Shown here: positions 1 to 64,000 of the stretch, piece after piece
Layout: every line of letters begins with the position of its first letter
Position numbering within the stretch: position 1 is the stretch's first letter
Source: Ectothiorhodospira shaposhnikovii
GTDB lineage: Bacteria; Pseudomonadota; Gammaproteobacteria; Ectothiorhodospirales; Ectothiorhodospiraceae
Reading direction: 5' to 3'
DNA: 64,000 nt
Assembly: GCF_022227765.1 (NCBI RefSeq)
Contig: NZ_JAJMLZ010000007.1
Span: 186,001 to 250,000 of the forward strand
Translations under genes and position numbers: made by a program
The notes under the pieces: model-generated
Told to the model about the DNA's origin: nothing
What the model saw: only the letters and a program-made list of their open reading frames with translations
Database searches by the model: none

Positions 1-70
1 GATCAGTCTTGCCGGTGGCCGTCGGCCCCATCAGGAAGACCGCCGGCGGGAGTGTCGGGGCAGAGGTCAT
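1..70 (-). CDS. miaA: tRNA dimethylallyltransferase MiaA, N-terminal fragment
   Basis: Only the first 23 codons lie in the window; the gene runs off its left edge. They read MTSAPTLPPAVFLMGPTATG followed by KTD, which contains the P-loop (GPTATGKT) of the MiaA family. The enzyme transfers a dimethylallyl group to N6 of A37 in tRNAs that read U-starting codons. The ATG lies one base beyond the mutL stop on the same strand, and the mutL-miaA order is common in proteobacteria (in many species followed by hfq, which cannot be seen here). Confidence 0.85.
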   Translation of the reverse strand, partial: MTSAPTLPPAVFLMGPTATGKTD

Positions 71-71
71 G

Positions 72-1931
72 TCAGCGGCCCCGCAGGAACAGACGGTCCA
101 GCTGTTCCATGGACAGGCTGACCCAGGTGGGCCGGCCGTGGTTGCACTGGCCGCTGCGCTCGGTGGCTTCCATGTCCCGCAACAGGGCGTTCATTTCAGG
201 AATGCTCAGGCGCCGGTTGGCCCGCACCGAGCCGTGGCAGGCCATGGTGGCCAGCAGGGCGTTGACCTGCGCCTCCACCCGACGGGACAGGCCATGGGCC
301 TTGAGATCGGCGATCACGTCCCGCACCAGGGTGGCCGTATCACCCCCGGACAACAGGCTGGGCACCGCCCGCAGCCGCAACTGCTCGGGCCCGGCCCGGT
401 CCACCTCGAAACCCAGGCGCCGGAAGTCCTCCTGATGAGTCTCGGCGGTGTCCGCCTCGGCCCGGCTCACGGCCAGGGTCTCGGGCACCAGCAGGGGCTG
501 GGACTTGAGTCCCTCCGACCAGTAGGCCCGCTTGAGACGCTCATAGGTCACCCGTTCATGCCCCGCGTGCATGTCTACCAGCACCAGTCCGTCCACGGTC
601 TGGGACAGGATATAGACGCCCTGCAACTGAGCCAGGGCATGGCCCAAGGGGTGGTCCACCGGTTCGGCGGCCGAGTCGGCGGACCGATCCGGCTCCGGGT
701 GCAGGCGGGCATAGGCGGCCATGGACTCGGCCACCGGCAGGTGCAGGCTGCCCTGGCGCACAGGCCCTGGCCCATACCCTCCCCCGCTTCCCCGACCCGA
801 CGGGGAATGCGCCGGAGCGGATGACGGCGACACGGCGGGCACAGGGACGACAGGCCCCGTCGTCGGCATCGTGGCCGCCAGGGTGGGCTCCTCGCCGGCG
901 GCAGGTTCACCGGCAGCGGGCTTCACCCCGGGACGCAATTCGGCCAGGGCCCGGTGCAGACTGCTGAAGAGGAAATCATGCACCATCCGCGATTCGCGAA
1001 AGCGTACTTCATGCTTGGCCGGATGGGCGTTCACATCCACCAGCACCGGGTCCAGGGTCAGGTAGAGCACGAAGGCCGCATGGCGGCCGTGATAGAGCAC
1101 GTCCTGGTAGGCCTGACGCACCGCATGGCTCACCACCTTGTCCCGGACCATGCGACCGTTGACATAGAAATACTGCAGATCCGCCTGACTGCGGGAAAAG
1201 GTGGGCAACCCCATCCAACCCTCCAGCCTGAGACCGGCGGCGGCCTGTTCGATGAAGACCGACTGCCCGATGAAAGCCTGGCCACAGACCTGAGCCACCC
1301 GATGATCCCGCTCGGCCTGGGACGAGGCCGCCGGCAGCCGCAGGGTGGATTTGCCGTTATGACTCAGGTCCAGGGTCACATCGAAGCGGGACAACCCGAT
1401 CCTTCGCACCACTTCTTCCAGATGGCCGTACTCGGTGCGTTCCGTGCGCAGGAACTTGCGCCGTGCCGGGACATTGAAGAACAGGTCCTTGACGTCGATG
1501 GTGGTACCCACCGGATGAGGGGCCGGCTCGGGATCGTCGAAGCAGTCGCCGCCATCGCCCCGCAGGCGCCAGCCGCTGCCCTCCCCGGCCACCGCCGAGG
1601 TCAGGGTCAGGCGGGAGACCGAGGCAATGCTGGGCAGGGCTTCGCCGCGAAACCCCAGGCTGGCCACCCGTTCCAGATCCTCCAGACTGGTGATCTTGCT
1701 GGTGGCATGGCGGGACAGGGCCAGGGCCAGTTCGTGGCGCGGAATCCCGCATCCATCGTCCCGGATGCGGATACGCCGCACCCCGCCCTGCTCCACCTCG
1801 ATGTGGATGCGATTGGCACCGGCGTCCAGGCTGTTCTCCAGCAACTCCTTGACCACGGAGGACGGGCGTTCCACCACCTCGCCGGCGGCAATCTGGTTGA
1901 TCAGCTGGGGGGGGAGTTCCTGAATGGGCAC
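72..1931 (-). CDS. mutL: DNA mismatch repair protein MutL, endonuclease-type
   Basis: The protein has 619 residues. The N-terminal GHKL ATPase shows the catalytic Glu region ([14 protein letters not shown], residues 26-39), DDGCGI (58-63) and GFRGEAL (93-99). A Pro/Gly/Ala-rich linker covers about 335-400 and leads to a C-terminal dimerisation domain. That domain carries DMHAGHE...E at 453-464, which fits the DQHA(X)2E(X)4E metal-binding motif of MutL proteins that nick DNA themselves, plus ACH (564-566) and CNHGRP (596-601). This suggests MutH-independent mismatch repair, unlike E. coli, whose MutL lacks the motif. It lies between the amidase gene and miaA on the same strand. Confidence 0.96.
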
Positions 1932-1936
1932 GCGCG

Positions 1937-3295
1937 TCAGCTATCCCGCATGGGAATTTCCAGCACCTGGCCCACCCGGATGACATCGGAGCTGAGATTG
2001 TTGTGCGCGCGCAGCTGGGACACCGGTACCTGGTAGCGGGTGGCGATGCCGGAGAGGGTCTCGCCGCGCTGGATCACATGCCGCCCGCGGCGCCGTTCCG
2101 CCAGCAGGGTGCCCGGCGGGGCATGGCCGTCGAAATAGGCCCGCAGGCCGCCGAGCAGGGCCTCGGCCATGGACTGCTGGAAGGCCGGCGTGCGCAACTT
2201 GCGCTCCTCGGCGGGGTTGGAGATGAAGGCGGCCTCCACCAGCACGGAAGGGACATCCGGGGAACGCAGTACGGCAAAGCCGGCCCGCTCCACCCGGGGA
2301 CTGCGGACCTTCCCCACCCGGTGCAGTTCACCGATCATGGCATCCGCCAGGGTCTTGCTGGCCTCCAGGGTGCCGTTCTGGGTCAGGTCCAGCAGGACCG
2401 AGGCCAGGACGTCATCCTTGTCGTTGATAGGCACCGCCCCCAGGCGCCGGTCGGCCTCGTTCTCCCGCTGGGCCAGCCAACGTGCCGCCTCACTGGTGGC
2501 GCCGCGATCGGAGAGCATGTAGACAGAGGAACCCTGCACCTGGGCATTGGGGGCGGCATCGGCATGGATGGAGATGAAGACGTCGGCATGCTGCTGCCGC
2601 GCCCGGTTGATGCGTTCACGCAGGGGCAGGAAATAGTCGCCGGTACGGATCATCACCGGCGTCATGCCCGGCTCCCGCTGCACCAGGGTCTCCAGACGGC
2701 GGGCAATGGCCAGCACCACGTCTTTTTCATAGGTACCGCCGGGTCCGATGGCGCCCGGGTCCTTGCCCCCGTGTCCGGCATCGATGGCGACGATCACATC
2801 CCGGGACCGAACCGCTTCCCGGACGGACTGGGTGACGACCGGCTCGGCAACACCTTCCTGCTGGAGGTCGATCACCAGACGGTGACCGGCCCCGTCGGCG
2901 GGCCGCAAGAGGAAGGTTCGGGGACTGACGGGATGCCTGAGATCGATCACCACCCGCAGATCCTGTTCATTGCGAGGGGCATGGCGCACGCCGCGCAAAG
3001 GCCCCGAGGCGGCACCGGCGGCACGCAGATCGACGGCGGCCCGGGCCTTGCGCAGATCAAGCACCACCCGGTCCGGATTGCTGAGGGTGAACACGGCATG
3101 ATCCACCGGACCACTGAGCTCGAACACCAGACGCGTCACCTCGCCGTCCACGGAGGTGCGCACCCCTCTCACCGCCGTCTGACCGGACGCCCATACGGCC
3201 CCCGGCCACCACAGACCGGCCGCCGTCGCACTGGAGGCGAACAGCAGACTTCGCAGGAATTGCCGCCGCCTGGCTTGGTATCCGTCGTCGGTCAC
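1937..3295 (-). CDS. amiC: N-acetylmuramoyl-L-alanine amidase (AmiC/AmiB type), Tat-exported
   Basis: A 452-residue periplasmic amidase that cleaves the peptide stem from murein during daughter-cell separation. The N-terminus has a twin-arginine signal ([11 protein letters not shown]) followed by a hydrophobic stretch ending near AVWA. An AMIN domain follows (about 40-140). The Amidase_3 zinc domain (about 167-390) shows [13 protein letters not shown] with H175, a Glu near 190, SIHADA and [14 protein letters not shown] LysM repeat ends the protein (about 408-450). Tat export resembles E. coli AmiA/AmiC; AMIN and LysM occur in AmiC and AmiB-like proteins, so the exact paralogue is uncertain. 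The stop lies 5 bp before the mutL start. Confidence 0.92.
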
Positions 3296-3403
3296 GGTTC
3301 CGACCCCCTGAAAAGATTCAGACTCTCTCTCCTATAGTGTGGCTGATGAGACGGGAATTGCAAGCCTGAAAGGGCTGTAATATTAGCCAGATACGCGGCT
3401 GTC

Positions 3404-3865
3404 TTAGGGTGAATTCTCCATCACCTGCCGTACCCACTCCGCACCGGCGGGGCTTTGCGCCGACACCACCACACGACGTCCCGCGCCGCTGGCCGTCAGG
3501 GACAGGCACAGATCCGGCGCCGGCAACCAGCCCCGCCCCTGCCGCGGCCACTCCACCAGATTCAGTGCCTGCCCCCCCAGTTCCTCGCGAACCCCCAGGT
3601 ATTCCAGCTCCTCGGGGTCCTCCAGTCGGTAGAGATCAAAGTGCAGGATGCGACGACCGGCGATGTCATAGGGTTCCACCAGGGTATAGGTGGGACTCTT
3701 GACCGCCCCCCCATGCCCCAGCCCCCGCAGGAAACCCCGGACCAGGGTGGTCTTGCCCGCCCCCAGGTCCCCTTCCAGAAACACCACCCCCTCGTGGGGG
3801 CAGGCCGCCGCCAGACGAGCCCCGAAGGCTTCGGTGGCGGCCTCGTCCGCCAGTTCCAGGATCAT
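3404..3865 (-). CDS. tsaE: tRNA threonylcarbamoyladenosine biosynthesis protein TsaE
   Basis: A 153-residue P-loop ATPase needed for the t6A modification at A37 of ANN-decoding tRNAs; it works with TsaB, TsaC and TsaD. The Walker A motif is EGDLGAGKTT, followed by the family signatures SPTYTLVEPY and HFDLYRL. The start is the ATG at 3865, which overlaps the nnr stop in an ATGA junction and has a GAGG upstream. A longer frame from 3892 would run deeper into nnr. The nnr-tsaE-amidase-mutL-miaA order matches E. coli and many other gammaproteobacteria. Confidence 0.93.
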   Translation of the reverse strand: MILELADEAATEAFGARLAAACPHEGVVFLEGDLGAGKTTLVRGFLRGLGHGGAVKSPTYTLVEPYDIAGRRILHFDLYRLEDPEELEYLGVREELGGQALNLVEWPRQGRGWLPAPDLCLSLTASGAGRRVVVSAQSPAGAEWVRQVMENSP

Positions 3866-5346
3866 GAATTGATGACCTCGCGCAGATGACATAGAAGATC
3901 GGAGGCCAGCAGCCCCCGCTCACCGACCCGGGCCGCCCGATCGGCGGCCGCGCCATGGACCCAGCAGCCCAGGGCCGCCGACTCTGCCAGGCTCCCGCCC
4001 GCGGGCAGATGCTGGGCCAGCAACCCGGCAATGATACCGGTCAGCACATCCCCCATGCCGCCGGAAGCCATGCCGGGATTACCGGTATCACACAGATGCA
4101 GCCCGGATGCATCCCGGATCAGACTGCCCACCCCCTTGAGGACACAGACGCCGCCATGGCGCCGGACAATGGCGGCGGCCGCGCCGGGTCGGTCGGCCTG
4201 GATCGTCGCTGTGTCACACCCCAGCAGGCGCGCCGCCTCACCGGGATGCGGGGTCAGAATCCAGTCTTCCCGGCATCGGGGGGCGGCGGCCAGCAGATTC
4301 AGGCCATCGGCATCCACCACCATCGGCCCATCCCAGTCCCCGAGGCGCGCCCACAGGCGCCGCCCCCAGTCTCCGGTGCCCAGCCCCGGCCCCACGGCCA
4401 CCACGTCGGCCCGCGCCAACAGGACCTCCAGGTCACCGGGGCGCTGGATGCCGTGGCACATCAATTCCGGTCGCGCCAGGGGAATCAGGGCGGCATGATC
4501 GGGATGGGTGGCCAGGGTCACCAGTCCCGCCCCCACCCGGGCCGCCGCCTCTCCCGCCAGCCGAACAGCCCCCGGCATGCCCTGACCGCCGCCGATCACC
4601 AGCACATGACCAAAATGGCCCTTGTGGGCATCCCGGGATCGCGGCGGGAAGGCCCGGGACAGGTCGGGCCGGACCCGCCGGGCCGCCGGCGGCAGGTCGT
4701 CGAACACCGGCGCCGGAACCCCCAGCCCATCCATGAACAGTTCCCCCCGACAGGCCGGCCCCGCCCCGGTCATGAGCCCCAGTTTGAGGCCGATGAAGCT
4801 CAGGGTGACATCGGCCTCCACCACACATCCCATGACGGCGCCGGTATCCGCATTCAGCCCCGAGGGGATGTCCAGGGCCAGTATCGGGCCGGCCGCCCGG
4901 TTGATGGAGCGGATCAGGCGGGCCATGTCGCCTTCCACCGCCCGCGTCAGCCCCGTCCCCAGCAAACCGTCCACGATCACGTCCGCGGCCGCCAGGGCCT
5001 CGTCCGGCGCCGACAGGGGCTGACCGCAGGCCTGCCAGTCCCGCCAGGCCCGCTCGGCTTCGCCGCGGAGCCGGGCGGGATCGGTGGCCGCCACCACCCG
5101 CACCGACAGACCCGCCTCCAGGGCCAGGCGAGCCAGCACATAGCCGTCCCCGCCGTTGTTGCCCGGCCCGCAACAGACGGCCAGGGTACGGGCCCCGGGC
5201 CACTGCCGCCTCAGCCGGTCGAAGGCGGCCGCGCCGGCCCGGCACATGAGGGTGTAACCGGGAATACCGTGATCCTCGATGGCCCGGCGGTCCAGCTCCC
5301 GGACCTGGGCTGCGGTGTAAAGGGCTTCGGACAGGTCGGCGGACAT
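3862..5346 (-). CDS. nnr: bifunctional NAD(P)H-hydrate repair enzyme Nnr
   Basis: A 494-residue fusion of an NAD(P)HX epimerase (N-terminal YjeF domain, about 1-215, with GPGNNGGDGYVLAR) and an ADP/ATP-dependent NAD(P)HX dehydratase (C-terminal YjeF domain, about 230-490, with GNPGMASGGMGDVLTG). Together they repair hydrated, inactive NADH and NADPH. The gene is translationally coupled to tsaE by a 4-bp overlap. It diverges from queG across only 52 bp, so both promoters must sit in or near that gap. Confidence 0.95.
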   Translation of the reverse strand: MSADLSEALYTAAQVRELDRRAIEDHGIPGYTLMCRAGAAAFDRLRRQWPGARTLAVCCGPGNNGGDGYVLARLALEAGLSVRVVAATDPARLRGEAERAWRDWQACGQPLSAPDEALAAADVIVDGLLGTGLTRAVEGDMARLIRSINRAAGPILALDIPSGLNADTGAVMGCVVEADVTLSFIGLKLGLMTGAGPACRGELFMDGLGVPAPVFDDLPPAARRVRPDLSRAFPPRSRDAHKGHFGHVLVIGGGQGMPGAVRLAGEAAARVGAGLVTLATHPDHAALIPLARPELMCHGIQRPGDLEVLLARADVVAVGPGLGTGDWGRRLWARLGDWDGPMVVDADGLNLLAAAPRCREDWILTPHPGEAARLLGCDTATIQADRPGAAAAIVRRHGGVCVLKGVGSLIRDASGLHLCDTGNPGMASGGMGDVLTGIIAGLLAQHLPAGGSLAESAALGCWVHGAAADRAARVGERGLLASDLLCHLREVINS

Positions 5347-5398
5347 GGCAGGCTCGATCCGGTGGCAAAGGGCTTGTCAGCCGTAGTATAAGCCCAGG

Positions 5399-6454
5399 AT
5401 GACCACCACTGATCTGCTCGCCCTGACCCAACGGATCAAGACCTGGGCGCTGGAACTGGGCTTTGACCGGGCCGGCATCTGCGACACCGACCTCGCCGTC
5501 CACGAGGCCCACCTGCTGCGCTGGCTGGACCAGGGCCGCCATGGCGAAATGGACTACATGGCCCGCCACGGCACCCGGCGCTCCCGTCCTGAAGCACTGG
5601 TCCCGGGCACCCTGCGCATCATCTCCGTGCGCATGGCCTACTGGCCGCCCCGGACCCGGGACGCCGGCTCCGTGCTCGACGATCCCGAGGCGGCCTTTAT
5701 CTCCCGCTATGCCCTCGGACGGGACTACCACAAGGTGATCCGCAAGCGTCTGCAGACCCTGGCCGAGCGCATCGAGTCGGTCACCGGACCCTTCGGCTAC
5801 CGGGCCTTTGTCGACAGCGCCCCGGTGCTGGAAAAGGCCCTGGCGGAGAAGGCCGGACTGGGCTGGATCGGCAAGCACACCAACCTGCTCAGCCGGCACC
5901 ACGGTTCCTGGTACTTCCTCGGTGAACTCTACACCGACCTGCCCCTGCCCCTGGATGAGCCGGAGCGCAGTCACTGCGGTCGCTGTCGGGCCTGCCTGGA
6001 CGTCTGCCCCACCGCGGCCATCGTTGCTCCCTATGAGCTGGATGCCCGGCGCTGCATCTCCTATCTCACCATCGAGCACCCCGGCAGCATCCCCGAACCG
6101 CTGCGGCCGCTGATGGGCAACCGGATCTACGGCTGCGACGACTGCCAGCTGGTCTGCCCCTGGAATCGCCGGGCCGGGGTGGCGGTGGAACCGGATTTTC
6201 GTGCCCGGCATGGGCTGGATGACATCGGCTTGGTGACCCTGTTCGACTGGGACGAGCCGACCTTCCTGCGACTCACCGAAGGGTCGGTGATCCGGCGCAT
6301 CGGCCATGAACGGTGGCTACGCAATCTGGCCGTGGGGCTGGGCAATGCCCGGCCCTCACCCACCGTCCGGGAAGCCCTGACGCGGCGACTGGAACATCCC
6401 AGCGCCTGTGTGCGGGAACATGTGCGGTGGGCCCTGGACCGGCACGGTCAATGA
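5399..6454 (+). CDS. queG: epoxyqueuosine reductase QueG
   Basis: This 351-residue enzyme performs the last step of queuosine synthesis in tRNA, reducing epoxyqueuosine with cobalamin and two 4Fe-4S clusters. Cluster cysteines are visible in CGRCRACLDVCP (C193, C196, C199, C203) with C219, and in CDDCQLVCPWN (C246, C249, C253). The putative proton donor is D139 in FVDSAPVLEK. A HEAT-like C-terminal tail follows. It reads divergently from nnr. queD and folE2, earlier steps of the same pathway, lie near 61 kb, so the route to queuosine is represented at both ends of the window. Confidence 0.96.
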   Translation: MTTTDLLALTQRIKTWALELGFDRAGICDTDLAVHEAHLLRWLDQGRHGEMDYMARHGTRRSRPEALVPGTLRIISVRMAYWPPRTRDAGSVLDDPEAAFISRYALGRDYHKVIRKRLQTLAERIESVTGPFGYRAFVDSAPVLEKALAEKAGLGWIGKHTNLLSRHHGSWYFLGELYTDLPLPLDEPERSHCGRCRACLDVCPTAAIVAPYELDARRCISYLTIEHPGSIPEPLRPLMGNRIYGCDDCQLVCPWNRRAGVAVEPDFRARHGLDDIGLVTLFDWDEPTFLRLTEGSVIRRIGHERWLRNLAVGLGNARPSPTVREALTRRLEHPSACVREHVRWALDRHGQ

Positions 6455-6465
6455 GAGAATGCCGG

Positions 6466-7491
6466 TTATCGGGCCTCGGCCAGGAACCGCTCCACATCCT
6501 CCACCATTCGCCGCGAGCCGACATAGAACGGTACCCGCTGGTGCAGATCCTCCGGCGGGATCTCCAGAATGCGGCGGGCGCCGTCGCTGGCCTTGCCGCC
6601 GGCCTGCTCCGCGATCATGGCGATGGGGTTGCACTCGTACAGCAGACGCAGCTTGCCCTGGGGGGCCTTCTGGGTGGAGGGATACAGGAACACCCCGCCC
6701 TTGAGGAGATTGCGATGGACGTCCGAGACCAGGGAACCGATGTAGCGCGAGGTATAGGGACGACGGGTGTCCGGGTCCACCACCTGGCAATGCTTGATGA
6801 ACTGCTTCACCCCCGCCGGGAAGTGGGCATAGTTGCCTTCGTTGATACTGTAGATGGTGCCGTTCTCGGGGGTGCGGATGTCCGGGTGGGAAAGGCAGAA
6901 CTCACCGATGGTCGGGTCCAGGGTGAAACCGTTCACCCCCTTGCCGGTGGTGTACACCAGCATGGTGGATGAGCCGTAGATCACATAGCCGGCCGCCACC
7001 TGCTCCGTCCCCGGCTGCAGAAAGTCCGACAGGTCCGCCGGGGTGCCCCGCTCGGTACGGCGGCGATAGATGGAAAAGATGGTGCCGACGGAGACATTCA
7101 CGTCGATGTTGGACGAACCGTCCAACGGGTCCATGCAGAACACGTACTTGCCGTCACGGGACAGGCCGTCATCAAAGATGGTGATTTCCTGGTCTTCCTC
7201 GGAGGCGATGGCGCAGCACTCGCCGGTGGAACGCAGGGCGGCGATGAAGTGCTCATTGGCGAACAGATCCAGCTTCTGGACATCCTCACCCTGGACGTTC
7301 ACGTCGCCGGCCCGGCCCAGAATGTCCACCAGCCCCGCCTTGTTGATCTTCTTGTTCACCACCTTGGCCGCCACGCCCACATGGTGCAGCAACCGGGACA
7401 GCTCCCCCTTGGCATAGGGAAAGTCCGCCTGACGCTGGATGATGAACTCGTTGAGGGTGGTGATGTTGTAAGTGCCGGTCGCTCTTGTCAT
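6466..7491 (-). CDS. fbp: fructose-1,6-bisphosphatase class I
   Basis: A 341-residue class I enzyme that hydrolyses fructose 1,6-bisphosphate to fructose 6-phosphate in gluconeogenesis and, in autotrophs, the Calvin cycle. The metal-site signatures are ASEEDQE and the [12 protein letters not shown] segment. The length is normal for the family (about 330-340). It converges with queG (11 bp between the stops) and diverges from the DASS transporter across a 210-bp region with three palindromes. pgi and glgA nearby suggest the product flows toward glycogen. Confidence 0.96.
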
Positions 7492-7531
7492 GATTTACCC
7501 GTCAGCCATCATTTTGTTCGGCAAGAGCATA

Positions 7532-7672
7532 CCATGGGTCCCGACCCATGGCCCCCAGCCCCAAGGGCCGCCGCTTCTTGTCCACCGCCATCCCGTCATG
7601 CCCGTCAGCGGCATGACATGACCGGCGGCTATACTGCGGTACACCAATGCCACCCGATACCCGGATATCGGG
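7532..7672. promoter_or_regulatory. fbp/DASS divergent promoter region with three perfect inverted repeats
   Basis: The 210-bp gap between the fbp and DASS starts holds three separate palindromes: CCATGGGT-4 bp-ACCCATGG (7532-7551), GTCATGCC-7 bp-GGCATGAC (7595-7617) and CCCGATA-6 bp-TATCGGG (7653-7672). TATACT at 7630-7635 is a possible -10 for the plus-strand gene, with no good -35. The arms are unrelated to each other, so three different sites or structures are implied. No regulator can be named. Confidence 0.5.
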
Positions 7673-7702
7673 CATGGCCGTCATATCCCAATGGAGAGCA
7701 TC

Positions 7703-9199
7703 ATGACTTCGTCCACGGAAGCCGGCACATCCACCGCGCCCAAGCCCGCCTCGCCTTCCCTCTGGCGGCCCAGGCTGGGGCTGGTGCTTGGCCCCCTGGT
7801 CTTTTTCGGCATGCTGCTGGCGGGCCCGCCCGGGGAACTGGCCGCCCATACCTGGGCCGTGGCCGCCCTCACCGCGCTCATGGCCATCTGGTGGGTGACC
7901 GAGGCCATCCCCATCCCGGCCACCGCCCTGCTGCCCATTGCCGTACTACCCCTGCTGGGGGCAAGCACCATCGCCGAAGCGGCGGCACCCTATGCCAATC
8001 CCCTGATCTTCCTGTTCCTGGGCGGATTCATGATCGCCCTGGCCATCCAGCGCTGGAACCTGCACCGGCGCATCGCCCTGTTGATCCTGGGCCTGGCCGG
8101 ACAACGACTGGATCACCTGGTGGCCGGCTTCATGGGCGCCACGGCGGGGCTGAGCATGTGGGTGAGCAATACCGCCACCGCCGCCCTGATGCTGCCCATC
8201 GGCATCTCGGTGCTGATCCTGCTGGAAGACCGGGGCATGGACAAGGCGCAGGTCCGCAACGTGGGGCTGGCCCTGCTGCTGGGGATCGCCTTCGGCGCCA
8301 ACATCGGCGGCATGGCCACCCTCATCGGTACCCCGCCCAACGCCCTGCTCGCCGCCTACATGAACGACAACTACGACCATCAGATCGGCTTTGCCCAGTG
8401 GATGATGGTAGGTCTGCCGCTGGCCCTGACCCTGCTGGTGGCCTGCTGGTGGGTGCTGTGTCGCTGGGCCTTCCCGGTGTCCCGGCGGCCGTTGGAGGGG
8501 ATCGGTGAACTGCTGCGCCAGCAGCGGGAACAGCTCGGCCCGATGACCCGGGCGGAACTGCGGGTGCTGCTGGTGTTCGTCGCCGTGGCCCTGGCCTGGA
8601 TCCTGCGTCCACTGCTGGAATCCCTGTTCCCCGGCGTCTCCATCACCGACCCGGGCATCGCCATCGTCGGTGCCCTGGCCCTGTTCCTGATCCCGGCGGA
8701 CTTTCGGCGTCACCAGTTCCTGCTGGACTGGGAGTCCACGCGCCAGCTGCCCTGGGGGGTACTGATCCTGGTGGGCGGGGGCCTGAGTCTGGGCTCCGCC
8801 ATCGGCGGCAGCGGCCTGTCGGACCACATCGCCGCCTCCCTGGTGCAACTGAGCAACTGGCCCACCTGGACCCTGGTGGGCATCGTGGCCCTGAGCGCCA
8901 TGCTGCTCAGTCACGTCACCAGCAACACGGCCACGGCCGCCACGGTGCTGCCGCTGGCGGCCGCCCTCGCCGTCAGCCTGGGTCACGACCCCCTGCTACT
9001 GGCGATCCCCGTCGCCCTGGCAGCCTCCTGCGCCTTCATGCTGCCCGTGGCCACCCCGCCCAATGCCATCGTCTTCAGCAGCGAACGGATCACGGTGCCG
9101 GACATGGTGCGGGCGGGATGGCGCATCAGCCTGATCGCACTGATCCTGGTGACCGCCGCCGTGTTCGGCCTGGCGATGCCGCTGCTGGCCGGGGCATGA
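7703..9199 (+). CDS. SLC13/DASS family sodium-coupled anion symporter (dicarboxylate or sulfate)
   Basis: About 498 residues with a dozen or more hydrophobic segments, matching the divalent anion:Na+ symporter family. The two family SNT signatures are visible as VSNTATAALMLPIG and TSNTATAATVLPLA, and GTPPN/ATPPN loops follow each half, as expected from the inverted-repeat fold. The start at 7703 (MTSSTEAG) is preferred over 7691 because GGAGAG lies 6 bases upstream. Family members carry C4-dicarboxylates, citrate or sulfate; the sequence alone does not settle which. It lies between fbp and pgi. Confidence 0.88.
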   Translation: MTSSTEAGTSTAPKPASPSLWRPRLGLVLGPLVFFGMLLAGPPGELAAHTWAVAALTALMAIWWVTEAIPIPATALLPIAVLPLLGASTIAEAAAPYANPLIFLFLGGFMIALAIQRWNLHRRIALLILGLAGQRLDHLVAGFMGATAGLSMWVSNTATAALMLPIGISVLILLEDRGMDKAQVRNVGLALLLGIAFGANIGGMATLIGTPPNALLAAYMNDNYDHQIGFAQWMMVGLPLALTLLVACWWVLCRWAFPVSRRPLEGIGELLRQQREQLGPMTRAELRVLLVFVAVALAWILRPLLESLFPGVSITDPGIAIVGALALFLIPADFRRHQFLLDWESTRQLPWGVLILVGGGLSLGSAIGGSGLSDHIAASLVQLSNWPTWTLVGIVALSAMLLSHVTSNTATAATVLPLAAALAVSLGHDPLLLAIPVALAASCAFMLPVATPPNAIVFSSERITVPDMVRAGWRISLIALILVTAAVFGLAMPLLAGA

Positions 9200-9208
9200 G
9201 GACCGGGC

Positions 9209-10858
9209 TTACTCCCGTGCCAGCCGCTTGTAGTAGTTGATCAGCCCGTTGGTGGAGGCATCATGCCCCGCCACCGGGTCCGGATCCCGCAGTTCCCGCA
9301 ACACGGTGCGGGCCAGCTGCTTGCCCAGTTCCACCCCCCACTGATCGAAGGAGTTCACGTTCCAGATCACCCCCTGGACGAAGATCTTGTGCTCGTAGAG
9401 GGCGATCAGTGAACCCAGGGTACGGGGCGTCAGGCGCTTGAACAGGATGGAATTGGTGGGCCGGTTGCCCTCGAACACCCGATGGGGCGCCAGGGCCTGT
9501 ACCTGGGCCTCGGACATCCCGGCGGCCAGCATTTCCTCCCGGCATTCCTCCAGGGTCTTGCCCCGCATCAGGGCCTCGGTCTGGGCAAAGAAATTGGACA
9601 GCAGGATGGCGTGATGCTCCCCCAGGGGGTGATGGCTCAGGCAGGGGGCCAGAAAATCACAGGGGATGAGCTGAGTCCCCTGGTGGATGAGCTGGTAGAA
9701 GGCATGCTGGCCATTGGTCCCCGGCTCGCCCCAGATGGCCGGCCCCGTGTGCCAGCTCACCCGCCGCCCCTGCCGGTCCACCGACTTGCCGTTGCTCTCC
9801 ATGTCCCCCTGCTGGAAGTAGGCCGGGAACCGATGCAGATACTGGTCATAGGGCAGGATGGCATGGCTGCGGGCGCCGAAGAAGTTCACGTACCACACGC
9901 CCAGCAGGGCCAGGATGACGGGCATGTTCTCCTCCAGCGGCGCGGCACGAAAATGCTCATCCATGGCGTGGGCACCGTCCAGCAGGGCCTCGAAGTGGGC
10001 CATGCCCAGGGACAGGGCAATGGACAGGCCGATGGCGGACCACAGGGAATAGCGTCCCCCCACCCAGTCCCAGAACTCGAACATGTTGGCCGGATCGATG
10101 CCGAAGGCGGCCACCGCTTCCCGGTGGGTGGACACGGCCACGAAATGACGGGCGATGGCCGCTTCAGTGCCCCCCTGTTCCAGGAACCAGCGCCGGGCCG
10201 AATGGGCATTGGTGAGGGTCTCCTGGGTGGTGAAGGTCTTGGAAGCGATCACGAACAGCACCGTCTCCGGGTCCACCTGGGCCAGAGTCCGGGTCAGGTG
10301 GGTGGCATCCACGTTGGAGACGAAATGCATCTGCAGGCGCTCATGGGCATAGGGTTTCAAGGCCTCGCAGACCATCAGCGGCCCCAGGTCCGAGCCGCCG
10401 ATGCCGATATTCACCACATGCTGGATCGGTCGACCGGTATGCCCCGTCCACTGCCCCGATCTCACCCGCGCCACGAAGTCGCCCATGTGGGACAGCACCC
10501 GGCGCACCCGGGGCATGACGTCTTCCCCATCCACCCACATGGGCCGGTCACCGCGGTTGCGCAGGGCCACATGCAGCACCGCCCGATCCTCGGTGGTATT
10601 GATGCGCTCACCGGCGAACATGCGGTCCCGCCACTGGGGCACCAGCGCGGCCCGGGCCAGTTCCACCAGCAGATCCCGGGTTTCGGCCGTGATGCGGTTC
10701 TTGGAATAGTCCAGCAGGATGTCCTCGAACTGCAGGCTGAAGCGCTGAAAACGCTGGGGATCCTGGCGAAAGAGCTCACGCATGTGAAGATCGCAAACGG
10801 CCTCATGATGGGCTTCCAGGGCTTGCCAGGCGAGGGTCTTGGGCAGTGCGTTGCTCAT
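9209..10858 (-). CDS. pgi: glucose-6-phosphate isomerase
   Basis: A 549-residue enzyme that interconverts glucose 6-phosphate and fructose 6-phosphate. Family signatures are [11 protein letters not shown], the SKTFTTQET segment (catalytic sugar-phosphate loop), WDWVGGRYS and the C-terminal [15 protein letters not shown]. The length equals that of E. coli Pgi (549). It converges on the DASS transporter (9 bp between stops) and diverges from glgA across a 129-bp region that contains a long palindrome. Confidence 0.97.
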
Positions 10859-10903
10859 GGGTCACTCCATTTCTATGTTCACGAACGCGAGATCATTTAT
10901 TTA

Positions 10904-10929
10904 TTATGATGGTCCTAAACCCATCATAA
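10904..10929. promoter_or_regulatory. 9-bp inverted repeat in the pgi/glgA divergent promoter
   Basis: TTATGATGG and CCATCATAA form perfect arms (10904-10912 and 10921-10929) around 8 bases in the short AT-rich gap between the divergent pgi and glgA genes. Size and position fit an operator for a dimeric regulator controlling one or both genes. An AT-rich stretch usable as a pgi -10 (CATAAT on the minus strand) overlaps the left arm. The regulator is unknown. Confidence 0.45.
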
Positions 10930-10987
10930 ACAGGGAGCGCTTCATGGCCGTGACGTCATCAAGGCGCCGCGGACATGACATCGGCCT

Positions 10988-12439
10988 ATGCGAATTCTCT
11001 TCGCCACCAGCGAGGCACACCCCCTCATCAAGACCGGCGGACTGGCGGACGTCTGCGGCAGTCTGCCCCCGGCCCTGAAACGACTCCGGCACGATATCCG
11101 CCTGATTCTGCCAGCCTATCCGGCCGCCCGGGCCGCGGTGGGCAAGCTGGAGACGGTGGCCGAGTTCCCCGTGGCCGGCAGTGAGCAGCCGGTCAGGATC
11201 CTGGAAGGGCTGCTGCCCAAGACCCGCGTCCGGCTCTATCTGGTGGACTCCCCCCTGCATTTTGATCGTGCCGGGGATCCCTACCGGGCCTCCGACGGGC
11301 GTGACTGGCAAGACAATCACCTGCGCTTCGGCGTCTTTGCCCGGGCCATCGTGAAACTGTCCCTGGACCAGGCAGGCCTGGACTGGAAGCCCCAGGTCCT
11401 GCATTGCAACGACTGGCAGACGGGTCTGGCCCCGGCCCTGCTGAGCCAGCACGGAGAGCGGCCGGCGACCCTGTTCACCATCCATAACCTGGCCTACCAG
11501 GGCCTGTTCCCCCGCCATGCCCACGAGGATCTGATCCTGCCGCCGGAATTCTGGGGCATGTACGGCCTGGAGTTTCATGGCCAGCTCTCGTTCATCAAGG
11601 GGGGACTGGTCTATGCGGACCATCTCACCACGGTCAGCCCCACCTACGCCCGGGAGATCCGGACCGCCCAGTTCGGCTACGGTCTGGACGGCCTGCTCAA
11701 TGCCCGCGCCCAGGATCTGAGCGGCATCCTCAACGGTGCCGACTACCGGCATTGGGACCCGGCCGGAGACCGCCATCTTGCCCGGCGTTACAACGTCGAA
11801 CAACCAGAAGGCAAGGCCGACTGCAAGGCCGCCCTGCAGGCCCACTTCGGCCTTGAGATCAATCCCGACATACCGCTGCTGGGCCACGTGGGGCGCATGG
11901 TGGCACAGAAAGGGGTGGACCTGATCCTGTCCGCCTGCGAACCCCTGCTGGCGGCCGGTCAGATCCAGTTGGTCATCCTGGGCAGCGGCGACCGCACCCT
12001 GGAGTCACGGGCCCGGGCCATGGCCACGCGCTACCCCGGCGCCATGGGTCTGCACGTGGGTTACAACGAGGCCCTGGCCCACCAGATAGAAGCCGGAGCG
12101 GATCTGTTCCTGATGCCCTCCCGGTTCGAACCCTGCGGCCTGAATCAGCTCTACAGCCTGCGCTACGGCACCGTGCCGGTGGTCCGGCGCACCGGCGGCC
12201 TGGCGGACACGGTGATCGACGCCGACGCCCACCACATGGCCGAGGGGACCGCCACCGGCCTGGTCTTTGACGGCCCCACCACCGAGGCCCTGGGCGAGGC
12301 GATTCAACGGGGTCTCGCCCTGTACCGGGACCGCGCCGTCTGGACCCGTCTCATGGGGCACGGCATGCGCCAGGAATTCAGCTGGGACCGCAGCGCCCAG
12401 GCTTATCAGGATCTCTACAAGCGACTGGTGAACCGATGA
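10988..12439 (+). CDS. glgA: glycogen synthase (ADP-glucose dependent)
   Basis: A GT-B fold glucosyltransferase of 483 residues (family GT5) that extends alpha-1,4-glucan from ADP-glucose. The N-terminal KTGGLADV loop binds ADP-glucose, and the C-terminal FEPCGLNQLYSLRYGTVPVV segment with RRTGGLADT is the donor-site signature. There is no strong ribosome binding site, but the MRILFATSEAHPLIKTGGL start is typical. The last codons overlap ppc by ATGA, so the two are translationally coupled. Together with pgi and fbp this shows glycogen storage next to PHA storage. Confidence 0.95.
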   Translation: MRILFATSEAHPLIKTGGLADVCGSLPPALKRLRHDIRLILPAYPAARAAVGKLETVAEFPVAGSEQPVRILEGLLPKTRVRLYLVDSPLHFDRAGDPYRASDGRDWQDNHLRFGVFARAIVKLSLDQAGLDWKPQVLHCNDWQTGLAPALLSQHGERPATLFTIHNLAYQGLFPRHAHEDLILPPEFWGMYGLEFHGQLSFIKGGLVYADHLTTVSPTYAREIRTAQFGYGLDGLLNARAQDLSGILNGADYRHWDPAGDRHLARRYNVEQPEGKADCKAALQAHFGLEINPDIPLLGHVGRMVAQKGVDLILSACEPLLAAGQIQLVILGSGDRTLESRARAMATRYPGAMGLHVGYNEALAHQIEAGADLFLMPSRFEPCGLNQLYSLRYGTVPVVRRTGGLADTVIDADAHHMAEGTATGLVFDGPTTEALGEAIQRGLALYRDRAVWTRLMGHGMRQEFSWDRSAQAYQDLYKRLVNR

Positions 12440-15285
12440 TGCCCACCACCACCAAGGACACCTCTCGCTTCCTGGTCCCCAGGGACCGGGAACTGCGCGC
12501 CCGGGTGAAGCTGTTCGGCAATCTGCTGGGCAACATCATCCGGCGCCTGGAAGGGGAAGCGGTACTGCAGGCGGTGGAAACCCTGCGCAAGGGTTTCGTG
12601 GCGCTGCGCAAGAAGGACAACCCGGACAAGCGGGAGCGTCTGATGCGCTATATCGACGCCCTGGACCCGAAGACCCTGGAAACCATCATCCGGGCCTTCA
12701 GCATCTACTTCAGCCTGGTCAACCTGGCCGAAGAGGAATACCTGCACCGGGAGCGCCGCCGCCAGGTCACCGAAGGCGGCCCCCTGTGGCTGGGCTCCTT
12801 CGATCACACCATCCGGGTTTTCCACGGCCGGGGCGTCCCCCCGCGGGCGCTGGAAAGCCTGCTCGACCGGCTGGAATACATGCCGGTGTTCACCGCCCAT
12901 CCCACCGAGGCCCGGCGGCGCACGGTGATGGAGGCCCAGCGGCGCATCTTCCTGGCGGCGGAGCGCCTGGACATGCCGCGCCTGGGCCGGGAGGAACGGG
13001 AAGAACTGACCCGCCAGCTTGAGGTGCAGATCCAGATCCTGTGGCGCACCAATGAAGTGCGGGTGAAGAAGCCCCAGGTGCAGGACGAGATCAAGTACGG
13101 GCTGTTCTATTACGTGGAAAGCCTGTTCGACGCCGTGCCCCATACCTACCGCCTGCTGGAAAAGGCGATCCGGCGCAGCTACGGCAGCGACGAACACGGC
13201 AACCCGGCCATCAGGGTGCCCAGTTTCCTGCGCTTTGGTTCCTGGATCGGCGGGGACCGGGACGGCAATCCCTACGTCACCCCGGCCATCACCGAAATGG
13301 CCTGTCGCCTGGCCATGGAGCAGGTGCTGTCCGAATACCTGCGCCGGGTGCACACCCTGCGTTTCGTCCTGACCCATTCCCTGCTCATGTGCCGCCCCAC
13401 CGAGGCCTTCATGCAGAGCCTCGAGGAGGATGAGAATATCTCCAGGGCGGTGTTCAAGGAGCTGCCGGACAAAATGGAATCGGAACCCTACCGGCGCAAG
13501 CTCTACATCATCCGTTACCGGCTGCGCGAGACCCTCGACACGGTGCGTCGTCGGCTCGCCGGGGAAACGGCGGTGATGCCCACCCATGCGGCCTATGCCT
13601 CCAGCCAGGCCCTGCTGCGGGATCTGACCCTGATCCGCGACTCCCTGATCAGCCACGGGGACGGCAATGTAGCCCGCGGAGAACTGACCGACCTGATCCG
13701 CCTGGTGGAAACCTTCGGCTTTCATCTGCATCACCTGGATGTCCGACAGGAATCCACCGTGCACACCACGGCGGTGACGGAAATCCTGGCCCAATGGGAA
13801 CCGGACATCGACTACGGCAAGCAGGACGAGGCATCCCGCCTGCGGCGACTCTCCGAACTGCTGGATCGGGAACAGTGGCCGAACCTCTCCCGTGATGCCC
13901 TCTCCGAGACTACCCGGGAAACCCTTGAGGTCTTCCACGTCATTGCCCGCATGCGCGGCGAGGTGGGTCCGGAAGGCATCGGCACCTACGTGATCTCCAT
14001 GACCCACGCCGCTTCCCATGTCATGGAAGTGATGCTGCTGGCACGCCTGGCGGGACTGTGCGGCCGCAACGACCAGGACGAGCCCTTCTGCCATGTCCGG
14101 ATCTCGCCCCTGTTTGAAACCATCGAGGACTTGCGGCACGTGGAGTCGGTGCTGGAGCACCTGCTGGGCAACCCCATCTATCGGACCCTGCTGCGCGCCG
14201 CGGGCAATCTTCAGGAAGTCATGCTGGGGTACTCGGACTCCTGCAAGGACGGCGGCATCCTCGCCTCCGCCTGGAACCTGTACCAGGCCCAGCAGCGGAT
14301 CATCGCCATCACCGGCGCCCACGAGGTGGAATGCCGTCTGTTCCACGGCCGGGGCGGCACCATCGGTCGCGGCGGCGGCCCCACCCACGAGTCCATCCTG
14401 GCCCAGCCGCCCGGCACGGTACAGGCCCGAATCAAATTCACCGAACAAGGGGAGGTCCTGTCCTACAAGTACAGCAACACGGAAACGGCCATCTACGAGC
14501 TGAGCATGGGCACCACGGGGCTGATCAAGGCCAGCGGGGGGCTGATCGGCCTGGGCAGCCAGGACCGGACAGCGGATCTGGAGGTCATGGACACCCTGGC
14601 CCAGCAGGGGGAAAAGGCCTATCGCACCCTGACGGACCACACCCGGGGTGTGCTGGACTATTTCTACGAAGTCACGCCGGTGGAGGAAATCGGTCAGCTC
14701 AACATCGGCTCCCGTCCCTCTCATCGGCGCAAGGCAGACCGCTCCAAGAATTCCATCCGCGCCATCCCCTGGGTGTTCGGCTGGGCGCAGTCGCGCCACA
14801 CCATTCCCGCCTGGTACGGCCTGGGCACCGCCCTGCGGCAGTGGCGCAAGGACGATCCCGGGCGTCTGGAACAGCTCCGGCAGATGTATCGGGAATGGCC
14901 CTTTTTCCGCGCCCTGCTCTCCAACAGCCAGATGTCCATGGCCAAGGCGGACATGGAGATCGCGGAAGAATACGCCAGACTATGTCACGACCGAGGCTTG
15001 GCGGAGCGGGTGTTCGGTCTCATCCGGGAGGAATACCTTCGCACGGTGGAGGAGGTACTCACCGTCTCCTGCAAGGAGACCCTGCTGGATGACAACCCGG
15101 TGCTGGCCCTGTCCCTGATGCGCAGGAATCCCTATCTGGACCCCCTCAATCACATCCAGATCACCCTGCTGAGACGCCATCGGGCCCTGCAGGGGAGCGG
15201 AAGCGACGGGGTGGATGACCCATGGCTTTCCCCCCTACTGCGCTCCATCAATGCCATTGCGGCGGGGATGCGCAACACCGGCTGA
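12436..15285 (+). CDS. ppc: phosphoenolpyruvate carboxylase
   Basis: A 949-residue anaplerotic enzyme that carboxylates PEP to oxaloacetate. The catalytic His lies in VFTAHPTEARRRTV and the C-terminal site in HGRGGTIGRGGGP, with GYSDSCKDGG upstream. The N-terminus is somewhat longer than in E. coli Ppc (883 residues). Start choice is ambiguous between the adjacent ATG codons at 12436 and 12439; the first overlaps the glgA stop. Coupling to glgA is unusual for this gene and suggests joint control of carbon storage and anaplerosis. Confidence 0.96.
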   Translation: MMPTTTKDTSRFLVPRDRELRARVKLFGNLLGNIIRRLEGEAVLQAVETLRKGFVALRKKDNPDKRERLMRYIDALDPKTLETIIRAFSIYFSLVNLAEEEYLHRERRRQVTEGGPLWLGSFDHTIRVFHGRGVPPRALESLLDRLEYMPVFTAHPTEARRRTVMEAQRRIFLAAERLDMPRLGREEREELTRQLEVQIQILWRTNEVRVKKPQVQDEIKYGLFYYVESLFDAVPHTYRLLEKAIRRSYGSDEHGNPAIRVPSFLRFGSWIGGDRDGNPYVTPAITEMACRLAMEQVLSEYLRRVHTLRFVLTHSLLMCRPTEAFMQSLEEDENISRAVFKELPDKMESEPYRRKLYIIRYRLRETLDTVRRRLAGETAVMPTHAAYASSQALLRDLTLIRDSLISHGDGNVARGELTDLIRLVETFGFHLHHLDVRQESTVHTTAVTEILAQWEPDIDYGKQDEASRLRRLSELLDREQWPNLSRDALSETTRETLEVFHVIARMRGEVGPEGIGTYVISMTHAASHVMEVMLLARLAGLCGRNDQDEPFCHVRISPLFETIEDLRHVESVLEHLLGNPIYRTLLRAAGNLQEVMLGYSDSCKDGGILASAWNLYQAQQRIIAITGAHEVECRLFHGRGGTIGRGGGPTHESILAQPPGTVQARIKFTEQGEVLSYKYSNTETAIYELSMGTTGLIKASGGLIGLGSQDRTADLEVMDTLAQQGEKAYRTLTDHTRGVLDYFYEVTPVEEIGQLNIGSRPSHRRKADRSKNSIRAIPWVFGWAQSRHTIPAWYGLGTALRQWRKDDPGRLEQLRQMYREWPFFRALLSNSQMSMAKADMEIAEEYARLCHDRGLAERVFGLIREEYLRTVEEVLTVSCKETLLDDNPVLALSLMRRNPYLDPLNHIQITLLRRHRALQGSGSDGVDDPWLSPLLRSINAIAAGMRNTG

Positions 15286-15453
15286 CGGACGGAAGCATTC
15301 ATGGGATGACAGGTAGCGCCAAACGGCGGCGGCGGCAGGCAAAATCCGGCGGACGGACCATAATCGGTAAGGCGTCGCCGCCGACTGTCAGGGCGCGATG
15401 CAATCCAGCCTGTCAACTACATGCTTGCCGAAAGACGGCGGAGGTGATCGGCC

Positions 15454-15657
15454 ATGAATCTGGCCACGGTTCGCTATATCGCCCAGAACAAGGGCATTGA
15501 TCCCGGCTCATTACCCAAGAGAGAACTGATCCGGGCCATTCAGGTGACGGAAGGAAACTCACCCTGCTTCGGCTCCGCCGAGACAGGGAGCTGCGAACGG
15601 GTGGAGTGTCACTGGCACCTGGACTGTCTGAAAACATCCACGCACCGGGGCAGCTGA
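15454..15657 (+). CDS. small SAP-domain-like, cysteine-containing protein of unknown function
   Basis: A 67-residue basic protein with a good ribosome binding site (GGAGGT, 8 bases upstream). The first half (LATVRYIAQNKGIDPGSLPK and then RELIRAIQ) resembles a SAP-type helix-extended loop-helix, which binds nucleic acid in other proteins. The second half has four cysteines in CFGSA...C...C.WHLDC spacing, suggesting metal binding or a disulfide-stabilised lobe. I recognise it only as a conserved hypothetical type. It stands alone between ppc and the convergent panD. Confidence 0.7.
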   Translation: MNLATVRYIAQNKGIDPGSLPKRELIRAIQVTEGNSPCFGSAETGSCERVECHWHLDCLKTSTHRGS

Positions 15658-15679
15658 CACCCCACCCGGTGAAGTCTGC

Positions 15680-16060
15680 TCAGGCGGCCTGGGTGGCAAT
15701 CTCGTCGCCGGTGCCGGTGACGTGGTTATGCTCGTTCAGGTAGACCAGGGAAGGCTTGAACAGGTCCGCCTCGGCCGCCGTCATCTGGGCGTAGGCGCAG
15801 ATGATCACCCGATCACCGGGACTGGCCTTGTGAGCCGCGGCACCGTTGACCGAGATCACACGACTGCCCGCCTCGGCACGGATGGCATAGGTGGTGAAAC
15901 GCTCCCCATTGGTCACGTTGTAGATCTGGATCTGCTCATAGGGGCGAATGCCCGCCAGTTCCAGGAGATCCGAATCAATGGCACAGGAGCCTTCGTAGTC
16001 CAGCTCGGCGTGGGTTACCGCCGCCCTGTGGAGCTTGCATTTGAGCAGAGTCAAGAACAT
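15680..16060 (-). CDS. panD: aspartate 1-decarboxylase
   Basis: The proenzyme self-cleaves at Gly-Ser in YEGSCAIDS to form the pyruvoyl group, then decarboxylates aspartate to beta-alanine for pantothenate. From 16060 ([17 protein letters not shown]) it has 126 residues, the usual size; a start at 16072 would add MFET. GGAGG sits 12 bases before 16060 and abuts 16072, so 16060 is preferred. [10 protein letters not shown] and [14 protein letters not shown] are family signatures. It is the last of dgk-panB-panC-panD and is separated from panC by hairpin-forming sequence. Confidence 0.93.
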
Positions 16061-16085
16061 GGTTTCAAACATCCTCCAGGCATTA

Positions 16086-16164
16086 CGCCCCTTCGAGTCC
16101 CCGAGGGGCTGTCGTTATCATCCCTGCACATACAGGACTTCCCTCATCCGGCGGATGAGGGAAG
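16086..16164 (-). promoter_or_regulatory. hairpins at the panC-panD junction
   Basis: A perfect 12-bp stem with a 3-base loop (CTTCCCTCATCC, GGC, GGATGAGGGAAG; 16138-16164) covers the panC stop codon. A second, weaker hairpin (GCCCCT...AGGGGC; 16086-16109) lies between it and panD. Neither is followed by a T tract, so a simple intrinsic terminator is unlikely. mRNA stabilisation or partial attenuation between panC and panD is possible. Confidence 0.45.
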
Positions 16165-17007
16165 GTCCAGGCATAGATTGTCAATGAGCCTCGCCCGGCC
16201 CAGCCAAGCGGCCGCCAGAATCACCAGTTGGGTGTCTCCCGGCTGCGGCGGCAACAGATCCCGTCTTCGCCGCACTGCAACATAATCGGGCCGCAGACCC
16301 CGTTTTTCAAGTATTTTCTCTGCTTCCCGCTCCAAACCGGGGCAATCCCGCTCCCCTGCCTGCATGCGCGCGGCCAGCTCCGACAGCACCTGATAAACAG
16401 CCGGGGCCAATGGGCGTTCATCCGCGCCCAGATAGGCATTGCGCGAACTCATGGCCAGGCCGTCGGCTTCCCGGACCGTGGCCAACCCTTCGATGCGCAC
16501 CGGGATATCCAGATCGGCGACCATGCGCCGGATCAGCAGCAGTTGCTGGAAATCCTTCTCGCCGAACACGGCCACATCCGGCTGCACCAGGTTGAACAGC
16601 TTGCAGACCACGGTGGCCACGCCGACAAAATGACCCGGCCGATGCGCCCCCTCCAGCAATGCGGACAGTTCGGGCACGTCCACCCGGGTCACCTGCTCCC
16701 GACCCGCCGGATACAGCTCACCTTCGGAGGGCGCAAACACCAGGTCCGCGGCCTCGGCCGCCAGCAGCCGGCAGTCCTCCGCCAGGGTACGGGGATAGGC
16801 GGCCAGGTCTTCGGCCCGGTCGAACTGAAGTGGGTTGACGAAGATGCTCACCACCACCCGGTCCGCCAGGGTTCGGGCATGGCGCACCAAACTCAGGTGG
16901 CCTTCATGGAGATTGCCCATGGTGGGCACCAAGGCAACCGTGCAGCCCTCCGCCTGCCAGGCCCGGCGTGCGCCTCGCAGGTCTTCAACATGATGTACGA
17001 TATCCAT
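16144..17007 (-). CDS. panC: pantothenate synthetase (pantoate-beta-alanine ligase)
   Basis: A 287-residue ligase that joins pantoate and beta-alanine with ATP. The nucleotide-binding signatures PTMGNLHEGHLSLV and VSIFVNPLQF are present, as are GEKDFQQLLLIRRMV and SSRNAYL. It starts 2 bp after the panB stop, so the two are coupled. The first three pantothenate steps that are specific to the pathway (panB, panC, panD) lie in order on the minus strand. Confidence 0.97.
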   Translation of the reverse strand: MDIVHHVEDLRGARRAWQAEGCTVALVPTMGNLHEGHLSLVRHARTLADRVVVSIFVNPLQFDRAEDLAAYPRTLAEDCRLLAAEAADLVFAPSEGELYPAGREQVTRVDVPELSALLEGAHRPGHFVGVATVVCKLFNLVQPDVAVFGEKDFQQLLLIRRMVADLDIPVRIEGLATVREADGLAMSSRNAYLGADERPLAPAVYQVLSELAARMQAGERDCPGLEREAEKILEKRGLRPDYVAVRRRRDLLPPQPGDTQLVILAAAWLGRARLIDNLCLDLPSSAG

Positions 17008-17009
17008 GA

Positions 17010-17825
17010 TCAGGTCAGGAAGCTGTGTTCCGCGGCGGGGAATGCCCCCGATTTGACAGCCTGCACATAGGCCGCCAGAGCGGCCTGCACGCTCGGCTGT
17101 TCGGCGAGGAAATTCTTTGCAAAGCGCGGGGCGTGATCGGTCATCCCCAGGATGTCCTGAACCACCAGGATCTGTCCGTCACACTGGACACCGGCACCGA
17201 TGCCGATGACGGGGATCCGGGCCATGGCACGGATCTCCGCCGCCAGGGTGGAGGGTACGCATTCCAGCAGCAACATGTCGGCGCCGGCCTCCTGCAGGGC
17301 CATGGCATCCTTGATCATGCGCTGGGCAGCTGCCGCCTCCCGTCCCTGGACCCGGTACCCACCGAGCTTGTGGACCGACTGGGGCCGCAGCCCCAGATGG
17401 GCACAGACAGGGATGCCGTGATGGGACATGGCGGTGACCACTGCCACCTGCTGGGCATCTCCCTCCAGCTTGACCATCTGCGCCCCGCCTTCCTGCATGA
17501 GTCGGGCGGCATTGTGCAGGGCCTGGTCCACCGACACGTAACTCATGAACGGCATGTCGGCCATCAGCAGGGCACGACGCAGGCCACGGGCCACGGCCCG
17601 GGTGTGGTAGATCACATCATCCACCGTCACCGGTACCGTGGTTTCGTGGCCCAGCACCACCATGCCCAGGGAATCCCCCACCAGCACCAGATCCACGCCG
17701 GCCGCGTCCATCAGACGGGCCTGGATGGCATCGTAGGCGGTGAGACTGGCGATGGGTTCCTGTCTCTCGCACAGGCCCTGCAGATCCCGCAGGGTCAGCC
17801 TCTTTGTCTGGGAGTGTACGCTCAC
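17010..17825 (-). CDS. panB: 3-methyl-2-oxobutanoate hydroxymethyltransferase
   Basis: The enzyme adds a hydroxymethyl group from methylene-tetrahydrofolate to ketoisovalerate to make ketopantoate. SLTAYDAIQARLMDAAGVDLVLVGDS contains the metal-binding Asp; HLGLRPQSVHKLGGY and GIGAGVQCDGQILV are family signatures (the run is described in parts). The start is uncertain. GTG at 17825 gives 271 residues, close to the usual size of 264; a GTG at 17876 would add 17 residues and lie 3 bp after the dgk stop. Neither has a strong ribosome binding site. Confidence 0.92.
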   Translation of the reverse strand: MSVHSQTKRLTLRDLQGLCERQEPIASLTAYDAIQARLMDAAGVDLVLVGDSLGMVVLGHETTVPVTVDDVIYHTRAVARGLRRALLMADMPFMSYVSVDQALHNAARLMQEGGAQMVKLEGDAQQVAVVTAMSHHGIPVCAHLGLRPQSVHKLGGYRVQGREAAAAQRMIKDAMALQEAGADMLLLECVPSTLAAEIRAMARIPVIGIGAGVQCDGQILVVQDILGMTDHAPRFAKNFLAEQPSVQAALAAYVQAVKSGAFPAAEHSFLT

Positions 17826-17879
17826 GCTATATCCGCGGTTATCAGAATGAAGATGATGGTCCGCCCCACCGACCACCGC

Positions 17880-18533
17880 TCAGACGGCGGACGGTAGCGG
17901 ATTGAAGTAATGACGCCCCGCGCGCACCGTGCGCATGAACGTCAGCAGCTGCTGAAAATCCTCGTCCCGTTTGACCCAGTCGATCTCGCCGGCGTTGACG
18001 ATCAGCAGCGGGGCCTCCGCATAATGATAGAAGAAACTGGCATAGGTATCACTCAGACGCTGCAGATAGACGCTGTCCATCATGCGCTCGAAGGCGCGTC
18101 CCCGCTGGGCGATACGCTCCCGCAGAACCTCGACCGGGGCCTGCAGATAGATCACCAGATCCGGCCGGGGGACATTCCGGTCCAGCTCATTGCGAATCTG
18201 CTGATACAGACGATACTCGTCGGTGTCCAGGGCCACCTGAGCGAACAGCTCATCCTTGGCCAGCACAAAATCCACCACCCGGATTGGTGGGTGTCCCGCC
18301 TCCTGCCTGGCCATGTCGCGCAGCAGCCGCAGACGCTGCATGAGAAAGCTGAGCTGGGTGGGCAGGGCGGTACCGCGGGGATCCTGGTAAAAACGCTCCA
18401 GAAAGGGATTGTCCTCGGGGGATTCCAGCACCAGCTCCGCACCGAGGACCTCGGCCAGGCGTTGGGCCAGGCTGGTCTTGCCCACACCGATGGGACCCTC
18501 GACAGCGATATACGTCGGTTCGGCTTCAGTCAT
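17880..18533 (-). CDS. deoxynucleoside kinase (dGK/dCK family)
   Basis: About 217 residues with P-loop EGPIGVGKTSLAQRLAE and the ESPEDNPFLERFYQD segment seen in bacterial deoxyguanosine/deoxyadenosine kinases; RAFERMMDSVYLQ is the LID-region signature. It would phosphorylate salvaged deoxynucleosides. The start at 18533 overlaps the folK stop by ATGA. The folK-dgk-panB-panC arrangement is common in sulfur-oxidising and related gammaproteobacteria. Substrate preference cannot be read from the sequence. Confidence 0.9.
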   Translation of the reverse strand: MTEAEPTYIAVEGPIGVGKTSLAQRLAEVLGAELVLESPEDNPFLERFYQDPRGTALPTQLSFLMQRLRLLRDMARQEAGHPPIRVVDFVLAKDELFAQVALDTDEYRLYQQIRNELDRNVPRPDLVIYLQAPVEVLRERIAQRGRAFERMMDSVYLQRLSDTYASFFYHYAEAPLLIVNAGEIDWVKRDEDFQQLLTFMRTVRAGRHYFNPLPSAV

Positions 18534-19030
18534 GCAGGTTCTTCCACCAGTCTTTCCAGGCCGGAGAGCGGACACCGGACCAGCAGATCCGCCAGCGCTC
18601 CCTGGCCGGGAATTCGGAGATCGGGGGCTATTTCCGCCAGAGGATACAGGACAAAGGCTCGCGCCTGTATACCGGGATGGGGCACCGTCAGATGCGGCTC
18701 CCGGATGACCCGGTCACCATAGAGGAGGATATCCAGGTCCAGGGTTCGCGGCCCCCAGCGCTCGCCGTGGCGGACACGACCATGACGACGTTCCAATTCC
18801 AGCAATGCCTGCAGCAGTTCCGAGGGAGAGAGTCGGGTTTCCAGTGCGGCCACCGCATTGATGTAGTCCGGCTGATCGGCCGGCCCCATGGGAGGGCTGC
18901 GATAGAGGGAGGACTGCCGCAACAGGCGGGAATGGGGCAAGCTCGCCAAGGCCTCCAGGGCATCAAGAACCTGGGTGCGCGGCGTCCCCAGATTGGCGCC
19001 GATACCAATATAGGCCAGTGCGGGCGTCAT
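18530..19030 (-). CDS. folK: 2-amino-4-hydroxy-6-hydroxymethyldihydropteridine diphosphokinase
   Basis: A 166-residue pyrophosphokinase of folate synthesis. The start MTPALAYIGIGANLG and the signature RWGPRTLDLDILLYGD are typical. The start at 19030 follows the pcnB stop by 4 bp; a longer open frame to 19213 runs inside pcnB and is rejected. The gene overlaps dgk at its end. pcnB-folK-panB linkage is also found in E. coli (pcnB-folK, with panB near). Confidence 0.95.
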   Translation of the reverse strand: MTPALAYIGIGANLGTPRTQVLDALEALASLPHSRLLRQSSLYRSPPMGPADQPDYINAVAALETRLSPSELLQALLELERRHGRVRHGERWGPRTLDLDILLYGDRVIREPHLTVPHPGIQARAFVLYPLAEIAPDLRIPGQGALADLLVRCPLSGLERLVEEPA

Positions 19031-19034
19031 GACG

Positions 19035-20387
19035 TCAGACGTTGCCGGATGACTTGCCGCGCGACCGGCGTCGCCGGCGGGACCGGGGTTTCTTGTCGGA
19101 CACTTCCACCATGCGACGCCGCTCCGCCTCATCCACTTCCTGCAGTCGGGTCCACCACTCGCAGCCTTCCGCGAGCGCCTCGCCGGAGCGGGCACGCAGA
19201 CAGTAGAAATCATAGGCAGCCCGGAACCGGGGGTGGGTCAGCAGGCGCAGGGCGCGGGCACCGCGGCGATGTTCGAAGCGGGGTTGCAGTTCCCAGATCT
19301 CCCGCATGGGCAGGGCAAAGCGCTTGGGGATCAGGATATGGCGGGCTTGGCGGGACAGAATCATGCTCCCGGCATGTTGCAGCGCGGGGAGTTCGGCCTC
19401 GCCCTCCTCCATGAAGCGGCGCGCGGCGTGGCGTACCGGCTCCCACAGCAGAACCGCGTAAAGGAATGCCGGATTGACCCCCTTGCCGGACTGGATGCGT
19501 TCATCCGTATTACGCAGGGCATTGGCCACGAAGGTGATGGGAAAGCCCTCTTCCTCGTGGGCGAGGGCCTCTTCCGTCAGCGGAAACATGCGTCCGAAAA
19601 GATCGTGATGCCGCAGTGCCTCGAAGGTCTGCAGCCCGCAGCCGGCGTGAAACAGTTTGATCACCTCGTCGAACAGGCGCGCCGGCGGCACATCCAGCAG
19701 CAGATCCCCCAGACGGGACAGGCAGGACTCCGTCGCCGCATCCAGGCGAAAGCCCAGTTTGGTGGCGAAACGGACGGCACGCAGCATCCGTACCGGATCT
19801 TCCCGGTAACGCACTTCGGGATCACCGATCAGCCGCAATATCCCCTGATTGAGATCATCCATGCCGCCGGTGTAATCCACCACCGAAAAATCCCGGATGT
19901 CGTAGTAGAGGGCATTGATGGAAAAATCCCGGCGCCAGGCATCCTGCTCGATGGTGCCGTAGACATTGTCCCGGATGATGCGACCGTCCTCGATCAGGGC
20001 CTCGGCGGCGCCATCGGCATCCCCCTCATCGACGAAGCTGTCATGGGGGGCACGAAAGGTGGCGACCTCAATGATCTCCGGCCCGTAAAATACATGGGCC
20101 AGACGGAAGCGCCGCCCGATCAGCCGGCAATTGCGGAACAGGCGCCGGACCTCCTCTGGATGGGCATCCGTGGCCACATCGAAGTCCTTGGGTTCGCGGC
20201 CCAACAAAAGATCCCGCACCCCACCGCCGACCAGGCAGGCACGAAAGCCGGCATCCTTCAGGCGGTAGAGGACCTTGAGGGCGTTCTCGCTGATGTTGGC
20301 GCGGGAAATGCCGTGCTCCGCACGGGCATAGATGCGGGGAGCACCGGCACCGGATTCAGGCTGAATTGGCTGAAGTTCGTTGGACAC
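19035..20387 (-). CDS. pcnB: poly(A) polymerase I
   Basis: A nucleotidyltransferase that adds 3' poly(A) tails and promotes RNA decay. The core begins HGISRANISENALKVLYRL and contains CLVGGGVRDLLLGREPKDFDV, with the catalytic Asp pair, followed by RRFRLAHVFYGPEIIEVATFR (in pieces). The C-terminus is very basic (KKPRSRRRRRSRGKSSG), as in other PcnB proteins. The start is taken as GTG at 20387 (450 residues), because a TATGAT box at 20423-20418 lies inside the longer frame that would begin at 20441; the longer start is not excluded. Confidence 0.93.
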   Translation of the reverse strand: MSNELQPIQPESGAGAPRIYARAEHGISRANISENALKVLYRLKDAGFRACLVGGGVRDLLLGREPKDFDVATDAHPEEVRRLFRNCRLIGRRFRLAHVFYGPEIIEVATFRAPHDSFVDEGDADGAAEALIEDGRIIRDNVYGTIEQDAWRRDFSINALYYDIRDFSVVDYTGGMDDLNQGILRLIGDPEVRYREDPVRMLRAVRFATKLGFRLDAATESCLSRLGDLLLDVPPARLFDEVIKLFHAGCGLQTFEALRHHDLFGRMFPLTEEALAHEEEGFPITFVANALRNTDERIQSGKGVNPAFLYAVLLWEPVRHAARRFMEEGEAELPALQHAGSMILSRQARHILIPKRFALPMREIWELQPRFEHRRGARALRLLTHPRFRAAYDFYCLRARSGEALAEGCEWWTRLQEVDEAERRRMVEVSDKKPRSRRRRRSRGKSSGNV

Positions 20388-20417
20388 GCATGTCTTATGC
20401 TGCTTGTTGTGGGCGCT

Positions 20418-20423
20418 ATCATA
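20418..20423 (-). promoter_or_regulatory. candidate -10 box for pcnB
   Basis: TATGAT on the minus strand differs from the consensus -10 at one position and lies about 30 bp before the GTG start. No recognisable -35 is seen 17-18 bp upstream. Confidence 0.35.
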
Positions 20424-20471
20424 GCAGCTTCGTATCGGCATGAGGACTTTACCTGATGAAGCCGGCGCCCA

Positions 20472-20493
20472 CGGGCGGGGTCATGCCCGCCCG
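20472..20493 (-). terminator. hairpin downstream of the M23 peptidase gene
   Basis: CGGGCGGG and CCCGCCCG form a perfect 8-bp stem with a 6-base loop 18 bp beyond the peptidase stop. No T tract follows on the minus strand, so termination may be weak or Rho-assisted. Transcription could continue into pcnB. Confidence 0.45.
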
Positions 20494-20511
20494 GCGGCTT
20501 CATGCCATGGA

Positions 20512-22002
20512 TCACATGGCCATTTCGGAATACGGCAGCATTGCCACCTGACGGGACTGACGCGGCCCCTTCACTTCCGCCAGCAGAGTGCCGCTCACCT
20601 TCTGGAACCGCTTGAGCTCCTCACCGGCCAGGCGCTCGCTGCGCGGCAGTTCAGCCCGCATGGCATCCACGGGGCGACCATTCACGTGCAGCTCATAGTG
20701 CAGATGGGGGCCGGTGCTGCGACCGGTATTGCCGGACAGGGCAATACGCTGGCCACGTGACACCGTCTCGCCGGGACGCACCAGGGCGCGACTCAGATGC
20801 AGATAGCGGGTGGTATAGCCCTGCCCGTGCTCAATCACCAGGAAGCGACCGGCATAGGGATGCTCATCCACCCGCACCACCCGGCCGTCGGCGGGTGCCT
20901 GAATCGGCGTACCGATGGGCATGGCGAAATCCGTACCGTGATGGGGGGCGACGGTGCCGGTCACCGGATGCCGGCGCCGCAGATCGAAGGGAGAACTGAT
21001 CCGATAGCTGCCGGCAAAGGGACGCCGGTCAAAGGGCGGCAGCAAGCTGTGCCCCTCGGGGGTGTAGAAGCGTCCGTCCACATGACGGGCGGCACTGATG
21101 TTCAACTGTGCCCCCTGGTAATCAAAGGCCAGCAGTCGCAGCTCGATGGGCTCGCTCTCGCCGGCCAGGGTCTCCTGTTCCACCAGCAGGGAGAAGACAT
21201 CCCCACTGCGGGCATGCATGCGTACCGGCAGGTGACGATCCAACAGCACCGCCAGGGCGGCGGCCGACCGACCGGAGAGTTCGTCCCGACCGGCCAGGGC
21301 AGCGGAAATGCTGCCCTCGACCCTGGCAGTGATCACCATATGGGTGATCTCACGACTGTTCTGCACTTCGCGGCGTTCAAAGTCCCAGCCGTCCGCGACC
21401 CGCTCCCACTCCACGCCCTTGCCACGCTCGGTCCAGATCCGCAGGCGGGTCAGATAGCCCTCATCATCGGTCTGCCACTCCACCTGCTGCCCCACACTCA
21501 GGCGATTGAGCACGCGGGCATTTTCGGCATCGCCCAGCAGGCGGTACAGGGTGGCCAGCGGCAGCCCCCAGTCCCCGACCCAGAGGGAGGATAGGCGATC
21601 ACCACGGGCAATGGTGTACTCGAACCAATCGGAAGCCTTGGGTGCCTCTTCCTCGTCACCCAGGCTGAAGGACTCGTAGGAGGTTGGATTCTCGTCCGTC
21701 CCCGGCGCCGGGCTCATGCGCTCCTGGGGCATGAAGGAAGCCCGTTGCAATTCGCCCTGCCCTACCTCGGCGGCCGAAGCCACCGCAATGCGGCGTCGTT
21801 CCCGGGGCTCGGGAGCGGCCGGCAGGGCTGCGCCCCCTTCGGCCGACGGGCCCGCGGGGATGTCCAGGGCCTGGGTAAGGGTTGCGGACGGGGAGGAATC
21901 ACCACCGAAACCGGAAAGAATCTTGGGATACAAAGCAATAATGATCAGGAAAACAGCAAAGATTCCCATCACCATCGAAACACTTGGTCTTGAAAACGGC
22001 AT
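20512..22002 (-). CDS. M23 family murein metallopeptidase (MepM-like), membrane anchored
   Basis: From MPFSRPSVSM the protein has 496 residues. One N-terminal membrane segment (MGIFAVFLIIIALYP) is followed by an acidic, low-complexity region. An OapA/LysM-like region comes next (YTIARGDRLSSLWVGDWGL). The C-terminal LytM domain shows HHGTDFAMPIGTP, LVIEHGQGYTTRYLHL and GRSTGPHLHYEL, giving the zinc ligands and catalytic His. It resembles E. coli MepM (YebA), a DD-endopeptidase that cuts cross-links. The start at 22002 has GGGGG upstream; the frame extends to 22062 but the extra residues do not look like a membrane anchor. Confidence 0.9.
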   Translation of the reverse strand: MPFSRPSVSMVMGIFAVFLIIIALYPKILSGFGGDSSPSATLTQALDIPAGPSAEGGAALPAAPEPRERRRIAVASAAEVGQGELQRASFMPQERMSPAPGTDENPTSYESFSLGDEEEAPKASDWFEYTIARGDRLSSLWVGDWGLPLATLYRLLGDAENARVLNRLSVGQQVEWQTDDEGYLTRLRIWTERGKGVEWERVADGWDFERREVQNSREITHMVITARVEGSISAALAGRDELSGRSAAALAVLLDRHLPVRMHARSGDVFSLLVEQETLAGESEPIELRLLAFDYQGAQLNISAARHVDGRFYTPEGHSLLPPFDRRPFAGSYRISSPFDLRRRHPVTGTVAPHHGTDFAMPIGTPIQAPADGRVVRVDEHPYAGRFLVIEHGQGYTTRYLHLSRALVRPGETVSRGQRIALSGNTGRSTGPHLHYELHVNGRPVDAMRAELPRSERLAGEELKRFQKVSGTLLAEVKGPRQSRQVAMLPYSEMAM

Positions 22003-22426
22003 GGATGCCCCCGTAATTTGCTCACAATGCCTTGCCCTTGTCCCGCCGGCTTCTGACGGCACGCATGTTATCGGGCGCGGGTCCCTTTCCGGTCACGCCG
22101 GCAAGACCCGGACGGTCAAAGCGCTGGAGACATCGGCGGCGCCGACTCCCCTTTGCGGACGTTCTCCCGACGCCCGCCTGGACAGGGCGGAATTCCCTTG
22201 GTGGAAATTTCCGCTTAACCCCAAAACACGGGGGAGAATAGCACCAGATAAAACCAGGTGCGAATAAATATCATCAAATCAAGCGTTGAGGATGCATTTT
22301 TACCACATCACTTTCAATTTTTCGTGACATCCATCACGCTTCAGAAAAGCCCTTGAACACAGAAAACGGGCCCCGAAACGGGGCCCGCACGAGACGTGGT
22401 CTCAGCCGATAGGGCGAACAACAGCC
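22003..22426. other. intergenic region between phaB and the M23 peptidase gene
   Basis: This 424-bp stretch carries the phaB terminator at its right end and presumably the peptidase promoter. The part from 22200 to 22340 is clearly AT-richer than the surroundings and includes the palindrome GGAAATTTCC near 22203. A plus-strand open frame crossing it runs over the peptidase gene and lacks any family resemblance. No gene or RNA is recognised. Confidence 0.5.
22362..22387 (-). terminator. phaB terminator
   Basis: CGGGCCCCG-AAA-CGGGGCCCG makes a 9-bp perfect stem, followed on the minus strand by TTTT. It lies 40 bp downstream of the phaB stop. Confidence 0.75.
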
Positions 22427-23173
22427 TCAGAAGGAGGTAAACAGACCACCATTGACCGGAATGTTGGCACCGGTGATGTAGCCCGCCTCTTCGTCGCAGA
22501 GCATGGCCACGGCGAAGGCGATGTCGGCCGTGGAGCCCATGCGCCCGGCCGGAATCTGCGCCACGATGGCGTTGCGCACATCCTCGGGCATGGCGTCGGT
22601 CATGGCCGTGGCGGTATAGCCGGGGGACACGGTGTTGACGGTGACACCCTTGGCGGCCGTCTCCTGGGCCACCGCCATGGTGAAGCCGTGCATACCGGCC
22701 TTGGCCGCGGAATAGTTGGCCTGACCGAACTGACCCTTCTGACCGTTGACGGAGGAGATGTTGACGATGCGGCCGAAACCGCGGGAAGTCATTCCCTCCA
22801 CCACGTGACGGGTGACGTTGAACACGCTGTTCAGATTGATGTTGATGACATCACGCCACTGGTCTTCGGTCATCTTGCGCAGCGTCTTGTCCTTGGTGAT
22901 GCCGGCGCAGTTGACCAGGATGTCGACGGGTCCCAGGCGGGACTCGATGTCCTGGATCATGTCGGCACAGGACTGGAACGAGGACACATCTCCGGCGGCG
23001 ATGTGCATGTCCAGGCCTTCCGCCTTCATCTGCTGCTGCCAGGCCTCGGCCTCGGCCTGCAGGGCGGGCAGGTAATTGGCCACGACCACATGACCCTGAC
23101 GGGCCAGCTTCTTGCAGATCTCGGTGCCGATACCGCCGGTACCGCCGGTCACTAACGCTACTCGCTTGGTCAC
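22427..23173 (-). CDS. phaB: acetoacetyl-CoA reductase
   Basis: A 248-residue short-chain dehydrogenase that reduces acetoacetyl-CoA to (R)-3-hydroxybutyryl-CoA with NADPH, the second step of PHB synthesis. The cofactor motif TGGTGGIGTEI, the Ser in NISSVNGQKGQFGQ and the catalytic YSAAK are visible; the C-terminus is GLFTSF-like, typical for PhaB. It sits last in phaA-phaR-phasin-phaB on the minus strand, divergent from phaEC. Confidence 0.96.
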   Translation of the reverse strand: MTKRVALVTGGTGGIGTEICKKLARQGHVVVANYLPALQAEAEAWQQQMKAEGLDMHIAAGDVSSFQSCADMIQDIESRLGPVDILVNCAGITKDKTLRKMTEDQWRDVININLNSVFNVTRHVVEGMTSRGFGRIVNISSVNGQKGQFGQANYSAAKAGMHGFTMAVAQETAAKGVTVNTVSPGYTATAMTDAMPEDVRNAIVAQIPAGRMGSTADIAFAVAMLCDEEAGYITGANIPVNGGLFTSF

Positions 23174-23224
23174 TATTCGGACTCCTTGTTTCTTGACTGG
23201 CCTTGAGGGCTGCGACAGAGGAAA

Positions 23225-23596
23225 TCAGGCAGCCTTCTTGGCAACAGTGCTCACGTGCTTGACGGTTTCTTCCGCCGCCTTGACGGAATCATCCATCAAC
23301 CGGCTCATGGAATTGCGGGCATCATCAAGGATCTCCTGCCCGCTCTTGTAAGTGGCAACCATCTTCTGGCTGCAATCACGCAGCAGATCCGTCTGCAGGG
23401 TCACGAGTTCCTGATACCCCTTGGCCTTGCCCACCTGCTCAAGGTGTTTCATGCTCACATCCACCAGGCCCGTGGTCAAGTCCAGCTGCTGCTCCACCAG
23501 CTTCTGGAAGGTCTGCTGGTTGATGTCGCTCAACTTGCGGAAGGTGTCGAAGCCGGTCTGGTTGGCCTTGTTGAACAGCTCGATCATGTCGTTCAT
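23225..23596 (-). CDS. phasin family protein (granule surface)
   Basis: A 123-residue, Gln/Lys-rich, predicted all-helical protein with no membrane segment, starting MNDMIELFNKANQTGFDTF. Its size, helicity and heptad-like content fit the phasin family, which coats PHA granules. GGAGAG lies before the start. It ends with an Ala/Lys tail (VSTVAKKAA), as many phasins do. Its place between phaR and phaB strongly supports the role. Confidence 0.85.
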   Translation of the reverse strand: MNDMIELFNKANQTGFDTFRKLSDINQQTFQKLVEQQLDLTTGLVDVSMKHLEQVGKAKGYQELVTLQTDLLRDCSQKMVATYKSGQEILDDARNSMSRLMDDSVKAAEETVKHVSTVAKKAA

Positions 23597-23756
23597 GGTG
23601 CGCTCTCCGGGTTGGGGTTATGTGGACACAGCATCCAGCCTTGCCGCCGCCTATGCTGCAGCGCAACATATAACCCCATCCGGGCACGGCGTCAAGCCGA
23701 TATGCGGGTTTTGCGACGCATACCCGCCCGCCACCCCACCAAGCGCGGACAGTCGA

Positions 23757-24320
23757 CTATTTCGGTTTTTTTCCCGCCTTGTCCGCGGTGGCGGTGCCCC
23801 CATCACCCGAATCCGCCGGCGGCGACTGTTCCGGCGGCTTGGCGGGATCCTTCCTGGTCTCATGACCCGGGCCGGGGAATACCGCGGCCTTGAAGAACTG
23901 ATCCTGCATGCCTTTCCAGAACTCCAGGTTGCGACGGGTCATCTCGGTAATGTCCCAGGTAGCCCGCCCACCCAGCACGTCCCGCATGCGGTCATTGAAA
24001 TCCCGCTGCTGATCGGCGAAGAATCGCAGGCTCTGGTCCAGATAACCGGAAAAAGCCTCATGAACCGCCTCGTCATAGAAGCGGATGAAACGCACCAGCA
24101 TCTCGGTGGTGAAGAGCGGCTCTCCGGCCGTCTCCTGCTCGGTGATGATCTGAATCAGAATGCCCCGGGTGATGTCCTTGCCCGACTGACTGTCGATCAC
24201 CTTCACGTTGATCCCGCGGCGCACCAGCTGCTGTACATCGGCCAGCGTCACATAACGGCTCTCCTCGGTATCGTAGAGACGCCGATTGGGATACTTCTTC
24301 ACTATCCGCGGTTCGTTCAC
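23757..24320 (-). CDS. phaR: polyhydroxyalkanoate synthesis repressor PhaR
   Basis: 187 residues, starting with GTG behind GGGAGAAG. The N-terminal RIVKKYPNRRLYDTEESRYVT block is the PHB accumulation regulator DNA-binding domain, followed by the PHB_acc repeats (about 70-130). PhaR binds both the phasin promoter and nascent PHA, so it derepresses phasin when polymer forms. The tail is rich in Pro, Gly and Lys. The phasin gene lies directly downstream across a 160-bp gap that should contain a PhaR-controlled promoter. Confidence 0.92.
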   Translation of the reverse strand: MNEPRIVKKYPNRRLYDTEESRYVTLADVQQLVRRGINVKVIDSQSGKDITRGILIQIITEQETAGEPLFTTEMLVRFIRFYDEAVHEAFSGYLDQSLRFFADQQRDFNDRMRDVLGGRATWDITEMTRRNLEFWKGMQDQFFKAAVFPGPGHETRKDPAKPPEQSPPADSGDGGTATADKAGKKPK

Positions 24321-24357
24321 CCACTTCTCCCATCAACATTCAACTGGACCGCTTGCA

Positions 24358-24391
24358 AAGGGCGGATCCGAAAAGAAACCCGAATCCGCCC
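24358..24391 (-). terminator. phaA terminator
   Basis: GGGCGGAT and ATCCGCCC form an 8-bp stem around 16 bases, followed on the minus strand by TTT. It lies between the phaA stop and the phaR start and probably separates the two units. Confidence 0.6.
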
Positions 24392-24403
24392 GTCACGCCC
24401 CGG

Positions 24404-25588
24404 TCAGACTGCCTCGACAGCCAGCGCCACACCCTGACCACCACCGATGCACAGGGTGGCCAGACCCCGCCTGGCACCGGTGCGCTTCATGCCGTGCAGG
24501 AGGGTCACCAGCACCCGGGCGCCGGAGGCACCGATGGGATGGCCGATGGCAATGGCCCCGCCGCTCACGTTCACCTTGGACAGGTCCCAGCCCAGCTGCT
24601 TGTTGACTGCAATGGCCTGGGCGGCAAAGGCCTCGTTGGCCTCCACCATGTCCAGATCGGCGGGACGCCAGCCGGCCTTCTCCAGGCACTTGATGGTGGC
24701 GGGGATGGGACCGGTGCCCATGATCGCCGGGTCCACGCCGGCGGCGGCGAAGGAAACGATGCGGGCCAGGGGGTTGAGGCCCAGCTCGCTGGCCATGGAT
24801 TCACGCATGACCACCACGGCCGCGGCACCGTCATTGATACCGGAGGCATTGCCGGCGGTCACCGTGCCATCCCGGCTGAAAGCCGGCCTCAGCTTGCCCA
24901 GGCCTTCCGCCGTGGTGCCGTGACGGGGAAATTCATCCATGTCGAAGACCTTGACCTCGCCCTTTTTCTGCGGAATCTCCACCGGCACGATCTCATCCTT
25001 GAAATATCCCGCCTTCTGGGCGGCCTCGGCCCGCTGCTGGGACTGGGCGGCAAAGGCGTCCTGCTCATCCCGGCTAATCCTGAACTCGCCGGCGATGTTC
25101 TCGGCGGTGGTGCCCATGTGATAATCATTGAAGGCACACCACAGGCCATCCTTGATCATGGTATCCACCATCTTCCAGTCGCCCATCTTGGTTCCCTGAC
25201 GGGAGCCCGGCAGGACATGGGGAGAGGCACTCATGTTTTCCTGGCCTCCGGCGATCACCACGTTGGAATCGCCGCACAGGACCGACTGCCAGGCCAGATG
25301 AACCGCCTTGAGACCACTGCCGCAGACCTTGTTGATGGTCATGGCCGGGGAAGAATAAGGGATACCGGCCTCCACGGCGGCCTGACGGGCGGCATTCTGG
25401 CCCACGCCGGCCTGCAGCACCTGCCCGAGGATGACCTCGTCCACCTGCTCGGGGGACAGGCCGGTGCGAGCCAGCAGCGCCTTCATGACCATGGCCCCCA
25501 GGGTCGAGGCCGGAATCTGTGACAGGGAACCGTTGAAGGTACCGACCGGGGTGCGCGCCGCATCGACGATGACAATAGATTCAGCCAT
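24404..25588 (-). CDS. phaA: acetyl-CoA acetyltransferase (beta-ketothiolase)
   Basis: A 394-residue thiolase condensing two acetyl-CoA to acetoacetyl-CoA. The acyl-accepting Cys lies in [11 protein letters not shown], with the family signatures [20 protein letters not shown] and [13 protein letters not shown] (cited in part). The start at 25588 ([13 protein letters not shown]) has a perfect AGGAGG seven bases upstream; the frame extends to 25642 without justification. It diverges from phaE across 421 bp. Its placement supports a PHB rather than a fatty-acid role. Confidence 0.96.
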
Positions 25589-26009
25589 GTAAATCCTCCT
25601 GATCAGGGGCGTGTTTCTGAAATGGGGTATGCCTGCGGCCACCCCTTGACCGGGTTTTCATGCCGGGCACCGGGGGTGGTTCGCACTTTCAGGGTACTTG
25701 GTCTTGCTTTCCTGGCATATTTGATCCAAAAGGAATGGCACCCTTGAGGATCAAGTGATTGCTCCGGAAGTTTATACCAGAAGCGCTGCACCCCTGACCA
25801 ACCATGGAGCATCATCCCGGCAGAATTGTTGCAGCGCACAAAATCTATGCTAACCTTATCCTTATAATGCTGTACCCTGTCAGATCGTCCCAAGCAATGA
25901 CCGCCCAGGCCCGGGAATGCCCGTCGGCCCAGGCTCTTGATTGAGCGGTCGCGACAACGATCCCGGCTGATAACCACCTGGCCCAGAATGGACCCAAAGG
26001 AGATGATTG
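25589..26009. promoter_or_regulatory. phaA/phaE divergent regulatory region
   Basis: This 421-bp gap between the divergent phaA and phaE genes is AT-richer than the genes. TATAAT at 25863-25868 is a consensus -10 toward phaE, without a good -35. TATAAA on the minus strand near 25775 may serve phaA. A 139-codon open frame crosses the gap on the minus strand, but it resembles nothing and overlaps both promoters. No other feature is recognised. Confidence 0.45.
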
Positions 26010-27122
26010 ATGGCTGACTCAAACCCCTTCAACCCCGAAGACTGGATGGAAGCCCAGCGCAAATACTGGTCTGCCTGGATGGACATGAGCCGCAAGGCCG
26101 TAGGCGGCAGCGAAGGCACCAACCACTGGGGGGATGGCCTGGATCAGTGGTGGAAGACCGTTTCCAGCGGCATGCCCCTGTCCGGCAATGACGCCATGGA
26201 CCAGATGATGAAGATCGGTCGCAATTATTTTTCCATGGCGGAAAACCTCTATCGGGGCGCGGAAGGCAACAATGCCGCCGAGGCCGTGAACAAGTGGCTC
26301 GACCAGATGAGCAACGCCTTCCAGGGCTTCACCAACATGCCCGGTGCCAGCCGGGATGCCAATGCCTTCTGGCAGATGCCCCTGGACACCTGGCGTCGCG
26401 CCACGTCGTCCTTCATGCCCATGCCGGGCGACTACATGCAGGCCCTGCGGCCGCCGGCCCGTGCCCCCTACGGCGATGCCGTGCAGGAACAGCTGGACCG
26501 TTTCCTGTCCGTGCCCGGCGTCGGTTACACCCGCGAATCCCAGGAGCAGTACCAGAACCTGGCCAAGCTGATGGTCAATTACCAGCAGGCCATGCAGAAC
26601 TATCAGGCCGCCTTCAACAAGGTCGGCATGGACTCCATCGACCGCTTCCGCGCCCGTCTGGACGACGCCGGTCGTCAGGACAAGCCCATCACCTCCATGC
26701 GCGCCCTCTACGATGAGTGGGTGGACGTCTGCGAAGAGGTCTACGGCGAATTCGTCATGTCCGAGGAGTACGCCAAGATCTACGGCGAGATGGTCAACAG
26801 CCTGATGGCGGTAAAGCGCCAGGGCACCCGCCTCATGGACGAGGTCACCGAAAGCCTGAACATGCCCACCCGCCGCGAAGTGAACACCCTGCACCGCCGC
26901 CTGCAGGAAAGCCGCCGTGAACTGCAGGCCCTCAAGGCCACGGTTCGCAAGCTGACCGATCAGGTGAACGGCCAGCCCGTGCCGGCAAGCGTGGAAGCCC
27001 AGGTGGAAAGCAAGGCCGAAGACAAGGGGAACGCCAGCGCCTCCCGCGCCGCCACCGGCACCCGTAGCCGCGCCACGGCCACGAAACGCCAGACCACCAC
27101 CAAGGCCAAGCAGAACGACTAA
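26010..27122 (+). CDS. phaE: class III PHA synthase subunit PhaE
   Basis: A 370-residue partner of PhaC, required for full polymerase activity. ATG at 26010 is preceded by AAGGAG at 7 bases. The N-terminus is Trp-rich (WMEAQRKYWSAWMDM), as in Allochromatium-type PhaE. A helical segment near 290-315 (RRLQESRRELQALKATVRKL) is a likely coiled coil. The last 40 or so residues form an Ala/Thr/Lys/Arg-rich basic tail (ATGTRSRATATKRQTTTKAK), resembling the DNA-binding tails of PhaF-like or histone-like proteins. phaC follows after 15 bp. Confidence 0.93.
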   Translation: MADSNPFNPEDWMEAQRKYWSAWMDMSRKAVGGSEGTNHWGDGLDQWWKTVSSGMPLSGNDAMDQMMKIGRNYFSMAENLYRGAEGNNAAEAVNKWLDQMSNAFQGFTNMPGASRDANAFWQMPLDTWRRATSSFMPMPGDYMQALRPPARAPYGDAVQEQLDRFLSVPGVGYTRESQEQYQNLAKLMVNYQQAMQNYQAAFNKVGMDSIDRFRARLDDAGRQDKPITSMRALYDEWVDVCEEVYGEFVMSEEYAKIYGEMVNSLMAVKRQGTRLMDEVTESLNMPTRREVNTLHRRLQESRRELQALKATVRKLTDQVNGQPVPASVEAQVESKAEDKGNASASRAATGTRSRATATKRQTTTKAKQND

Positions 27123-27137
27123 AAGGAGAGCCGGCCA

Positions 27138-28205
27138 ATGATTCCGATTCAGATCAGACCCGATCAGGTCATGGACGAACTGACCACCTTCCAGAACAAG
27201 CTCACCCAGGGCCTGCAGAACCTGGCCGATGCCGGTGACATTCCCTCCGGCGTGACACCCAAGGAAGCGGTCTACAAGGAAGACAAGCTCACCCTGTACC
27301 GCTTCCAGGCACCGGCCTCCGTGGTCCAGCACCCGGTACCGGTGCTGATCGTCTACGCCCTGGTGAACCGCCCCTACATGACGGACCTTCAGGATGACCG
27401 CTCCACGGTCAAGGGCCTGCTGGAAGCCGGCATGGATGTTTACCTGATCGACTGGGGCTACCCTGACCGGGCCGACCGTTTCCTGACCATGGACGATTAT
27501 CTCAACGGCTACCTGGACCGCTGCGTGGACGAGATCTGCCGTCGCCACAACCTGGACAAGATCAACATCCTGGGTATCTGCCAGGGCGGCACCTTCAGCC
27601 TGTGCTACAGCGCCATGCATCCGGAAAAGGTGCAGAACCTGATCACCATGGTGACCCCGGTGGACTTCCAGACCCCGGACAACATCCTCTCCCACTGGGT
27701 CAAGCACGTGGACATCGACACCCTGGTGGACACCATGGGCAATGTCCCGGGTGAACTGCTCAACTGGACCTTCCTCAACCTCAAGCCCTATCAGCTCATG
27801 GGCCAGAAGTATCTGGACATGGTGGAAGTGCTGCAGGACAAGGACAAGCTGGACAACTTCCTGCGCATGGAGAAGTGGATCTTCGACAGCCCGGACCAGG
27901 TCGGCGAAACCTACCGCCAGTTCATCAAGGACTTCTACCAGAAGAACAAGCTCATGAACGGCGGCCTTCAGATCGGCGAGTACGAAGTGAGCCTGGCCAA
28001 CGTGACCATGCCGGTACTGAACATCTTTGCCGAGCAGGATCACCTGGTACCGCCGGATGCCTCCAAGGCCCTGGCCGGCAAGGTGGGCACCAAGGACTAC
28101 ACCGAACTGTCCTTCCCCGGCGGCCATATCGGCATCTATGTGAGCGGCAAGGCACAAAAGACCGTACCGCCAGCCATCGGCAAGTGGGTCAAGGAACGGG
28201 GTTAA
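27138..28205 (+). CDS. phaC: class III poly(3-hydroxyalkanoate) synthase subunit PhaC
   Basis: A 355-residue alpha/beta-hydrolase-fold polymerase that links (R)-3-hydroxyacyl-CoA units into polyester. The lipase-like box is GICQGG with C148; D301 (EQDH) and H330 (PGGHIG) complete the triad and match C149/D302/H331 of the Allochromatium vinosum enzyme. It has a good ribosome binding site (AGGAGAG). Class III synthases use phaE as the second subunit, and phaE lies immediately upstream. Confidence 0.97.
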   Translation: MIPIQIRPDQVMDELTTFQNKLTQGLQNLADAGDIPSGVTPKEAVYKEDKLTLYRFQAPASVVQHPVPVLIVYALVNRPYMTDLQDDRSTVKGLLEAGMDVYLIDWGYPDRADRFLTMDDYLNGYLDRCVDEICRRHNLDKINILGICQGGTFSLCYSAMHPEKVQNLITMVTPVDFQTPDNILSHWVKHVDIDTLVDTMGNVPGELLNWTFLNLKPYQLMGQKYLDMVEVLQDKDKLDNFLRMEKWIFDSPDQVGETYRQFIKDFYQKNKLMNGGLQIGEYEVSLANVTMPVLNIFAEQDHLVPPDASKALAGKVGTKDYTELSFPGGHIGIYVSGKAQKTVPPAIGKWVKERG

Positions 28206-28216
28206 TCAATCCCCTG

Positions 28217-28678
28217 TCATCCCTCTCCCCCTCCCCCACCGGGGGGAGGAGGGAGCGGCGCCACCCGGCCCGTGCGCCGGAATTCCAGATAGTCATCCAG
28301 TATCCGGCGATGATCGAAGGCCAGGGGCCGGTCCACTTGGTCCGCGGCCACAACCCAGACCGCCTTGGCATCATCCGCCGCCACCGGCATCCCCCGGGCA
28401 ACCGCCGCATAGACGGCACTCACCGTATGCCCCCGTTCATCCCGGCCGGGATCCGAATAGCAGCCCAGCAGGACCTCCAGTCGCACCACCAATCCGGTTT
28501 CCTCTTGGGCCTCGCGGATCGCCGCCTGCTCCAGTGACTCCCCCACATCCATGAAGCCGCCGGGCAAGGCCCAGCCATGGGGCGGATTGAGGCGCTCGAT
28601 CAGCACGATACGATCGGCCTGATCCTCCAGGCGGATGATCACATCGGCGGCGATGAGCGGCGTCACGGGTCTGGGCAC
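28217..28678 (-). CDS. Nudix hydrolase
   Basis: About 153 residues with the Nudix box GGFMDVGESLEQAAIREAQEETGL (G-x5-E-x7-REUxEExGU), so it should hydrolyse a nucleoside diphosphate linked to another group. The GTG at 28678 is preceded by AAGGAG at 7 bases, giving a start VPRPVTPLIAADVII. The open frame extends further upstream into hslR, which is not credible. The C-terminal Pro/Gly-rich tail (PLPPPPGGGGGEG) is low complexity. Substrate unknown. It converges on phaC. Confidence 0.85.
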   Translation of the reverse strand: MPRPVTPLIAADVIIRLEDQADRIVLIERLNPPHGWALPGGFMDVGESLEQAAIREAQEETGLVVRLEVLLGCYSDPGRDERGHTVSAVYAAVARGMPVAADDAKAVWVVAADQVDRPLAFDHRRILDDYLEFRRTGRVAPLPPPPGGGGGEG

Positions 28679-28682
28679 GGGA

Positions 28683-29075
28683 CTACTCCTTGCCGATAAA
28701 GCGGCGGATATGACGCCGGTCACGGCGATCCGGGCGATGTTCGGTATGGGGCACCGCCAGGCGGGCCAGACGCCGTGCTTCGGCCTCCTCGGCGCGACGG
28801 GCCCGACTCTGTTCCGACTCCCGGTACAGGGCCTGAGCCTCGACGGCGGGCCGACGCCGATCATTCAGCCCCACGACCTCCACCTCCCAGGCCTCGGCAT
28901 TGCGGGTGATGCGAAGCCGGTCCCCCACCTTGACGGCCCGGGCCGGCTTGACCCGCTGCCCGTTCACATGGACGTGTCCCCCGCTCACCGCCTCGGCGGC
29001 CAAGGCGCGGGTCTTGAAGAAACGGGCGGCCCAGAGCCATTTGTCGATTCGCACAACATCCAGTGGGTCACTCAT
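28683..29075 (-). CDS. hslR: heat shock protein 15, ribosome-associated (Hsp15)
   Basis: A 130-residue S4-domain protein, starting MSDPLDVVRIDKWLWAARFF, that binds stalled 50S subunits carrying peptidyl-tRNA after heat shock. The S4 RNA-binding motif spans about 9-60 (KTRALAAEAVSGGHVHVNG). The C-terminus is highly basic (RRDRRHIRRFIGKE). It lies 4 bp upstream of the Nudix start, suggesting a two-gene unit. The longer open frame to 29789 lies antisense to the GST-like gene and is rejected. Confidence 0.92.
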   Translation of the reverse strand: MSDPLDVVRIDKWLWAARFFKTRALAAEAVSGGHVHVNGQRVKPARAVKVGDRLRITRNAEAWEVEVVGLNDRRRPAVEAQALYRESEQSRARRAEEAEARRLARLAVPHTEHRPDRRDRRHIRRFIGKE

Positions 29076-29138
29076 GAATCCTGCCTGCGTGGGTTGATAC
29101 ACTGTCCAGCTTACCAAACCAAGGAGCCGCCTCTCCTC

Positions 29139-29810
29139 ATGCATCTGAGACTTATCAGCTTCGAACTGTGCCCCTTCGTCCAGCGCAGCGTCATCACCCT
29201 GCGCTACAAGCAGGCCCCCTACGAGATCGACTATATCGATCTGGAACACCCGCCGGAATGGTTTCTTGCCCTCTCCCCCACCGGCAAGGTCCCGGTGCTG
29301 CAAGTGGATCGACAGACGGTTCTGTTCGAATCCGCCGTCATCAACGAATTCATCGACGACATCACCCCGCCTAGCCTCAAGCCCAGCGACCCGCTGACCC
29401 TGGCCCTGAACCGTGCCTGGATCGAATTCGGCAGCCAGGCGATCATCGACCAGTACCGGCTCATGATGTCGGAAACCGAGCATGACCTGGAACACCACCT
29501 GGCCGCCGCCATCGCCGGCCTGCGCCGCCTGGAGGCCAGCCAGGGAGAAGGCCCCTGGTTCAATGGCGAGGCCTTCTCCCTGGTGGATGCCGCCTACGCC
29601 CCCCTGTTCATGCGCTATGCCCTGCTGAACCAGGCCATGCCCCTGTTCGACGGGGCCGATTTCCCCCGCATCCAGGCCTGGGCGGACCGGCTCAATGCCC
29701 TGGAGGCGGTCAAGGGATCCGTGGTGCCGGATTTTGCCGCCCGTCTCAAGGCCTATCTGCAAGCCAGGGAGGGGTACGGTCCCCGGCAATTCGCCGGGAT
29801 TCCGGGCTAA
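29139..29810 (+). CDS. glutathione S-transferase family protein
   Basis: A 223-residue protein with a thioredoxin-fold N-terminal half (MHLRLISFELCPFVQRSVIT, LSPTGKVPVL, LFESAVINEFID) and an all-helical C-terminal half. The CPFVQR motif offers a Cys as the potential active-site residue, as in omega-class or dehydroascorbate-reductase-like GSTs. AAGGAG lies 12 bases before ATG, a little far. Substrate unknown; SspA is unlikely because its diagnostic N-terminus is missing. It diverges from hslR. Confidence 0.85.
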   Translation: MHLRLISFELCPFVQRSVITLRYKQAPYEIDYIDLEHPPEWFLALSPTGKVPVLQVDRQTVLFESAVINEFIDDITPPSLKPSDPLTLALNRAWIEFGSQAIIDQYRLMMSETEHDLEHHLAAAIAGLRRLEASQGEGPWFNGEAFSLVDAAYAPLFMRYALLNQAMPLFDGADFPRIQAWADRLNALEAVKGSVVPDFAARLKAYLQAREGYGPRQFAGIPG

Positions 29811-29818
29811 GGCACGGA

Positions 29819-30286
29819 TCAGTCCGGCCCGTCCCGGCAGGGCCAGAGGACGATCCGGGACTCCCAGTCATCCCCCATCTTCTGCTCGCAGAGGATGCGG
29901 CCGCGCACGGATACGCCCGCCCGGTGCACGCTCTCCGGGTCATGGGTAAGCAGGGGGTGCCACGAGGGCAACCCCCTGCCCTCGTGCAACCGGCGATAGG
30001 CACAGGTGGGCGGTAGCCACGCCACCTGGCTCACCTCATCCGGACTCAGCCGGACACAATCCGGCACCTGGGACAGACGATCCTCATAATGGCTGCAGCG
30101 ACAGGTCAGAGGGTCCAACAGGCGGCAGGCCACGTCGGTGTAGTAGATCTCGTCGGTATCCTCGTCCTGCAGCTTGTGCAGGCAGCAGCGTCCGCAGCCG
30201 TCGCAGAGGGCTTCCCATTCATCAGTGTCCAGGTCGGCCAGCGGCCGCCCCTCCCAGAAACCGGGCCTGCACCATGCCCCGGTCAT
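29819..30286 (-). CDS. YcgN-family (UPF0260) cysteine-cluster protein
   Basis: 155 residues with clustered cysteines: CDGCGRCCLHKLQ near residue 28, then CRLLDPLTCRCSHYEDR and C-VRLSP. This is the YcgN/YkgJ-type zinc/iron-chelating domain. The family is conserved in proteobacteria without an assigned reaction. It overlaps the next gene on the minus strand by ATGA, so the two are coupled. It converges on the GST-like gene. Confidence 0.85.
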   Translation of the reverse strand: MTGAWCRPGFWEGRPLADLDTDEWEALCDGCGRCCLHKLQDEDTDEIYYTDVACRLLDPLTCRCSHYEDRLSQVPDCVRLSPDEVSQVAWLPPTCAYRRLHEGRGLPSWHPLLTHDPESVHRAGVSVRGRILCEQKMGDDWESRIVLWPCRDGPD

Positions 30287-30963
30287 GGCTGCAACCGGTC
30301 CAGACCCTCGCCGGCCAGGATGCGGCCCTGGGCCTCGTCGAAACGGGCCGGCGCGACATAGTGCAGCACATCCCGCCCCCGGCGATTGAACATCAGCACC
30401 AGTCCCTGCTCCGGATAGAGCCAGTAGCGGCGGCCGTCATCCATGGGCAGGCGCCGCACAGGCTCACCGAAACGGGCCAGCACGGAATCCTCGTCATACC
30501 GGGCCCTGGGGACATAGGTGATTTCCACCACCGGCAGGGCCAGCGCGGCCCGGGTGTCGTTTTCCGACAGTTCGAGGCGGCGCGCGCCGCTGGGGGTGGC
30601 CTTGCCATGGACCGCCCGCTCGGCAAACCCGGCCAGGGTCTGCTCATCCGCCGCCAGCACCGCCAGGAAGTTGGCCTCGAAAGGCCCCAGTTTCACCGGC
30701 CCGAAATAGGCTTCCAGGCTCTGCCCGTCCTCCCGGCTCTGAAACAGGGCCAAGCTGGGAAACACCATGAACCGCTCCCGCAGTTCCGACAGGGGCGTCT
30801 GTTCCAGATGGATACCGAAGACACTGGAGGTCCCATCGCCATGGACTTCCACATCCCAGGGCAGATTGTCGTAATGGGTCCGGGGTGGCGAGCCGGTCAG
30901 CAGAAAGGCCAGCCCGAAAAAGGGGATGGCAACGGTCAAGGTCAGCAGGATCTTTTTGAACAT
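30283..30963 (-). CDS. conserved hypothetical membrane-anchored protein
   Basis: 226 residues. MFKKILLTLTVAIPFFGLAFLLTG is an N-terminal anchor or uncleaved signal; the rest looks soluble and extracytoplasmic. Internal hallmarks are TSSVFGIHLEQTPLSELRERF and RFGEPVRRLPMDDGRRYWLYPEQGL. I do not recognise a family with known function. It is coupled to the YcgN-like gene, so the pair may share a condition. A promoter should lie within 30964-31121. Confidence 0.8.
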   Translation of the reverse strand: MFKKILLTLTVAIPFFGLAFLLTGSPPRTHYDNLPWDVEVHGDGTSSVFGIHLEQTPLSELRERFMVFPSLALFQSREDGQSLEAYFGPVKLGPFEANFLAVLAADEQTLAGFAERAVHGKATPSGARRLELSENDTRAALALPVVEITYVPRARYDEDSVLARFGEPVRRLPMDDGRRYWLYPEQGLVLMFNRRGRDVLHYVAPARFDEAQGRILAGEGLDRLQP

Positions 30964-31121
30964 GATGGGGTCACACAGGGAAACGCCGTGGGATGGACAA
31001 GATTAACATTCCCCGAGCGGCCGGGCGCGGCCGCCGGACGGCACGAAGCATCCGCCCGATGGGAAGACAATCACCCATCATTCAACTAAACTCTTAGTAA
31101 GCCTCAATCCAAGACAAGCCG

Positions 31122-31358
31122 ATGGTCATCACAACCGCAAGCCAGAGTGCACTGTCCGGCATCCACGCCGGCATGCAGGGGCTGCGCAAGAACGCGGCGG
31201 AAATCGCCAGTGCCGGACAGATGGACGGCACGGCACGGCGAGGTCTGACGGCACCCCTGGTCGAGCAGGTTCAGCACGCCAACCAGGTGGAAGCCGCCGT
31301 CAAGGTCCTGCAGACGGAAGACCGGATGCTGGGCGCACTCATCAACGTGAAGGCCTAA
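31122..31358 (+). CDS. miniature flagellar rod/hook-like protein
   Basis: 78 residues. The N-terminus (SALSGIHAGMQGLRKNAAEIAS) resembles the conserved start of FlgB/FlgC/FlgE/FlgG, and the C-terminus (VEAAVKVLQTEDRMLGALIN) resembles their closing helix. The body of a real rod protein is missing, so this is a stand-alone pair of terminal helices. No flagellar gene lies nearby. The ribosome binding site is weak. Function unknown; the next gene follows after 18 bp and is probably co-transcribed. Confidence 0.65.
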   Translation: MVITTASQSALSGIHAGMQGLRKNAAEIASAGQMDGTARRGLTAPLVEQVQHANQVEAAVKVLQTEDRMLGALINVKA

Positions 31359-31376
31359 CGGCGAGGAGTCCAAGCC

Positions 31377-31877
31377 ATGATGGTCACGACCCCAGTCATG
31401 AACCCGGTTCAGCCGGTGATTCCCAACCCGGTGGTCCCCGCGCCCGTGGAACGCGAAGGCGGCGGCGGCACGGTAACCGCCACCGAAATCGACCGGGCCG
31501 TGCTCAACAGCGAGGAGGTCGAACAGGGACGTCCCGACGCGGCGCGTTCACAGGAAGAAGCCATCGCCCGTCAGCAGGGCGGCAGTGAGCTGGCGGCTCA
31601 GGCCCGACTGCAGGCGGCCCGCGAAGCGGAAACCGCGCCGGCCGGCTTCGGTGTCGATCCCGCACGGCAGGCAGTGGCCGGCCCCGAACAACAGGCACCC
31701 GCTGCTGCCGACACGAACGATAGCAGCGGGCCGATGTCCGGCACCGTGCCCGGCAACGACACCGGCCCGCAGACCGTGACCCAGATGCAGGAACAGCTGG
31801 AATCACGCATCGTCCGTGACATGTTCCCCGACCCCAACCGGCCGGCGGAATCCAATCGGTTCTTCGACGTCACCTGA
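31377..31877 (+). CDS. hypothetical Ala/Pro/Gln-rich protein
   Basis: 166 residues of low complexity (VNP/VVP repeats, then Ala/Gln/Glu-rich), predicted disordered apart from the C-terminal QEQLESRIVRDMFPDP segment. GGAG lies 8 bases before the ATG; a second ATG follows immediately. No signal peptide or membrane segment. A strong terminator follows, so this and the previous small gene form a unit. Not recognised. Confidence 0.65.
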   Translation: MMVTTPVMNPVQPVIPNPVVPAPVEREGGGGTVTATEIDRAVLNSEEVEQGRPDAARSQEEAIARQQGGSELAAQARLQAAREAETAPAGFGVDPARQAVAGPEQQAPAAADTNDSSGPMSGTVPGNDTGPQTVTQMQEQLESRIVRDMFPDPNRPAESNRFFDVT

Positions 31878-31907
31878 GGTCGGTCGAGGTCGCTCGTGTT
31901 CCTGCCC

Positions 31908-31938
31908 CAAGCCCCCTGATTCAGGGGGCTTTTTGTTT
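31908..31938 (+). terminator. rho-independent terminator
   Basis: AGCCCCCTGA-TT-CAGGGGGCT with TTTTTGTTT, a strong hairpin plus T tract. It ends the two-gene unit upstream of glnS. Confidence 0.9.
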
Positions 31939-32040
31939 GATCCCGCCGACCCCCGCACCCCTCTCCCATCATGACCCATATTGGCGCCGCACCGACCTCC
32001 CCCGTATACTGAGCGGCTTATCCCAAGCACGCATCAGGCA

Positions 32041-33720
32041 ATGACCGAACCGGACACCCAGGGCCCCACCCACTTCATCCGCAACCGCATCCGCAAGGAA
32101 CTGGAAGCAGGCCAGTATCAGCAGATCATCACCCGTTTTCCGCCGGAGCCCAACGGCTACCTGCACCTGGGTCATGCCAAGTCCATCGCCTTGAACTTCA
32201 GTGTGGCCGAGGAGTTCGGCGGCTATACCAATCTGCGTTTCGACGACACCAACCCGGCCAAGGAAGAGCAACGTTACATCGATGCCATCAAGGAGGATGT
32301 GCACTGGCTGGGCTATGCCTGGAAGCATGAGCGCCATGCCTCCGACTACTTCGAACAGCTCTACGAGTGGGCCCTGCACCTGATCGACCACGGTCTGGCC
32401 TATGTGGACAGTCAGGACGCGGATACCATCCGCGCCCAGCGCGGCACCCTCACCGAACCCGGCGAGGAAAGTCCTTTCCGCAACCGCCCCAGGGAAGAGA
32501 GCCGTGATCTGTTCCAGCGCATGCGGGCTGGCGAGTTCGCGGACGGCGCCCATGTGCTGCGGGCGAAGATCGACATGGCCTCCGGCAACATCAACCTGCG
32601 GGACCCGGTCATTTACCGCATCCGCCACCTGACCCACCCGCGTACCGGCAACCAGTGGTGCATCTACCCCAGTTACGACTACGCCCACGGCCAGAGCGAT
32701 GCCATCGAGCACATCACCCACTCCCTGTGCACCCTGGAATTCGAGGATCACCGCCCCCTGTATGACTGGCTGCTGGCACACCTGCCGGTACCGTCCCGCC
32801 CGGTACAGATCGAGTTTTCCCGGCTGAACCTGGACTACACCGTCCTCTCCAAGCGCCGCCTCACCCGCCTGGTGGATGAAGGCCATGTGAGCGGCTGGGA
32901 CGATCCCCGCATGCCCACCCTGGCCGGGGTCCGTCGCCGGGGCTTCACCCCCGAGGCCATCCGTGCCTTCTGTGCCGAGATCGGCGTCACCAAGTCCGAC
33001 TCCATCATCCCCTTCGGCGTGCTGGAAAACGCCCTGCGCAATGACCTGAACGAACGCGCCCCCCGTACCATGGCCGTCCTGCGCCCCCTCAAGCTGGTGC
33101 TGACCAACTTCCCGGAAGGCGAGACGGAGTGGCTGGAAGCGGCGGTCCATCCCCAGAAGCCGGACATGGGAACCCGCCGGATCGCCATGTCCCGGGAAAT
33201 CTTCATCGAGGCCGACGACTTCATGGAAGAAGCGCCGAAGAAGTTCTTCCGTCTCAAGCCCGGCGGCGAAGTACGCTTGCGCAATGCCTTCATCATCCGC
33301 TGCGACGAAGTGATCAAGGACGCGGACGGCCAGGTGGTGGAACTGCGCTGCACCCTGGACCCGGACACCCGCTCCGGCCAGCCCGGCGCCAACCGCAAGG
33401 TCAAGGGCACCATCCACTGGGTCTCCGCCGTCCACTCGGTACAGGCCGAAGTCCGGCTTTACGACCGTCTGTTCCAGACACCCGACCCCGCCGGCGACAA
33501 GGCCGTGGACTTCATCGAACATCTGAACCCGGAATCCCTGGTGATGATCCCGGATGCCCGCCTCGAACCGGAGACGGCCCAGGCACGTCCGGGCGAGTCC
33601 TTCCAGTTCGAGCGCCTGGGGTATTTCGCCGCCGACCCGGACGGCACCCCGGAGCGTCCGGTATTCAACCGGGCCGTCACCCTGCGGGATACCTGGGCAA
33701 AGATCGAGAGTCAGGCCTGA
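32041..33720 (+). CDS. glnS: glutaminyl-tRNA synthetase
   Basis: A 559-residue class I synthetase that charges tRNA-Gln. The HIGH-type motif is HLGH in PPEPNGYLHLGHAKS, and the KMSKS-type motif is VLSKRRL. The start at 32041 (MTEPDTQGPTHFIRNRI) is the usual one; the open frame to 31981 lacks a good start. Presence of GlnS means Gln-tRNA is made directly. A bidirectional terminator follows. Confidence 0.97.
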   Translation: MTEPDTQGPTHFIRNRIRKELEAGQYQQIITRFPPEPNGYLHLGHAKSIALNFSVAEEFGGYTNLRFDDTNPAKEEQRYIDAIKEDVHWLGYAWKHERHASDYFEQLYEWALHLIDHGLAYVDSQDADTIRAQRGTLTEPGEESPFRNRPREESRDLFQRMRAGEFADGAHVLRAKIDMASGNINLRDPVIYRIRHLTHPRTGNQWCIYPSYDYAHGQSDAIEHITHSLCTLEFEDHRPLYDWLLAHLPVPSRPVQIEFSRLNLDYTVLSKRRLTRLVDEGHVSGWDDPRMPTLAGVRRRGFTPEAIRAFCAEIGVTKSDSIIPFGVLENALRNDLNERAPRTMAVLRPLKLVLTNFPEGETEWLEAAVHPQKPDMGTRRIAMSREIFIEADDFMEEAPKKFFRLKPGGEVRLRNAFIIRCDEVIKDADGQVVELRCTLDPDTRSGQPGANRKVKGTIHWVSAVHSVQAEVRLYDRLFQTPDPAGDKAVDFIEHLNPESLVMIPDARLEPETAQARPGESFQFERLGYFAADPDGTPERPVFNRAVTLRDTWAKIESQA

Positions 33721-33757
33721 CCGCCCCCCGAGGGAGTCAATCCCGCCAGGCGCACCT

Positions 33758-33799
33758 AAAAAAAGCCCCCGCCGATGATCCATCGGCGGGGGCTTTTTT
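33758..33799. terminator. bidirectional terminator between glnS and nrdJb
   Basis: AGCCCCCGCCGATG-ATC-CATCGGCGGGGGCT has a 14-bp perfect stem with A/T tracts on both sides, so it serves convergent glnS and nrdJb. Confidence 0.9.
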
Positions 33800-33823
33800 C
33801 ATGTCACATCATTTCATTTCCCA

Positions 33824-34570
33824 TCAGCCGCACTTGCTGTCCCCGCAGTTCAGGCAGGTGAGGCAGTTGTCCATCACCACCACCGCCTTGGTGTGGCACT
33901 TGCCGCAGAGTTGGGCACCGGGAGGAAAGCTTTCCCGGGCCTGGGGATCGTCGCTGGCCTGGTGCACACTGGCCTCGTACTGGGCGCGCTTTTCCTCCAC
34001 CAGGCGGCGCTGGTGCTCGTCCAGGCCCTCGTCCTTGATCAGGCCGATCATCCGCATGTGGCTCTCGATGGCATCGCCGATCTCGGCCACCAGCGAGGGC
34101 ATGTACTTGCCGCCCTTTTTGAAATAGCCACCCCGGGGATCGAACACCGAGCGCAACTCCTCCACCAAGAAGGTGACGTCGCCGCCCTTTCTGAACACCG
34201 CCGAGATGATACGGGTCAGGGCCACGATCCACTGGAAGTGATCCATGTTCTTGGAGTTGATGAAGATCTCGAAGGGGCGCCGCAGTTCGTGCTCGGTACC
34301 CGGGTTCAGGATCACATCGTTGATGGTCACGTACAGGGCATGCTCGGAGAGCGGAGTCTTCAGCTTGTAGGTGGACCCCAGCAACATCTCCGGCCGTTCC
34401 AGCTTCTCGTGCATGTGCACCACCTTGGGGGCCTTGTCGGCCGTGTCCGCGGCCGGCGCCGCCACGGGCGCCGGTTCCTGGGGCATTGCCGGCGGCTGGC
34501 TCTCACCATCGGGGTGAGGCTCGCGACTGATGCCGAAATCCACGATCTTACTGCTGATCTTGATGGTCAT
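33824..34570 (-). CDS. nrdJb: class II ribonucleotide reductase accessory subunit NrdJb
   Basis: 248 residues. The middle (about 70-190) matches the C-terminal part of longer NrdJ enzymes, including RRPFEIFINSKNMDHFQW and ELRSVFDPRGGYFKKGG. A C-terminal zinc-ribbon-like element (CGKC...CLTCLNCGDSKCG, from about 222) is as in Pseudomonas aeruginosa NrdJb, which is needed for activity of the separate NrdJa. The first 60 residues are Ala/Pro-rich. It starts 14 bp after the nrdJa stop. Confidence 0.92.
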   Translation of the reverse strand: MTIKISSKIVDFGISREPHPDGESQPPAMPQEPAPVAAPAADTADKAPKVVHMHEKLERPEMLLGSTYKLKTPLSEHALYVTINDVILNPGTEHELRRPFEIFINSKNMDHFQWIVALTRIISAVFRKGGDVTFLVEELRSVFDPRGGYFKKGGKYMPSLVAEIGDAIESHMRMIGLIKDEGLDEHQRRLVEEKRAQYEASVHQASDDPQARESFPPGAQLCGKCHTKAVVVMDNCLTCLNCGDSKCG

Positions 34571-34584
34571 GATGATGCCCCTGT

Positions 34585-37500
34585 TCAGAATTTACCGTAA
34601 TACCCTTCCTTCAGGGCATCGTAAAGATTGGCGGCGTTGTGGGTCTCGCCGTCGTATTCGATTTCTTCGTTGCCCTTGGCCAGCACCACGCTGCCGTCTT
34701 CCAGCACGAAGCGATAGGTGGTGTTCTCCAGATCCTTTTCCTTCACCAGCACGCCCTGGAAGGCCTCCGGGTTGAAGCGGAAGGTGGTGCAGCCCTTGAG
34801 CCCCTGCTCATAGGCGTACATGTAGATGTCCTTGAAGTCGTCGAACAGATGGGCCGTGGGCACGTTGATGGTCTTGGAAATGGACGAGTCGATCCACCGC
34901 TGTGCCGCCGCCTGCACATCCACATGGGCCTTGGGATCGATCTCGTCGGCGGTGATGAAATACTCGGGCAGTTGGGCCTTGGGGTCTTCCGCATAGGGCA
35001 TGGCCTCGGGATTGACCAGGTGCCGGTAAGCCAGCAGCTCGAAGGAGTACACATCCACCTTTTCCTTGGTCTTCTTGCCGGAGCGGATCACGTTGCGGGC
35101 ATAGTGATGGGCGAACGAGGGCTCGATCCCGTTGCTGGCATTGTTGGCCAGAGACAGGGAGATGGTCCCCGTGGGCGCGATGGAAGTGTGGTGGGTAAAG
35201 CGGCAACCCTGGGCCGCCAGGGACTTCACCAGCTCAGGGTCCACCTGGGCCACCTGCTGCATGTAACGGCTGTAGCGGGCATGCAGCACCTTGCCCTTGA
35301 TCCTGTCGCCCACCTTGATGCCGTCCTGCTCCATTTCCGGGCGCAGGCGCAGCATGGTGGGGGTCACCTCGAATTCTTCTTCCATGATGGGCGCCGGCCC
35401 CTTCTCCCGAGCCAGGGACAGACCGGTGCGCCAGCCCGACAGGGCCATCTCCCGGGTGACGTCCTCGGTGAAGCGCAGGGATCTTTCCTCGCCGTACTTC
35501 ATGCCCATCATGGTGATGGCGGAACCCAGCCCCAGATAGCCCATGCCGTGGCGGCGCTTGCGGATGATCTCCTCCCGCTGCTGGGGCAGTGGCAGGCCGT
35601 TGATCTCCACCACGTTGTCCAGCATGCGGGTAAAGACGGCGACGGTCTCCCGGAACTGTTCCCAGTCGAACCGGGCCTTGGCGGTGAAGGGCTCGCGCAC
35701 GAACTTGGTGAGGTTGATGGAGCCGAGCAGACAGTTATGAACAACCACGCCGTTCACCACCAGCGTATGGGTGGAATATTCCTCGATGTCATACACCGTT
35801 TGCTCACCCATGGCGGTGATGGCCTCAATTCGGGCGACATGGTCTTCCTTGGGTGCCCGCCACCGCTCCTTGCCAGCCAGCAGGGATTCCAGCTTTTCCT
35901 GCTTGGTGGTGTTGAAAAGGAATCCGATATACCGATAAAAACGATAAGCATCCTGATGCTGCAGGCAAAGTGTGTAGAAGGCGTTGCCTCTGGAAACGGA
36001 CGCCATGATGGTCCCGTGAATCCCGAAATTCAGCAACAGAAGCTGGATGTCCTGCAACCACTCCCGAGAGGCAGAAGTCAGACGGATATTGAGCTTTTCA
36101 GTGTCGATGCTGCCATCGGCGCAGAACACGGCCGTCAAAAATGATGCCTGCTTGGCAGAGTCCGCACGCCAGATCCGCTCCGGCACCCGCACTTGGCGGG
36201 AGCGATAATCCTCCAGGCCCAGATTAGATTTCAGGTTCTCGATAGCGGAAGCACGATAGCAAGCCAGAGAGTACACATTGCGTGCCTGCCCCGTATACGC
36301 CTGACGCAGCGTACCTGAAGTCCCTGTCATGGCAGCAAACTGCGGCGCAATTGTCTCCATGGCCACATCGTCCTGATCGCTGAACAACACGCCTGCCGAA
36401 TGGGTAAGCCATCCATCGGCCAGTAACCAGCCGTAGGTTGCATACTCCAGATCCAGGGCATAACGATCCATGGTCGGCATCTGCAGGGCCAGATCGGGTA
36501 GCAGCACCCGGTACGTCTCCTTGCGGTGACGACTGATGCGCACAGGCTCATGGGTCAGGCGCTTGATGGCCTCGGCAAGCGCCTCACAAACGACCCGCTC
36601 ACCATATGCCGCCGGCTTGTCCTTGTAGCGGCCGGCGGTCAACTGAGCGGCATGGACATAACCTTCCACCGCCCGCAAGGGGGCCAGAGACAGATCCAGA
36701 CGATCAATCTCTTCCATCAGTGGGTGGTAGCGGGATAGCTGAAGCCCCTTGGGACTTTCCTGATAATTCACCTTGAGCTGATCCAGCAAGGTGCGTAACA
36801 AAGCCCGCCGGGACTGACGGGTCACCATCAACTGATCGCCGGTGTAAGTCTGCAGGAGGTATTTCAGGGCGCCCAGGTAAAAGGGGTCCGCCAAGGAGAG
36901 ATGGGACAGTTCCCGGGCCTGCACGTGGACAAGACTGCCCACATCAAGTTGGTCCACCCGACGCCAGCCATCGGGTGTGTATACCTGATGATCCGCGGTC
37001 AGTTCGATACGCTGACCATTGTCGAAGCGAACCTCGAACACCTCGCGGGTTCCGTTTTCAACCAAGGTACAGGGCCTCAGGTCCGTCTTCTGCCCGGAAA
37101 ACACATCATCCACGGCCACTTTCAACGCCTCGCCTTGCTGCACCAAGGCAAAGGCATCCTCGGTGCGAATGAGGCCGAAATTGGTATTCAAACGCATATC
37201 GCCAGTCCAGCATGCCCCATAAGGAGGTAACGGCTGCTCGCCGCATGGGTTCGTCGCCCGGATCTGCTCGCACCACCAGTTGTTGTTCATCTCATTGACC
37301 TTGTCGATGAGCACGAAGCCCGGCTCGGCATAGTCATAGGTGGAGGTCATGACCACGTTCCACAGCTTGCGGGCCGGCAGGCGTCGGTAGATGCGGCAGG
37401 CCACCAGGCCGTCATTATTGGTGATGTAGTCGGCGGGATCGGGCCAGTCGCGCCACAGCACCTGCGCCGGATCATCCAGGTCGATGCCGTCCTGCTCCGC

Positions 37501-38220
37501 CTCCTGCAGGGTCATGGGGAAGGCCAGGGGCCATTCGGCGTCATCCTTCACCGCCTGCATGAAATCGGCGGTGATGAGCAGGGAGAGGTTGAACTGGCGC
37601 AGGCTTCCGTCCGCTCGCTTGGCGCGGATGAAGTCCACCACGTCCGGGTGACCGATATCGAAGGTGCCCATCTGCGCGCCACGCCGCCCCCCGGCGGAGG
37701 AAACGGTGAAGCACATCTTGTCGTAGATATCCATGAACGACAAAGGCCCGGAGGTATAGGCACCGGCACCAGAGACATAAGCCCCACGGGGACGCAGGGT
37801 GGAAAAGTCATAGCCGATGCCGCTGCCCGCCTTCAGGGTCAGGCCCGCCTCGTGGAGCTTCTGCAGGATGTCGTCCATGGAATCATGGATGGTGCCCGAC
37901 ACGGTGCAGTTGATGGTGGAAGTGGCGGGCTTGTGCTCCCAGGCGCCGGCATTGGCAATGATGCGGCCGGCCGGGATCGCCCCCTGGCGCAGGGCCCAGA
38001 GGAACTTGCCGTACCATTTCTCCCGCAGCTCGGGGGTGGCCTCCACATCGGCCAGGGCCCGGGCGATGCGCTTCCAGGTATCGTCCAGGGCCTGATCCAG
38101 AACCTCTTCGGTGCGGGTCTTGAGACGGTACTTCTTGTCCCAGATGTCCAGGGAGGCCGGCTGCATCGGCACTTCCCGTGAAGATGGATTCGCAAGGGCT
38201 TGTTCGGCCTGGGATTTCAT
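34585..38220 (-). CDS. nrdJa: adenosylcobalamin-dependent (class II) ribonucleotide reductase NrdJa with intein
   Basis: 1211 residues including an intein of 493 residues (337-829). The mature enzyme (718 residues) reduces ribonucleotides with a B12-derived radical. STINC (C105) is a redox Cys; NPCGEQ (C326) holds the radical Cys; the split motif GA|CLLGS contains the partner redox Cys (residue 830). The C-terminus after the intein is the standard NrdJ barrel (FTHHTSIAPTGTISL and so on). AAGGA precedes ATG 38220. NrdR-like boxes and a promoter lie upstream. nrdJb is downstream. Confidence 0.95.
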   Translation of the reverse strand: MKSQAEQALANPSSREVPMQPASLDIWDKKYRLKTRTEEVLDQALDDTWKRIARALADVEATPELREKWYGKFLWALRQGAIPAGRIIANAGAWEHKPATSTINCTVSGTIHDSMDDILQKLHEAGLTLKAGSGIGYDFSTLRPRGAYVSGAGAYTSGPLSFMDIYDKMCFTVSSAGGRRGAQMGTFDIGHPDVVDFIRAKRADGSLRQFNLSLLITADFMQAVKDDAEWPLAFPMTLQEAEQDGIDLDDPAQVLWRDWPDPADYITNNDGLVACRIYRRLPARKLWNVVMTSTYDYAEPGFVLIDKVNEMNNNWWCEQIRATNPCGEQPLPPYGACWTGDMRLNTNFGLIRTEDAFALVQQGEALKVAVDDVFSGQKTDLRPCTLVENGTREVFEVRFDNGQRIELTADHQVYTPDGWRRVDQLDVGSLVHVQARELSHLSLADPFYLGALKYLLQTYTGDQLMVTRQSRRALLRTLLDQLKVNYQESPKGLQLSRYHPLMEEIDRLDLSLAPLRAVEGYVHAAQLTAGRYKDKPAAYGERVVCEALAEAIKRLTHEPVRISRHRKETYRVLLPDLALQMPTMDRYALDLEYATYGWLLADGWLTHSAGVLFSDQDDVAMETIAPQFAAMTGTSGTLRQAYTGQARNVYSLACYRASAIENLKSNLGLEDYRSRQVRVPERIWRADSAKQASFLTAVFCADGSIDTEKLNIRLTSASREWLQDIQLLLLNFGIHGTIMASVSRGNAFYTLCLQHQDAYRFYRYIGFLFNTTKQEKLESLLAGKERWRAPKEDHVARIEAITAMGEQTVYDIEEYSTHTLVVNGVVVHNCLLGSINLTKFVREPFTAKARFDWEQFRETVAVFTRMLDNVVEINGLPLPQQREEIIRKRRHGMGYLGLGSAITMMGMKYGEERSLRFTEDVTREMALSGWRTGLSLAREKGPAPIMEEEFEVTPTMLRLRPEMEQDGIKVGDRIKGKVLHARYSRYMQQVAQVDPELVKSLAAQGCRFTHHTSIAPTGTISLSLANNASNGIEPSFAHHYARNVIRSGKKTKEKVDVYSFELLAYRHLVNPEAMPYAEDPKAQLPEYFITADEIDPKAHVDVQAAAQRWIDSSISKTINVPTAHLFDDFKDIYMYAYEQGLKGCTTFRFNPEAFQGVLVKEKDLENTTYRFVLEDGSVVLAKGNEEIEYDGETHNAANLYDALKEGYYGKF
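35734..37212 (-). mobile_element. intein with LAGLIDADG-type homing endonuclease domain in nrdJa
   Basis: The insert splits the NrdJ motif PPYGA|CLLGS. It starts with Cys (CWTGDM), ends VVVHN and is followed by Cys, satisfying class 1 protein-splicing rules. Block B is ELTADHQVYT (TxxH). Two dodecapeptide-like motifs are GWLLADGWL (residues 597-605) and LTAVFCADGSI (694-705), about 100 residues apart, as in LAGLIDADG endonucleases; both keep the acidic residue (D602, D702). The frame is intact, so both activities may survive. Base composition is AT-richer than the host gene. Confidence 0.93.
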
Positions 38221-38239
38221 CGGGGGATTCCTTTTTGAG

Positions 38240-38328
38240 ATACAACTTGTTGTGCCCTGCAGAATGCATTAGCACAACATAGGGGAATTTCGTGGGGAAA
38301 GACTAGCCCCTGGGCGGGAGAAATTCAA
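38240..38328 (-). promoter_or_regulatory. nrdJa promoter with two NrdR-like boxes
   Basis: On the minus strand TTGAAT (38328-38323), a 17-bp spacer and TAGTCT (38305-38300) form a plausible promoter. Downstream lie two 16-bp boxes, at 38286-38271 and 38255-38240, offset by 31 bp. GCACAACAAGTTGTAT matches the NrdR consensus at about 11 of 16 positions; the other box is weaker. Paired boxes at about three helical turns are the hallmark of NrdR control of ribonucleotide reductase genes. Binding itself is inferred. Confidence 0.6.
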
Positions 38329-38362
38329 GCTGGAAAGTCGGAGGGGAATGGGCTACGGCGCA
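38247..38362. repeat. 116-bp direct repeat, copy 1 (nrdJa promoter)
   Basis: This segment recurs at 42328-42443 with an offset of exactly 4081 bp. I count 12 mismatches over 112 aligned bases, none of them in the 46 bp containing the promoter core (38291-38336). Similarity stops at 38362 on this side. Confidence 0.9.
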
Positions 38363-38378
38363 GCCGATTGTTAAACCC
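38363..38378 (-). other. possible truncated attC half-site
   Basis: On the minus strand GTTTAACAATCGGCTG starts with GTTTAAC, which fits the R'' consensus RYYYAAC of attC sites, and continues into a CGGCTGCGCCG palindrome that overlaps the repeat edge. No matching R' (GTTRRRY) was found downstream, so it may be a broken end site of the yefM-yoeB cassette. Confidence 0.3.
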
Positions 38379-38419
38379 TTAATCGTACATTATCCTGTAC
38401 ATGATAAACATCTTGTACA
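38368..38419 (+). promoter_or_regulatory. yefM-yoeB promoter and operator
   Basis: TTGTTA (38368-38373), 17 bp, TATCCT (38391-38396) form the likely promoter. CGTACA (38384), TGTACA (38396) and TGTACA (38414) lie with 12- and 18-bp offsets. TGTACA is the core motif bound by the YefM-YoeB complex in E. coli, with a 12-bp spacing, so autorepression is expected. Confidence 0.6.
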
Positions 38420-38429
38420 GGAGCGCCCC

Positions 38430-38681
38430 ATGGATGCCATCAGCTACACAGCCGCTAGAACCAACCTGGCAAAAACCATGGAACGGGTCTGCGAAGACCA
38501 TTCTCCGGTGATCATCACCCGGAGCAAGTCGCAGTCCGTGGTCATGATCTCTCTTGAAGATTATGAAGCGTTGCAAGAGACTGCATATCTCCTGCGCGCA
38601 CCAAAGAACGCCCGTCGTTTGCTGGAATCCGTCGCCGAACTGGAGCAAGGTGGCGGCCAGGAAAAGGGGCTTCTTGAATGA
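38430..38681 (+). CDS. yefM: antitoxin of the YefM (Phd/YefM) family
   Basis: 83 residues. The N-terminal DNA-binding domain (MDAISYTAARTNLAKTMERV, then HSPVIITRSKSQSVVMISLEDYEAL) is characteristic of YefM; the C-terminal 20 residues bind the toxin. It overlaps yoeB by ATGA. Unlike the other genes of this accessory block it is on the plus strand with its own promoter, as toxin-antitoxin cassettes in integrons often are. Confidence 0.93.
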   Translation: MDAISYTAARTNLAKTMERVCEDHSPVIITRSKSQSVVMISLEDYEALQETAYLLRAPKNARRLLESVAELEQGGGQEKGLLE

Positions 38682-38932
38682 AACTTATCTTCTCCGAAAA
38701 CGCCTGGGAAGATTATCTGTACTGGCAGAAAACCGACAAAAAGCTCCTGAACCGAATCAACAAACTGATCAAGGAGACAAAACGAGAACCGTTCGAGGGC
38801 GTCGGCAAACCAGAGCCCCTCAAACACAGTTTCGCTGGTTACTGGTCCCGCCGAATTAACGACGAGCACCGCATGGTCTACAAGGTTACGGATGACGCAT
38901 TGCTCCTTGCCCAGCTCCGGTACCACTACTGA
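38678..38932 (+). CDS. yoeB: YoeB family mRNA interferase toxin
   Basis: 84 residues with the RelE-fold signatures of YoeB: FSENAWEDYLYWQKTDKKLL, GKPEPLKHSFAGYWSRRI and a C-terminal HY. YoeB cuts mRNA in the ribosomal A site. Residues equivalent to the catalytic Glu (E in NDEHRM), Arg and His are kept, so it should be active. The stop codon touches the attC-like site at 38932. Confidence 0.94.
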   Translation: MKLIFSENAWEDYLYWQKTDKKLLNRINKLIKETKREPFEGVGKPEPLKHSFAGYWSRRINDEHRMVYKVTDDALLLAQLRYHY

Positions 38933-39021
38933 TTTAACGTTGAGGTTCACCGGAGGCAAAAAGCATAGTGAGGAACGAGCGGCGCTGCTTTTTCTGTCCG
39001 TGTGAAATTGCCTTGTTATGC
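38932..39021 (-). repeat. attC-like recombination site (site A)
   Basis: On the minus strand it begins GCATAAC (39021-39015) and ends GTTAAAT (38938-38932), fitting R'' and R'. Between them CGGACAGAAAAAGCA and TGCTTTTTGCCTCCG form an imperfect hairpin. The length of 90 bp is normal for attC. It lies just after the 133-residue gene. Confidence 0.7.
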
Positions 39022-39028
39022 GATTTAT

Positions 39029-39430
39029 TCATCTCGTCGCTTTCCAGACTTTAAAGGGAATCCATACAATAACGCGCAGCAATATATATATTAGCGTGAT
39101 AGGAAAAAATATAATGGCTAGCACTATCAATATCTTTTCCAGTGGTTTCGCTTCACTTGCTACTTCACCATCTTCTGCATTCCATTCCTCTTCTTCATAG
39201 AACAGCCTTCCGCCAAACATATCTTTTACATTTACCAGCGCAGAAAAGACTGAATCCGGAATTTTTCCTTCGCATCGAATCTCATAAGATGATTCATCGA
39301 AAAAAACCATAAATTCGCACTCAACAGACTTTTCTATAATGCTCTTATGTGCGAGATTTGCTTCCTTTTGAAACATCGTACATGCCTCTTCATAGTGTTC
39401 AGGCACTCTAATTGATACTACTTGGCTCAT
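39029..39430 (-). CDS. hypothetical protein with C-terminal membrane segment (gene cassette)
   Basis: 133 residues, AT-rich codons unlike the flanking core genes. MSQVVSIRVPEHYEEACTMF and the next 90 residues look soluble and acidic; PLEKILIVLAIIFFPITLIY (about 96-125) is a membrane segment followed by basic residues. No family recognised. The ATG is 14 bp after a GTTATGC recombination junction and the stop abuts an attC-like site, the layout of an integron cassette. Confidence 0.7.
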   Translation of the reverse strand: MSQVVSIRVPEHYEEACTMFQKEANLAHKSIIEKSVECEFMVFFDESSYEIRCEGKIPDSVFSALVNVKDMFGGRLFYEEEEWNAEDGEVASEAKPLEKILIVLAIIFFPITLIYILLRVIVWIPFKVWKATR

Positions 39431-39443
39431 ATACCTACTTTAC

Positions 39444-39711
39444 GCATAACGCCGCCAGCACGCGCGACTTTGTAGTGAAGGCGAAGCCGAACCTTACCGT
39501 GACCCGGACAGCGCGCCAATCGGCAACGCTTGGCGTGATGAGGCAGAAGTCAGCAGACGGCATAGTAGCCAAACGCTCACCGTAATGGGTGAGACACGGT
39601 GAAGGTCACCACGGTTGCATGGTCCTTTGAACTCCGGAGGAAACGCCCCGTGCGGACTCGCATGCGGGGTGTTGTGGAGGCCGGGAGAGAAAAACCCCCG
39701 GTTATCTGATT
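39444..39711 (+). mobile_element. truncated group IIC intron remnant inside an attC-like site
   Basis: At 39642-39673 the plus strand folds like intron domain V: AACGCCCCG and CGGGGTGTT pair over 9 bp, a TG bulge follows, then TGCG/CGCA closed by GACT. The catalytic triad would be CGC, as in IIC introns. A domain VI-like hairpin with a bulged A follows to GATT (39711). GGCAGAAGTCAGCAGACGGC (39542) resembles sequence before intron ORFs. No reverse transcriptase is left. The left end, 39444-39450, is GCATAAC, part of an attC. Orientation is opposite to the cassettes, as known for IIC-attC introns. Confidence 0.5.
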
Positions 39712-39715
39712 AAAA

Positions 39716-40336
39716 CTACCACAGCACCAGCCCCCGCGCTCCTGACGAAAAGTTCTTTGAAAACTCCCAGAAACGATCAAAGCTTCCTTCAAATTGCCAG
39801 TTTATGCCGTCGGCTCCCGGGAATCCCTGCTGTAGCAAGGAGTAGAACTCGATCGCGTCAACGTCTACTGGCATTGAATGAAATACGACCTTTCCTGGGG
39901 AAACATAAACGTTGTGGCATCCATTCTTGCGTGGAGTTCCGTCACGCTTCGTTGGAGAAGCGACAGAGGATAGGGTAGCCACATCCACTAGCCACGTCTG
40001 GGAAAGTAGATTTGGGTTCTTTTTTAGCTCCGCCGTGTTGCCCACCAAAGGGAAGGCATAAAACACGGAGCGAACTTGACCCTTAACCTGAGTGCGCAAG
40101 GCGACAAGTTGATCATGGGGTGCAAGAAATACCCGCTTCTTTGACCTCAGGACACGGTTGGACGCCTTGAACTGAAAGATAAGCAAGCGACCACCAAGCT
40201 TCGTACAGGCATCAAAGCCAGCTCTTGCCTCCTGCTTCTGAGTTAGCCCAAACCAAAACAGCTGTTGGTTTGACCCCACATGTTTCGAGGCTTGAGCGCA
40301 AATATTAAGTTCTAGGGTCTTTTCTGAAAGCTTCAT
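39716..40336 (-). CDS. hypothetical protein (gene cassette)
   Basis: 206 residues, beginning MKLSEKTLELNICAQASKHV behind AGGTGG. No membrane segment or recognised domain. Segments such as RLLIFQFKASNRVLRSKKRV and NPNLLSQTWLVDVATLS suggest a globular alpha/beta protein, with some resemblance to nucleic-acid enzymes that I cannot substantiate. The start lies about 28 bp inside the attC-like junction at 40365; downstream is the intron remnant. Confidence 0.65.
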   Translation of the reverse strand: MKLSEKTLELNICAQASKHVGSNQQLFWFGLTQKQEARAGFDACTKLGGRLLIFQFKASNRVLRSKKRVFLAPHDQLVALRTQVKGQVRSVFYAFPLVGNTAELKKNPNLLSQTWLVDVATLSSVASPTKRDGTPRKNGCHNVYVSPGKVVFHSMPVDVDAIEFYSLLQQGFPGADGINWQFEGSFDRFWEFSKNFSSGARGLVLW

Positions 40337-40358
40337 GCCACCTGAACTTCCCCGTGAG

Positions 40359-40440
40359 TTCTAACGCCGCGCACACCAGCGCGAGCTTGCGAGCGTCCGA
40401 CAGCCGAAGGCTGTGTAGTGCTGCGCTTGGTTATGCCTAA
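40359..40440 (-). repeat. attC-like recombination site (site C)
   Basis: 82 bp. It begins GGCATAAC (the TIR gene's TAG stop touches it) and ends GTTAGAA at 40365-40359 on the minus strand, matching R'' and R'. Arms AACCAAGCGCAG... and ...GCGCGGCGTT with an inner CAGCCTTCGGCTG hairpin form the folded site. Confidence 0.8.
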
Positions 40441-41252
40441 ATCTGCACATCGTAGCCTGCCGCCTTGAGTTCACGAATGATACTGTAAGCTTGCTCATCT
40501 ATAGAGCCCCCAACTTTTTTGTAAACAAGCCCGCTTAAATCACTGGGTATTGCGACCTCACCTTTGTGCAGACAGCATACCCGTGAACGTCCAAGTCTCC
40601 CGACAAAATACCCAAACTCGAATATCACGTTTGGTCTTGCTCGTTTTTCTAAGTCCCTCTCCTGCTCTGGAAGGCCTAACTGAGTAATAGTGTAGGCAAC
40701 TTCGTCGGGCGTAAGTAAGATAAACGCATAACCTACATCTGCATGCTTTTCGAATTTTTCAATTATCGTTGCGCCTTCATCTACTTGACGATGCAACACC
40801 ACTGGCTCCAAGCCAATTTCATGCAGAAACCTTTCGATGTCCGCTTTCAACTCCGAGTCGTGCCCATGGACGACAAAGACTCTATTGGATAATGATGCTG
40901 AACGATGTGTTGTAATCGGCCCAGCTAGCTCCCCGTATACATCAGACTCTAGTGCAGTTCGAGTAAGCTCAAGCGCTTTTAGTAGATTTGATTTAGCACT
41001 TTCGAATTGTTCTGGCCCATTTCCCTGGGTATAAGCCGACGCTCCCTTTGCCACAAGTGCTCGTGCGGGAGATGAATCTTTGCAAATCCGGTCGACGGTA
41101 TTGCGTGATCTCGTCTTCCACGCGAGCCAATCTGGCGTGTCTGTTCCTCCGTACTGACCAGGGTAGCTGGCATCAGGCTGGCAGAAGTTGGACCAATTAA
41201 ACTTCTGGCCCTCCTCTATGAGGTTGTCGATAAGTTTTATTTCACTATCCAT
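40437..41252 (-). CDS. TIR-domain nucleotide-binding protein (CAP12/Pycsar-type TIR fold, gene cassette)
   Basis: 271 residues from ATG 41252 (a GTG at 41258 would add two). The C-terminal half (about 125-250) matches the bacterial TIR-like family of predicted nucleotide-binding proteins: VFVVHGHDSELKADIERFL, VDEGATIIEKFEKHADVGYA, FILLTPDEV and RPNVIFEFGYFVGRLGR with the likely catalytic Glu. Related TIR domains degrade NAD+ in anti-phage systems. The N-terminal half is helical and unassigned. No cyclase partner is present, so it is not a complete CBASS. It is an integron cassette. Confidence 0.85.
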   Translation of the reverse strand: MDSEIKLIDNLIEEGQKFNWSNFCQPDASYPGQYGGTDTPDWLAWKTRSRNTVDRICKDSSPARALVAKGASAYTQGNGPEQFESAKSNLLKALELTRTALESDVYGELAGPITTHRSASLSNRVFVVHGHDSELKADIERFLHEIGLEPVVLHRQVDEGATIIEKFEKHADVGYAFILLTPDEVAYTITQLGLPEQERDLEKRARPNVIFEFGYFVGRLGRSRVCCLHKGEVAIPSDLSGLVYKKVGGSIDEQAYSIIRELKAAGYDVQI

Positions 41253-41283
41253 ATTCACTATATTTCTTCTTGGCTAGTAAAAG

Positions 41284-41391
41284 GCATAACGCTGTTGTAA
41301 CTGGACCAAATTGCGGGGCAGTTTTGTGTTCGCTGCGCTCATAACACAAAACCGCTCCGCAATTTGGTTCCGGCTTACAACTTTGTTATGC
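41284..41391 (-). repeat. attC-like recombination site (site D)
   Basis: 108 bp with long pairing arms. On the minus strand GCATAACAAAGTTGTAA pairs with TTACAACAGCGTTATGC, and CCAAATTGCGG...CCGCAATTTGG plus TTTTGTGTT...AACACAAAA continue the stem. This is a textbook imperfectly palindromic attC. Confidence 0.88.
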
Positions 41392-41415
41392 ACCTAATGA
41401 ACACCTCGACATAAA

Positions 41416-42045
41416 CTATTGCCCCCATAATATAGGCGGCTGCCCTGCTGGCCTATTCGCGATATTACAATAATCTATAGCTTCTAATAAGCTTGGGGGG
41501 AAGTTCATATGGGACGTATTTGCATCAAATACCCATTTAAAATATTCCATTACAAAAGTTCGCAACACCCTAACGCTGAAATACCATTGCTCATCAACAG
41601 TAACTCCGGGCAAGTCCTCGTGAAAAAAATAGCTGTACCAATTTGACTCCATACCCGAATGAACTTCGTCTACAATTCGCTTCTTCGCAGCCTTCTCATC
41701 AAGCCTAAAGTGTTTGCTTCCATTGACAATATCACGTACAACTCCCAATACAATTTTCATTTGCATTGGGAGTTTATTCCAGTCTCTTTTTGTCCTGGAC
41801 TGGCATTTTGGGTCATCACTTTTCTTCCAATCGTGGTAGAGATGCCAAGCAGTTACAAAGAAATTGAAGGCGTCATAAATTTCAAATCCCTGCTCCAGTC
41901 TGTTTGATTCAAAAATCAACTTCCGATAAAGATCGTTACTGTCTCTCAACCAAAAAATCGGACCTTCATTCGGAGTTGACAATTTAACCATAGCCGATTT
42001 TATCTCTCTAACCTTGGCGGGAGGCTCAAAATTTTGAGCTTGCAT
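41416..42045 (-). CDS. hypothetical protein (first gene cassette)
   Basis: 209 residues, soluble, rich in aromatic residues (WHLYHDWKKS, FPPSLLEAIDYC). The NGSKHFRLDEKAAKK segment is seen in uncharacterised bacterial proteins, but I cannot name a family. The ATG lies inside the GTTATGC that forms the recombination junction (42048-42042), and the stop is 25 bp before attC site D. Codon use is AT-rich. Confidence 0.65.
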   Translation of the reverse strand: MQAQNFEPPAKVREIKSAMVKLSTPNEGPIFWLRDSNDLYRKLIFESNRLEQGFEIYDAFNFFVTAWHLYHDWKKSDDPKCQSRTKRDWNKLPMQMKIVLGVVRDIVNGSKHFRLDEKAAKKRIVDEVHSGMESNWYSYFFHEDLPGVTVDEQWYFSVRVLRTFVMEYFKWVFDANTSHMNFPPSLLEAIDYCNIANRPAGQPPILWGQ

Positions 42046-42327
42046 AACAGTATATTATGCCCGCGTCGTCAGTATTGGTATTAACCCGGCAATCAAATAA
42101 ATTAATTGACTTCGTTTTTAATCTTCAAAAAATCAGCAGCTTATAACAGGCGATACAGACATGAATGGTTGCCGGGTTAATAATAGTGCTGTCATGGCCT
42201 ACTGTCTGAGCAGAGTTATACTCAATTCCGGTGTACGGGAGTGGGGAGGCAGGGTGGCGTATTCTGTTGACTGATCACGTCCAATATCTCAACTGGTCGA
42301 TGACTGCCTGCCCCTCGCGCACACTAT
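42046..42327. other. AT-rich region upstream of the cassette array
   Basis: No gene is seen. It holds a 14-bp inverted repeat (42079-42092 and 42169-42182) and separates the first cassette from the second copy of the nrdJa promoter repeat. A full attI site or integrase gene is not present. Confidence 0.5.
42079..42182. repeat. 104-bp element bounded by 14-bp inverted repeats
   Basis: TATTAACCCGGCAA at the left and TTGCCGGGTTAATA at the right are perfect inverted copies. The interior is AT-rich with no matching inner arms. It could be a MITE-like element or a degenerate attC. Confidence 0.55.
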
Positions 42328-42443
42328 TTGTTGTGCTACGCAGAGAGAATTAGCACAACATATGGTACTTTCGTGGGGAAAGACTAGCCCCTGGGCGGGA
42401 GAAATTCAAGCTGGAAAATCGGCGGGGAACGGGCTACGGCGCA
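42328..42443. repeat. 116-bp direct repeat, copy 2 (orphan nrdJa-type promoter)
   Basis: Counterpart of 38247-38362. On the minus strand it keeps the TTGAAT (42409-42404) and TAGTCT (42386-42381) elements and NrdR-like boxes at 42367-42352 and 42336-42321 (the second extends 7 bp beyond the repeat). GCACAACAAATAGTGT matches the NrdR consensus at about 13 of 16 positions, better than copy 1. It points toward the cassette genes. Confidence 0.88.
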
Positions 42444-42444
42444 C

Positions 42445-42481
42445 AAAAAAATGCCCCTCTCCCCGACCGGGGAGAGGGGCA
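42445..42481 (-). terminator. htpG terminator
   Basis: TGCCCCTCTCCCCG and CGGGGAGAGGGGCA form a 14-bp perfect stem followed on the minus strand by TTTTTTT, 13 bp beyond the htpG stop. Confidence 0.92.
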
Positions 42482-42494
42482 CCGGGCAGCACCC

Positions 42495-44381
42495 TCAGCC
42501 GCTGGTGATCAGGGCGTTCAGGCGCCGCACGAAGCCGGCGGGATCTTCCAGCTGACCGCCTTCGGCCAGGATCGCCTGATCCATCAGCAGGCTGGCCCAG
42601 TCGGCGAAACGGGCGTCGTCGGTCTCCTCGCCCATGCGCTCGATGAGACGATGGGCCGGGTTGACCTCCAGCACCGGGCGGGTATCCGGCAGGTTCTGAC
42701 CCGCCTGCTTGAGCAGCTGCTGCATGTACAGGGCCATGTCGTGCTCGGAGAGGACGATACAGGCCGGTGAGTCGGTGAGCCGGTGGGAGAACCGCACGTC
42801 TTCCACCCGTTCCTCCAGAGCCGCCTTGATGCGCGGCAACAGATCCCTGACCTTTTCCTCGGCGGCCTGCTGGGCCTGCTTTTCTTCCTCGGTCTCGGTG
42901 TCACCCAGGTCCAGTTCGCCCTTGGCCACGGACTTGAGGGACTTGCCGTCGAATTCGTGCAGGTGGGACACCAGCCATTCGTCTACCCGGTCGGACAGCA
43001 GCAGCACTTCGATGCCCCGCTTGCGGAAGACCTCCAGATGGGGGCTGTGCAGGGCCGCCGTATGGCTATCGGCGGTGATGTAGTAGATGTGCTGCTGGCC
43101 TTCCTTCATCCTCGCCACATAGTCCGCCAGGGAAACGGTCTGGGCGGATTCACCGGTGTGGGTGCTGGCAAAGCGCAGCAAACGGGCGATCTGTTCCCGG
43201 TTGGCATAGTCCTCGCCGGGGCCTTCCTTCATCACCCGACCAAAGGCATCCCAGAAGGTCCGGTACTTTTCGGGCTCGTTGGCGGCCATGTCCTCCAGCA
43301 GGCCCAGCACCTTTTTCACCGAGCCGGCGCGCATGCCGTCGATGAGTTTGTTGCTTTGCAGGATCTCGCGGGAGATGTTCAGAGGCAGGTCGCTGGAGTC
43401 CACCACGCCGCGCACGAAGCGCAGATAGGTGGGCATCAGGTGTTCGGCGTCGTCCATGATGAAGACCCGCTGTACATACAATTTGATCCCGTGGCGACGG
43501 TCCCGATCCCACAGATCGAAGGGCGCGCGGGTGGGGATGTACAGCAGGGAAGTGTATTCCTGGCGCCCCTCGACCCGGTTGTGGGTCCAGGCCAGGGGGT
43601 CCTCGAAGTCGTGGCCCACGTGCTTGTAGAAAGCCTTGTACTCGTCGTCGGTGATCTCCGATCTGGGACGGGTCCACAGGGCATTGGCCCGGTTCACCGT
43701 GTCCCATTCGCCGTTGGGCTCACCCTTGTCGTCGGTGCCGGGCATGGCGATGGGCAGGGGGATGTGGTCGGAATAGCGGGTGATGATGTGACGCAGCCGC
43801 CACTGATCCAGGAACTCGTCCTCGTCCGCCTTCAGGTGCAGCACCACTTCGGTGCCCCGCTCGGCCTTTTCCACGGTTTCCACGGAGAATTCGCCGGTAC
43901 CGTCGGAGACCCAGCGCACGCCGTGCTCCGGGGTCATGCCGGCACGGCGGGTGGTGAGGGTCACCCGGTCGGCGACGATGAAGGCGGAATAGAAGCCGAC
44001 GCCGAACTGGCCGATGAGATGGGCGTCCTTCTTCTGGTCGCCGGTGAGCTTGCCGATGAATTCCCGGGTGCCGGAACGGGCGATGGTGCCGATGTTCTGG
44101 ATCACCTCCTCCCGGCTCATGCCGATACCGTTGTCACGCACGGTGATGGTACGGGCCTCTTTGTCAAAGCTCACCTGGATCTGCAGCTCCCCCTGCCCTT
44201 CCATCAGGGCGTCGTCGGACAAGGCCTCGAAGCGCAGCTTGTCGCAGGCGTCGGCGGCATTGGAGATGAGTTCGCGCAGGAAGATCTCCTTGTTGGAGTA
44301 CAGCGCATTGATCATCAGGTGCAGCAGTTGGCTGACCTCGGTCTGGAACTGTCGGGTTTCCTTGTGGGTATCAACGCTCAT
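42495..44381 (-). CDS. htpG: molecular chaperone HtpG (Hsp90)
   Basis: 628 residues, normal length. The N-terminal GHKL ATPase shows [20 protein letters not shown] and [11 protein letters not shown]; middle and C-terminal domains follow, with acidic linker [12 protein letters not shown] near 500. It folds and protects client proteins under stress. No sigma-32 promoter was clear upstream. It is flanked by the cassette block and by rlmJ on the same strand. Confidence 0.97.
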
Positions 44382-44458
44382 GGATGCTCCGCGATTGAGA
44401 ATTGGCTCTGATCAGGTGAGAGGTATTTGGGGATGATCAGTCGGGTTTCAAGGGGGGC

Positions 44459-45313
44459 TCAATCCCCTTGCGGAGGTACCCGCCATTCCAGCGTGCTGCT
44501 CCCCTGCCCCTGGGGGTCAAGGCAGGCGTACAACCAGGCCTGTACGTCGGCCAGAGTCCGATCAAGCTGCCAGGGCGTATTGAGGATGGCCATGCCCGAT
44601 CCATTGAGCCCCATGGGGGTCTGCGGCGGGGCAATACACAGCTCGCTCACCAGCAGGTCCTTGACGCCGCCCCGCGCCAGCCCCTGGACCAGGCCCCGGT
44701 GCCGCCCGGCGGACAGGATGGGATACCAGACCATGACGACCGCGGTCGGCCAACGACGATGGGCCTCCAATATCAGATCCAGGGTCTCCCGGTACTCCCG
44801 GTCCCGCTCATAGGGCGGGTCCACCAGGACCAGTCCGCGACGGATCACCGGCGGCAGCAGGGCCTTGGGGAGTTCACGGGCGTCCCGCTGATGCACCGCC
44901 ACCCGCGGATCGCCGGAGAAGTTGGCCCGCAGCACCCCATGATCCGCCGGGTGCAGTTCATTGAGGATCAGTCGATCCTGATCCCGCGTCAGCATCCGGG
45001 AGACGGTGGGGGATCCGGGATACAGGGTCAAGGTGCCATCCGCCGCGTTCAGGGCGCGGATCATCTCCAAATAGGGTGACAGGGCCTCGGGCGGATTGGG
45101 TGCGGACCAGACCCGCATCACGCCATCCCGGTACTCGGCGGTCTTGAGCGCCAGTGGATCATGCAGATCATAAAGACCGGCACCGGCATGGGTATCCACC
45201 ACCGCCAGCGGCTTGTCCTTGCGGGTCAGGGCCGCCAGCACACAGGCCAGCAGCGCGTGCTTGTGCACGTCGGCAAAATTGCCGGCGTGAAAGCCGTGAC
45301 GGTAACTCAACAT
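44459..45313 (-). CDS. rlmJ: 23S rRNA (adenine(2030)-N6)-methyltransferase RlmJ
   Basis: 284 residues from ATG 45313 (MLSYRHGFHAGNFADVHKH), the standard RlmJ start. The methyltransferase motif LVDPPYE (DPPY type, N6-adenine) and VVDTHAGAGLYDL are visible. Upstream open-frame residues to 45403 lack homology. It methylates A2030 of 23S rRNA before ribosome assembly. Confidence 0.95.
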   Translation of the reverse strand: MLSYRHGFHAGNFADVHKHALLACVLAALTRKDKPLAVVDTHAGAGLYDLHDPLALKTAEYRDGVMRVWSAPNPPEALSPYLEMIRALNAADGTLTLYPGSPTVSRMLTRDQDRLILNELHPADHGVLRANFSGDPRVAVHQRDARELPKALLPPVIRRGLVLVDPPYERDREYRETLDLILEAHRRWPTAVVMVWYPILSAGRHRGLVQGLARGGVKDLLVSELCIAPPQTPMGLNGSGMAILNTPWQLDRTLADVQAWLYACLDPQGQGSSTLEWRVPPQGD

Positions 45314-45357
45314 GTAGGGATTCTCTCGGGACTCAAGACAAGGGCGATGCCGGGGAA

Positions 45358-45390
45358 GAAAAACGGCGGACAGGCACGAGCCGTCCGCCC
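45358..45390 (-). terminator. sox operon terminator
   Basis: GGCGGAC and GTCCGCC pair around 11 bases and are followed on the minus strand by GTTTTTCTT. It lies about 90 bp beyond the soxX stop. Confidence 0.75.
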
Positions 45391-45480
45391 GGAAGTCCCC
45401 CATGGACTCCGCGGAGATGATAGAGGTTTTACGTCACTCAGGGAAAAGATTCGGGACATCCCTGTCCCGGGCCGTGACCG

Positions 45481-46194
45481 TCATCTGGCGTGGCGGGAGT
45501 TCACCGGCGATTCCGGATCCAGCAGGTAGGCCATGATGTGGGCAATGCTTTCCTGCGTCAGGAACTGGTTGACACCAAAGCGAGGCATCTGGGTACAGGG
45601 GAAGAAGCTATGAGGATTGTAGATCATGTCGTAGACGAATTTGCGCACCGCCTCGCTGTCACCGCGCAGGGCACCATAGGCGGCCAGGCTGGGCCCCAGA
45701 TTGCCGAAACCCAACTCATCCGGGTCCAGCTGGTGGCAGGCGTAGCAGTTCCCGCCCACGGGCTGGCTGTGATCATCCACGTTATGTCCGATGCGAAACC
45801 CCGTCCCGCTGCGGGCCAGTTCGGCACCCTGGCGCCAGTCTCCCAGCTGGATGCCGCCCTCGGGATAGACGATGCTGTCCCGAGCTGCCCCAACGATGCG
45901 CACGGCCAGTTCGGGCTGAGGACGATTACGAGCCTCGCTGCACATGCGTTGCAGGACATCCTGTGTCATGCGATCCGCCGCCGTGGTGCCTTCCTGGGTG
46001 GCCTGATCCAGGTTGAAACTGCCCGAACGGAAGATCAGGTACTCGGCGTAGGCCTCCGGGGACATGCGACTGAAATCCCGCTCCGCCTGGGTATCCGGCC
46101 GAGGCTGGGCACATCCGACGATCAGGGCCGCCGAGGCCAGCACCATGCCGATGGTGACCAGGGCATATCCGACAATATTGTTCTGTTTGTTCAT
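45481..46194 (-). CDS. soxX: thiosulfate oxidation cytochrome c subunit SoxX, lipoprotein form
   Basis: 237 residues. A lipobox (ALIVGC) follows a membrane segment, so it is probably lipid-anchored rather than freely periplasmic. One heme c site (CYACH) is followed by the SoxX signature MPRFG (Met ligand) and LLDPESPVN. About 110 residues precede the heme domain, longer than minimal SoxX. GGAG is 6 bases before ATG 46194. With SoxA it joins thiosulfate to SoxY. Confidence 0.93.
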   Translation of the reverse strand: MNKQNNIVGYALVTIGMVLASAALIVGCAQPRPDTQAERDFSRMSPEAYAEYLIFRSGSFNLDQATQEGTTAADRMTQDVLQRMCSEARNRPQPELAVRIVGAARDSIVYPEGGIQLGDWRQGAELARSGTGFRIGHNVDDHSQPVGGNCYACHQLDPDELGFGNLGPSLAAYGALRGDSEAVRKFVYDMIYNPHSFFPCTQMPRFGVNQFLTQESIAHIMAYLLDPESPVNSRHAR

Positions 46195-46214
46195 GATCCG
46201 CTCCCCCCCCGGCA

Positions 46215-47018
46215 TCAACGCTTGAGATCAGGCAGGGTGGCCACGCCACCCCGGGCCTGATGGGTCCAGTAGGAAATGATGGCAATGGAGGCATCCGACC
46301 CGAACTGGATGCCGGCCTGGCGCATCTGGTAATAGCAGCCCCGGACCCGATGCTGGGAAGTCCTCACCACCCCGTGACCGATGCGGTAGGCGGGCCAGGA
46401 GATGGCCTTGGACCATTCCTCAACATTGGATTCCACCGGCAGGAAGGATAGCCGGATGCGCTTGCGGGGCGTGGTGTGGCAGGTGGCGCAGGCAAAATCC
46501 ATGCTGCCGGCACGACGATGGAACAGGACCTCCCCGGCGTTGCGGGTCAGCCGTTCCATGGGATGATTCATGGGAGGGTTCCACTTCATGCCGTTGGACT
46601 GGCTGGCCACGTAGGTATAGATGGCCACCAGATCCGCCTCGCGGGTGTCGCTGGAGTGCTTGCGGGCAATGGGGTCATCCTGGTCGGTGAATCCCTGGAG
46701 GGTTTTCATGCAATGGATGATCCGGGACTCAAGATCCATGACCCGCCCGGCATCCTCGAACCAGCGCGGCATCCGCACATAGGCCCCTTTCAGCACCCCG
46801 GGCCCCAGCCCGAAGTCACAGCGCTCCAAGGATGCGTTCTTCGGTCCCCGGACCTCATGAAACAGATCCTCACCACGCCACTGGGTCAATTCCGCGGGAT
46901 TGTCATCGGCCAGCATGAGCAGCTGTTCACGCCCGGTCAGATACGGTGAATCGGAAGCCATGGCACCACCCACCAAGCTTCCGGCCAGCGCCACGCCGGC
47001 CAAGATATTCTTCAGCAT
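46215..47018 (-). CDS. soxA: thiosulfate oxidation cytochrome c subunit SoxA
   Basis: 267 residues with a Sec signal peptide (MLKNILAGVALAGSLVGGAMA). A single heme c motif CATCH (near residue 170) and RVRGCYYQM, whose Cys is the persulfide-forming heme ligand, identify a monoheme SoxA. GGAGG lies before ATG 47018. soxX follows directly. No soxYZB is in the window. Confidence 0.93.
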   Translation of the reverse strand: MLKNILAGVALAGSLVGGAMASDSPYLTGREQLLMLADDNPAELTQWRGEDLFHEVRGPKNASLERCDFGLGPGVLKGAYVRMPRWFEDAGRVMDLESRIIHCMKTLQGFTDQDDPIARKHSSDTREADLVAIYTYVASQSNGMKWNPPMNHPMERLTRNAGEVLFHRRAGSMDFACATCHTTPRKRIRLSFLPVESNVEEWSKAISWPAYRIGHGVVRTSQHRVRGCYYQMRQAGIQFGSDASIAIISYWTHQARGGVATLPDLKR

Positions 47019-47156
47019 ACCCCTGTCCTCCACACGTTTTTCCAACGCCGTTGTTGTCTTTACTCAGCCCCCGAAAAGCACGCAAACGGGCGCCCGAAGC
47101 CCTTGCGCATAAGACTGAGCGCAACATAGACAAATGTCAATACATCAAGGAATACA
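47019..47156 (-). promoter_or_regulatory. region upstream of soxA
   Basis: Contains a perfect -35 TTGACA on the minus strand (47140-47135), without a convincing -10 at 17 bp. It should hold the sox promoter. No operator is recognised. Confidence 0.3.
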
Positions 47157-47684
47157 CTAAGAACCCGAAGGAATAACGAAGCATGACGAAGACACCGACA
47201 CGCCTTCGTGCGCCAGCAACCAGGATTTGATCTCAATCCCGGCACCACGGGTCGCGCCTCCATAGCCGCACAGACTGCCGTCGGCCGCGATCACCCGGTG
47301 ACAGGGAACGATCACCGGCAGTGGGTTGGCCCGGCAGGCACCACCGACTGCCCGGGGACCGGACCCCTGCCGGCGGGCAAGCCCCCCATAGCTGAGAACC
47401 TCACCACTGGGAATTCGGCACAGTGCCGACCAGATGCGCTGCTGAAACGGGGTCCCTGCCAGGTCCAGGGGCAGGTCGAAAATGAAGGCGGGATCATTGA
47501 AATAGTGCCGCAGCTGTGCCGCGGCCCGGGACGAAAGGGGATTGCGGGGATCGCGCAGGGGGACTTCGCCGGTGACATAATCCAGCGCCATCAGCCCCCG
47601 ATCGGAGCAGCGCAGAGCCAGTCGCCCCAGTGGCGAGTCCATGACCAGATCGTAATCGGGACTGCAAGGCATGGATGAAACCAT
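47157..47684 (-). CDS. ogt: methylated-DNA--protein-cysteine S-methyltransferase
   Basis: 175 residues. The acceptor Cys is in VIVPCHRVIAADG, with RIPSGEVLSYGGLA (helix-turn-helix) upstream, as in Ogt/MGMT. It removes alkyl groups from O6 of guanine in a suicide reaction. A start at 47672 is also possible. It follows the repeat protein gene by 10 bp, so may be co-transcribed. Confidence 0.94.
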   Translation of the reverse strand: MVSSMPCSPDYDLVMDSPLGRLALRCSDRGLMALDYVTGEVPLRDPRNPLSSRAAAQLRHYFNDPAFIFDLPLDLAGTPFQQRIWSALCRIPSGEVLSYGGLARRQGSGPRAVGGACRANPLPVIVPCHRVIAADGSLCGYGGATRGAGIEIKSWLLAHEGVSVSSSCFVIPSGS

Positions 47685-47694
47685 GCCCGGCAGC

Positions 47695-49464
47695 CTACTG
47701 CTGCAACTGCAACTGTTGCAAGCGTTGCCTGAGCACCACCCGGCGCTCCGCCTCCGGGGTACGACGGATCAGGTCCTCGTAAATGACCCTGGCATCCCGG
47801 ACCAGACCCGCCTCCCCGAGCGCCTCGGCCGCCTGGAACCGGGCACTGAGCGCCCACATGTCGGTACTGTCCCCCAGCAGGGCGGAGCGCAGATACAACC
47901 GGGCGGCCTGCTCATGCTCGCCCAGAGCACGGTGGGAGTCGGCCTGCCAGAACATCAGTTCACGCAACCTGCGCCGCTCCGTCAACCGGGGGGCAACCAC
48001 CTGAAACAGGTTCAGGGCATCCTGATGACGACGGACCGACTGCAGATCGAACAATACCTGCATGAAACGGTCCGCCGCCTCACCTTCCAGCTGACGGACC
48101 CCGGACAGCACCCGGTAAAGGCCATCGATACCCGCCTCCTCCTGGCCGCCCAGAATCAGGGTACGCGCCCGGCGCAATCCCCACAGGAACGGGTCCACCC
48201 CCTCCGGCGCCCGCTCCAGACCCGCCATCAGACGGGAAGCGGTGTCGAGATCTCCCTGTCCCAGGGCGGTTTCCGCCAGCAGATGACGCACCGGAGCCGG
48301 GACCCGGTCGGCCGCTCCGAACGGGCCGTCGCCAAGATAGAGGGCCTGCAGCAATGACTCACCCAGACCTTCGACGGTCGCCAGCTGCTCACTCAGACGC
48401 CGATGGGCCTGGGCCTGCCCCTGCGGCATGGGGCTTCTCAGGGCAACGACCGCCAGCAGCCCACGGGCAGCCAGGGGCTGCCGGGCCTGCAGACTGTCCA
48501 CCAGCGTGAACCAGGCCTCGTCATCACCGATCAGGAGCTGACGCTCGTTGGCCAGACGCTCCCCCAGGCGCAGATAGCTCTGCCAGAGCGGCTCTGCCGT
48601 CAGTCGATACAGGTCATCCCCGCTACCCAGCCGGGACTGTGCCACCAGGGCGGATTCCAGCACCGGAATCTGCTGCACCGGATCCTGCAACGACCGGGCG
48701 GCCACGGCCGCAACCGCCAGATAGCGCGCCGCCGCCACCGAGTCCCGGTCCTGTCCGCGGGCGGCCCGACCGGCCTGGCTGACCGCCTCCTCGGCGGCAA
48801 GCGCGCCGGCCCGGAATCGGGCCAGGATGCGCAAGGCGCCGGCCTCGTGACCGTCCACGCCGGTCAGGGCGTTGACCGCTTCCTCATGCCGCCCCACCGA
48901 GAGCAGGATGCGCGCTTCCAGCAGTGCGGCATCCCCAGCCTCGCCGCCGTAATCCAGGCGGTAACGACGCAACGCGGTCAGGGCGTCTTCCGGCCGACCA
49001 TCCAGGCTGTAGGATTCCGCCAGCATGCGGCGCCAGGCCCGAAACCAGGAGTCCGTGGCGTTCGGGGCACCAAACCAGATCAGGGGCCTGAGTACATCCC
49101 GTGCTTCCCGCCCCCGTTCCAGGGCGATGAGGGCATGGGCCTGCCGGGTGCGGGTCCAGATCAAGAAATCCACCGGCAGTTCCACCGGCACCCCCTGAGT
49201 CCGTTCCACCACCTGCTCCCAACGCTCGCTGGTTCCCAGGATCTCGATACGCGCCTGTTCCCGGGCCATCCATCGCCCCGGCTGGGCCTGATGATCCACC
49301 GGTTGCCTCGCCAGCACCCCCAGGGCCAGATCGGTGGCACCCAGGCGCGACAGGGCCATGGCCTCATCCACCACCGGGTCGGCAAGGACCCGCGGCATCC
49401 CGCCCAGCAGCAGGCTCATCAGGAAAAAGACCAGGAAAACCTTCGGCATCCGTAAACCAGGCAT
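47695..49464 (-). CDS. secreted TPR-like repeat protein of unknown function
   Basis: 589 residues. MPGLRMPKVFLVFFLMSLLLGGMPRVLA is a signal peptide; AAGGAG 7 bases before ATG 49464 fixes the start. The rest is Ala/Leu/Arg-rich, helical, with repeated motifs such as ALTALRRYRLDYGGEAGDAALLEARILL, and RAYLRSALLGDST-type sequences near the C-terminus (shown in parts), typical of tetratricopeptide arrays. It probably acts as a periplasmic scaffold; partners unknown. Confidence 0.75.
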   Translation of the reverse strand: MPGLRMPKVFLVFFLMSLLLGGMPRVLADPVVDEAMALSRLGATDLALGVLARQPVDHQAQPGRWMAREQARIEILGTSERWEQVVERTQGVPVELPVDFLIWTRTRQAHALIALERGREARDVLRPLIWFGAPNATDSWFRAWRRMLAESYSLDGRPEDALTALRRYRLDYGGEAGDAALLEARILLSVGRHEEAVNALTGVDGHEAGALRILARFRAGALAAEEAVSQAGRAARGQDRDSVAAARYLAVAAVAARSLQDPVQQIPVLESALVAQSRLGSGDDLYRLTAEPLWQSYLRLGERLANERQLLIGDDEAWFTLVDSLQARQPLAARGLLAVVALRSPMPQGQAQAHRRLSEQLATVEGLGESLLQALYLGDGPFGAADRVPAPVRHLLAETALGQGDLDTASRLMAGLERAPEGVDPFLWGLRRARTLILGGQEEAGIDGLYRVLSGVRQLEGEAADRFMQVLFDLQSVRRHQDALNLFQVVAPRLTERRRLRELMFWQADSHRALGEHEQAARLYLRSALLGDSTDMWALSARFQAAEALGEAGLVRDARVIYEDLIRRTPEAERRVVLRQRLQQLQLQQ

Positions 49465-49511
49465 GACGATACTCCTTGACCACATCCTCCGGCGGCCCAT
49501 CAACACAGGCG

Positions 49512-49545
49512 AAAAAAAAGCGCCCCGGTTTCCCGAAGCGCTTTC
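49512..49545 (-). terminator. rplS operon terminator
   Basis: AAAGCGC and GCGCTTT arms with an inner CGG/CCG pairing, followed on the minus strand by TTTTTTTT. It ends rpsP-rimM-trmD-rplS. Confidence 0.85.
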
Positions 49546-49570
49546 TTCATGACTCTCAAGACCACCGCTA

Positions 49571-49918
49571 TTACTTGATGTCTTCCTTGATGCGGGCGGC
49601 CTTGCCGGTGCGGCCACGCAGGTAGTACAGCTTGGCGCGGCGCACGGCGCCACGACGCTTCACCTGGATCTCCGCCACGGTGGGGCTGTAGGTCTGGAAC
49701 ACGCGCTCCACACCCTCGCCGTGGGAGATCTTGCGCACCGTGAAGGCGGAGTTGAGGCCGCGGTTACGCTTGGCGATGACCACGCCTTCAAAGGCCTGCA
49801 GACGCTCACGGTTGCCTTCCTTCACCTTCACCTGGACGACAACGGTGTCGCCTGGCGTGAAATCGGGCACCTCGCGGTTCATCTGCTCGGCTTCCAGTTG
49901 CTGGATGATGTTGCTCAT
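49571..49918 (-). CDS. rplS: 50S ribosomal protein L19
   Basis: 115 residues from [13 protein letters not shown]. The L19 signatures [14 protein letters not shown] and [16 protein letters not shown] are present. It forms part of the 30S-50S interface. Last gene of the conserved rpsP-rimM-trmD-rplS operon. Confidence 0.97.
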
Positions 49919-49931
49919 GTTTCGACCCCTG

Positions 49932-50696
49932 TCAGTCACTGCTCGGCGCGGCCTGCGCGTCCGCCAGCTCGCGTTGATATTCTTCCAGCAGGCGGCAGTC
50001 CGCCTCGCTTAATTCCTGTTGTGCCAATAGATCGGGCCGCCGTTCCCAGGTTCGACCCAGCGCCTGCTTGCGACGCCAGCGCTCGATACGGCCGTGGTCA
50101 CCGCAACGCAGCACTTCCGGCACGCCCAACCCGTCCACCACTTCCGGCCGGGTGTAATGAGGACAATCCAGCAGTCCCTGGCTGAAGGAATCCTGCGTGG
50201 CGGACAATGCGTCCCCCAGGGCCCCGGGCAAGAGCCGGGCGCAGGCATCGATCACCACCATGGCTGCCAACTCGCCACCGGACAGCACGTAGTCGCCGAT
50301 GGACCATTCCTCGTCCACTTCCAGCTGAATCAGCCGCTCGTCGATACCTTCGTAGCGGCCTGCCAGCAGTATGACCCTGGGCAGGGCCGCCAGGTGGCGG
50401 ACACCCGCCTGGTCAAGCCTTTGCCCCTGGGGGCTCATGTAGATCACCCGGGCCGGCGCCGGATCGTCGACCCTGGCCGCCTGAATGGCCTGGCGCAAGG
50501 GGTCCACCTTCATCACCATGCCGGGACCACCCCCATAGGGCCGGTCATCCACGGTGCGATGCCGGTCACGGGTGAAGTCCCGCGGGTCCCAGCAATGGAC
50601 GGACATCAGCCCACGCTCGCGGGCACGCCCCGTGATACCCCAGTCGGCGACCGAAGCCACCCAGTCGGGGAACAGGCTGACGACATCGAATCTCAC
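49932..50696 (-). CDS. trmD: tRNA (guanine(37)-N1)-methyltransferase
   Basis: 254 residues from GTG 50696 ([13 protein letters not shown]). The knot-fold SPOUT enzyme methylates G37; [20 protein letters not shown] and [11 protein letters not shown] are family signatures, and the AdoMet-binding trefoil lies in [11 protein letters not shown]. The start is chosen because it matches the family and follows the rimM stop by 10 bp. Confidence 0.97.
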
Positions 50697-50706
50697 CGTG
50701 GCGGAC

Positions 50707-51213
50707 CTAGAAATCCGGGTCCCAGTCCACGCGAATGATGCCCGCCTCCAGGTCAATCTCCTGGATTACCTGATCCCTGACATAGGGGATCAGACGCTCC
50801 CGATCTCCACTGACCACCAGTACATCGTTGGCGCCGGTCTCCATCAGGTGATCGACCCACCCCAGACTGACGGCCTCAAGGTTGATCACTTCCAGGCCGA
50901 CCAGATCGGCCCAGTAATACTCGCCCTCCGGCAAGGGTTCCAGCTGCTCCCGGCGAATGCCGATGGACGCGCCGATCAGTGCCGCCGCGGCATCGCGATC
51001 ATTGATGCCCTCCAGCTTGGCCACCACGCCCTTGCCATGAGCCCGGCCGGATTCCACCTTCAGGACTTTCCACTCGCCGCCGATCTGAATGGAGAGCGGA
51101 TCATAGTCCACGATGCCTTCGCGGGGCTCGGTCTCGGAAAACAGCTTGACCCAGCCCTTGACGCCGTAAACCCCGGCAACACGACCCAGTATGATCCAGT
51201 CCGGACGGTTCAT
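50707..51213 (-). CDS. rimM: 16S rRNA processing protein RimM
   Basis: 168 residues. An N-terminal RimM domain ([19 protein letters not shown]) and C-terminal PRC-barrel ([29 protein letters not shown]) are visible. It helps mature the 3' domain of 16S rRNA and binds S19. Confidence 0.97.
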
Positions 51214-51242
51214 CGGCGGGGCGACTCGAACGGACCGTCGCC

Positions 51243-51503
51243 TTAGGCGGCGGCAGCGTTCTGCTTGGTGAATTCCTTGATCAGCCTGGCGGCGCGGTCG
51301 GAAGCCGCGGCACCCTTGGACAGCCAGTGCTCCACGCGCTGGGCATCCAGGTGCAGACGCACCTCCTGACCACGGGCCACGGGGTTGAAGTAGCCCACGC
51401 GCTCAATGTAGCCGCTGTCGCGGCGGCTGCGGGAATCGGTCACCACGATGTGGTAGAAAGGCGCCTTCTTGGCGCCGCCGCGAGCCAGTCGAATCGTTAC
51501 CAT
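51243..51503 (-). CDS. rpsP: 30S ribosomal protein S16
   Basis: 86 residues, [20 protein letters not shown], the classic S16 start. First gene of rpsP-rimM-trmD-rplS, separated from ffh by about 90 bp. Confidence 0.97.
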
Positions 51504-51593
51504 CTGCTGTTAGCCCTGCTTGTCTGGTATCGTTTGGGGGACATGCCCCGGAAAAACGCGCCATTATACACGCGCTTCGGCAAGGTACAAGCT

Positions 51594-52955
51594 TCAGAAG
51601 GGCAAACGCCCTCCCGGCATGCGGCCCTTGAGGGATTTCATCATCTTGCTCATGCCACCCTTGGAGAACTGCTTCACCATCTTGCTCATCTGCATGTGCT
51701 GCTTGAGCAGGCGGTTCACGTCCTGCACCTGGGTCCCGGACCCGGCCGCAATGCGCCGCTTGCGTGACCCCTTGATGATGTCCGGATGACGACGTTCCTT
51801 GGGGGTCATGGAGTTGATGATGGCCACCATGCGCTGCAGATCCTTGTCATGGGACTTGTTCTTGATGGCATCGGGCAGATCCCCCGCCCCAGGCAGCTTC
51901 TCCAGCAGGGAACTCACGCCGCCCATCTTGGACATCTGCCCGAGTTGATCACGCAGGTCCTCCAGATCGAAGGTCTTGCCCTTCTTGATCTTGCGGGCCA
52001 GCTTCTCGGCCTTGTCCTGGTCCACCTGGCGGGAAGCCTCTTCCACCAGGCTGAGGACGTCCCCCATGCCCAGGATGCGGGAGGCCAGGCGATCGGGATG
52101 AAACGGCTCCAGGGCGGCGGTTTTCTCGCCCATGCCCAGGAACTTGATGGGCTTGCCGGTGATGTGGCGTACCGACAGGGCCGCTCCGCCCCGGGCATCG
52201 CCATCGGCCTTGGTGAGGACCACGCCGGTGAGCGGCAAGGCGTCGTTGAAGGCCTTGGCGGTATTGGCGGCGTCCTGGCCGGTCATGCTGTCCACCACGA
52301 ACAGGGTCTCGGCGGGATCCAGGCGCGCATGCAGGCGCCGGATCTCGTCCATCATCTCCCCGTCGATGTGCAAACGCCCGGCGGTGTCCACGATCAGCAC
52401 GTCCTGATACTGCTTGCGGGCCTGCTCCAGGGCGGCGGCGGCAATGTCCAGGGGGTCCTGACCGGACTCGCTGGGGAAGAAGTTCACACCCACTTCGCCC
52501 GCCAGGGTCTGCAGCTGCCGGATGGCGGCGGGACGGTAGACGTCACAGCTGGCCACCATCACCTTCTTGTCCTGACGCTCCTTGAGCCAGCGCGCCAGCT
52601 TGGCCACGGTGGTGGTCTTACCCGCCCCCTGCAGGCCGGCCATGAGGATCACCGCCGGTGGCTGCACATTGAGTTTGAGGCCGTCATTGGCCTCGCCCAT
52701 GACCTTGATCAGCTCATCGTTCACCACCTTGACCAGGGCCTGGCCCGGGGTCAGGCTGGCCAGCACTTCCTGGCCCACCGCCCGCTCCTTCACCCGGGCG
52801 ATGAACTCGCGCACCACCGGCAGGGCCACGTCCGCTTCCAGCAGGGCCTTGCGGACCTCGCGGATGGTGTCCTGGATGTTCTCCTCGGTCAGGCGGGCCT
52901 GGCCGCGAAGGCGCTTGATGGTGCCCTGAAGGCGTTCTGAAAGGCTGTCGAACAT
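51594..52955 (-). CDS. ffh: signal recognition particle protein Ffh
   Basis: 453 residues. N domain, GTPase G domain with GLQGAGKTTT, DTAGRLH and TKADGD, then a methionine-rich M domain (MGGVSS..., QHMQMSKMVKQFSKGGMSKM). It delivers inner-membrane proteins with 4.5S RNA. Upstream of rpsP, as in most proteobacteria. Confidence 0.97.
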   Translation of the reverse strand: MFDSLSERLQGTIKRLRGQARLTEENIQDTIREVRKALLEADVALPVVREFIARVKERAVGQEVLASLTPGQALVKVVNDELIKVMGEANDGLKLNVQPPAVILMAGLQGAGKTTTVAKLARWLKERQDKKVMVASCDVYRPAAIRQLQTLAGEVGVNFFPSESGQDPLDIAAAALEQARKQYQDVLIVDTAGRLHIDGEMMDEIRRLHARLDPAETLFVVDSMTGQDAANTAKAFNDALPLTGVVLTKADGDARGGAALSVRHITGKPIKFLGMGEKTAALEPFHPDRLASRILGMGDVLSLVEEASRQVDQDKAEKLARKIKKGKTFDLEDLRDQLGQMSKMGGVSSLLEKLPGAGDLPDAIKNKSHDKDLQRMVAIINSMTPKERRHPDIIKGSRKRRIAAGSGTQVQDVNRLLKQHMQMSKMVKQFSKGGMSKMMKSLKGRMPGGRLPF

Positions 52956-53006
52956 AGGCTTTTAGGCGCCGCGGCGCTGCATGCAACCGGTTGGAAGGGT
53001 GAGGGA

Positions 53007-53774
53007 TTATATCGTGAAAACATCGCCACTGCAGAGCCGCAGCAGCTCCCGCCCGGGAACCCGGGCCTGCAACGCGGCAAACACGCTGTCTTCCTCGCCG
53101 GACTTGAGGTGGGTGATGCCGACCCGGGGAGCATGACGCAGCTTGGTAAGATCCCTCGCCAGCAACGCGGGACAGTAATGTCCCGCCTGCTGGCCCAGGG
53201 CCTGCTCCCGGTCCGGAAAGGCACATTCCACGAACAAAAGATCCAGGGTGTCATGGGCGTTGAGGGCATCCCAGAAACCGTCATTGCTGGTGGTGTCGCC
53301 GCTGAAGGCAAAGGCCGCCCCGTCCCGCTCCACCCGATACCCCACCGCCGGTACCGAATGGGCCACCGGCAGCATGTCGATGCGACGTCCGTCCAGATAA
53401 ATGGGGACAGCGGGTTCCATGGCATGGAACCGCACCACCGGCCGCTCCCGTTCCGGCAGCTCGAAGAAATCCGGCCAGATCTGCCAATTGAAAATGTGAT
53501 CATGGATAATATGCATACAATCCGCACGGGCATGGATCACCAAGGGCCGGGACTGCAGCCGGCTGAACAGGGTGTCCAGCAGCAGCGGAAGACAGGCTAT
53601 ATGATCCAGGTGGGTATGGGTGATCAGCAGATGCCTTATCCTGGCCATGGCTTCCAGGGACAGGTCACCCACTCCGGTGCCGCAGTCGATGAGGATGTCG
53701 TCATCGACCAGGAAGGCGGTGGTACGACGGCCGGCGCCGATGCCGCCGCTGCAACCAAGGACCGTAATCTGCAT
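53007..53774 (-). CDS. MBL-fold metallohydrolase (RNase Z/PDE-like)
   Basis: 255 residues with THTHLDH zinc motif, DCGTGVGDLS, and a second-site SGDTTSND. Related to class II cyclic-nucleotide phosphodiesterases and RNase Z, but the exact substrate is unclear. It shares a bidirectional region with ypjD. Confidence 0.8.
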   Translation of the reverse strand: MQITVLGCSGGIGAGRRTTAFLVDDDILIDCGTGVGDLSLEAMARIRHLLITHTHLDHIACLPLLLDTLFSRLQSRPLVIHARADCMHIIHDHIFNWQIWPDFFELPERERPVVRFHAMEPAVPIYLDGRRIDMLPVAHSVPAVGYRVERDGAAFAFSGDTTSNDGFWDALNAHDTLDLLFVECAFPDREQALGQQAGHYCPALLARDLTKLRHAPRVGITHLKSGEEDSVFAALQARVPGRELLRLCSGDVFTI

Positions 53775-53919
53775 GCTCCTTGCGCACCTTGCTGGACCAG
53801 AATATTGAGCTTGATCCTAACACGCTGTCCGCCGGGACCGATATCATGTTCGATCCCTTCTCCGGGAAGGGAATTTATGCAATGATTCTCAATTGAAATC
53901 TAAGGTTTGGTGCTCATAA
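53775..53919. promoter_or_regulatory. divergent promoter region of the MBL hydrolase and ypjD
   Basis: AT-richer 145 bp. AATGATTCTCAATTG (53881-53895) partly resembles a Fur box (about 10 of 15), too weak for a firm call. No clear promoter was picked. Confidence 0.25.
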
Positions 53920-54738
53920 ATGCTCGTAGCCGCCATCGGATTCATCACCACCGTGCTCTACTTCACAGGGGGCGCTCTGCTCATGCAGCGGTTGCGCAAG
54001 GGCTCCGGCGGCGCCGCGCCGCCCGCCCGGGGCAAGATGCTACTGTTCTCCGTCTGGGGAGGGGCGGTTGCCCTGCACGCCCTGCTGCTCTACCTCCACG
54101 TCTTCAGTGCCAACGGCACCGGCATGGGGGTCTTCAGCGTGGTCTCCATGGTGGCCTGGCTCATCGCCTTCTTCCTGCTGGTGGCCTCCATCCGTTACCC
54201 CATCCATATCCTCGGCATCCTCCTGCTTCCCTTCGCCGGGGTTACAGTATCCCTGGAGCTGGCCCTGGCGGGAGACCTTCACACCACCACCGCGGTCGAC
54301 CCCAGCCTGCGCGCCCACATGCTGCTGGCCATGATCGCCTTCAGCCTGCTGACCATCGCCGCCATCCAGGCCGCGCTGCTGGCCTTGCAGAACTACAGCC
54401 TGCACAACCACCGCCCCGGCGGACTGATTCGCGCCCTGCCGCCGCTGTCCACCATGGACTCCATGCTGTTCCACGTCATCGGCTGGGGCTTCATCTTCCT
54501 GACCGCGGCCCTGGTGACCGGCCTTTTCGTGCTGGAAGACCTGTTCGCCCAGCACCTGGCCCACAAGGTGGTGTTCGCCATCATCGCCTGGATGATCTTC
54601 GCCACCCTGTTGATCGGCCGCTTCCGCTTCGGCTGGCGGGGCCGGCTGGCCGCCCGCTGGACCCTGATCGGATTTGCCCTTCTGTTTGTGGCTTACGTGG
54701 GCAGTAAGATGGTCCTGGAAATGATCCTGGGCGTCTGA
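53920..54738 (+). CDS. ypjD: inner-membrane CcsA/YpjD-type cytochrome c assembly-like protein
   Basis: 272 residues with eight or so membrane segments, typical of E. coli YpjD (CcsA/CcmF core fold). The conserved His in HMLLAMIAFSLLTIAA and FHVIGWGFIFLTAALVTGLF are present. The role of YpjD is not settled; in some species it is linked to magnesium protein CorB, which is the next gene here. Confidence 0.9.
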   Translation: MLVAAIGFITTVLYFTGGALLMQRLRKGSGGAAPPARGKMLLFSVWGGAVALHALLLYLHVFSANGTGMGVFSVVSMVAWLIAFFLLVASIRYPIHILGILLLPFAGVTVSLELALAGDLHTTTAVDPSLRAHMLLAMIAFSLLTIAAIQAALLALQNYSLHNHRPGGLIRALPPLSTMDSMLFHVIGWGFIFLTAALVTGLFVLEDLFAQHLAHKVVFAIIAWMIFATLLIGRFRFGWRGRLAARWTLIGFALLFVAYVGSKMVLEMILGV

Positions 54739-54757
54739 CGGCAAATCGCGCCGGATG

Positions 54758-54795
54758 GCGGGACGGGGCCGGCTTCCACGACGGCCCCGTCCCGC
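54758..54795 (+). terminator. 14-bp hairpin after ypjD
   Basis: GCGGGACGGGGCCG and CGGCCCCGTCCCGC pair perfectly around 10 bases. No T tract follows, so it may not be an intrinsic terminator. Confidence 0.4.
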
Positions 54796-54879
54796 ATTGC
54801 GGCACGCCCCTTGACAGAGACATGATCCGGCCCGTGTAATTCCACGGGTGTTCAACCGCCCCGTGGTACCGGACCCACC

Positions 54880-56160
54880 TTGGAACAAATACCCCTGAGT
54901 GTACTGGCGGCATTGCTGGTCACACTGTTTTTCTGCTCCGCCTTCTTCTCCGGCTCCGAAACTGCGCTGATGGCGCTCAACCGCTACCGCATGCGCCACC
55001 TGGCCCAGGCCGGGCATGGGGGCGCCGGTCGGGCCCAGCGGCTGCTGGACAAGCCGGACCGGTTGATCGGCCTGATCCTGCTGGGCAACAACTTCGTCAA
55101 CATCATCATCACCCAGCTGGCCACCTATATCGGCTTCCGGCTCTACGGGGATGCGGGCATCGCCATCGCCACCGGCCTGCTGACCCTGGCCCTGCTGGTC
55201 TTCGCCGAGGTGGCTCCCAAGACCCTGGCGGCCCTGCACTCGGAGAAGGTGGCCTACCCGGCCGCCTACGTCTACACCCCCCTCATGGTCGTCGCGTACC
55301 CCCTGGTGTGGACGGTCAACCTCCTCTCCAACACCGTCCTGCGGCTGCTGGGCGTGCGCGCCCAGGCCCGCGCCCAGCACGCCCTCTCCAGCGAAGAACT
55401 GCGGGTGGCCGTGAACGAGGCCGGCGCCCTGATCCCGGCCCGCCATCAGCGCATGCTGGTCAACCTGCTGGATCTGGAAAAGGCCACCGTGGAAGACATC
55501 ATGGTGCCCCGCAACGAGATCGTGGGTATCGACCTGGAAGATGACTGGGATGAAATCACCCAACAGCTCATTCACAGCCAGTACACCCGACTGCCGGTGT
55601 TCGAGGGCAACGTGGACAACATCCTGGGCTTCATTCACCTTCGCCGAGTCCTGCCCATGGTCTACCGCAACGAACTGACTCCGGGACAGCTACGCGAATC
55701 CCTGCGTGACCCCTACTTCATTCCCGAAGGGACCAACCTCAATCGCCAGCTCCTCAACTTCCAGCGGGAGAAGCGGCGCATCGGCCTGGTGGTGGATGAA
55801 TACGGCGACATTCAGGGGCTGGTCACCCTGGAGGACCTGCTGGAAGAGGTGGTGGGCGAGTTCACCTCGGACCCGGGCGCCATCACCCCGGAAATCCTCC
55901 CCCAGGCCGACGGCAGCTATCTGGTGGATGCCACCATCCATCTGCGCGAACTCAACCGACTGCTGGGCTCCCACTTCCCCCTGGATGGCCCCCGCACCCT
56001 CAACGGACTGTTGCTGGAACATCTGGAAACCATTCCCGATGCCAATATCAGCGTGCTCATGCAGGGGTATCCCATGGAAATCGTGCAGGTAAAAAACAAC
56101 GCCATCCGCACCGTGCGCATCAGTCCGCGCCTGCCGCCGCGCCCGACGGCACAGGAGTGA
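54880..56160 (+). CDS. corB: CNNM/CorB-type magnesium transporter
   Basis: 426 residues: four-helix DUF21 membrane domain (FFCSAFFSGSETALMALNRYR), paired CBS domains (about 200-320) and a CorC_HlyC C-terminal domain. The start is TTG at 54880, giving MEQIPLSVLAALLV in line with E. coli CorB; no ATG fits. ypjD-corB linkage is conserved in gammaproteobacteria. Confidence 0.9.
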   Translation: MEQIPLSVLAALLVTLFFCSAFFSGSETALMALNRYRMRHLAQAGHGGAGRAQRLLDKPDRLIGLILLGNNFVNIIITQLATYIGFRLYGDAGIAIATGLLTLALLVFAEVAPKTLAALHSEKVAYPAAYVYTPLMVVAYPLVWTVNLLSNTVLRLLGVRAQARAQHALSSEELRVAVNEAGALIPARHQRMLVNLLDLEKATVEDIMVPRNEIVGIDLEDDWDEITQQLIHSQYTRLPVFEGNVDNILGFIHLRRVLPMVYRNELTPGQLRESLRDPYFIPEGTNLNRQLLNFQREKRRIGLVVDEYGDIQGLVTLEDLLEEVVGEFTSDPGAITPEILPQADGSYLVDATIHLRELNRLLGSHFPLDGPRTLNGLLLEHLETIPDANISVLMQGYPMEIVQVKNNAIRTVRISPRLPPRPTAQE

Positions 56161-56167
56161 GCGCGTC

Positions 56168-57526
56168 GTGGCCAAGCCAAAGACCCAGTACCAGTGCACC
56201 GCCTGTGGCGCATTGACCCCGAAGTGGAGCGGCCAGTGCCCGGACTGCGGCGCATGGAACGCCATGGAGACGGTGATCTCGGCGCCCGCCGCGCCCACCA
56301 CCGGCCGCTTTGCCGGATATGCCGGCGCCGCCGCTCCCCAGGTGCGCCGCCTGGGCGATGTCGGCGGCGGCGAGCAGGCCCGCACCAGCACCGGCATTTC
56401 CGAACTGGACCGGGTTCTGGGCGGTGGGCTGGTACAGGGGTCGGTGGTACTGATCGGCGGCGACCCGGGTATCGGCAAGTCCACCCTGCTGCTGCAGACC
56501 CTGGCCACCCTGCCGGAGCTGCACAGCCTGTATGTCACCGGCGAGGAATCCCCGGAACAGGTCTCCCTGCGGGGGCGCCGCCTGGGCCTGCCCTGCGACG
56601 ACCTGCGCCTGCTCACCGAAACCTGTGTCGAACGGATCACCGCCCACGCTGAACGGGAACGGCCTCAGGTGATGGTGGTGGATTCCATCCAGACCATCTA
56701 CTCCGAACAGCTGCAGTCCGCCCCCGGCTCGGTGGCCCAGGTACGGGAAAGTGCCGCCGTCCTGGTGCGCTACGCCAAACAGACGGGGACTGCCCTGTTC
56801 ATCGTCGGCCATGTCACCAAGGAAGGTCAGATCGCCGGTCCTCGAGTGCTGGAGCACATGGTGGATACCGTTCTCTATTTCGAGGGGGACCCCGGGGGAC
56901 GCTACCGGGTCCTGCGAGCGGTCAAGAACCGCTTCGGCGCGGTCAACGAACTGGGCGTGTTCGCCATGTTGGAAACCGGCCTCAAGCCGGTCACCAATCC
57001 CTCGGCCATCTTCTTGTCCCGCCACGAAGCCCCCGTTTCCGGCAGCGTCATCATGGTCACCCGCGAGGGAACCCGGCCGCTGATGGTGGAGGTGCAGGCC
57101 CTGGTGGCCGAAAGCCATGCCCCGCAGCCGCGCCGCATCACCGTGGGACTGGAACAGAACCGGCTCACCATGCTGCTGGCGGTACTCCACCGCCATGGCG
57201 GCCTGGCCCTGTATGACCAGGATGTCTTCGTCAACGTGGTGGGCGGGGTCCGGGTCACCGAGACGGCAGCGGACCTGCCCATGCTGCTGGCGGCCCTGTC
57301 CAGCTTCCGCGACCGCCCCCTGCCCCATGAACTGGTGAGCTTCGGCGAGGTGGGTCTGGCTGGAGAGATCCGTCCCGTGCCCAACGGCGAGGAACGCCTG
57401 CGGGAAGCCGTCAAGCATGGCTTCACCCGTGCCATCGTGCCCGCCGGTAACGCCCCCAGAAAGCCCATCGACGGCATGGAGGTGATGGCGGCCAAGCGCC
57501 TGAGCGACATTCTGGAGTGGATCTGA
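56168..57526 (+). CDS. radA: DNA repair protein RadA
   Basis: 452 residues from GTG 56168. N-terminal zinc finger (CTACGALTPKWSGQCPDC), RecA-like ATPase with GDPGIGKST, the RadA-specific KNRFG motif, and a C-terminal Lon-protease-like domain without catalytic Ser. It processes recombination intermediates. Starts 7 bp after corB. Confidence 0.97.
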   Translation: MAKPKTQYQCTACGALTPKWSGQCPDCGAWNAMETVISAPAAPTTGRFAGYAGAAAPQVRRLGDVGGGEQARTSTGISELDRVLGGGLVQGSVVLIGGDPGIGKSTLLLQTLATLPELHSLYVTGEESPEQVSLRGRRLGLPCDDLRLLTETCVERITAHAERERPQVMVVDSIQTIYSEQLQSAPGSVAQVRESAAVLVRYAKQTGTALFIVGHVTKEGQIAGPRVLEHMVDTVLYFEGDPGGRYRVLRAVKNRFGAVNELGVFAMLETGLKPVTNPSAIFLSRHEAPVSGSVIMVTREGTRPLMVEVQALVAESHAPQPRRITVGLEQNRLTMLLAVLHRHGGLALYDQDVFVNVVGGVRVTETAADLPMLLAALSSFRDRPLPHELVSFGEVGLAGEIRPVPNGEERLREAVKHGFTRAIVPAGNAPRKPIDGMEVMAAKRLSDILEWI

Positions 57527-57640
57527 CCCGATCCAGGACAGGCAAACTCGCCGTTGGGCTTTCCCGTCCCGCCGGATTCCTATAAGTTAGCAGCCTTTCA
57601 GGTACATCTCAGGTACATCCCCGATCAAGGACCAGGAGTG

Positions 57641-57907
57641 ATGGTGAAGAAAACGCCCCCGGCCGCCGAGCCCGCCACCTTCGAGCAGGACCTGGAGGCA
57701 CTGGAGGCGCTGGTCACCCGCATGGAGCAGGGAGAACTGAGCCTGGAGGCCTCGCTCAAGGAATTCGAGCGCGGCATCGCCCTCACCCGCCGATGCCAGC
57801 AGGCCCTGACCCAGGCTGAACAGAAGGTCCGCCAACTCACCGAAAGCGGCACCGACATCGACTTTGACACGTCGGACCACGGCACCGACGAGGAAGGAGA
57901 ACGCTGA
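57641..57907 (+). CDS. xseB: exodeoxyribonuclease VII small subunit
   Basis: 88 residues with an acidic helical body ([20 protein letters not shown]) typical of XseB. Start ATG 57641 with GGAG very close; GTG 57644 is possible. Directly upstream of ispA, as in E. coli. Confidence 0.93.
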
Positions 57908-58792
57908 GTGGAGTCCCGCATTTCCGAACTGCAGCAACGGTTTGAGAACGCCCTGGCCGGCTGGCTGCCGGGGGAAAACATCCTGCCGGCGCGCCTGCAC
58001 GAAGCCATGCGCTACTCGGCCCTCAACGGCGGCAAGCGGATTCGTCCCGTCCTGACCTATGCCACCGGCATGGCCCTGGGCGTCCCGCTGGAACGCCTGG
58101 ATGGTCCCGCCTGCGCGGTCGAGTTGATCCATGTCTACTCCCTCATCCACGACGATCTACCGGCCATGGATGATGACGACCTGCGCCGCGGCAAGCCCAC
58201 CTGCCACAAGGCCTATGACGAGGCCACCGCCATCCTGGCCGGTGACGCCATGCAGGCCCTGGCCTTCCAGATCCTGGCCTGCGACCCGGCCATGGTGGAC
58301 GACTCCCGGGCCCGACTGCGCATGATCGAACACCTGGCCCGGGCATCCGGCTCCCGGGGCATGGTGGGCGGACAGGCCATCGACCTGAGCTTCGAGGGCC
58401 AGACACCGGACATCGCCCAGCTGGAAAACATGCATATCCACAAGACCGGCGCCCTGATCCGGGCCGCCGTGATGCTGGGCTTCAACAGCTGCCCGGATGT
58501 GGACGAACCGCTGGCGGCCAGACTGGACTGCTTCGCCAAGTCCATCGGACTGGCCTTCCAGATCCGTGACGACATCCTTGATGTCGAGGGCGATACCCAA
58601 ACCCTGGGCAAGACCCAGGGCGCGGACCAGGCCCTGGGCAAGGCCACCTACCCGGCCATTATCGGCCTGGAGGCCTCCAAGCAGCAAGCCCGGGAACTGG
58701 TGGATCGCGCCCTGGACAGTCTCAAGGAGCTGGACGAAGGCGCCGACCTGCTGCGCTGGATCGCCCGCTACATCATCGAACGCATCCATTGA
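57908..58792 (+). CDS. ispA: geranyl/farnesyl diphosphate synthase
   Basis: 294 residues, GTG start. First Asp-rich motif [10 protein letters not shown] and second DDILD condense IPP with DMAPP/GPP to FPP. Abuts xseB and precedes dxs: the conserved isoprenoid block. Confidence 0.97.
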
Positions 58793-58883
58793 GCCGCCGC
58801 CGCGGCACCCGGCCCATGCAGGTTTCGGCTTGCGCGGCCGGGCGCCCCTCCGGATAATGCACTTTTCGCCGAACGACAGTGAA

Positions 58884-60740
58884 ATGACACACACCGTTTC
58901 GTACCCCCTGCTGTCTCGCATCCAGTCACCGGAAGACGTGCGCAAGTGCTCTCTCAATGAGCTCCCCGTACTGGCGGACGAGTTGCGCGGCTTCCTACTG
59001 GAATCGGTTTCCCGCACCGGCGGTCATCTGGCGGCCAACCTGGGCACCGTGGAACTGACCATCGCCCTGCACTACACCTTCGCCACCCCGGAAGATCGCC
59101 TGGTCTGGGACGTGGGCCATCAGAGCTACACCCACAAGATCCTCAGCGGTCGCCGGGATACCATGCATACCCTGCGCAAGAAGGGCGGCCTGGCCGGTTT
59201 CCCCAAGCGGGACGAGAGCCCCTATGACGCCTTTGGCGTCGGTCACTCCAGCACCTCTATCGGCGCGGCCCTGGGCATGGCCCTGGCGGCCCGGCAGAAA
59301 GGGGAAAAACGCAAGTCCATCGCCATCATCGGCGACGGCGCCATGACCGCCGGCATGGCCTTCGAGGCCCTCAATCACGCCGGCGACGAGAAGGCCGACC
59401 TGCTGGTCATCCTCAACGACAACAACATGTCCATTTCGCCCAACGTGGGCGCGATGAACCGCTACCTGGCCCGCCTGCTGTCCGGCCCCATCTACTCCAC
59501 CATGCGGGAAGGCAGCAAGAAGGTCCTGGAGCACATGCCCCCCATGCGCGAGTTCATGCGGCGCGCCGAGGAGCACGTCAAGGGCATGATCATTCCGGGC
59601 ACCCTGTTCGAGGAACTGGGCCTGAACTACTACGGCCCCGTCGACGGCCATGACGTGGTCGGACTGGTCAAGATGCTGCGCAACCTGCAGGCCATGGACG
59701 GACCGCTGCTGCTCCATGTAGTCACCCACAAGGGCCGCGGCTACGCCCCGGCGGAGGAAGACCCCTGCACCTACCATGGCGTGGGCAGCTTCGATCCGGA
59801 ACAGGGTATCCAGAACGGCAAGAGCGGCGGCACCCCCACCTATACCCAGGTGTTCGGCGACTGGCTGTGCGACCAGGCCGCCGCCGACGAGCGCATGGTG
59901 GCCATCACGCCGGCCATGTGCGAGGGCTCCGGCATGCGGGCCTTTGCCTGCAAGTATCCGGAGCGTTACCACGATGTGGGCATTGCCGAACAGCACGCCC
60001 TCACCCTGGCGGCCGGCATGGCCTGCGAAGGCTTGAAGCCGGTGGTGGCCATTTACTCCACCTTCCTGCAGCGCGCCTATGACCAGCTGATCCACGACGT
60101 GGTGCTGCAGGATCTGCCGGTGCTGCTGGCCATTGATCGTGCCGGCGTGGTGGGTCCCGACGGCCCCACCCATGCGGGCAGCTTCGACCTGTCCTTCCTG
60201 CGCTGCATCCCCGGCATGGTCATCATGACCCCCGCCGACGAAAACGAATGCCGCCGCATGCTGTCCACCGGCTATCTGCTGGATCAGCCGGCAGCGGTGC
60301 GTTACCCCCGCAGCAAGGGCACCGGCGTGACCATCGACGAAGGCCTGCTGCCCCTGCCCGTGGGCGAGGCCGACATCCGCCGCAAGGGCAAGGGCGTGGC
60401 CATCCTGGCCTTCGGCACCCTGCTCACCCAGGCCCTGGAAGTGGCCGACACCCTGGATGCGACCGTGATCAACATGCGTTTTGTCCGCCCCCTGGACGAA
60501 ACCCGGGTGCTGGAAGTCGCTCGTACCCATGACCTCATCGTCACCATCGAGGACAATGTGGTCGCCGGCGGGGCCGGTAGCGCCGTGGCCGAGTGCCTGG
60601 CACGCCATGACGTGACCGCCCGCCTGCTCCACCTGGGCCTCCCCGACCGTTTCCAGAGCCACGGCACCCGCGAGGAACTCCTCGCCGATGCGGGACTGGA
60701 CACGGCCGGCATCGAGGCCGCCATCAAGGCTCGCCTGTGA
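58884..60740 (+). CDS. dxs: 1-deoxy-D-xylulose-5-phosphate synthase
   Basis: 618 residues from [14 protein letters not shown]. Thiamine diphosphate motif [18 protein letters not shown], catalytic His in WDVGHQSY, and the pyrimidine-domain [13 protein letters not shown]. First enzyme of the MEP pathway. Confidence 0.97.
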
Positions 60741-60807
60741 TCAGCAGGCTTGTGCCGCTCATGACAGTCGCGTAATATCCGACAAAACTGGTAAACAATA
60801 GCCCGCC

Positions 60808-61185
60808 GTGCCCAAATACACCCTCAAGGTGCTGACCGATTTCGCGTCGGCACATACGCTCCGTGATTACCCGGGGAACTGTTCCCGCCTGCATGGTCAT
60901 AACTGGAAGGTCGAAGCCGAAGTGGAGGCCACGGTGCTGGATTCCCTGGGCATGGCCGTGGACTTCAAGACCATCAAGTCGCTGGCGAGAGAAATCGCCG
61001 GCGAGCTGGATCACACCTATCTCAACGATCTGGCACCCTTCCGGGACGTGAACCCCACGGCCGAGAACATCGCGGCCTGGTTCTTCCGGGAGATGGCTGC
61101 CCGCCTGAACGCACCGGGCGTCCGGGTCAGCGCCATCACCCTGTGGGAGACCGAGCGGGCCTGTGTCCGCTATACGGAAGAGTAG
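60808..61185 (+). CDS. queD: 6-carboxytetrahydropterin synthase
   Basis: 125 residues, GTG start. Catalytic Cys and zinc His in CSRLHGHNW; DHTYLND and PTAENIAAWFF follow. Converts dihydroneopterin triphosphate to carboxytetrahydropterin for queuosine. Lies 15 bp before folE2, which supplies its substrate. Confidence 0.93.
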   Translation: MPKYTLKVLTDFASAHTLRDYPGNCSRLHGHNWKVEAEVEATVLDSLGMAVDFKTIKSLAREIAGELDHTYLNDLAPFRDVNPTAENIAAWFFREMAARLNAPGVRVSAITLWETERACVRYTEE

Positions 61186-61200
61186 CCAAAGGACACCGTC

Positions 61201-62016
61201 ATGAGCACAACCGTCTCCCCGGCCCGCGCCTCGGCCATTCCCGATGTGCAGTCCAGCGCCGATACCCGGCGCATCCCCATCAACAAGGTGGGCATCAAGG
61301 ACATCCGCCATCCGGTACGGGTGCGGGATCGCACCGGCAAGGACCAGCACACGGTGGCCTCCTTCAACATGTACGTGAACCTGCCCCAGGACTTCAAGGG
61401 CACCCACATGTCCCGCTTCGTGGAGATCCTCAACACCCACGAATACGAGATCACCGTGGACTCGTTCAAGACCATGCTGCACGAGATGGCGGAGCGCCTG
61501 GAAGCCGCCACCGGGCACATTGAGATGCGCTTCCCCTTCTTCGTCAACAAGGCGGCGCCGGTATCCGGCGTGCAGAGCCTGATGGACTACGAAGTCACCT
61601 TCATCGGCGAGATCAGTGACGGCAGACCGAGCATGAACATTCAGGTGGTGGTGCCGGTCACCAGCCTCTGCCCCTGCTCCAAGGGCATCTCCGAGTACGG
61701 CGCCCACAATCAGCGTTCCCACGTCACCGTCAATGCCCGGGTGGAACAGTTCGTCTGGGTGGAGGAACTCATTGATCTGGTGGAATCCCAGGCCTCCTGC
61801 GAGCTCTACGGCCTGCTCAAGCGGCCGGACGAGAAATACGTGACGGAGCGGGCCTACGACAATCCCAAGTTCGTGGAAGACCTGGTTCGCGACATCGCCA
61901 TCCGCCTGAACGGGGATGCACGGATCAGTGCCTATTCCGTGTCCTCGGAGAACTTCGAGTCCATTCACAACCATTCCGCCTATGCCCTGATCGAGAAGGA
62001 CAAGACGGCAGGTTGA
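61201..62016 (+). CDS. folE2: GTP cyclohydrolase FolE2 (type IB)
   Basis: 271 residues. The metal-binding LCPCSK loop with Cys, plus [11 protein letters not shown], are family hallmarks. Produces dihydroneopterin triphosphate for folate and queuosine. FolE2 can work with metals other than zinc and is often Zur-regulated; no Zur site was seen, and pairing with queD suggests constitutive use. Confidence 0.95.
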
Positions 62017-62027
62017 CGCCAGGGAAC

Positions 62028-62052
62028 CGGGCAGGGCGCCATGCCCTGCCCG
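62028..62052. terminator. hairpin between folE2 and bamC
   Basis: CGGGCAGGGC and GCCCTGCCCG make a perfect 10-bp stem with a 5-base loop between convergent genes. No T tract. Confidence 0.5.
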
Positions 62053-62068
62053 CGTGAAGGGAATGACC

Positions 62069-63217
62069 CTATCCCTGATTGCCGCCGGGATTGAGTTCCT
62101 GCTCGATCCGCTCCAGTACCGCGGCGGCCTCGCCGCCTGACAGCGCTTCCCCGGCCTGGGAGCGGGGAATCACCTGCACCCAATCCCCTGCCTGCCGCAG
62201 ATGAATCTGGTACTGGGTATCGGGTCGCAGCCTGGCACCCTCACCGGTACTGAACAGGCGACTGAAGAAGCCGCCCCGGCGCTCGTGGGCCTCGGGCCGG
62301 AAGGTCACGTAATACACCCCTTCACTGCGGTCCTGGTCGTCCACCAGCAGAGCGGCCCGATCCAGCAACACCCCCATGCGGCGCCAAAGTCCGGTGAACT
62401 CACCCCGAACCTCCAGGGCGGTTTCACCATTCGCCTCGCTCAGGCGCAGCCCCGGGGTGAGATCGGGGGCCTGCCCCAGGGCTTGGGCGGCCTGCTCGGG
62501 CTCCAGACCCAGATGCACCATCAGGCGCACCAGCATCTCGGCCTCGGCTTCCGGATCGGAGGGACGCATGCGCCAGCGGACAATATCCTCCCGCTCGGCC
62601 ACTTCCTCGACACTGCGATGGCTGACAAAGACGGCCGTGCCGGAGTCCCCCTGGGGCTCCAGCCGCACACGATACTGGTCCCGGGTACTGGCATCGTAGA
62701 AATCGCCGAACAGCCTGCCCAGCAAACCTCGGATACCGCCCTCCATGGGCACCTGGGCACGGGCCTGGAACCACTCGGTTTCCAGAATGCCCAACGCCGG
62801 CTCTTCCCGGTTCAGGGGCAGCGACTGGGCCTGGAAGAAGGCCCTCAGCTGGGGCCAGAGATCCGCCGGCGGCGTATCCTCCACCTCCAGCCAGCGCACA
62901 TTGCCTTCGCGACGAAGCTGCAGCGTGCTCGCATCCACCAGGACCGGCACCCGGGCCTGGGTGCCGGAAGAGATCTCTCCCGGCACTGCCCGGCGATCCT
63001 CCAGGGCGCTGGCCCTGGCCGTGGTCTGCTCGGGGATGCGGAAACTCGGGTCCACGTTCGGGGCCACCAGGTCGGGGGGGACTTCCAGGGCCCGGGTTTC
63101 GCGACTGTCGGCGTGACCATCACGGGAGCCGAGGCTCCCGCAGGCGGTCAGCACCATGACGGCAGTCAGGCCCGGCAGCAGTATCCAGGCCCTGGCCATA
63201 TTGAGAGATGTCTTCAT
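62069..63217 (-). CDS. bamC: outer membrane assembly lipoprotein BamC
   Basis: 382 residues with lipobox VLTAC. An unstructured acidic N-terminal stretch (EVPPDLV...FRIPEQ) and two helix-grip domains follow, as in BamC/NlpB. Overlaps the dapA stop by ATGA, as in E. coli (dapA-bamC). Confidence 0.92.
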
Positions 63218-64000
63218 GCAGGATAGGTACTCAAGGGTATGCCGGCGGCCCGCAGGGCTTCACGCAGGGGCTCGCGCAGGGGTTCGGACAGGGGCGTCAG
63301 CGGCAGGCGGATCCCGGGCGGGATCAGGCCCATCTCATGCAGGGCCCACTTGACCGGAATGGGGTTCGACTCCAGGAACAGGGCCTTGTGCAGCCCCTTG
63401 ACGGGGGTATCGGCGGCCACGGCGGCCTCCCTGTCGCCGGCCAGTGCCGCGGCGCACATGTCATGCATGGCGCGCGGTGCCACGTTGGCCGTGACCGAGA
63501 TGATGCCCTTGCCGCCGGCCAGCATGAATTCCAGGCTGGTGGCATCGTCGCCGCTGTAGAGATCCAGACGGTCGCCGCATCGCTCCATCAGGAGGCGGGC
63601 CCGGTCCAGGTCACCCGTGGCTTCCTTGAGACCGACGATGTTGGAAATATCCGCCAGGCGTTCCACGGTCTCGGGCAGCAGGTCCACGGCGGTCCGCCCC
63701 GGGACATTGTAGAGGATCTGGGGAATGGGCACGGCATCGGCGATGGCCCGATAATGACGGTACAGCCCCTCCTGGGTGGGCTTGTTGTAATAGGGCGTCA
63801 CCAGCAGGCAGGCATCGACGCCCATCTGCATGGCCACCCGGGTCAGGTCGATGGCCTCCGCCGTGGAATTGGCCCCGGTCCCGGCAATCACGGGAACGCG
63901 TCCGGCGGCGAACTCCATCACAAGGCGGAGCACCCGGCAATGCTCGTCCACATCCAGGGTGGCGGACTCCCCGGTGGTGCCCACCGCAACGATGGCGTCG
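63214..64000 (-). CDS. dapA: 4-hydroxy-tetrahydrodipicolinate synthase, partial
   Basis: The C-terminal 261 residues are present; the N-terminus lies beyond the right edge. [10 protein letters not shown], the catalytic Tyr in YNVPGRTAV and Schiff-base Lys in VGLKEATGD are visible. First committed step to lysine and diaminopimelate. Confidence 0.96.

Follow-up and report, generated by a model that had tools for sequence, protein, structure and literature searches.

The window analysed here, a 64,000-nucleotide stretch of the Ectothiorhodospira shaposhnikovii genome (G000), carries htpG and nrdJ on either side of a 4-kb array of accessory genes. Read from htpG, the order is a terminator, one copy of the nrdJ promoter (copy B), a leader, four forward cassettes, an inverted YefM-YoeB pair, a second copy of the promoter (copy A) and nrdJ:

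42450..42483, minus strand: predicted intrinsic terminator of htpG (15-pair stem, T run), which separates htpG from copy B
42323..42443, minus strand: nrdJ promoter, copy B, immediately behind the htpG terminator and oriented into the cassette array; −35 TTGAAT at 42404-42409, −10 TAGTCT at 42381-42386, NrdR-like box 1 at 42353-42368 and box 2 at 42321-42336
42048..42322, minus strand: leader between copy B and the array, ~275 bp; it contains a remnant of an IS256-family element end (about 42214-42292, assigned by eye from the transposase sequence) and a MITE-like insert with inverted repeats (42070-42191), absent in the sister species
42047..42048, minus strand: putative attI-like crossover point G^TT; G000 and the sister species are alike before it and differ after it
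41416..42045, minus strand: cassette 1, 209 aa, no confident family
41284..41391, minus strand: attC1, 108 nt, GCATAAC...GTTATGC, strong hairpin (z −7.7)
40437..41258, minus strand: cassette 2, a 273-aa TIR protein
40359..40438, minus strand: putative attC2, layout GCATAAC...GTTAGAA with matching arms
39716..40336, minus strand: cassette 3, 206 aa, no family
39512..39710, plus strand: ORF-less group II intron (ends approximate), running against the cassettes and placed within or next to the cassette 3 attC
39029..39430, minus strand: cassette 4, 133 aa, no family
38935..39023, minus strand: putative attC4, GCATAAC...G^TTAAAT, its end coinciding exactly with the start of the toxin-antitoxin cassette
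38430..38932, plus strand: inverted toxin-antitoxin gene cassette, last in the array (YefM 38430-38681, YoeB 38678-38932)
38360..38376, minus strand: stump of the toxin-antitoxin cassette attC, GTTTAACAATCGGCTGC, fused to copy A
38242..38362, minus strand: nrdJ promoter, copy A, immediately before nrdJ; −35 at 38323-38328, −10 at 38300-38305, boxes at 38272-38287 and 38240-38255
34585..38220, minus strand: nrdJ, adenosylcobalamin-dependent class II ribonucleotide reductase, with an intein

The two promoter copies form the dominant direct repeat in a search of the window (121 nt, offset 4081, 88% identical). A genome search returns exactly two copies, the second at E = 5.9e-39, so the repeat is not due to chance. 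An earlier note on this DNA had described a duplicated segment holding the nrdJ promoter at 38247-38362 and 42328-42443, with the same offset, and both searches bear it out. Its count of 12 mismatches stands, over 116 rather than 112 aligned bases (14 in the full 121), as does the mismatch-free promoter core, which the note put at 46 bp; the longest run without a mismatch spans the −35 and −10 elements and measures 49 bp. The DNA between the copies is AT-richer, as the note also had it, with 47.3% G+C vs 64.5% in the remaining window. A riboswitch or other RNA in the repeat was looked for and rejected, as neither copy matches Rfam.

Judged by its elements, the repeat is the nrdJ promoter with paired NrdR-like boxes. 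In the other Ectothiorhodospira genomes of the comparison, nrdJ is likewise preceded by a conserved promoter of the TTGAAT-17 bp-TAGTCT type with two palindromic boxes behind it, and an intact NrdR gene is present in the genome analysed here. The boxes are 16 bp apart in both copies, within the spacing of 14-17 bp that NrdR accepts (PMC12051234), and the palindromic pair, separated by about three helix turns and near the expected transcription start, has the layout of an NrdR-controlled promoter. The nrdJ promoter of Pseudomonas aeruginosa, likewise a class II ribonucleotide reductase promoter with two NrdR-like boxes in a genome with an NrdR gene, is NrdR-regulated (PMC4409342); here, by contrast, the second copy is detached from nrdJ and stands before foreign genes.

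The 4-kb block is, as comparison with relatives shows, an integron-derived cassette array without an integrase, or CALIN, the term for a cluster of attC sites lacking an integron integrase (PMC7923331); the note's description of its genes as cassette-like thus proved apt. All four forward ORFs are followed by an attC-like site in the same orientation; against the pattern of RYYYAAC/GTTRRRY-type ends with an imperfect hairpin, attC1 is clear, and attC2 and attC4 are recognized by layout and arms. These two sites fold no better than shuffled sequence, a strict attC finder reported no site in its scan, and a looser one returned attC1 together with chance matches. As attC1 is the only site found by scanning, attC2-4 rest on layout and comparison; the cassette borders are confirmed by comparison with the sister species (G002) and a further relative, G009. 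Cassette 2 matches the Pfam family CAP12-PCTIR_TIR and the PADLOC candidate defence family PDC-S35, and cassettes 1, 3 and 4 match nothing in either collection. A plasmid search with the island DNA matched only the toxin-antitoxin genes among the records listed. No integrase or transposase gene lies between copies A and B, and the integron integrase gene (TIGR02249) that sits next to attI in a complete integron is absent from the island. In the draft assembly of G000, traces of TIGR02249 amount to one copy with an internal deletion, located where a contig ends (C1), and some fragments that score under the cut-off; no intact integrase is known in G000 or G002.

The group II intron is recognized by its D1-D4 part (RF01998, 39512-39607, 62 bits against a cut-off of 35) and by domain V (RF00029, 39641-39710, 36.4 bits, with a cut-off of 40). 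It resembles the group IIC-attC introns in lying in a cassette array in the orientation opposite to the cassettes (PMC7923331, PMC8876359), and differs from them in that it lacks an intron-encoded protein and has related copies at several other sites of the genome.

The sister species matches G000 on the left (htpG, copy B, leader) and on the right (YoeB-YefM, copy A, nrdJ), and carries an entirely different set of cassettes between these shared flanks. Agreement between the two extends on the left as far as AATATACTG^TT and resumes on the right at CG^TT(A/T)AATCAG; the differences set in exactly at the cut points of integron integrases. With the flanks constant and the switch, at G^TT, falling exactly at recombination points, the cassettes have been exchanged in place. 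The G002 array is split over two contigs, which have 110 bp in common at the group II intron and presumably join there. None of the G000 cassettes is found elsewhere in the genus, where only the intron recurs. The end of the leader, AATATACTG^TTATGC, resembles AATATACTG^TTATAT at the attI position of the G009 integrase, over ~13 bp only.

G009 also carries the same YefM-YoeB pair, inverted within an attC array some kilobases from the integron integrase, as a cassette with a complete attC (locus L127, 15705-16340). The pair starts at GCG^TTAAATCAG, as it does in the window, and its complete attC opens with TTTAACAATCGGCTGC, where the homology of the window ends and the promoter begins. The window attC is cut after ~17 nt and followed by copy A, and the attC and promoter sequences share 3 bp of microhomology, TGC, at this right-hand join. 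A truncated attC joined to the promoter across the shared TGC points to the toxin-antitoxin cassette as the last of the array and to the right end as an illegitimate join.

The htpG-nrdJ gene order is common to E. haloalkaliphila and E. marina, and the relatives other than G002 have one promoter between the two genes and no cassette array. The earlier note had held that such genomes, with a single promoter and no cassettes, would speak for insertion; they exist. The native left promoter junction, TTTTTTTGTGC-GCCGTAG, is kept by copy B and partly by two of the relatives, G003 and G004; its step from T run to promoter is seen in G004 and partly in G003. Each copy is original in part: the native junction with htpG survives at copy B, and that with nrdJ at copy A.

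The two copies are sisters with respect to the G003 and G004 promoters (bootstrap 93), with ten changes on copy B alone and one on copy A alone. Copy A is thus the one nearer the empty-site sequence of single-copy relatives, a point that the earlier note had raised, and copy B has changed ~10 times more. Between G000 and G002, the identities are 98% for A-A and B-B, and A-B identity is 88-89%. Together with the grouping of A and B, these values place the duplication before the split of G000 and G002 at this locus and after the split from the G003 and G004 promoters. An old duplication, the second of the two origins offered in the note, is therefore upheld: the sister relation of the two copies makes B an old duplicate of local origin, not a promoter from a distant species. 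One base of the core is T in both copies of G000 and G in G002-A, G003 and G004, which may reflect gene conversion between A and B or a chance mutation.

The locus has also moved between species. G003, which has the toxin-antitoxin pair, one promoter and no cassettes, is 97.8% identical to G000 over htpG and 96.2% over the toxin-antitoxin genes, in comparison with ~87-88% elsewhere and a fall to 85% at the promoter; homologous recombination probably brought the left part into G003, the array having been lost or never present. The G003 sequence to the left of YoeB reads GGCGACAATCGGCTCCGCC. Identity of G002 to G000 also peaks at the island flanks, less clear-cut than in G003. Because identity is raised at htpG and nrdJ in G004 too (94.9% vs 89.1%), the G002 peak is partly gene conservation, and the case for interspecies recombination rests mainly on G003; on these identities, homologous recombination is the route by which the locus spread between species.

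We consider it fairly probable that a truncated integron inserted illegitimately, duplicating the promoter, and that copy B now supplies the promoter of the cassettes. A truncated integron of the CALIN kind would have entered the nrdJ promoter by illegitimate joining, leaving ~120 bp of promoter at both ends. At the right end of the island, a break inside the attC of the toxin-antitoxin cassette would have been sealed to copy A over the shared TGC; at the left end, the leader with its attI-like point would have been placed after copy B. It is mainly the right join that carries the insertion model, since the left join has no known parental sequence; the former upstream DNA of the leader is lost. 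Still at its native site, copy A would continue to drive nrdJ. Copy B, likewise at its native site behind the htpG terminator, points into the array and is the most likely promoter of the cassettes; NrdR would repress it at high dATP. Later swaps of cassettes have taken place at two points, the attI-like point and the beginning of the toxin-antitoxin cassette; the presumed agent is an integrase that worked in trans or has disappeared since. Recombination in htpG and nrdJ has carried the locus from species to species.

The same end product would arise if the promoter had first been tandemly duplicated and the cassettes had entered between the copies later, and the identities above do make A and B older than the exchange between G000 and G002. 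We think this order improbable: it needs two events, whereas the exact abutment of copy A on the truncated attC, with its 3 bp of microhomology, is what a single event would give, and a tandem promoter without cassettes, the arrangement that the earlier note had regarded as fatal to its reading, is absent among nine relatives. The note itself preferred an island that entered by homologous recombination from a strain already bearing it. An island with its own promoter, A and B differing by strain of origin, would fit the identity peaks at the island flanks in G002 and G003, and G003 does join a G000-like htpG and toxin-antitoxin pair to its own promoter and nrdJ. As a means of spread this proposal holds up; as the origin of the duplication it seems rather unlikely, since A and B are sisters with respect to G003 and G004, the placing of a truncated attC on the promoter is illegitimate rather than homologous, and the duplication is shifted to another strain and left without explanation. 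Direct repeats flanking an AT-rich block would also suit a transposon or integrative element whose attachment sites or target duplications measure ~116 bp, but this is highly improbable: the block contains exchangeable cassettes instead of an integrase or transposase, and known sequences, cut short, make up both of its ends (on the left an IS256-type end with the attI-like leader, on the right an attC stump). The note's doubts about a transposon target duplication were thus well placed, and transposon or prophage ends are rejected as the recombinase is absent.

Within the insertion model, the role of copy B has a rival of its own. The unchanged core, the gains in its boxes and the lack of any predicted minus-strand terminator from copy B through the end of the array make it most likely that copy B serves as the cassette promoter. 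Its −35 and −10 elements are unchanged in both G000 and G002. The boxes were scored against ACACWATATATWGTGT, which we take to be the NrdR consensus, with the state of copy A treated as ancestral because G003 and G004 share it; the score of copy B rises from 20 to 23-24 of 32, with 3-4 gains and no loss (P 0.0001-0.0015 under random change). Copy B could instead be a passive relic, with the array silent or dependent on cassette-borne promoters and the core intact through limited time. Its faster change, ten unique differences to one in copy A, fits a relic, and the 49-bp identical run among 14 differences, at P ~0.006 in G000, shrinks to 38 bp in G002 (P 0.075), so core conservation alone is not compelling. 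A relic is nonetheless doubtful, given that every box change in copy B keeps or improves the match to the consensus, that the promoter elements are unchanged in both species and that no terminator precedes the array. As for position, copy B starts ~330 bp upstream of the attI-like point, and the usual site of an integron promoter is also upstream of attI, at a distance of 223-252 bp in class 1 (PMC8876359). More tentatively, selection may have sharpened the NrdR boxes of copy B, such that the accessory genes, including the TIR candidate, are switched on when deoxynucleotides fall; if so, the array genes would respond to phage replication or DNA damage, for example.

The island resembles a CALIN in its several attC cassettes, toxin-antitoxin cassette, group II intron and lack of a nearby integrase; unlike a CALIN, it is bracketed by a duplicated housekeeping promoter, with one copy facing the array, and keeps an attI-like end. 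With class 1 and chromosomal integrons that carry a Pc promoter (PMC8876359) it shares a promoter upstream of an attI-like point, oriented into the cassettes, but it lacks intI, and its promoter is a duplicate of the one in front of nrdJ, NrdR boxes included. The parts are of known kinds; what is unusual is their combination and that so clean a natural record of its formation survives. Judged by title or abstract, none of the papers found in the literature searched that name both integron and NrdR concerns a link between cassette expression and nucleotide levels.

Cassette arrays without an integrase are common, and whether and how their genes are expressed is largely open. At this locus, a natural event has put such an array behind the duplicate of a host promoter that is well studied, and the intact original, 4 kb away, serves as an internal control. 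An active copy B would mean that insertion by itself can provide an array lacking an integrase with a regulated promoter, and it would tie the expression of the cassettes to nucleotide levels.

The leader, which separates the htpG-side copy of the nrdJ promoter from the cassettes, carries a small element with inverted ends:

Window 42070-42191: MITE-like element, ~105-120 bp, inverted ends (TTAACCCGGCAA...).

The element is missing from the sister species (G002), and a similar sequence lies in the array of the relative with the YefM-YoeB cassette (G009, L127 16955-17060). A relative with a single promoter (G003) has a short sequence next to htpG:

G003, L101 3825-3870: CGCCGTAGGCGACAATCGGCTCCGCCAGCACG, with the htpG terminator on one side and YoeB on the other.

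This stretch repeats the attC start from the opposite side of the toxin-antitoxin genes and is possibly the scar of a deleted array.

The small ORF-less group II intron of the array recurs, as several more copies or pieces, on contigs C3, C6, C7 and C35 of the window's own genome (G000), and further copies or pieces are found on many G002 contigs; these repeats have probably broken the assemblies. C1 of G000 ends in an integrase locus:

L121 7398-8378 (G000:C1:537.4-538.4k): internally deleted integron integrase gene, at the contig end.

With an attI-like sequence and what may be a cassette alongside, it is probably a second integron of G000.

The nrdJ gene itself is interrupted:

Window ~35756-37185: intein with a LAGLIDADG domain, inside nrdJ.

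Among the genus genomes compared, this intein is present in G000 and G002 and a divergent one in G003, while nrdJ lacks an intein in E. lacustris (G004) and the remainder. The gap from htpG to the nrdJ promoter, which holds the island in the window, contains a different insertion in E. lacustris (L102 5640-6935). Judged by eye, that insertion resembles a membrane/glutaredoxin-type gene. This intergenic region seems to be an insertion hotspot.
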